A stretch of 21,297 nucleotides of DNA, from the NCBI GenBank assembly GCA_023807065.1, contig JAJJLU010000719.1:1-21297 (forward strand), read 5' to 3'. Positions within the stretch are counted from its first letter, which is position 1. Each line of letters begins with the position of its first letter. The stretch comes from Isotricha intestinalis. Taxonomy: Eukaryota; Ciliophora; Litostomatea; Vestibuliferida; Isotrichidae. Under the pieces are notes generated by a model. That model did no database searches. It saw only the letters and a program-made list of their open reading frames with translations, and had not been told where the DNA came from. Shown here piece after piece: positions 1 through 21,297 of this stretch. The position numbers were made by a program, and so were the translations under genes.

Positions 1-24
1 AATCCCCAATCCCCAATCCCCAAT
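1..24. repeat. Telomeric repeat, CCCCAAT units
   Basis: The window begins with AAT followed by three CCCCAAT units, then turns at once into unique AT-rich sequence. C-rich strand at the 5' end is the expected orientation for the left end of a linear chromosome. The unit is 7 nt and carries a T, so it differs from the CCCCAA of Tetrahymena and the CCCCAAAA of hypotrichs. Only three units are visible, so this could be the trimmed end of a longer telomere. A terminal repeat this close to a gene (186 bp) suggests a macronuclear chromosome. Confidence 0.85.
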
Positions 25-210
25 AACATTTTTTAAAAATTGAAAAACACCCAAATCAATTAATTTAATTTAATAAAAATGAATATATAAATTATTTCAT
101 TTTTTCAAAAAAGTTTTTAGTGAAAGTAATAAAAATATAAATATTAAAATATAATTAAAATAATTTTCCAATTTTTTAAATTGTTACTTTGACTGTATTA
201 TATTTATATC

Positions 211-1011
211 TTATTTATTTTTTAATTGTTTTAAATTTTCAACTTCATTGACGAGAAATAAAATTTTTCTTTCTAAATTTTCTTTTTCTTCTTTGACTTC
301 AATTTTAAAATCTTGAAATTCTTTGTCTGATTTTTTTTTATCATTTTCATAATTTTCCATTTTACTTTTTATTTCTTGCAAATAATTGTTAAAAGTCTCT
401 TTTAATTTCATTTCAATTTCGACTGATTTCATATCTTCTCTAGTAATATCATCAACTCCTTCATTTGTTAATTTTGATATTTTTTCATTTGCTTTTTTTA
501 ATTCTTTTTTTGTGGCATTCAGATTATAGTTTAATTGATTTATTATTTTTATTTGTTCAGAATTTTTTTTTATTACATCATTTAAAATATTCTCATTAAT
601 TATTTTTTCTTCTTTTAACTTTTTGAGTTTAATATTTAATGAATTAACATTGTTTAAAGCATATTCTTTAACTTTTTTTAAATCATTTATTTTTCTTCTC
701 CATTTTTTTTCATTCTCTTCATTCTCAACCAAATCATCTGCTAATCTTTTTCTGTATTTTTCTTTAATTTCTTCTTCTTTTTTTTGTAAAATTTCTTTTA
801 ATTCTTGTTCTTTTTTTTTAAAATTTTCTTCCATTTCTTTTTGTAAATTCGTTTTCATTTCCTTCTCTTTTTTTTTCAGATTTTCTTCCATTTTTTTTTC
901 ATTTTTTTGTAACTTTTCTTCTAGTTCTTTTTCTAGTTTTTTAAAATTATCTTCAAATATTTTGATAATATCATTTAAAATCAAAATAGAAGAAATTAAG
1001 GAATCATAAAT
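211..1011 (-). CDS. Coiled-coil protein, C-terminal part (in-frame continuation after a TAA)
   Basis: This long Lys/Glu-rich segment is almost certainly coiled coil: repeated KKKEKEM/KKKEQEL heptad-like stretches are followed by K/N/E-rich helices to a TAA at 211-213. It is open from 1011 down, in the same frame as the 115-residue ORF upstream, and separated from it only by the TAA at 1012-1014. The first ATG inside this segment is at 891, which would discard 40 codons of coding-like sequence. That argues it is the tail of one gene with 1012-1359, not a separate gene. No function is recognisable. It is the gene nearest the telomere. It could be a pseudogene half, a readthrough product, or two ORFs split by a sequence error. 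Confidence 0.5.
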   Translation of the reverse strand: MYDSLISSILILNDIIKIFEDNFKKLEKELEEKLQKNEKKMEENLKKKEKEMKTNLQKEMEENFKKKEQELKEILQKKEEEIKEKYRKRLADDLVENEENEKKWRRKINDLKKVKEYALNNVNSLNIKLKKLKEEKIINENILNDVIKKNSEQIKIINQLNYNLNATKKELKKANEKISKLTNEGVDDITREDMKSVEIEMKLKETFNNYLQEIKSKMENYENDKKKSDKEFQDFKIEVKEEKENLERKILFLVNEVENLKQLKNK

Positions 1012-1359
1012 TTATTTTTGAATATAAATAATATTTTTTGTGCTTTTTACCGAATTAATATTATTTTGCAATATTTTAGAGACTTCATATATAAAAGGAA
1101 AAATAGTATTAACTTTTTTTTCTATTTTATCTTCTTTAAAATTGATCCTTAAATAAGATAGAATTTCTTCTTCATTTAATATTTCTTTTATTTTATCAAA
1201 ATTTGATATAGCAATAACAATCATATTTAAAAAAAGTTCTTTATCATTTTCTTTTGTTTGAATAACTTCTAATTCAGTGATCAAATTAAAAATTGCAAAA
1301 TTTTTTTGAAAATATTTCATACAATTATCATATATCTTAACAGCAAATTCTTTATTCAT
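1012..1359 (-). CDS. Hypothetical protein, N-terminal part of an interrupted coiled-coil gene
   Basis: An ATG at 1359 opens a 115-residue, mostly helical ORF without recognised domain, ending ...IYIQK-TAA. The ORF continues in the same frame after the TAA into the coiled-coil segment at 211-1011. The only nearby donor (GTAAAAAG, at about 1050) pairs with AGs giving introns of about 100, 118 and 130 nt; none is a multiple of three, so none rejoins the downstream frame. The stop is therefore either real termination, readthrough, decay, or a sequencing error. Family unknown. Confidence 0.5.
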   Translation of the reverse strand: MNKEFAVKIYDNCMKYFQKNFAIFNLITELEVIQTKENDKELFLNMIVIAISNFDKIKEILNEEEILSYLRINFKEDKIEKKVNTIFPFIYEVSKILQNNINSVKSTKNIIYIQK

Positions 1360-2387
1360 TATTAAATTTTGTTATAATTGTACTTATAAACAGAAAATAC
1401 TTTTTTTTTATAATTTGACTAAAAAAATTACAACAACAACAAAACAAATAAAAAAATTAAAGAAAAAAATAGAAGAAAAGAAAAGAGAAGATAAAATAAT
1501 GAATAAAGTGATGAATAAAAAAAGAAAATAATGAATAAAGGTTAATTAAAAATAAAAGAAAAAAAAATGAAAGTAAAAAGATATATAGGAAATCAAAGAG
1601 AAAATAAATTGAGGTGAAAGAGAATGTTAATTAGAAGAAAAAATAAAGAAAATAATGAGAATAAGAATTGGGACGATTGAGATTGTAATATTTGAATAGG
1701 ATTGGGAATGCGCTCTTTGGAGAGTTTTGAAGTTCTAAATTTAAGGGTGTTTATTATATTATTTGGGGAATATTGAGAGTGGAATATTTGGTGAGAATTG
1801 GAATAAGATAATTGATTACAATTGATAATATGGGGGAGTTTGTTAGTTCGATCTTTAAGGGTGATTAGGTGTTCAATATTTGGAACTATATGTATTCTCA
1901 ATTTTTGGTATTTTGTTTATCTCCCTTTATTTTTATTCAGTATCTTCACTTTTATTTATCTTTATATCAAATTTCTCACTCACAATCCTCTCTATATCTC
2001 TATCTCTCGGAAATTTGTACTTTTCTCTATTTCTTTTTATTTTAATTTATCTTTCCTGTATTTATTTATATTTTATATTTATTTTATTTATTATATATTA
2101 TCTAAATTATTTTATATCTTTTTTATATTTTTATTGTTATTATCATTATCTTTTACATCTTATGTTTCATTTATTTTTATTATTATTCATTAATATTTAT
2201 CTATTAATAATTAATTAAAATTAATGACTTCATCAATTTTAACAATAATACTTTTTAAATTTCAAAAATAAAATAAATAATAATTTGCATTAATACAAAT
2301 TTTAAACACTTTTTTCTTTTTTATTTTTTATAATTCTTTTATTTTAATATTTTATTATTTATTTATGATTAAAAAATTATTATATAA
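1360..2387. other. Intergenic region with strand-composition switch and degenerate direct repeat
   Basis: No convincing gene is visible here. From about 1430 to 1650 the + strand is almost all A and G. From about 1650 to 1880 it is unusually G-rich for this window. From about 1900 to 2200 it becomes T/C-rich. A degenerate repeat occurs at 1731-1749 and 1845-1863 (AGTTC, four variable bases, TTTAAGGGTG core; 16 of 19 matched), with AATATTTGG-like blocks beside it. ORFs in this stretch are short, biased and overlap on both strands, so I treat them as chance or relic. Confidence 0.5.
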
Positions 2388-2564
2388 ATGCTTAAGAAAC
2401 AAAATATTCTTTATGCTCCAAAAATTTCTTTTAAAATTCCTAAAAAATTCCCAAAATTTTTAGATTTAAACAATAATTCATTTAAATCTAAAGAATCTGA
2501 CATTGGATTTTTTAATCTAAAAAGGAAAGACTCTACCTCAACGACTTCTTCTGATAACAATTAG
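2388..2564 (+). CDS. Possible small protein of 58 residues
   Basis: ATG at 2388, TAG at 2562. The product starts MLKKQNILYAPKISFKIPKK and ends in a Ser/Thr-rich tail. The codons carry more C and G than the surrounding non-coding DNA, which is why I keep it. It is not recognised. It would be the only gene here ending in TAG. A second short ORF in another frame starts at 2570 (50 codons, ends TGA at 2720-2722) with similar coding-like composition, so the pair may be pieces of one decayed or mis-assembled gene. Function unknown. Confidence 0.3.
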   Translation: MLKKQNILYAPKISFKIPKKFPKFLDLNNNSFKSKESDIGFFNLKRKDSTSTTSSDNN

Positions 2565-2722
2565 TTTAAATGAATAATATAAATGAAAACGAAAATGTAA
2601 ATATTCAATTTATTACTTTCCTTGATATTATCAAAATAAAACACTTTAATTCAAAATTCATCAATTTTAAATTTGTAGGTAATTATAATTTAATTAAATT
2701 TGTGGGTATGATAATAAGCTGA

Positions 2723-3072
2723 AATATAAAAAAATTTTGAATTTATAAAATTATTTTTGTATTTATTATTTATACAAATATATTTTTTTTATCATATTTT
2801 ATAGATAATGATTATTTGATTATTTATAATAATATATTGAAAAATATTATAATATATTTATTAATATAGTTTAAAAAATTTGAAAAAATTATTTTATTTA
2901 AATTATTCAATATTTAATCAAAAAATATCCAATTTGAAAAAAAAATAATTTTAATATAAACATTTAAAAATATTAATTTTCATTTGAAAAAATAATAATT
3001 TTTCAACCAAATTTAAAAACTTTTTAAATTCAAGTAATGAAAAAGAAAAAGAATAAAATATAAAATAGAAAA
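2723..3072. other. AT-rich intergenic region upstream of the phosphatase gene
   Basis: Nearly pure A/T with long A and T runs. It holds no ORF of note, RNA gene or intron-like unit that I can support. It presumably contains the promoter and 5' UTR of the gene starting at 3073, which has an A-rich start context (AGAAAAATGG). Confidence 0.4.
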
Positions 3073-5142
3073 ATGGACTCATTCCTACATCATAGTAATA
3101 AAGGAGAATTGTTAGAAGTAGCAAGATCTATTTCAAATAGTAAATTAATAGAAAAAATGAACAATAATAAAAAAGGAATAAGAGTTCATTTAAAAACAAA
3201 GTCAGGTTTAGTTTATAATCAGTTAAATCCAAGTAAAGAAAAAACAAAACAAATAATGAATAATTATTTTAAATCTACTAAAACACAAAGAAAAATTGAA
3301 ATATTTGATTCAAATAAAGAGTTAAACAAATATTTTAATGATAATAATACTTTAAATAATCAAAACAAAGAAAATATATTGTCTGTTAGAACAAATATAA
3401 GATTAAAAAAAGAAATTAAACAAAATAATGATGAAATTGATATCTCAAACAAAGAAAATTATCCAAGTAATAATGGTGAAAAAAATAATAATTTTATAAA
3501 CATTGAAGATAATTCTAATAAAAATAATAATTATTTTAACAGAAGCATTTCTTTAAAAAGTGAAAAAAATAAAAAAGTATATTATAGAAATAAAGGAATA
3601 AGAATTTTAGACTCTGACCCAAATTCTTTTATTTCAGAAAAAAATATAAATCAAGAGAATAAATCAATCAATAAATTAGTAAGTCCTATTTGTTCATATA
3701 AAAATTCAGTTAAACCAAGAGTTTTAATAAGAAATACATTGATACCTAAAAATTGTTTTGTTTCAACTGAAGAAATTATTATTCATGATAATGTAAATAA
3801 AACTGTTAATATCACAGAATCAAATAATAAATCTCTATCTTTTAGAATGACTGGATATTATAACAATAACTTGACAGATACCTATAAAACAATAAATTTA
3901 AGTAATCCAAATATAAATGAAACAGATAATAACAAAACTAAAGTAAATACAGTAATTAAAATTGAAGATTTAATATTTTTAGAAGAAAAATTAAATAATA
4001 TATTAAAAAGCTTTGATGACATAGAAGAGCTACAAAAGTTTTGTGTTGAATGGTGGACTTTTTATAATTATTCTTCTTTTTATAATATATTCGATAATGT
4101 TTTTCTCAAAAAAAAAGAAGAAAAAAATATTTCTCATGAATATTCAGTTTTAGAATTTCTATCAATTATTGTAATTTATGAGGTTACAAAAGATGTCAAT
4201 ATCACTCAATCAACAATTAATTGTTTAAATAAATTAATGAGTATTGTATATCAAAATTTTCTAATTATTTGTGATTTTTTTGTTTCAATAATACCTTATT
4301 TTGTTCAAGATACTCTCTGGGTTAAAAAATTACAAATTATTATTAATAATAATAAAGAACAAGAAGTTTCAAATAATCATTTTATTTTATTAAAAAATGG
4401 ATGTAATAGCATATCTATTTTAATTAAAAATATATTAAAATTGTATAATTCAAATTCTTATGTAAATGGTAATGAATTAATATTTTTTTTGAGAAGGAGT
4501 TCAAGAATATTAATAAATACACTGAATATATATTTTAAAAGAAAATTAAACATAGAACTAGATAAAAAAGAGAATGCTCAAAATAAAATAGAAAAAGAGA
4601 CTCCATATTTTTCAAGTAAAAATACAAAACAATTTACATTAGTTCTTGATTTAGATGAAACAATAATATGCAGAAAAACTAATTCAAAAGGACATATAAT
4701 GATTATGCCAAGACCTGGTTTAAAACAATTCTTAAAAGAAATATCTAAAATTTATGAAATAATAGTTTTTACTTCAGCTACTCAAACTTATGCAGACCCA
4801 ATATTAAATTCTCTTGATATAAAAAATCAATATTTTGATAAAAGATTATATAGACAACATACTGTTTTAATTAATGATGTTTATATTAAAGATCTAAGTA
4901 AATTAGGAAGAGATTTATCTAAAGTTGTTATATTAGATAATAAACCTCAAAATTATGAACTTCAAAAAGAAAATGGAATATATATTAAAAGTTATTATGG
5001 TAATAATCAAAACGATAAAGTTTTAAGTTATTTGATTCCTATTTTAAATAAGATTGCAAATAATCCTCAAAATGATGTAAGAAAAGAAATCAAAAAATAT
5101 CATGAAGAAATATATACTAAAATTACCACAAATTTAAGTTAA
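3073..5142 (+). CDS. FCP1/NIF-type HAD phosphatase with long N-terminal extension
   Basis: A 689-residue protein. The C-terminal part, about residues 515-670, is an FCP1-like (NLI-interacting factor) phosphatase domain. It has the DxDx(T/V) nucleophile motif as D526-L-D528-E-T530, motif II FTSATQ with T567, the conserved LYRQHT stretch, and motif III ending LDNKP (D622, N623). This family dephosphorylates Ser/Thr in proteins, classically the RNA polymerase II C-terminal domain; here the substrate cannot be told. Residues 1-300 are Asn/Lys/Ser-rich and low complexity. Residues about 300-500 look folded and helical without recognised domain. All visible catalytic residues are present. It lacks a BRCT domain, so it is closer to the SCP/CTDSPL-type phosphatases than to full FCP1. 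A single exon appears sufficient. Confidence 0.85.
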   Translation: MDSFLHHSNKGELLEVARSISNSKLIEKMNNNKKGIRVHLKTKSGLVYNQLNPSKEKTKQIMNNYFKSTKTQRKIEIFDSNKELNKYFNDNNTLNNQNKENILSVRTNIRLKKEIKQNNDEIDISNKENYPSNNGEKNNNFINIEDNSNKNNNYFNRSISLKSEKNKKVYYRNKGIRILDSDPNSFISEKNINQENKSINKLVSPICSYKNSVKPRVLIRNTLIPKNCFVSTEEIIIHDNVNKTVNITESNNKSLSFRMTGYYNNNLTDTYKTINLSNPNINETDNNKTKVNTVIKIEDLIFLEEKLNNILKSFDDIEELQKFCVEWWTFYNYSSFYNIFDNVFLKKKEEKNISHEYSVLEFLSIIVIYEVTKDVNITQSTINCLNKLMSIVYQNFLIICDFFVSIIPYFVQDTLWVKKLQIIINNNKEQEVSNNHFILLKNGCNSISILIKNILKLYNSNSYVNGNELIFFLRRSSRILINTLNIYFKRKLNIELDKKENAQNKIEKETPYFSSKNTKQFTLVLDLDETIICRKTNSKGHIMIMPRPGLKQFLKEISKIYEIIVFTSATQTYADPILNSLDIKNQYFDKRLYRQHTVLINDVYIKDLSKLGRDLSKVVILDNKPQNYELQKENGIYIKSYYGNNQNDKVLSYLIPILNKIANNPQNDVRKEIKKYHEEIYTKITTNLS

Positions 5143-5273
5143 AGATTATTTTTTAAATAACTGTTTTTTTTAAATAAAATTAAATATTAATGTAAATAAA
5201 TTATAATTATATATATTATCATTTTTAATAATTTATAAATTTAAATAAATTATTTAAATTAATTATTCAAAAA

Positions 5274-7151
5274 ATGCAAGAACATTCTTTTTTAAATAAA
5301 TTGATGAAGGAAAATCTCTGTTTTAAAAATTTAAAAGATGATTTTTCAAAATATAAATTGTCAAAATCAATATTAATAAAACAAACAAAACATAATGATT
5401 ATAATTATACTTATATTAATACCACATATTTAATTTTTAATGAAAAATGTAGAATTGTTGCAAGATTTAAAGATTATTTAATATATGATGATTCTACAGA
5501 ATTTTTAAGAAGATTCTATAATAATAATGAATTGAATCCTCGATTATCGAAAATTTATAATTTTTATGAAACATATAGTAAAATATTTCCTAATTATATG
5601 ATATTACCAGAAAGCTTTTATTTATATAGAAATATTAGAAAAAAACAAAAAATGATAGATGCATTTAATGAAATAAAAAGGGAAGAAGAAGAAAATAGGA
5701 AGAATTTACAATTAGGAAAAAAAAATCAGAATTCAAATAAGAAAATTAATAATATAATAATATTTGATAAGAGTATACAAGATAGTATAAATAGATATCA
5801 ACAATCAATGATAAATAATTTTGATGATTCAAAAAGCACTATATCAATATCATTATACAATAAACCATTTAATAATCCAAATAGTGCTTATGTAACACCA
5901 ACAGAGTCTTTTAGAGATGATAATAATGATACCACAATTGCTAGTATCCAATCTATTGTATTAAATTTAAATAAAAATTTTGATATTTTTCAAAATAATT
6001 TACTTGAAACTCCAAAAAGAGGAAATTCAACTAATAAAAATAATCATATTGAACAACAAAATGCTTTAAATAATAATAAGAAATTTATATCTCATAAAGC
6101 AGCAGTTTCAGTACCTGAAGTTAAAAAATTAGATAATAATTGTAAAAACAAAAATAATATGAAAGAAAAATTGATTCAAGGTAAAAGTACAGAAAAAAAT
6201 AAAAAAAGAAATTTAGAATTAAAATTTGATTTCCAAAATCATTTAAATAAAAGTCCTAAAAATGAGAGATTAAATACAATTTCAACATCAACTATAGAAA
6301 AAAGTAAAAAGCCTTTAAAAAAGGAAGAGAAAAATTATTTTAAAAGAGAAACAAAAGCAAAAAATTCAGAATTTAAATCACCAAATAGTAAAAATATAAA
6401 TCAATCTGCTAATAAAATTTCTCTTCTTCCTAAAAGACCAATTACAACAACAATAAAAACAACAAAACATATAATGCCAATTTATAAAAATAAAATGAAA
6501 GATAAAAACCTAAATAATAATGATAATTATTCTGCTTCTTTAAATAAAGTAAATCCATTAAAAACAAAATTAGAAAAAAAGAAATGTAATACAATTAAAA
6601 AACATAATACAATGAAATCTTTGGGAAACATATTAGATAAAAAAACTTTTTTAAGTTCTTTTACTTCAAATAACACAAAAGATTTAAAGAATATTATTAT
6701 TCATGAATATAATAAAGATTCTTTTAATCAAAATATAAATCATTCAAAAGGTTTAAATGTGAATATGAATAATTTAAATACAAATGAAAAGAAGAATTTT
6801 TATAAAAATTATATAGAGAAAAATAAAATAAATAGAAATTCATATGATCCTTCAAATAAAAATAAAATGATAAAAAATTTTGAGAATAATAATTTATCTA
6901 TTAATTCAAATGGTGTCTCTCATAGAAAAATACATAATTTAAAAAGTCCTTCAATAGATAAAAAAAATGTTTTTTCTCCTCATTTAATGAAAGTTCCTTT
7001 ATCTGCAATGCAGCATAAAATTAAAGTTGAAAGAACACCTTTTAATCACAAAGAAAGTCATTTAAAAGAAAAAGACAATAATATTATAAAACAAATAAAT
7101 TTTAAACATGTTGATATGAATACAAAAAAAATGAAATTTGTGAAAAAATAA
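5274..7151 (+). CDS. Protein with a conserved-looking N-terminal domain and Asn/Lys-rich tail
   Basis: A 625-residue protein, start in CAAAAAATG. Residues about 1-135 are well-folded looking, with the blocks CRIVARFKDYLIYDDSTEFL and PNYMILPESFYLYRNIRKKQ. I have the impression that such a domain occurs in other ciliate proteins, but I cannot name a function. The remaining 490 residues are low-complexity, rich in Asn, Lys and Ser with a very basic character, probably disordered. The gap from the phosphatase stop is 131 bp and both genes are on the + strand. Just downstream lies an apparent broken copy of the N-terminal domain, which suggests this gene was duplicated. Confidence 0.75.
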   Translation: MQEHSFLNKLMKENLCFKNLKDDFSKYKLSKSILIKQTKHNDYNYTYINTTYLIFNEKCRIVARFKDYLIYDDSTEFLRRFYNNNELNPRLSKIYNFYETYSKIFPNYMILPESFYLYRNIRKKQKMIDAFNEIKREEEENRKNLQLGKKNQNSNKKINNIIIFDKSIQDSINRYQQSMINNFDDSKSTISISLYNKPFNNPNSAYVTPTESFRDDNNDTTIASIQSIVLNLNKNFDIFQNNLLETPKRGNSTNKNNHIEQQNALNNNKKFISHKAAVSVPEVKKLDNNCKNKNNMKEKLIQGKSTEKNKKRNLELKFDFQNHLNKSPKNERLNTISTSTIEKSKKPLKKEEKNYFKRETKAKNSEFKSPNSKNINQSANKISLLPKRPITTTIKTTKHIMPIYKNKMKDKNLNNNDNYSASLNKVNPLKTKLEKKKCNTIKKHNTMKSLGNILDKKTFLSSFTSNNTKDLKNIIIHEYNKDSFNQNINHSKGLNVNMNNLNTNEKKNFYKNYIEKNKINRNSYDPSNKNKMIKNFENNNLSINSNGVSHRKIHNLKSPSIDKKNVFSPHLMKVPLSAMQHKIKVERTPFNHKESHLKEKDNNIIKQINFKHVDMNTKKMKFVKK

Positions 7152-7238
7152 ATTCAATATTTAATATAATAATTTAAAAATATGAAAATACTTTAATTTT
7201 ATATTATTTTATAAACAACAAGAGAAAATTTTAATATT

Positions 7239-7395
7239 GCTAAAATTCATTTAATAGAATTTTAAAATTATCTATTAGGGGATGAAACATCAGAATTTTT
7301 GAAAAGATTAAAAAAAAAAGAATGTAAAAACAAAAATTCCAGGAATTTCAGAATAATATGAAATTCTATATACTTTATTTGAAAATACAATAAAT
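7239..7395 (+). pseudogene. Decayed fragment resembling the N-terminal domain of the upstream gene
   Basis: Translating from 7239 gives ...EF-stop-NYLLGDETSEFLKR, which lines up with RF-K-DYLIYDDSTEFLRR of the gene at 5274: F, Y, L, D, E, F, L, R match and most others are conservative. After an A10 run the reading continues in another frame as IPGISE-stop-YEILYTLFEN, against NPRLSKIYNFYETYSKIFPN. There are thus two TAA stops and one frameshift over about 50 codons. No start, no tail. The best reading is a degraded partial duplicate. Chance similarity is possible because the match is short. Confidence 0.45.
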
Positions 7396-7550
7396 TAAGT
7401 ATTTTTTATTTAGGAAATAATATAGTTAAATTTGAGTTTTATTTTTTTTAATTATTTCTAATACTTTCATTCATAAACAATATTCAATTACTTTTTAACA
7501 TAAGATAAATTGTTTTATAATAATTTAAAAATTTTAATAAAAAACGTATT

Positions 7551-8159
7551 TTATTTATTCACATCAAGATTAAAATTTTCTAAATTATCATTTTGAACAA
7601 CTTGATTTTTTATTCCTCCAATATCTAATTCATCCATAAGTTTCATTCCATTAGCTTCAGCAACTTGATTGACAAGATCATTAACTTCATTATCATCATA
7701 AACTCCAACATTTACATTATCAAAAGCTTCATTCATCATATTACTATGAACATCAATATCATCAAACATTTTTTCAAATTTATCCATAGTATCAGCCATT
7801 TCAACAATATCATTCATATTTCCAAAATTAGTCATTAAGTTAGTTAATTTAGACATACTTGCAGTTAATTCTTTAGTATTCATTGCATTTTGTAATTTTT
7901 GTGCTATTGTATCAACTTTTGAACCTAAAATTTGATATCTTTTACATTCATTCTTTTTTCTTATTACATCTGCCGCTGATACTTTTGCACTCTCATAATC
8001 TCCTTTTGCTATTAAATTTTTTGTTTTTTCTAATAATTTCTTCTGTTGATTTTCTGCTTTTTTTGCTTCTCTTTGAAATTGCTTTCCTATCATTTTAAAT
8101 TCAAATATTTTATCGAACATTTCATCTTCTTTTGATTTATTTTCTTGGTTTGAATCCAT
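7551..8159 (-). CDS. CHMP1: CHMP1/Did2-like ESCRT-III subunit
   Basis: A 202-residue protein, the usual size for ESCRT-III. The first half is the basic helical hairpin (FKMIGKQFQREAKKAENQQK, then AKGDYESAKVSAADVIRKKN), followed by the ...MSKLTNLM...MADTMDKFEKMFDDIDV pattern typical of CHMP1. The C-terminal half is acidic. By family knowledge ESCRT-III subunits assemble on endosomal membranes, drive budding and scission, and recruit Vps4 through a C-terminal MIM helix, which here should lie near residues 165-190 but is not obvious by eye. The start is the ATG at 8159. It is followed, with a gap of 118 bp from its start to the preceding stop, by the ubiquilin gene on the same strand. Confidence 0.85.
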   Translation of the reverse strand: MDSNQENKSKEDEMFDKIFEFKMIGKQFQREAKKAENQQKKLLEKTKNLIAKGDYESAKVSAADVIRKKNECKRYQILGSKVDTIAQKLQNAMNTKELTASMSKLTNLMTNFGNMNDIVEMADTMDKFEKMFDDIDVHSNMMNEAFDNVNVGVYDDNEVNDLVNQVAEANGMKLMDELDIGGIKNQVVQNDNLENFNLDVNK

Positions 8160-8277
8160 ATTGTTATTTATATTTTAATTTTTAAATTCATTTTATTATA
8201 GTATTCAATTATTTTTTTGAACTATTTTTCTTTTCTAATAAAAATTTTTATATTATTTTAATAATCATATTCCAAAT

Positions 8278-9318
8278 TTATTTAAGCATATTTAATAATT
8301 TCTCAATGGCAAATTGAACATTTCCATCACATTGTTTTAATACTTGAATATTTGCTTCTTCATTTATGAATCCCATATCTTTTAATTGTGCCAATTGTTC
8401 TTTATATTTTTCTTTAGGATCAACATTATCTTGAGGATTATTATTAGTATTTTGTCCCATTCCGAAATTACCCATATTCATATTAAATAAATTAGCATAA
8501 GGATTCATATTTCCACTACTATTATTATTATTATTGTTATTAGGATTTGTCATTGGCATTCCCATTCCAAAAGGATTCATTCCCATTCCCCCCATTCCTC
8601 CAGAATTAAGCATTGTACTCATTTGTTGCATCATTTCAGGAGAAAACATTTGTCTCATTAATTCTGGATTTGAAAATATTTCTCTCATCATTGGATTAGA
8701 ATCAATTAAAGGTTTAATTTGAGGATGATTCATCATCATATTTAAAGTATTTGGATCAGATATTAAATTCTGCATCATTTGCATATACATAGGATTATTC
8801 AACATTTGTCCCATCATTTGAGGATTCATTCCTCCCATTCCTAAATTATCCATTCCACTCATTCCACTCATTCCTCCCATTCCTCCCATTCCACCCATTC
8901 CTTGTAATAAACTATTCAAATCCATCCCAAATGGATTTCCATTATTACTATTTGTGTTTGTATTTGTATTTGTATTTGGATTAGTATTTGGATTAGTATT
9001 TGTATTTGTATTAGAGGTATTTTGGTTATTTGAAGATTGGGATTCCTGTTTTGGAGGCTCATTTTTCTTTTCTTGGGGATTTACCTTTTTAACTAATATT
9101 ATTGTATTGTCATTTTGAAGTCCATACTCATCAATTTTTTTTGTATTATCTAAAATTCTTCCTTTGAAAACTAAATTTTGAGATTCTGGAGGAATTGAAG
9201 TTTCTTTTTCACATGCTTTTTTTAATTCTTCTACAGTACATATCTTATTTACTGTTACTGTATATACAGTTGCATTACTTGTCATTTTAACTTTCACTTT
9301 TATTTCCTCGTCAGACAT
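8278..9318 (-). CDS. Ubiquilin/Dsk2-type ubiquitin shuttle protein
   Basis: A 346-residue protein with the full ubiquilin order. It has an N-terminal ubiquitin-like domain (about 5-78, with LVFKGRILD matching the ubiquitin LIFAGKQLE strand) and a Thr-Asn and Pro-Asn repeat linker (about 96-125). A Gly/Met-rich stretch is followed by an STI1-like region of NP-repeat helices (about 163-240). The C-terminal UBA domain (about 302-346) has the MGF loop and the closing LL. Ubiquilins carry ubiquitylated clients to the proteasome. At this length it is closer to yeast Dsk2 than to the much longer human ubiquilins. The start is fixed by the UBL sequence right behind the ATG at 9318. Confidence 0.93.
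   Translation of the reverse strand: MSDEEIKVKVKMTSNATVYTVTVNKICTVEELKKACEKETSIPPESQNLVFKGRILDNTKKIDEYGLQNDNTIILVKKVNPQEKKNEPPKQESQSSNNQNTSNTNTNTNPNTNPNTNTNTNTNSNNGNPFGMDLNSLLQGMGGMGGMGGMSGMSGMDNLGMGGMNPQMMGQMLNNPMYMQMMQNLISDPNTLNMMMNHPQIKPLIDSNPMMREIFSNPELMRQMFSPEMMQQMSTMLNSGGMGGMGMNPFGMGMPMTNPNNNNNNNSSGNMNPYANLFNMNMGNFGMGQNTNNNPQDNVDPKEKYKEQLAQLKDMGFINEEANIQVLKQCDGNVQFAIEKLLNMLK
8949..9012 (-). repeat. Short tandem repeat coding Thr-Asn/Pro-Asn linker
   Basis: Six-base units (TATTTG and GATTAG types on the + strand) encode alternating TN and PN in the ubiquilin linker between the UBL and the STI1 region. Units keep the frame, so length changes alter only linker length. Confidence 0.8.
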
Positions 9319-9749
9319 CGTTTTTTATTAATATGATATAATAAATAAAATAAAAAAATTTAAATCTAAAAAAAAAAATAATCTCTTTTGGTGCTATGAC
9401 AAAGAAAATTATTCAATTTAATTTATTCTTTTTCCTCATAACCTTTTTCTTTTTCCTGTTTCATGATTGTAAAATTTGCCTTTTTTCAAAATCCTTTAAA
9501 TTTTCTTCCATAATCTTCTTTTTTTATTATTAATATATTTCTTTGATGCCTTCAATTGTCTTGGCAAGTTATTATCCCATTACCTTTTTATTTACTTATT
9601 TTATTTATTCTTTCTTCTACTTCCAGTCTTATAAGAATATGGAACAACTCCATTTCATAATTAAATAAAAAATATTTGGAATTTTATAATATTATTTTTC
9701 TTAAATTTATTTTTTTCTTTTGAAAAATATTTAATTTCTATATTTATAT
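9319..9749. other. Intergenic region; possible relic on the minus strand
   Basis: No intact gene. Between about 9420 and 9655 the minus strand has several short stretches with coding-like composition (for example GVVPYSYKTGSRRKNK, and LPRQLKASKKYINNKKRRLW in another frame), broken by stops and frame changes. They are strongly Lys/Arg-rich, and I cannot match them to a family. The segment otherwise holds the 5' region of ubiquilin and the 3' region of the WASH-like gene. Confidence 0.35.
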
Positions 9750-11390
9750 TTAATCATCTTCACTTTCTTCACTATCAGAATTCTCTTTTTCATGTTCTTT
9801 TAAACGATGATACCTTAATTTTATTTGTTCCATTAAACCATCCATCATAGAAACTGGTTTTGGTTTTATTTCCTCTACTTTAGTACTTCCTTTAGGTTTT
9901 AATTTAACCATTGCCATTTCTTCTGCCATAGACAATTGTTTCTTAACAGGTTTCTTTTCTTCTTCTTCCTTTTCTTCATTATCTTCATTTTTTTCATTCT
10001 CATTATTTTCAACTTTCTCATTTTCACCTTCATTTGATTCAATATTTTGATTTGGTTGAATTTGAGTAGGTTGAATTTGATTTGGCTGAATTTGAGTCGG
10101 TTGAATTTGATTTGTTTGGAGTTGAGGAGGTTGTGGAACTTTTGGTTGAACTTGAACTGATGGAATTGGAGGAGCAACTGGAATATTACCTCCACTTTGT
10201 GGAGCAACAACAACAGGAATATTTGGAGCTGATGTATTTGTGTTAATTGTATTTGTATTAAGTGTATTATTTACTGTATTAGGAACTTGAGTTGTCTGTA
10301 TAGTACTATCTTGATTATTTATATTAGAATTTATTTCAACACTTTTATATTGATTCCTTTCTATTATCATATCAATTGGTAATTCATCTACTTCTTGTTC
10401 GATGATATTTTCTTGATAATTATCATCTTCTTCTTGATTAATTTGTAATTGTTGCTCTTTTGAAGTGAATAATTCATCAACATGAGTATTATTATTTGGA
10501 TTAATATTTGTAATATCAGTAACTCCTTTTAAATTAAGTAAATTAGTTGGGATATTAAGTTGATTTTCTGTAGTATAACTTCTTTGGAAAATTGGATTTC
10601 TCTTTGAAACAACATAAGTTGTTAATTTTTCTCCTGTTTGAATACTCATAGGTGCTTCTTGAATTTCTTTCTTTTTATTTTTAGATTCTCTAATATTAAT
10701 TTCTTCTTTGACATGTGACAACCTATGAGTTTCATAATCATTTCTAATTTCCCAAGGTATTGTTGCTTTTTGAAGTAACTTTTTATCAAAGAATGAAAAT
10801 TCTGTATTTGTATATCTTACTTTTTCATATATTAAATTATTTCCTTCTTCTTCTTTTGCTATATTATGTATATTTTTTAAACTAGTTTCATATAATTCTT
10901 TAGAAATATCATTGTATTTTTCCATTGTTGAAATTAAAGTTTCTTCAATTAAAGCATTATCTATTGTAAATTTTTTAGTATTTGTCAATAAATTTTCTTT
11001 TGGATTATATAAAGGTTTAGAATTTATTTTCTTATTATTTGGATTTGTATCTTCTCTTTTACTTACTATTAAATTATTAATTCCATTTATGTCTTCTTCT
11101 AAATATATGTTTTTTGGGAAATTAATTTTTTCATTTGGATAATATTGTTTAGATTTAATCATCATTGCTTGTGTAACATTGTTTAATGAAGATATTATTT
11201 GTTTAACTCTATTTATTCTACTTTTAAAATTAATTAACCTATCAATTCTAGATTGTAATCCTTTATTTAAATCATAAAATATATTTTCTTTTATATTATC
11301 TAATTTTGTTAATGTTGATAATATATTTGGAAGACATTCTTCTTTATAAATATCATATAAATTTAATGAAAGTTGATAGGTCTTATTCAT
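9750..11390 (-). CDS. WASHC1: WASH1-like actin nucleation-promoting factor
   Basis: A 546-residue protein with the layout of WASH complex subunit 1. The N-terminal helical domain (about 15-90) resembles the WASH homology domain, including the ...QAMMIKSKQYYP block against the family's short motif ending in a KYP. A mid-section contains EAPMSIQTGEKL and IPTNLLNLKGVTDI, which fit the DAPLSIS and VPSYLPDLPGIADD blocks as I recall them. A proline-rich stretch (about 385-430) and a 5-residue repeat (PTQIQ/PNQIQ) follow. The tail is VCA-like, with SMMDGLMEQIKLRYHR followed by an acidic end (SDSEESEDD). WASH activates Arp2/3 on endosomes. The V (WH2) motif is weak. The gene is divergent from the next one. 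Confidence 0.75.
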   Translation of the reverse strand: MNKTYQLSLNLYDIYKEECLPNILSTLTKLDNIKENIFYDLNKGLQSRIDRLINFKSRINRVKQIISSLNNVTQAMMIKSKQYYPNEKINFPKNIYLEEDINGINNLIVSKREDTNPNNKKINSKPLYNPKENLLTNTKKFTIDNALIEETLISTMEKYNDISKELYETSLKNIHNIAKEEEGNNLIYEKVRYTNTEFSFFDKKLLQKATIPWEIRNDYETHRLSHVKEEINIRESKNKKKEIQEAPMSIQTGEKLTTYVVSKRNPIFQRSYTTENQLNIPTNLLNLKGVTDITNINPNNNTHVDELFTSKEQQLQINQEEDDNYQENIIEQEVDELPIDMIIERNQYKSVEINSNINNQDSTIQTTQVPNTVNNTLNTNTINTNTSAPNIPVVVAPQSGGNIPVAPPIPSVQVQPKVPQPPQLQTNQIQPTQIQPNQIQPTQIQPNQNIESNEGENEKVENNENEKNEDNEEKEEEEKKPVKKQLSMAEEMAMVKLKPKGSTKVEEIKPKPVSMMDGLMEQIKLRYHRLKEHEKENSDSEESEDD

Positions 11391-11462
11391 TTTCTGAAAA
11401 AATCTTTAAAATAATTATTATTATTTATTAAATTTAATTTATATATTTAAATTTCAAATTTT
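11391..11462. promoter_or_regulatory. Divergent promoter between WASH-like and zinc/kinase genes
   Basis: Only 72 bp separate the two start codons, which point away from each other. The sequence is almost pure A/T with no clear element. Both 5' UTRs and both core promoters must fit here, or transcripts overlap. Confidence 0.55.
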
Positions 11463-14400
11463 ATGGAAATACTATATGAAAGTCCAACAAAACAACCAAG
11501 AATTAGAATATCTTTTGAATCCCTTTATGAGAAATATAAAACTGAATTTATAGATAATTGCGAAGAAATACTAATCCTAAAAGAACAAGAATTCCTTAAT
11601 TTTTTTTTTTCTAGAATGAAATTAATATTAAAAGATTATTATGGAGAAAGTATAATAGAATCAAATCCAGAATTTCCTATATTTATGATACAATGTGAAA
11701 AAAAATTAATAAATGAAATATACAAAAACATGTATAATTTATGTTCAAATACATTGAAAAAATTTCATCAATATTCTTCCAAAAAACTAACATCAAAAAA
11801 TAAAGATATATATTTATCAAATTATAGAAGCCATTGCTATTATGATCAAGTTCCTTTTCATACTTGTAAAGGTAGATTTATAACTGTATTAGATCCAAAT
11901 TCAAACAGTTCAAAACCATTATATGTAATTTGTTCTAATTGTAAAATGTGTTATTATGAATCGTCTATATTAATGTATTGTATAAATTGTAAAAAAGAAT
12001 TTTATTCATCAATTATTCCAATTGGAGACAAAGTTTTACCTCCTGCAACATGGGAAAAATATCATTGTAATGCTTTAATAAATGAACAAATGAGTTGCAT
12101 AAAATGTGGGGATAAATTTTGGATAAAAAATTCTAATTTATTTTGTAAAAAATGTAAACTTTTAATAAGTCCTTTAGATGTTATTTGGACATGTATAATT
12201 TGCCATAAAGAATTTAAATCATATGCCAAAATTTATAATCCTTTAGAATATAAATTAGTAAAGTTAGCTGTTAGAAATGCTAAATTGAATAAAAAAATTA
12301 CTAAACCTAAAGAATTACCTTGTGGATGTTTAAATAAAGAAGAAATTGAAAATACTAATTTTTATCATAAATTAAATGGTAAATGTAATGGTGTTTTATA
12401 TTATGGAACAATATCTGGAAAAGGAATTGTAGTATGTTCTCTTTGTAAAACTATTGGAACTTTAAATAAATTTACTTGGTTTTGTCCAAAATGTCAAAAA
12501 TCTTTTATAACTAAGAAAGTTAATGTTTTTTCAGTAGAAGAAAATAATAATTATGATTCACAATATAATTCTTTATCAATAACAACTACTCCATCTGTTT
12601 CAAAAAAGAATACTTCAAATAATGATTTAAATAAAAATACAAATGGTTCAAGAAATGCAAAAGAAATTCATAATTTAAAAGCAATAAATAATAAAATTGA
12701 TGAAGAAGGAATAACAGAATTACATGATAAATTAATAAAAAATTCAAATATAAATTTAGAACAAGATAATAATAAAAGAAGAAATTTATCAATTTCATTG
12801 ATGAATAAGCAAATAAAATCAAAAGCAAATTTAAAAACTACAAATAATACAAGAAATTATGAGAATACAATTGAAGATGATGAAGAAGAATATAATATAA
12901 TAAGAAATCCTACAAAGAGATTTGGTCATTTAAGTATTAACAAAAATAATAATAATGTATTTAATAATAGTGTTCGTTCACAGAGAATAAATTCAAATGA
13001 AAAAACAATAAAAGATGATAGAAAAGGAAGTAAAGATTCAATAGGTAATTATTCAAATAAATATACAAATAATTATAAAAATTTTCAAATATTTATTCCA
13101 AAAAGAACTATTAATTTATTTAGTACAAAAGATGAATATGATTCAGATAATTCAAAAAGAAAAGGTAGTTCAATTGATAAAAATTCAGATTCTGATTATA
13201 ATGATAATAAAAATAATTATAATAGAATTCCAAATTCAAAAGGAATTAATAGATTTAGATTAAATTATAAAAGTCCTTCTTCTGAAAGAAAAAATCTTCA
13301 AGTTAAATTTAATGGAGAAGAATCTGATCATAGAGAAAAAGTTAGAGAATTATCAAAGAAAAGAAATGAAAGTCCTAATGAAAATATAGAATTTGAAAAT
13401 GAATTTTTTAAAACTGATTATGATAATAATAATATAAATAATTTAAAAGGAAATTTTCAAAATAATTGTTATTTAGAAAATGAAAAATTAAAACTTTCAA
13501 TGTTGTCAAGAAGTCCTCATTCATCAGAAAAAAATAATTTTAAAAATAATTATTTTGTAATAGATAAATCAAAAGAAATAAACAAAAATGATTTATTAAA
13601 ATCAGAATCAATTATAAATAAAAATATTTTGAAAAAAGACTCAGAAGATGAATTAAAATCATTTGATTTTACAGATTATAGTATAATAACTCAATTAGGA
13701 CAAGGAACATTTGGAAAAATATATTTAGTACAAAATAGTAAAGGAAATGTTTATTCGATGAAAAAAATAATATTAAATGAAGAATTAGATCTTGAAGATA
13801 TTATAAGAGAATATCGTTTATGTCATAAATTAAAAAATGATAATATTGTTGAAATTAAAGGTTTATATAATACAAAATTAGATTCTACAACTTTTGTAGT
13901 TTATATTTTAATGGAAGTTGGTTTAAGTGATTGGGAAAAAGAAATTGGAACATATTCAGAAAAAAGAAAAAATTATTCTGAGGATGAATTAATAAATATA
14001 ATTAAACAATTAGTTTCTGCCTTATCTTTTTTACAAAAAAAAAATGTTAGTCATAGAGATATTAAGCCACAAAATGTTTTAGTTTTTAAAGATAAAATTT
14101 ATAAAATTGCAGATTTTGGTGAAGCAAAACAATTGACAAAAGTAACTCAAAATTTACAAATAAATACATTAAGAGGAACAGAAATGTACATGAGTCCTTT
14201 ATTATTTAATGGATTAAGAACTAATCAAATTGATATTAAACATAATTTATTTAAAAGTGATGTTTATTCTTTAGGTTTATGTATTTTATATGCTTGTACT
14301 TTAAGTAATGAATCTGTTTATGATATTAGAAAATTTGTTGATATGAATGATGTTAAACAATTTATTAAGAAGTCTCTTGAAAAAAAATATAGTAAAAGAT

Positions 14401-14489
14401 TTATTGAATTGATTGAAAACATGCTTGAAATTAATGAAAGAAATAGACCAGATTTTATTCAATTAGAGAAAAAATTAAAAGAATGGTAA
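11463..14489 (+). CDS. Multi-zinc-finger protein with C-terminal Ser/Thr kinase domain
   Basis: A 1008-residue protein in one exon. Residues about 125-350 are a cysteine-rich zinc-binding region with many CxxC pairs, from CSNCKMC at C157 to FCPKCQ at C341. This looks like several zinc ribbons in series. Residues about 360-720 are Asn/Lys/Ser-rich linker. The C-terminal kinase (about 738-1005) has GQGTFG (746-751), the ATP lysine K767 in YSMKKI, HRDIKPQN (D866), DFGEAK (D884) and a GTEMYMSP segment in place of APE. All core catalytic residues are present, so it should be active. The family is not identified; the kinase has features of the NEK/STE-like groups. The long protein has no signal peptide or membrane segment. 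A zinc-ribbon plus kinase fusion is the unusual point. Confidence 0.85.
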   Translation: MEILYESPTKQPRIRISFESLYEKYKTEFIDNCEEILILKEQEFLNFFFSRMKLILKDYYGESIIESNPEFPIFMIQCEKKLINEIYKNMYNLCSNTLKKFHQYSSKKLTSKNKDIYLSNYRSHCYYDQVPFHTCKGRFITVLDPNSNSSKPLYVICSNCKMCYYESSILMYCINCKKEFYSSIIPIGDKVLPPATWEKYHCNALINEQMSCIKCGDKFWIKNSNLFCKKCKLLISPLDVIWTCIICHKEFKSYAKIYNPLEYKLVKLAVRNAKLNKKITKPKELPCGCLNKEEIENTNFYHKLNGKCNGVLYYGTISGKGIVVCSLCKTIGTLNKFTWFCPKCQKSFITKKVNVFSVEENNNYDSQYNSLSITTTPSVSKKNTSNNDLNKNTNGSRNAKEIHNLKAINNKIDEEGITELHDKLIKNSNINLEQDNNKRRNLSISLMNKQIKSKANLKTTNNTRNYENTIEDDEEEYNIIRNPTKRFGHLSINKNNNNVFNNSVRSQRINSNEKTIKDDRKGSKDSIGNYSNKYTNNYKNFQIFIPKRTINLFSTKDEYDSDNSKRKGSSIDKNSDSDYNDNKNNYNRIPNSKGINRFRLNYKSPSSERKNLQVKFNGEESDHREKVRELSKKRNESPNENIEFENEFFKTDYDNNNINNLKGNFQNNCYLENEKLKLSMLSRSPHSSEKNNFKNNYFVIDKSKEINKNDLLKSESIINKNILKKDSEDELKSFDFTDYSIITQLGQGTFGKIYLVQNSKGNVYSMKKIILNEELDLEDIIREYRLCHKLKNDNIVEIKGLYNTKLDSTTFVVYILMEVGLSDWEKEIGTYSEKRKNYSEDELINIIKQLVSALSFLQKKNVSHRDIKPQNVLVFKDKIYKIADFGEAKQLTKVTQNLQINTLRGTEMYMSPLLFNGLRTNQIDIKHNLFKSDVYSLGLCILYACTLSNESVYDIRKFVDMNDVKQFIKKSLEKKYSKRFIELIENMLEINERNRPDFIQLEKKLKEW

Positions 14490-14604
14490 AATCTTATTTT
14501 CAAATAGAAAATAAATTAAACTTTTAATATAAATAGAAAAATATTATATTATTCAAATTATAAAAATTAATTATAAAAAATATTTTATTTATAAACAAAC
14601 ATTT

Positions 14605-15480
14605 ATGGAAGATTTAGAAACCCAAAATGAAGATTTTGGAAATCAAGTAATAAATTTAGAAAATCAAACTAAAGAAGAATCTTTAAACATAAATTCAGAA
14701 ATAGAAAAGAATAGGGCAACAGAAACAACAAAATTACCAAATTTAGCATCAATGATATTATCATCAGAAAAAGATAAAATAACAGAAAATGTAGTAAATA
14801 ATTTCACATCAGATATGAAAAAATCATATATTGAAAAAATGTTATGTTTCTTAAATTATTTTAGACAATATTTTAGAATAACGACAAATCAAGTAGAACA
14901 AAGAATAATTTCATCATTTAAACCATATAATTCTAAATTTTATGAAGAAGCATCAAATAATCCAGATTTATATGGTCCATTTTGGATATATACAACATTA
15001 ATTTTTGTAATTGCTTCAGGAGGTTCATTATCTAAATACTTTAATGGAGATAATTCAAAAAATTATTTTCAAAGTTTTGTAAGAGGAGCTGGTTCTTTAA
15101 TATATATATTTGGTTTTGGTTTTCCTTTTTTGATTTGGGGATATATGAAATTTATTGGAGAAGTCATTTCATATTTTTATATTCTTTGTATTTATGGTTA
15201 TTCTTTTTCCCCTTTTATTCCTATTATTATTCTTTGTTCTTGTGGAATTAATGTTATTCAATGGATTTTATTATGTTATGCTATTGCAAATTCTACTCTT
15301 TTTGTTATTACTAATTTATGGAAAGAAATTAGTAAACAAGAACAAAAAAAAAAATATAGTTTAATTGGAATTATTGTTGCTTTACAATTTATTTTATTTC
15401 TTATTTTAAAATTGTATTTCCTTGAAAATAATTATATAAAAATAGGAAATGTCAAAACAAATAATAATAAAATTGAATAA
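14605..15480 (+). CDS. Yip1-family (YIPF1/2-like) membrane protein
   Basis: A 291-residue protein. A soluble, acidic N-terminus (1-80) leads to the family signature NPDLYGPFWI (D121-I128), followed by about five hydrophobic segments (near 126-145, 160-182, 186-205, 207-230, 250-270) and a short tail. In this family the N-terminus faces the cytosol, and the proteins act at the Golgi/ER with Rab GTPases. Length matches YIPF1/2 (about 300). The spacing is 115 bp from the kinase stop and 69 bp to the next gene. Confidence 0.9.
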   Translation: MEDLETQNEDFGNQVINLENQTKEESLNINSEIEKNRATETTKLPNLASMILSSEKDKITENVVNNFTSDMKKSYIEKMLCFLNYFRQYFRITTNQVEQRIISSFKPYNSKFYEEASNNPDLYGPFWIYTTLIFVIASGGSLSKYFNGDNSKNYFQSFVRGAGSLIYIFGFGFPFLIWGYMKFIGEVISYFYILCIYGYSFSPFIPIIILCSCGINVIQWILLCYAIANSTLFVITNLWKEISKQEQKKKYSLIGIIVALQFILFLILKLYFLENNYIKIGNVKTNNNKIE

Positions 15481-15549
15481 AAAAAAATTAAATAAATAAG
15501 AATAATTAAATTTTTATTTTAATTAAATAAATAATAACTCAATTAAAAA

Positions 15550-17693
15550 ATGCACAGACCATTTATAATAAATAGACATTTAAATGAGCATTGGACAACA
15601 TTAAGTAATGAATATATGGCAAAAAAACTCCAAAATGCAAAACCAAAAATAAATATGAAATGTCCTGAAAGTTTTGAATTTTATAAAACTCAATTTCACA
15701 GAACCTCAGTTAGAAATAGTAAATGTAAAATATAATTTTATATAACTAACATTTATAAAAAATAATAGTAAGAGAATTTGAAATAAACAAAGATAATACT
15801 TTTTTATTTAAGCATATAATGGAAATTAATCATAATAGTTTAAAAAGACAGCAAAAAATATTAAAACCAAATTTAGATTTTAAAAATACTAATGGTTTAA
15901 ATTCAGGAACAAAAAAATTAGAAATTATAAGAGTAGCTCAAGAAAATCAACATATGTTAAAAAGAATAAATGAAAGAGGATCATATTATAATACTTCAAA
16001 ATGGGAAAAAGATTATGAAAGAGCACAATATTATAAAAGAAATCATTGTATTTATCCTTCAATTGATTTTTACAAAACTCAAAGAAATTATAATTTAACT
16101 CAAGAAAATAAACCTCATAAAACTAATTATTCCACTGGTAAAAAATATAGAACTTTTGCAGACTTTGATGCTCATGATTTTGAAGGTGTTAAAAATATTC
16201 AAAGTGAACAAAAAAAAAAAGAAGAAGAAGAAAACAAAAGAAAGAAATTAGAAGAAGAAAGAAAAAAACCTAAAAAATTATATGAAACTCAAACTCAAAT
16301 TGGAGATTTAGGAAATTGTGATGTTGAATTTTATGTTCATACTCAAAACTTTAATATTAAAATTCAATCAAAAGATTATCCTCAAAAAGCTTTTGAATGT
16401 GTATTCAATTCAAGAGAATCAATTGAAAATATTCAGAAATATTATCAAAAATATGATGAAATTATTAATGATTTAAATTATGATTCTGATGAAAATATGC
16501 TTAAATTTAATAATGAAGATAAACCTGGATTAGAATGTGTAAATAAATATATTTTTTATTTTTTTTAGAATATTGTTAAAATTTCTGGAACAGAAGAAGA
16601 GGAGGAAAAAAAAGAAGAGGAAGAAAAAGTTGAAGATAATGCTTATATTGAACCTGAAGAAAAAAGTGAAGATAAGAAAGTTGATGAAAAAGAAGAAAAT
16701 AAAGAAGAAGAAGGACAAATGCTTGAATTTAAAGATGAAGAAGAGAGAGAAGAAAATAATTTAAAGAAAGATCAAGATTTTGGGGATGCTGATGATATGA
16801 AAAAACAAGAAGAAGAAGATAAAAAAAAAATGGAAGAAGAAGAACAAGAAAGAATGAAGAAAGAGTTGGAAGAAAAATTAAAAGAAGAAGAAGAGCAGAA
16901 AAGAAAAGAAGAAGAAGAAGAACAAAAAAGAAAAGAAGAAGAAGAAGAACAGAGAAGAAAAGAAGAAGAAGAGGAACAAAAAAGAAAAGAAGAAGAAGAA
17001 GAGCAGAAAAGAAAAGAAGAAGAAGAAGAACAGAGAAGAAAAGAAGAAGAAGAAGAACAGAGAAGAAAAGAAGAAGAAGAAGAACAGAAAAGAAAAGAAG
17101 AAGAAGAAGAACAGAAAAGAAAAGAAGAAGAAGAGAATGTTGAAGTCAATGCTTATATTGAACCTGAAGAAAAAAGTGAAGATAAGAAAATTGAAGAAAG
17201 AGAAGTAGAAATGAATAATGATGAAAACAACAAAAAAGAAGATAAAGAAGAAGGAGAAGCAAATGAAGAGAAAGAAAAAGAAGAAGTTGAAGAAAAATCG
17301 GAAGAAAGAAAAATAGAAGAAAATGAAAAAGGATTAACAGAAGAAAGAAAAAATGAAGGAGAAGAATTAGATAATAAACCAATTGATGCAATATATATGG
17401 ATGAAGAAGAAAATCAAGAAGATGAATATAAACAATTAAAAGATCCCACTGAAAAAAAAGAAAATGAAGAAGAACAAAACAAAAATGAAGATGGAAATAA
17501 TAATGCTGAAATGATTAACAATAATGAAAATAATGCTGTTGATATTGAAGATGGAAATAATAATGATGAAATGATTAACAATAATGAAAATAATGCTGTT
17601 GATAATGAAGATGGAAATAATAATGATGAAATGATTAACAATAATGAAAATAATGCTGTTTATAATGAAGATGGAAATAATAATGATGATTAA
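15550..17693 (+). CDS. CFAP97-like ciliary protein with repetitive acidic tail (3 exons)
   Basis: I join 15550-15718, 15769-16538 and 16569-17693 into one 687-residue protein, removing introns of 50 nt (15719-15768) and 30 nt (16539-16568). The splice at the first intron rebuilds the CFAP97 pattern: LNEHW...KLQNAKPKINMKCPESF, then, across the join, EFEINKDNTFLFKHI. A second, similar block follows (QQKILKPNLDF ... IIRVAQENQHMLKRI), so there seem to be two CFAP97-like units. CFAP97 proteins are axonemal or ciliary. The C-terminal half is Glu/Lys-rich: nine 9-residue units (Q[KR]RKEEEEE, about 423-502) and a 20-residue EDGNNN..MINNNENNAV unit repeated from 620. The middle (from about 250) is charged. 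The start ATG is preceded by an A-run. Confidence 0.8.
15719..15768 (+). other. Intron 1 of the CFAP97-like gene (50 nt)
   Basis: Starts GTAAATG, has an ACTAAC branch-point-like hexamer at 15745-15750, and ends AATAATAG. Without removal the frame stops at 15735. With removal the frame runs into the downstream ORF with no stop and restores a conserved motif (EINKDNTFLFKHI) across the junction. Confidence 0.8.
16539..16568 (+). other. Intron 2 of the CFAP97-like gene (30 nt)
   Basis: Starts GTAAATA, ends in a T-run plus AG. Its length is a multiple of three, and its last bases form the in-frame TAG that would end the protein at 16568. Splicing joins ...PGLEC to NIVKISG... in frame. Confidence 0.85.
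16629..16679 (+). repeat. 51-bp direct repeat, copy 1 (VEDNAYIEPEEKSEDKK)
   Basis: Copy 2 is at 17139-17189, exactly 510 bp later, and differs at only 2 of 51 bases. Both are in frame in the CFAP97-like tail and flank the 27-bp minisatellite, one at each side. Confidence 0.9.
16896..17135 (+). repeat. 27-bp coding minisatellite, nine units
   Basis: Nine units of CAG-AAA/AGA-AGA-AAA followed by five GAA/GAG codons (the last unit has four). It encodes QKRKEEEEE or QRRKEEEEE, a highly charged helix. The third-base and K/R variation lets the units be told apart. Confidence 0.95.
17139..17189 (+). repeat. 51-bp direct repeat, copy 2
   Basis: 49 of 51 bases match 16629-16679. The change is GAT to GTC in the third codon (D to V); the remaining codons are identical. 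Confidence 0.9.
17487..17690 (+). repeat. 60-bp coding tandem repeat, three units plus a partial
   Basis: Exact 60-base period, at 17487-17546, 17547-17606 and 17607-17666, then a partial unit ending at the TAA. Each encodes EDGNNN[AD]EMINNNENNAV plus two variable residues. Only a few point differences separate the units, so the expansion is recent. Confidence 0.95.
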
Positions 17694-17878
17694 TTAAAAA
17701 ATGAAAAACAATTATTTTAAATAATTTAGACTTTTTTTTTAAAATTAAAAAATAATAAAATAATAATTATTATTAATAGAAAAAAAAAAATAATTCCAAA
17801 AATATCAAAAAAAATTAATATATAACCCAATTAAAATCCAAAAAATTAAAAAAATTTCATATAAAACTCAAAAAAAAA

Positions 17879-18523
17879 ATGTCAACAAGTCGTAGTCATG
17901 ACCGTTCTAAAAATCCTCAAATATTCATAGCAAAACTATCCCCAAGCATTCGTCACAAAGATCTAGAATATGAATTTCGTAAATTTGGTAGAATCAGGAC
18001 CCTTCAATTAAAGAAAGGATATGCCTTCATAGAATTTGACGATTACCATCATGCAGACGAGGCGATCCACGAAATGAACGGGCGTCGAATCCTGGGTCAG
18101 AAAATCGTAGTTCAAGCTGCACATGGAAAGAGGAGAGAAACATCACCACGATCACGTCCTCGTCGACCAGGTCCTCAGGAGACAGACATCTGCTACAATT
18201 GCGGGAAGACAGGTCATTGGGCAAATGAATGTCGAGAAGCTAGAAAACCTAAGTAAGATTTTTTTTTTATTTTTTTTTGTTTTAGAGGAAAATTTTATGA
18301 AGATAAACAAAGAAGTAGAAGTGATTCGAAGGAAAGATTAGAAAGGAGAAGAAGTAGGAGTAGAACACCTTCTAAAGGAAGTTTATATAATAAGTCAAGA
18401 TCACAATCGAAGAGCCCTAATAAAGAAGAAGAAAAAAAAAGTGAAGATGTGAAAGGTGATAATAAAATCGGTGAAGATGAAAGAAAAGGAGAGGTTATCC
18501 AACAACAGGGAAATAATGAATAA
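17879..18523 (+). CDS. SR splicing factor of SRSF7/RSZ type (RRM, CCHC knuckle, RS tail)
   Basis: I join 17879-18252 and 18286-18523 (33-nt intron) into a 203-residue protein. RRM at about 13-83: RNP2 is IFIAKL (15-20), RNP1 is KGYAFIEF (46-53). A zinc knuckle follows with C105-x2-C108-x4-H113-x4-C118. The tail is an RS region (RSRSDS, RRRSRSRTPS, KSRSQSKSP) and an acidic end. This order is that of human SRSF7 and plant RSZ proteins, which bind exonic enhancers and shape splice-site choice. Exon 1 from about 17940 to 18240 is much richer in G and C than any other gene here, with codons such as GAC, CGT and CTG; exon 2 returns to AT-rich. This suggests codon optimisation for high expression. 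Confidence 0.9.
18253..18285 (+). other. Intron of the SR protein gene (33 nt)
   Basis: Starts GTAAGA, then almost all T, ends TTTTAG. Without removal the ORF ends at a TAA formed at the donor (18254-18256). With removal the RS tail stays in frame to 18523. Confidence 0.9.
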
Positions 18524-18835
18524 ATTTTTTATTTTTTATTATTTTTTTTCATGGAGAGATAAATAGGATTTTTTTTTTTTGAACATAATAGCATTTTATG
18601 AATTAAGGGAACATTAAAATTATTATTATTAAAGTTTTACATTACATTGATTACACTTTTTTATTATATATAAATAAAGGATTTTTGAGGATTTTAGAAA
18701 GAAATTTCTATTTAATTTCTATAAATATACATTTCGGTATTTGAGGTATATTATTTCATATATAAAAAAATATGAGTAAAAAAATAATTTAAAACAAAAT
18801 AAATTCTATTTTATATTTAAATTTATTATTTTAAT
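18524..18835. other. Intergenic, AT-rich
   Basis: No gene seen. It contains T-runs suited to a 3' end region of the SR gene, and the upstream region of the kinase/B-box gene. A ten-base palindrome (AGAAATTTCT, near 18702) is present and could be chance. Confidence 0.4.
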
Positions 18836-20874
18836 ATGGAAAATGAAGTTTGGGAAAAATATGATAAAATGGGAACAATGGGAACAGGTGCTTATGCTCA
18901 TGTTTATAAAGCAAAAAATAAAGAAACAGGAAAAATATATGCAATTAAAGAAATAGTTAAAAATGATAATGAAGATGCAGTAAAAAAAGAAGCTGGAAAG
19001 ATGAAAGAATTAAAATCAAATAATACAGTTTGTTTTATAGATTTAATTGAAACAGAATTTCATTTTTATATTATTATGGAATTTTGTTTATTAAATTTAG
19101 ATGATTATATGAAAATAAGAAATGAAGCTTTATCTATAGATGAAATAAGAGAATTATTAATTCAATTAAATAATGCTTTTAAATTATTAAATGAAAAGAA
19201 ATTAATACATAGAGATTTAAAATTATCAAATATATTAATATCAATTGATAAAATAAATAATAAACCTATATTTAAATTATCTGATTTTGGTTTATGTGAT
19301 ACTATAGATGAAAACTCAAAAACAAATGCTTTGGGAACTCCTTTAACAATGGCACCAGAAGTTTTTGAAAGTGGAAATCCATCTCTTAAAAGTGATTTAT
19401 GGAGTTTAGGAATAATTATTTATAAACTTTTTTTTATGGAATATCCTTTTAATGGAAAAACAAAAATTAAATTAAATCAAGATATTCATTCTAATTGTGA
19501 TAAAATAAAAGTAATAAAAGATCAAGATTTAAATAATTTAATCAGACAATTAATATGCATCAAAACTGAAGAAAGATTATCTTGGGAGCAATATTTTAAT
19601 CATCCTTTTTTTAAAAATAATAAAAAAGATATTAAAAAAGAAGAAATAATTGAATTTCCTAAATTTGATTTTAAATGTAAAATTCACTCTGAAATAATTG
19701 AAAATTATTGTACTATTTGTAAAAAAAATTTTTGTAAAAAATGCTTGGATTTGCATTTAAATCACAAATATATTCCCTTGTCTCAAATTGGAATTACTAA
19801 AATTGAAATGGATAAAGCTAATAAATTATATCAGGATATTAAATTTAATTTAGAAAAAATGGAAAAAATGAAAGATAATATAGAATTAATTCTAAATAAT
19901 ATTAAAATTAATGAAAACAATCAAATTATTTATCAAAATGATGTTGAAAATAATTTTAAAAATTATTATTTGAGATGTTTAGAAACCATTAAAAAAAAAT
20001 CAAATATTGAAAACAATATAAATTTAATTGATATTTTTAATTATCCAAAATGCAATGAGAGAGTTGAGGTTGAATTGTAAAACATAATTAACTTTTTTTT
20101 TAGTTGGTATAATTTTACATAATATATAGGGAGTATAATTATAAAAATTAATAATTAGTGAGTAAAATATTATAATTTTATAAATAGTTTGTAAAAATAA
20201 TATAATTATATAGTGAGTAAATTAATAATTAATAAATAGAGGGTAAAATAGAAAAAATTAAAAATAGAAAGTATAATAATATTTATTATTATTTAGTAAG
20301 TAAGAAATTAATTAGAAATTATAGAGAGTAAATTTATTATTTTAATTAAAATAATGCCTGTATAATAATAAATAATTAATTAAATAAAGCAAGTTTAATA
20401 ATATTTATATTCATCTAGGATGTTAGACTAATAAATAATATTATAATAGGATGTAAAAATTAAATTTATTAATAAGATAGTGGGTATTTATAAATTTTTT
20501 ATGATAGAATGTAAACTATTTAAATTATGAGTTTATAGTGGGTAAGATATAATATAAAATTATAAAGTTTGTAAAAATAATATTATTAATTCTCAAGAAA
20601 CTCAGTTTTTATAAAAGAACATTCTTTTTTAGAAAAAGATGGTTTGAAAATAACTACTTATAATGAACCAAATAAATATATTGAATTTTATTTAAAATCG
20701 AATAAAAACACAAAATTTAAATTAGAATTATATGATTATTTAGGAGTGAAAAAAATATCCTTTAACAAAATAAATCTAAATGAATCTTTCATAACCACTC
20801 TCCAATCAAAATCTTTACTATCCTTTCCAGGATTATATGGTTTTGTTGAAATGTTGAAAAAAATAATAAAATAA
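18836..20874 (+). CDS. Ser/Thr kinase with B-box zinc finger; 3' part split by microexon array
   Basis: A predicted 522-residue protein from exon 18836-20076, seventeen 3-nt exons, and exon 20598-20874. Kinase domain about 9-262: glycine loop GTGAYAHV (16-23), K38 in YAIKEI, HRDLKLSN (D127), DFG (D150), GTPLTMAPE and the WSLGIIIY helix. All catalytic residues are intact. The kinase resembles the ULK/CAMK-like group. A B-box 2 zinc finger follows (C281, H284, C292, C295, C300, C303, H307, H310), then a coiled coil (about 323-385). After the array comes a region of about 105 residues (NSVFIKEHSFLEKDG to the end) with no recognised domain. Kinase plus B-box fusions are, as I recall, common in ciliates. 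The gene model depends on the splicing of the array; unspliced translation ends VEVEL-TAA at 20080, a 414-residue product. Confidence 0.75.
20077..20597 (+). other. Array of 18 mini-introns and 17 three-nucleotide exons
   Basis: Introns: 20077-20103, 20107-20129, 20133-20158, 20162-20187, 20191-20213, 20217-20239, 20243-20267, 20271-20296, 20300-20324, 20328-20356, 20360-20389, 20393-20418, 20422-20449, 20453-20480, 20484-20507, 20511-20538, 20542-20567, 20571-20597. All start GT (mostly GTAAA or GTATAA). All end AG (mostly TAG) except the tenth, which ends TG. Lengths 23-30 nt. The 17 bits between are 3 nt each: TTG at 20104, GGA at 20130, TGA at 20159, TTT at 20188, TGA at 20214, AGG at 20240, AAA at 20268, TAA at 20297, AGA at 20325, CCT at 20357, CAA at 20390, GAT at 20419, GAT at 20450, TGG at 20481, AAT at 20508, TGG at 20539, TTT at 20568. 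All introns are phase 2, so every codon is split. The joined product reads FWDDFEGNKDLKMIGIGL with no stop and meets the downstream ORF in frame. Confidence 0.85.
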
Positions 20875-20930
20875 ATAATAAAAAAATTAAAAAAAACTTT
20901 TAAAAACTAAAAAAAAAAAATTAAAATAAA

Positions 20931-21297
20931 ATGAAAACTTCAGCACGTCGTCCAAGAACAGCAACAATAAATTTAAGTGATTTCATGCGTATTCAGAAAG
21001 AAATAATACCTTCAAAGAATGCATTAATAGAAAGAAAAAATTATGATGAAAAATTAAAAATAGCATCTCGAGGTCACATATTAAATTTTCCAGATTCAAA
21101 CGTGAAAAATTTCAATGAGAAACAAAAAGAAAAATTTTTAAGAGATGAAATGAGAAGAAGAAAAATAGATGAAATAGAAAAAGAATACCAAGAAAGAGAA
21201 AAAAATTTAGTAAATATGAAAGCAAAAAAAATGAATTTTGAAAATAAAGATGATATAAAATCTTTTCATTCTCAATTATTAGTTTCTGATTGTTTAA
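20931..21297 (+). CDS. CFAP210-like (CCDC173) axonemal protein, 5' part
   Basis: ATG at 20931, open to the window edge, 122 codons seen. After a basic N-terminus (ARRPRTATINLSDF) the sequence becomes charged helix. Near the edge it reads MKAKKMNFENKDDIKSFHSQ followed by LLVSDCL, matching the CFAP210/CCDC173 block that I recall as YYQTDRVKGLHSALLLTEVL (trichohyalin/plectin-homology domain). That family lies inside doublet microtubules of cilia. The gene is cut at the edge, so the tail cannot be judged; CFAP45/CFAP53 relatives are the alternatives. Confidence 0.65.
   Translation, partial: MKTSARRPRTATINLSDFMRIQKEIIPSKNALIERKNYDEKLKIASRGHILNFPDSNVKNFNEKQKEKFLRDEMRRRKIDEIEKEYQEREKNLVNMKAKKMNFENKDDIKSFHSQLLVSDCL

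What the first reader, a model, noticed from the sequence alone, without database searches (positions are those of the whole stretch)
20077..20597. Seventeen consecutive 3-nt exons between 23-30 nt introns in a kinase/B-box gene
What is seen: for 520 bases the sequence repeats the pattern [GT...TAG] NNN [GT...TAG] NNN, with exactly three bases between each acceptor and the next donor. The intron parts are almost pure A/T, while the triplets carry most of the G and C. Joined, the triplets read FWDDFEGNKDLKMIGIGL with no stop, and the frame runs into a 92-codon ORF (20598-20874) with normal codon composition. Unspliced, the region has stops throughout and the gene would end at 20080. Other genes in the window have ordinary GT-AG introns of 30-50 nt, so the intron size is plausible for the organism. 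Inference: a stretch of this gene has been divided almost codon by codon. Exons of 3 nt are far below normal exon size, and a serial run of 17 would demand splicing purely by intron definition or an unusual mechanism. I know of no described equivalent.
Basis: partly seen in the sequence, partly recalled or inferred. Interest (0 to 1): 0.98.

Follow-up and report, generated by a model that had tools for sequence, protein, structure and literature searches.

The report
Genes split codon by codon
In a genome that is very likely that of a gut ciliate, stretches of many genes, and nearly all of one small gene, are written as three-letter pieces, one codon each, separated by tiny AT-rich intron-like spacers about 26 letters long; the spacers are predicted to be cut out of the RNA one after another so that the protein is joined up amino acid by amino acid, which would be the most extreme splitting of genes that our searches could find.

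Summary
At 20077-20597, 18 AT-rich GT-started spacers (23-30 nt) enclose 17 triplets; one acceptor is ATG, not AG. Similar sequence matches on 44 contigs; I read arrays on 28. The strict 3-nt pattern occurs 556 times in 57 Mb (reversed control 12; 4-nt version 0). In the C1364 gene model, 66 sense codons and the stop codon are each an exon.

The triplets are coding. All 23 locus-strands with strict chains have a stop-free phase (0 of 5000 shuffles match). Eight arrays begin alike (WELRCxxC...); with the Cys codons left out, codons are 0.61 identical at matching places against 0.34 elsewhere, spacers 0.62 against 0.60. One of three held-out arrays reads FWKGE. Five array contigs have telomeres at both ends, so this is very likely macronuclear DNA of a trichostome (rumen-type) ciliate. 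U1 and U5 genes are present.

Most likely mechanism: serial splicing by the ordinary spliceosome through intron definition. In several arrays near-identical introns flank unrelated codons, so introns seem copied without codons; unit duplication also occurs. No RNA evidence was available; that is the decisive gap.

The parts
1..24 (.). telomere repeat (CCCCAAT)n at the contig end
   Evidence: same repeat reported for trichostome ciliates in PMC11316547 (passages) and PMC6211341 (whole text)
18836..20076 (+). first exon: protein kinase domain and B-box; ends in phase 2 (GAA TT|)
20077..20597 (+). array of 18 AT-rich intron-like spacers (23-30 nt) and 17 three-base exons
20104..20106 (+). first 3-nt exon (TTG); completes the Phe codon TT|T, which is F in 6 of 6 models of the family
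20328..20356 (+). intron 10, whose predicted acceptor is ATG instead of AG
20357..20359 (+). 3-nt exon CCT, the least certain unit; skipping it keeps the frame
20568..20570 (+). last 3-nt exon (TTT)
20598..20874 (+). last exon: C-terminal domain NSVFIKEH..., matched at ten other places on nine contigs; none of those matches reaches upstream through the array region

Best explanation
In this gene, and in arrays read on 28 contigs of the genome, a stretch of protein-coding sequence is broken into consecutive three-base units by AT-rich GT-started spacers of about 26 nt, and these spacers are predicted to be removed one by one from the pre-mRNA by the ordinary spliceosome, acting through intron definition, so that the codons are joined in frame. 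Shown: the arrays, their 3n lattice, their coding content, their place on telomere-bearing contigs, and U1 and U5 genes. Inferred: the organism (a trichostome ciliate macronucleus), splicing at RNA level, its order, and the proteins made. Because each internal exon is 3 nt and the introns of an array share one phase, skipping any unit would cost one amino acid and never the frame. Inferred origin: copies of an intron spread between neighbouring codons of a reading frame, because in several arrays near-identical introns flank unrelated codons; duplication of whole intron+codon units also occurs.
For: Spacing. Stop-free phase in 23 of 23 locus-strands with strict chains (22 of the 29 sources examined; the other 7 had no strict chain of 4 or more introns), 49 stops in the other two phases together; shuffles gave a mean of 6.8 and never 0 in 5000. 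Eight arrays whose exon ends in W[E/G]L[R/K] or GLR, 8 of 8 of such models: leaving out the two Cys codons that my motif search required and counting only codons that are exons of their own, codon identity 0.610 at homologous (n=195) against 0.339 at other positions, 0 of 2000 permutations; introns 0.619 against 0.604 (with the Cys included gave 0.630 against 0.324). Third triplet position in phase-0 arrays (A .45 C .02 G .07 T .46) matches third codon positions of window ORFs (A .46 C .03 G .07 T .45); in phase-2 arrays the GC-poor position moves to the first base. C1364 model: 66 single-codon exons plus its own stop exon, four CxxC motifs. Held-out arrays: 3 of 3 have a stop-free phase, 1 of 3 reads FWKGE. 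Of 240 listed database relatives, 36 end at WELR or within 5 residues of it (28 exactly), 5 more run 7-17 residues past it, and 13 end in W of the QRW/EFW/RCW type, as expected if gene callers stop in the first intron. Telomeres at both ends of C2, C18, C21, C72, C94. U5 with loop CGCCTTTTACT, and U1. Intron copying.
Against: No RNA, cDNA or peptide evidence. None of the proteins listed (120 each, of 757 and 1236 matches) is seen to be a spliced version, and a search with one array protein found nothing. No contiguous, array-free copy of these domains was found in the genome (the latter without a positive control). Some predicted sites are non-canonical: 15 of 804 acceptors TG and 4 of 804 donors GC in my models. 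Gene models come from a hand-tuned script; on reversed sequence it still made 1 model with 13 three-base exons (against 28 models with 722 on the real sequence). Five of 29 sources gave no model with 5 or more three-base exons (L048, L053, L184, L188, L190; L048 and L053 do have strict chains) and several models (L039, L046, L050, L054, L056) do not form a convincing whole gene.
Confidence: 0.88

Rival explanations
1. The array is a non-coding AT-rich minisatellite, removed as one long intron; its splice-like ends are decoys and the triplets are never translated.
For: Units in some arrays are near-identical tandem repeats (mean intron identity up to 0.91 in L057). Skipping the whole block keeps the frame in the window gene. 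In the window family the array interior varies in length and sequence.
Against: Triplets, not spacers, are conserved between eight arrays; 23 of 23 locus-strands are stop-free in one phase; codon-position composition follows the phase; the C1364 gene would have almost no coding sequence; a held-out array encodes FWKGE.
Confidence: 0.05
2. The spacers are internal eliminated sequences: the arrays are germline DNA, or excision failures, and the spacers are removed from DNA during macronuclear development, not from RNA.
For: Ciliates do remove short AT-rich sequences from DNA (general knowledge); interconversion of introns and IESs has been proposed (PMC1805493, abstract). Sequence alone cannot fully separate precise DNA excision from splicing.
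Against: Of 14 array contigs whose two ends I saw, 5 (15-90 kb) carry telomeres at both ends and 9 at one. No array-free version of the window gene was found in the assembly. Borders in the models are GT..AG (800 of 804 GT, 789 of 804 AG), and neighbouring triplets are on average hardly more alike than distant ones, so there is no direct repeat at codon scale.
Confidence: 0.05
3. Serial single-codon exons are real, but arrays grew by tandem duplication of whole intron+codon units, so that proteins lengthened one residue at a time; introns were not copied separately.
For: L186 carries TTA TTT GAA three times in a row; codons after near-identical introns are the same in 13% of pairs against 2-11% in less similar pairs, and in L051 and L056 such pairs have more similar following triplets than the array average (0.53 against 0.39; 0.46 against 0.39). 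Linker length varies between paralogues. Duplication alone explains the 3n lattice.
Against: Of 570 intron pairs at least 95% identical within an array, 87% are followed by different codons; in L055, L057 and L058 triplet identity in such pairs is at or below the array average (0.35/0.36, 0.48/0.46, 0.46/0.51). CxxC spacing is fixed across paralogues although an intron is present or absent inside it (CCT|AAT in L047 and L054 against CCT AAA in L049).
Confidence: 0.3

Closest known systems
Schistosoma micro-exon genes (PMC10526429: start of abstract in the search listing)
   Same: many short exons in series, down to 3 bp
   Different: there exons vary from 3 to 81 bp and introns reach 5 kb; here nearly all array exons are exactly 3 nt and introns about 26 nt; different organisms and proteins
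Single 1-nt and 3-nt microexons in plants and animals (PMC4674806, abstract and introduction; PMC7392893, start of abstract in the listing)
   Same: exons of 1-3 nt can be spliced
   Different: isolated exons there; here runs of up to 66 in one model, plus a predicted conserved 1-nt exon at the start of the WELRC arrays (8 of 8 loci)
Tiny introns of ciliates (Stentor PMC9505925, start of abstract in the listing; Nyctotherus PMC2633312, title and start of abstract)
   Same: very short introns in ciliates
   Different: no series of single-codon exons is mentioned in the listings I saw; the papers were not read
Introner elements (Amoebophrya PMC7789003, passages) and proliferating stwintrons (PMC8469720, abstract)
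   Same: similar introns multiplied within a genome
   Different: those spread to many gene positions, in Amoebophrya with inverted and direct repeats; here copies are packed one codon apart within one gene, without direct repeats at codon scale
Internal eliminated sequences of ciliates (general knowledge; PMC1805493, abstract)
   Same: short AT-rich insertions in coding sequence of a ciliate
   Different: arrays lie on telomere-bearing contigs and have GT..AG borders

Membership tests
spliceosomal GT-AG intron | GT donor and AG acceptor | tested here: met
   800 of 804 GT, 789 of 804 AG in my models; the model rewards these ends, but the pattern and spacing counts do not use the model
spliceosomal GT-AG intron | a spliceosome in the organism | tested here: met
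   U5 on C17 (73.2 bits) and U1 on C831 (72.6 bits), both over Rfam's cut-off; the other snRNAs were not sought
spliceosomal GT-AG intron | removed from RNA | not testable with these tools
   no transcript data at hand; no spliced protein seen among those listed
microexon | internal exon of a few nt with coding content | tested here: met
   coding content by comparison and phase
microexon | included in the mRNA | not testable with these tools
   no transcript data
micro-exon genes of Schistosoma | homology to schistosome MEG proteins | not tested
   no comparison made
introner element | near-identical intron copies | tested here: met
   mean within-array identity 0.77-0.91 in L051, L055, L056, L057, L058, L186 against 0.62-0.68 shuffled; not met in the window's own array (0.64 against 0.60) and near background in many others
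introner element | target-site duplication (tested at the scale of one codon) | tested here: not met
   adjacent triplets are on average about 0.01 more alike than all pairs over 27 models (my mean of the rows)
introner element | terminal inverted repeats | not tested
   no search made
internal eliminated sequence | absent from macronuclear DNA | tested here: not met
   present on contigs with telomeres at both ends; that these are macronuclear is an inference
minisatellite / non-coding tandem repeat | whole unit conserved, including the triplet | tested here: not met
   triplets vary while spacers are alike in the young arrays, and the reverse holds between paralogues

The most novel reading that the evidence does not exclude
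A new mode of intron spread: introns that copy themselves in register, one codon away from the last one, until a reading frame is turned into a string of single-codon cassettes. Since every cassette can be skipped without loss of frame, one gene could yield a cloud of length variants, and codons could be lost or gained one at a time in evolution, in often subtelomeric families of kinase, protease and B-box proteins.
Probability: 0.4. Interest if true: 0.97.

Novelty: new variant of a known kind. Interest (0 to 1): 0.93.

Why it matters
If transcripts confirm it, splicing must work accurately across dozens of 3-nt exons in a row, which leaves no room for exon definition and little for exonic signals; it would set a new limit for what a spliceosome can do and make intron definition testable in its purest form. 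Arrays that look young (near-identical introns) and old (fully diverged introns) in one genome would also give a rare view of intron gain in progress. In practice such genes are easily missed: of 240 relatives listed from the protein database, 49 end at or within 5 residues of the place where an array would start.

Tried and rejected
Looked for array-free relatives of the zinc-ribbon-like domain: in the own genome with one 28-residue query (nothing at E 10, no positive control), in the protein database with one array protein (no candidate) and with a three-row alignment of protease + array proteins (a motif check of the listed proteins found no LRCxxC and no other sign of the domain). Looked for the window protein in spliced form: the same gene in the database covers 79% and ends at the array; a BLAST of the array and last-exon part against the 120 listed proteins gave, besides the three that end at the array start, only weak matches (best E 0.003, filters off), which I take as compositional. 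Telomere scans of IMG/VR and GTDB contigs were not examined beyond their listings.

Rejected: duplication of intron+codon units as the only origin; a 3-nt target-site duplication. A first stop test on single short chains was too weak (sum of minima 0 against null means of 1.35 and 2.30) and was replaced by the locus-level test. The first conservation test counted the two Cys codons on which the loci had been chosen; it was repeated without them and the result stands. One search used 12 loci picked mostly for alike introns, of which 8 held pairs at 95% or more. A list of 46 'ordinary introns' from my script is unreliable, because many have lengths divisible by three inside open frames, and is not used.

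Literature: eight searches of the open PMC library listed no paper that, from title and start of abstract, describes serial single-codon exons. bioRxiv and most subscription papers are not held, and long hit lists were cut at 20, so prior description elsewhere cannot be excluded.

Full report
What was checked. The window is contig C519 (21,297 bp) of a 57.3 Mb assembly in 2153 contigs. One search confirms 18 spacers and 17 triplets at 20077-20597. Joined in the phase of the upstream kinase/B-box exon (Pfam Pkinase and zf-B_box), the triplets read FWDDFEGNKDLKMIGIGL and lead into NSVFIKEH... at 20598-20874. One spacer (20328-20356) ends in ATG; the strict chain is therefore 9 plus 8 units, against a maximum of 4 in 2000 Markov shuffles of the region. 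Within the window alone, the lack of stops is not striking (2761 of 20000 shuffles).

It is genome-wide. A DNA search with the region gave 84 matches. The strict pattern of spacers around 3-nt exons occurs 556 times, its reversed control 12 times; with 4-nt exons 0 times, reversed control 13. Together the matches and the roughly 100 places printed (of 556) name 44 contigs; I read arrays in the sequence of 28 contigs, 25 of these 44 and C506, C545 and C1561, while three fetched relatives (C1149, C1907, C1074) gave no model with 5 or more 3-nt exons. In 20 loci (130,754 bp, both strands) the distance from TAG to GTA is 3 in 544 cases; most other short distances occur about 20 times, with some excess at 6 (38) and 9 (31), and more again at 29-30, about one unit. 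My gene-model script, run on the window and 28 loci, made 28 models with 5 or more 3-nt exons (722 such exons) from 24 of the 29 sources, against 1 model (13) on reversed and 0 on Markov sequence.

The triplets are coding. (a) In 23 of 23 locus-strands with strict chains of 4 or more introns (22 of 29 sources), one reading phase of the joined triplets has no stop, while 49 stops fall in the other two; base shuffling within loci gave a mean of 6.8 and never 0 in 5000. (b) Eight models have an exon ending in WELR, WGLR, WELK or GLR just before the array, and all eight go on with CxxC. Leaving out these two Cys codons (on which I had picked the loci) and counting only codons that are exons of their own, codons at homologous places are 0.610 identical (n=195) against 0.339 elsewhere (0 of 2000 permutations), while introns are 0.619 against 0.604; 9 of 72 identical amino acids use different codons. 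All eight share a predicted 1-nt exon (A) before the first Cys codon. (c) GC content dips at the codon position predicted by the phase of the array, and in phase-0 arrays (383 triplets) the third position has the composition of third positions in window ORFs. (d) The C1364 gene (L055) is modelled from ATG to TGA with 67 exons of 3 nt after a 9-nt first exon, the last being the stop; it encodes four CxxC motifs (raw sequence) and has no Pfam match. The model uses a GC donor and a TTG acceptor there. (e) Three arrays not used before (L336-L338) each have a stop-free phase in their chains, and one reads KFWKGEKEPF.

The window family. The C-terminal exon is matched at ten other places on nine contigs; the matches begin between residues 31 and 43 of the query, the array covering 25-42, so none passes through the array as one open frame. 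In the models of the family the first array residue is F in 6 of 6 (window, L043, L183, L186, L187, L189) and the stretch after the array starts with N in 6 of 7 (not L183). Between these fixed ends the array encodes 8 residues in L187, 18 in the window and 27 in L189; L043, L183 and L186 models mix 3-nt and longer exons. The window array thus most likely encodes a variable linker, whereas the zinc-ribbon-like arrays encode a conserved domain start. Other array genes carry trypsin-like, kinase + B-box or B-box N-terminal parts; three of nine tested have no Pfam match.

Organism and nucleus. Contig ends carry (CCCCAAT)n, also at the start of the window. The same repeat with the standard code is reported for Muniziella cunhai (PMC11316547, passages), and the same repeat for Entodinium caudatum (PMC6211341, whole text). 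Of 14 array contigs with both ends seen, C2, C18, C21, C72 and C94 have it at both ends and 9 at one end, so arrays sit on complete chromosomes of 15-90 kb, as expected for a macronucleus. That this is a trichostome ciliate is an inference; the species is not known. Several arrays lie within a few kb of a telomere (C18, C21, C72, C398, C439, C545, C570), others do not (C2, C94).

Mechanism. U5 with the usual loop CGCCTTTTACT and U1 are encoded. The spacers have the length of tiny ciliate introns, and introns of this size are, from general knowledge, recognised as units across the intron. Splicing from 5' to 3' would always leave a long upstream exon, so a 3-nt exon need not be recognised by itself. 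All of this is inference; no RNA was available. Other assemblies agree on the array borders: of the 240 relatives listed from the protein database end at WELR or within 5 residues of it (28 exactly), 5 more run a little past it, and 13 end in W of the QRW/EFW/RCW type, as a read-through of TG|GTAA would give.

Origin. In some arrays (L055, L057, L058, L051, L186, L056) introns are 0.77-0.91 identical to each other; in many others, the window included, they are near the shuffled level. Among 570 intron pairs at least 95% identical within an array (8 arrays), 13% are followed by the same codon (2-11% in less similar pairs); in L055, L057 and L058 triplet identity is at or below the array average or within 0.02 of it, in L051 and L056 clearly above it. 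Copying of introns without their codons explains most of this; repeated codons in L186 show that unit duplication happens too. Intron presence differs at the same codon boundary between paralogues (CCT|AAT in L047 and L054, CCT AAA in L049), so single introns seem to come or go without change of the protein. Why the register is always three bases is not explained: it may reflect selection for frame-neutral skipping or the copying mechanism itself.

Exceptions. GC donors (4 of 804), TG acceptors (15 of 804), and models that break or read through (L039, L046, L050, L054, L056) remain; some arrays may be decaying, and right after the stop codon of C1364 the next donor is lost.

Novelty. Isolated 1-3 nt exons, schistosome micro-exon genes, tiny ciliate introns and introners are known; a coding stretch cut at every codon was not found in eight literature searches of open PMC papers, with the limits stated.

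Noticed in passing
window 16807-17134 and 17484-17707: In-frame 27-bp and 60-bp tandem repeats inside one acidic, low-complexity ORF (EEEEQKRKE-type and NNNENNAVDNEDGNNNDEMI-type units).
   Followed up: no
G000, 88 matches: Large family of kinase/B-box proteins: some members continue in one long ORF (650-1000 aa), others have open frames of about 400 aa; several of the latter lie next to an array.
   Followed up: partly
L055 4900-6921 (+) and 60-1249 (-): Contig C1364 carries two arrays on opposite strands: the single-codon gene with four CxxC motifs and a gene reading WELRCKNC.
   Followed up: partly
L193 (IMGVR_UViG_3300010998_001116, 3253 bp): Filed as viral but has (CCCCAAT)4 near one end and its reverse complement near the other, like a telomere-capped ciliate minichromosome.
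   Followed up: no
L249, L255, L273: Small contigs in bacterial MAGs with the ciliate-type telomere repeat near their tips; possible eukaryote contamination.
   Followed up: no
L042 4453-5904 (-): 484-residue N-terminal part of an array gene without any Pfam match at E 0.01.
   Followed up: no
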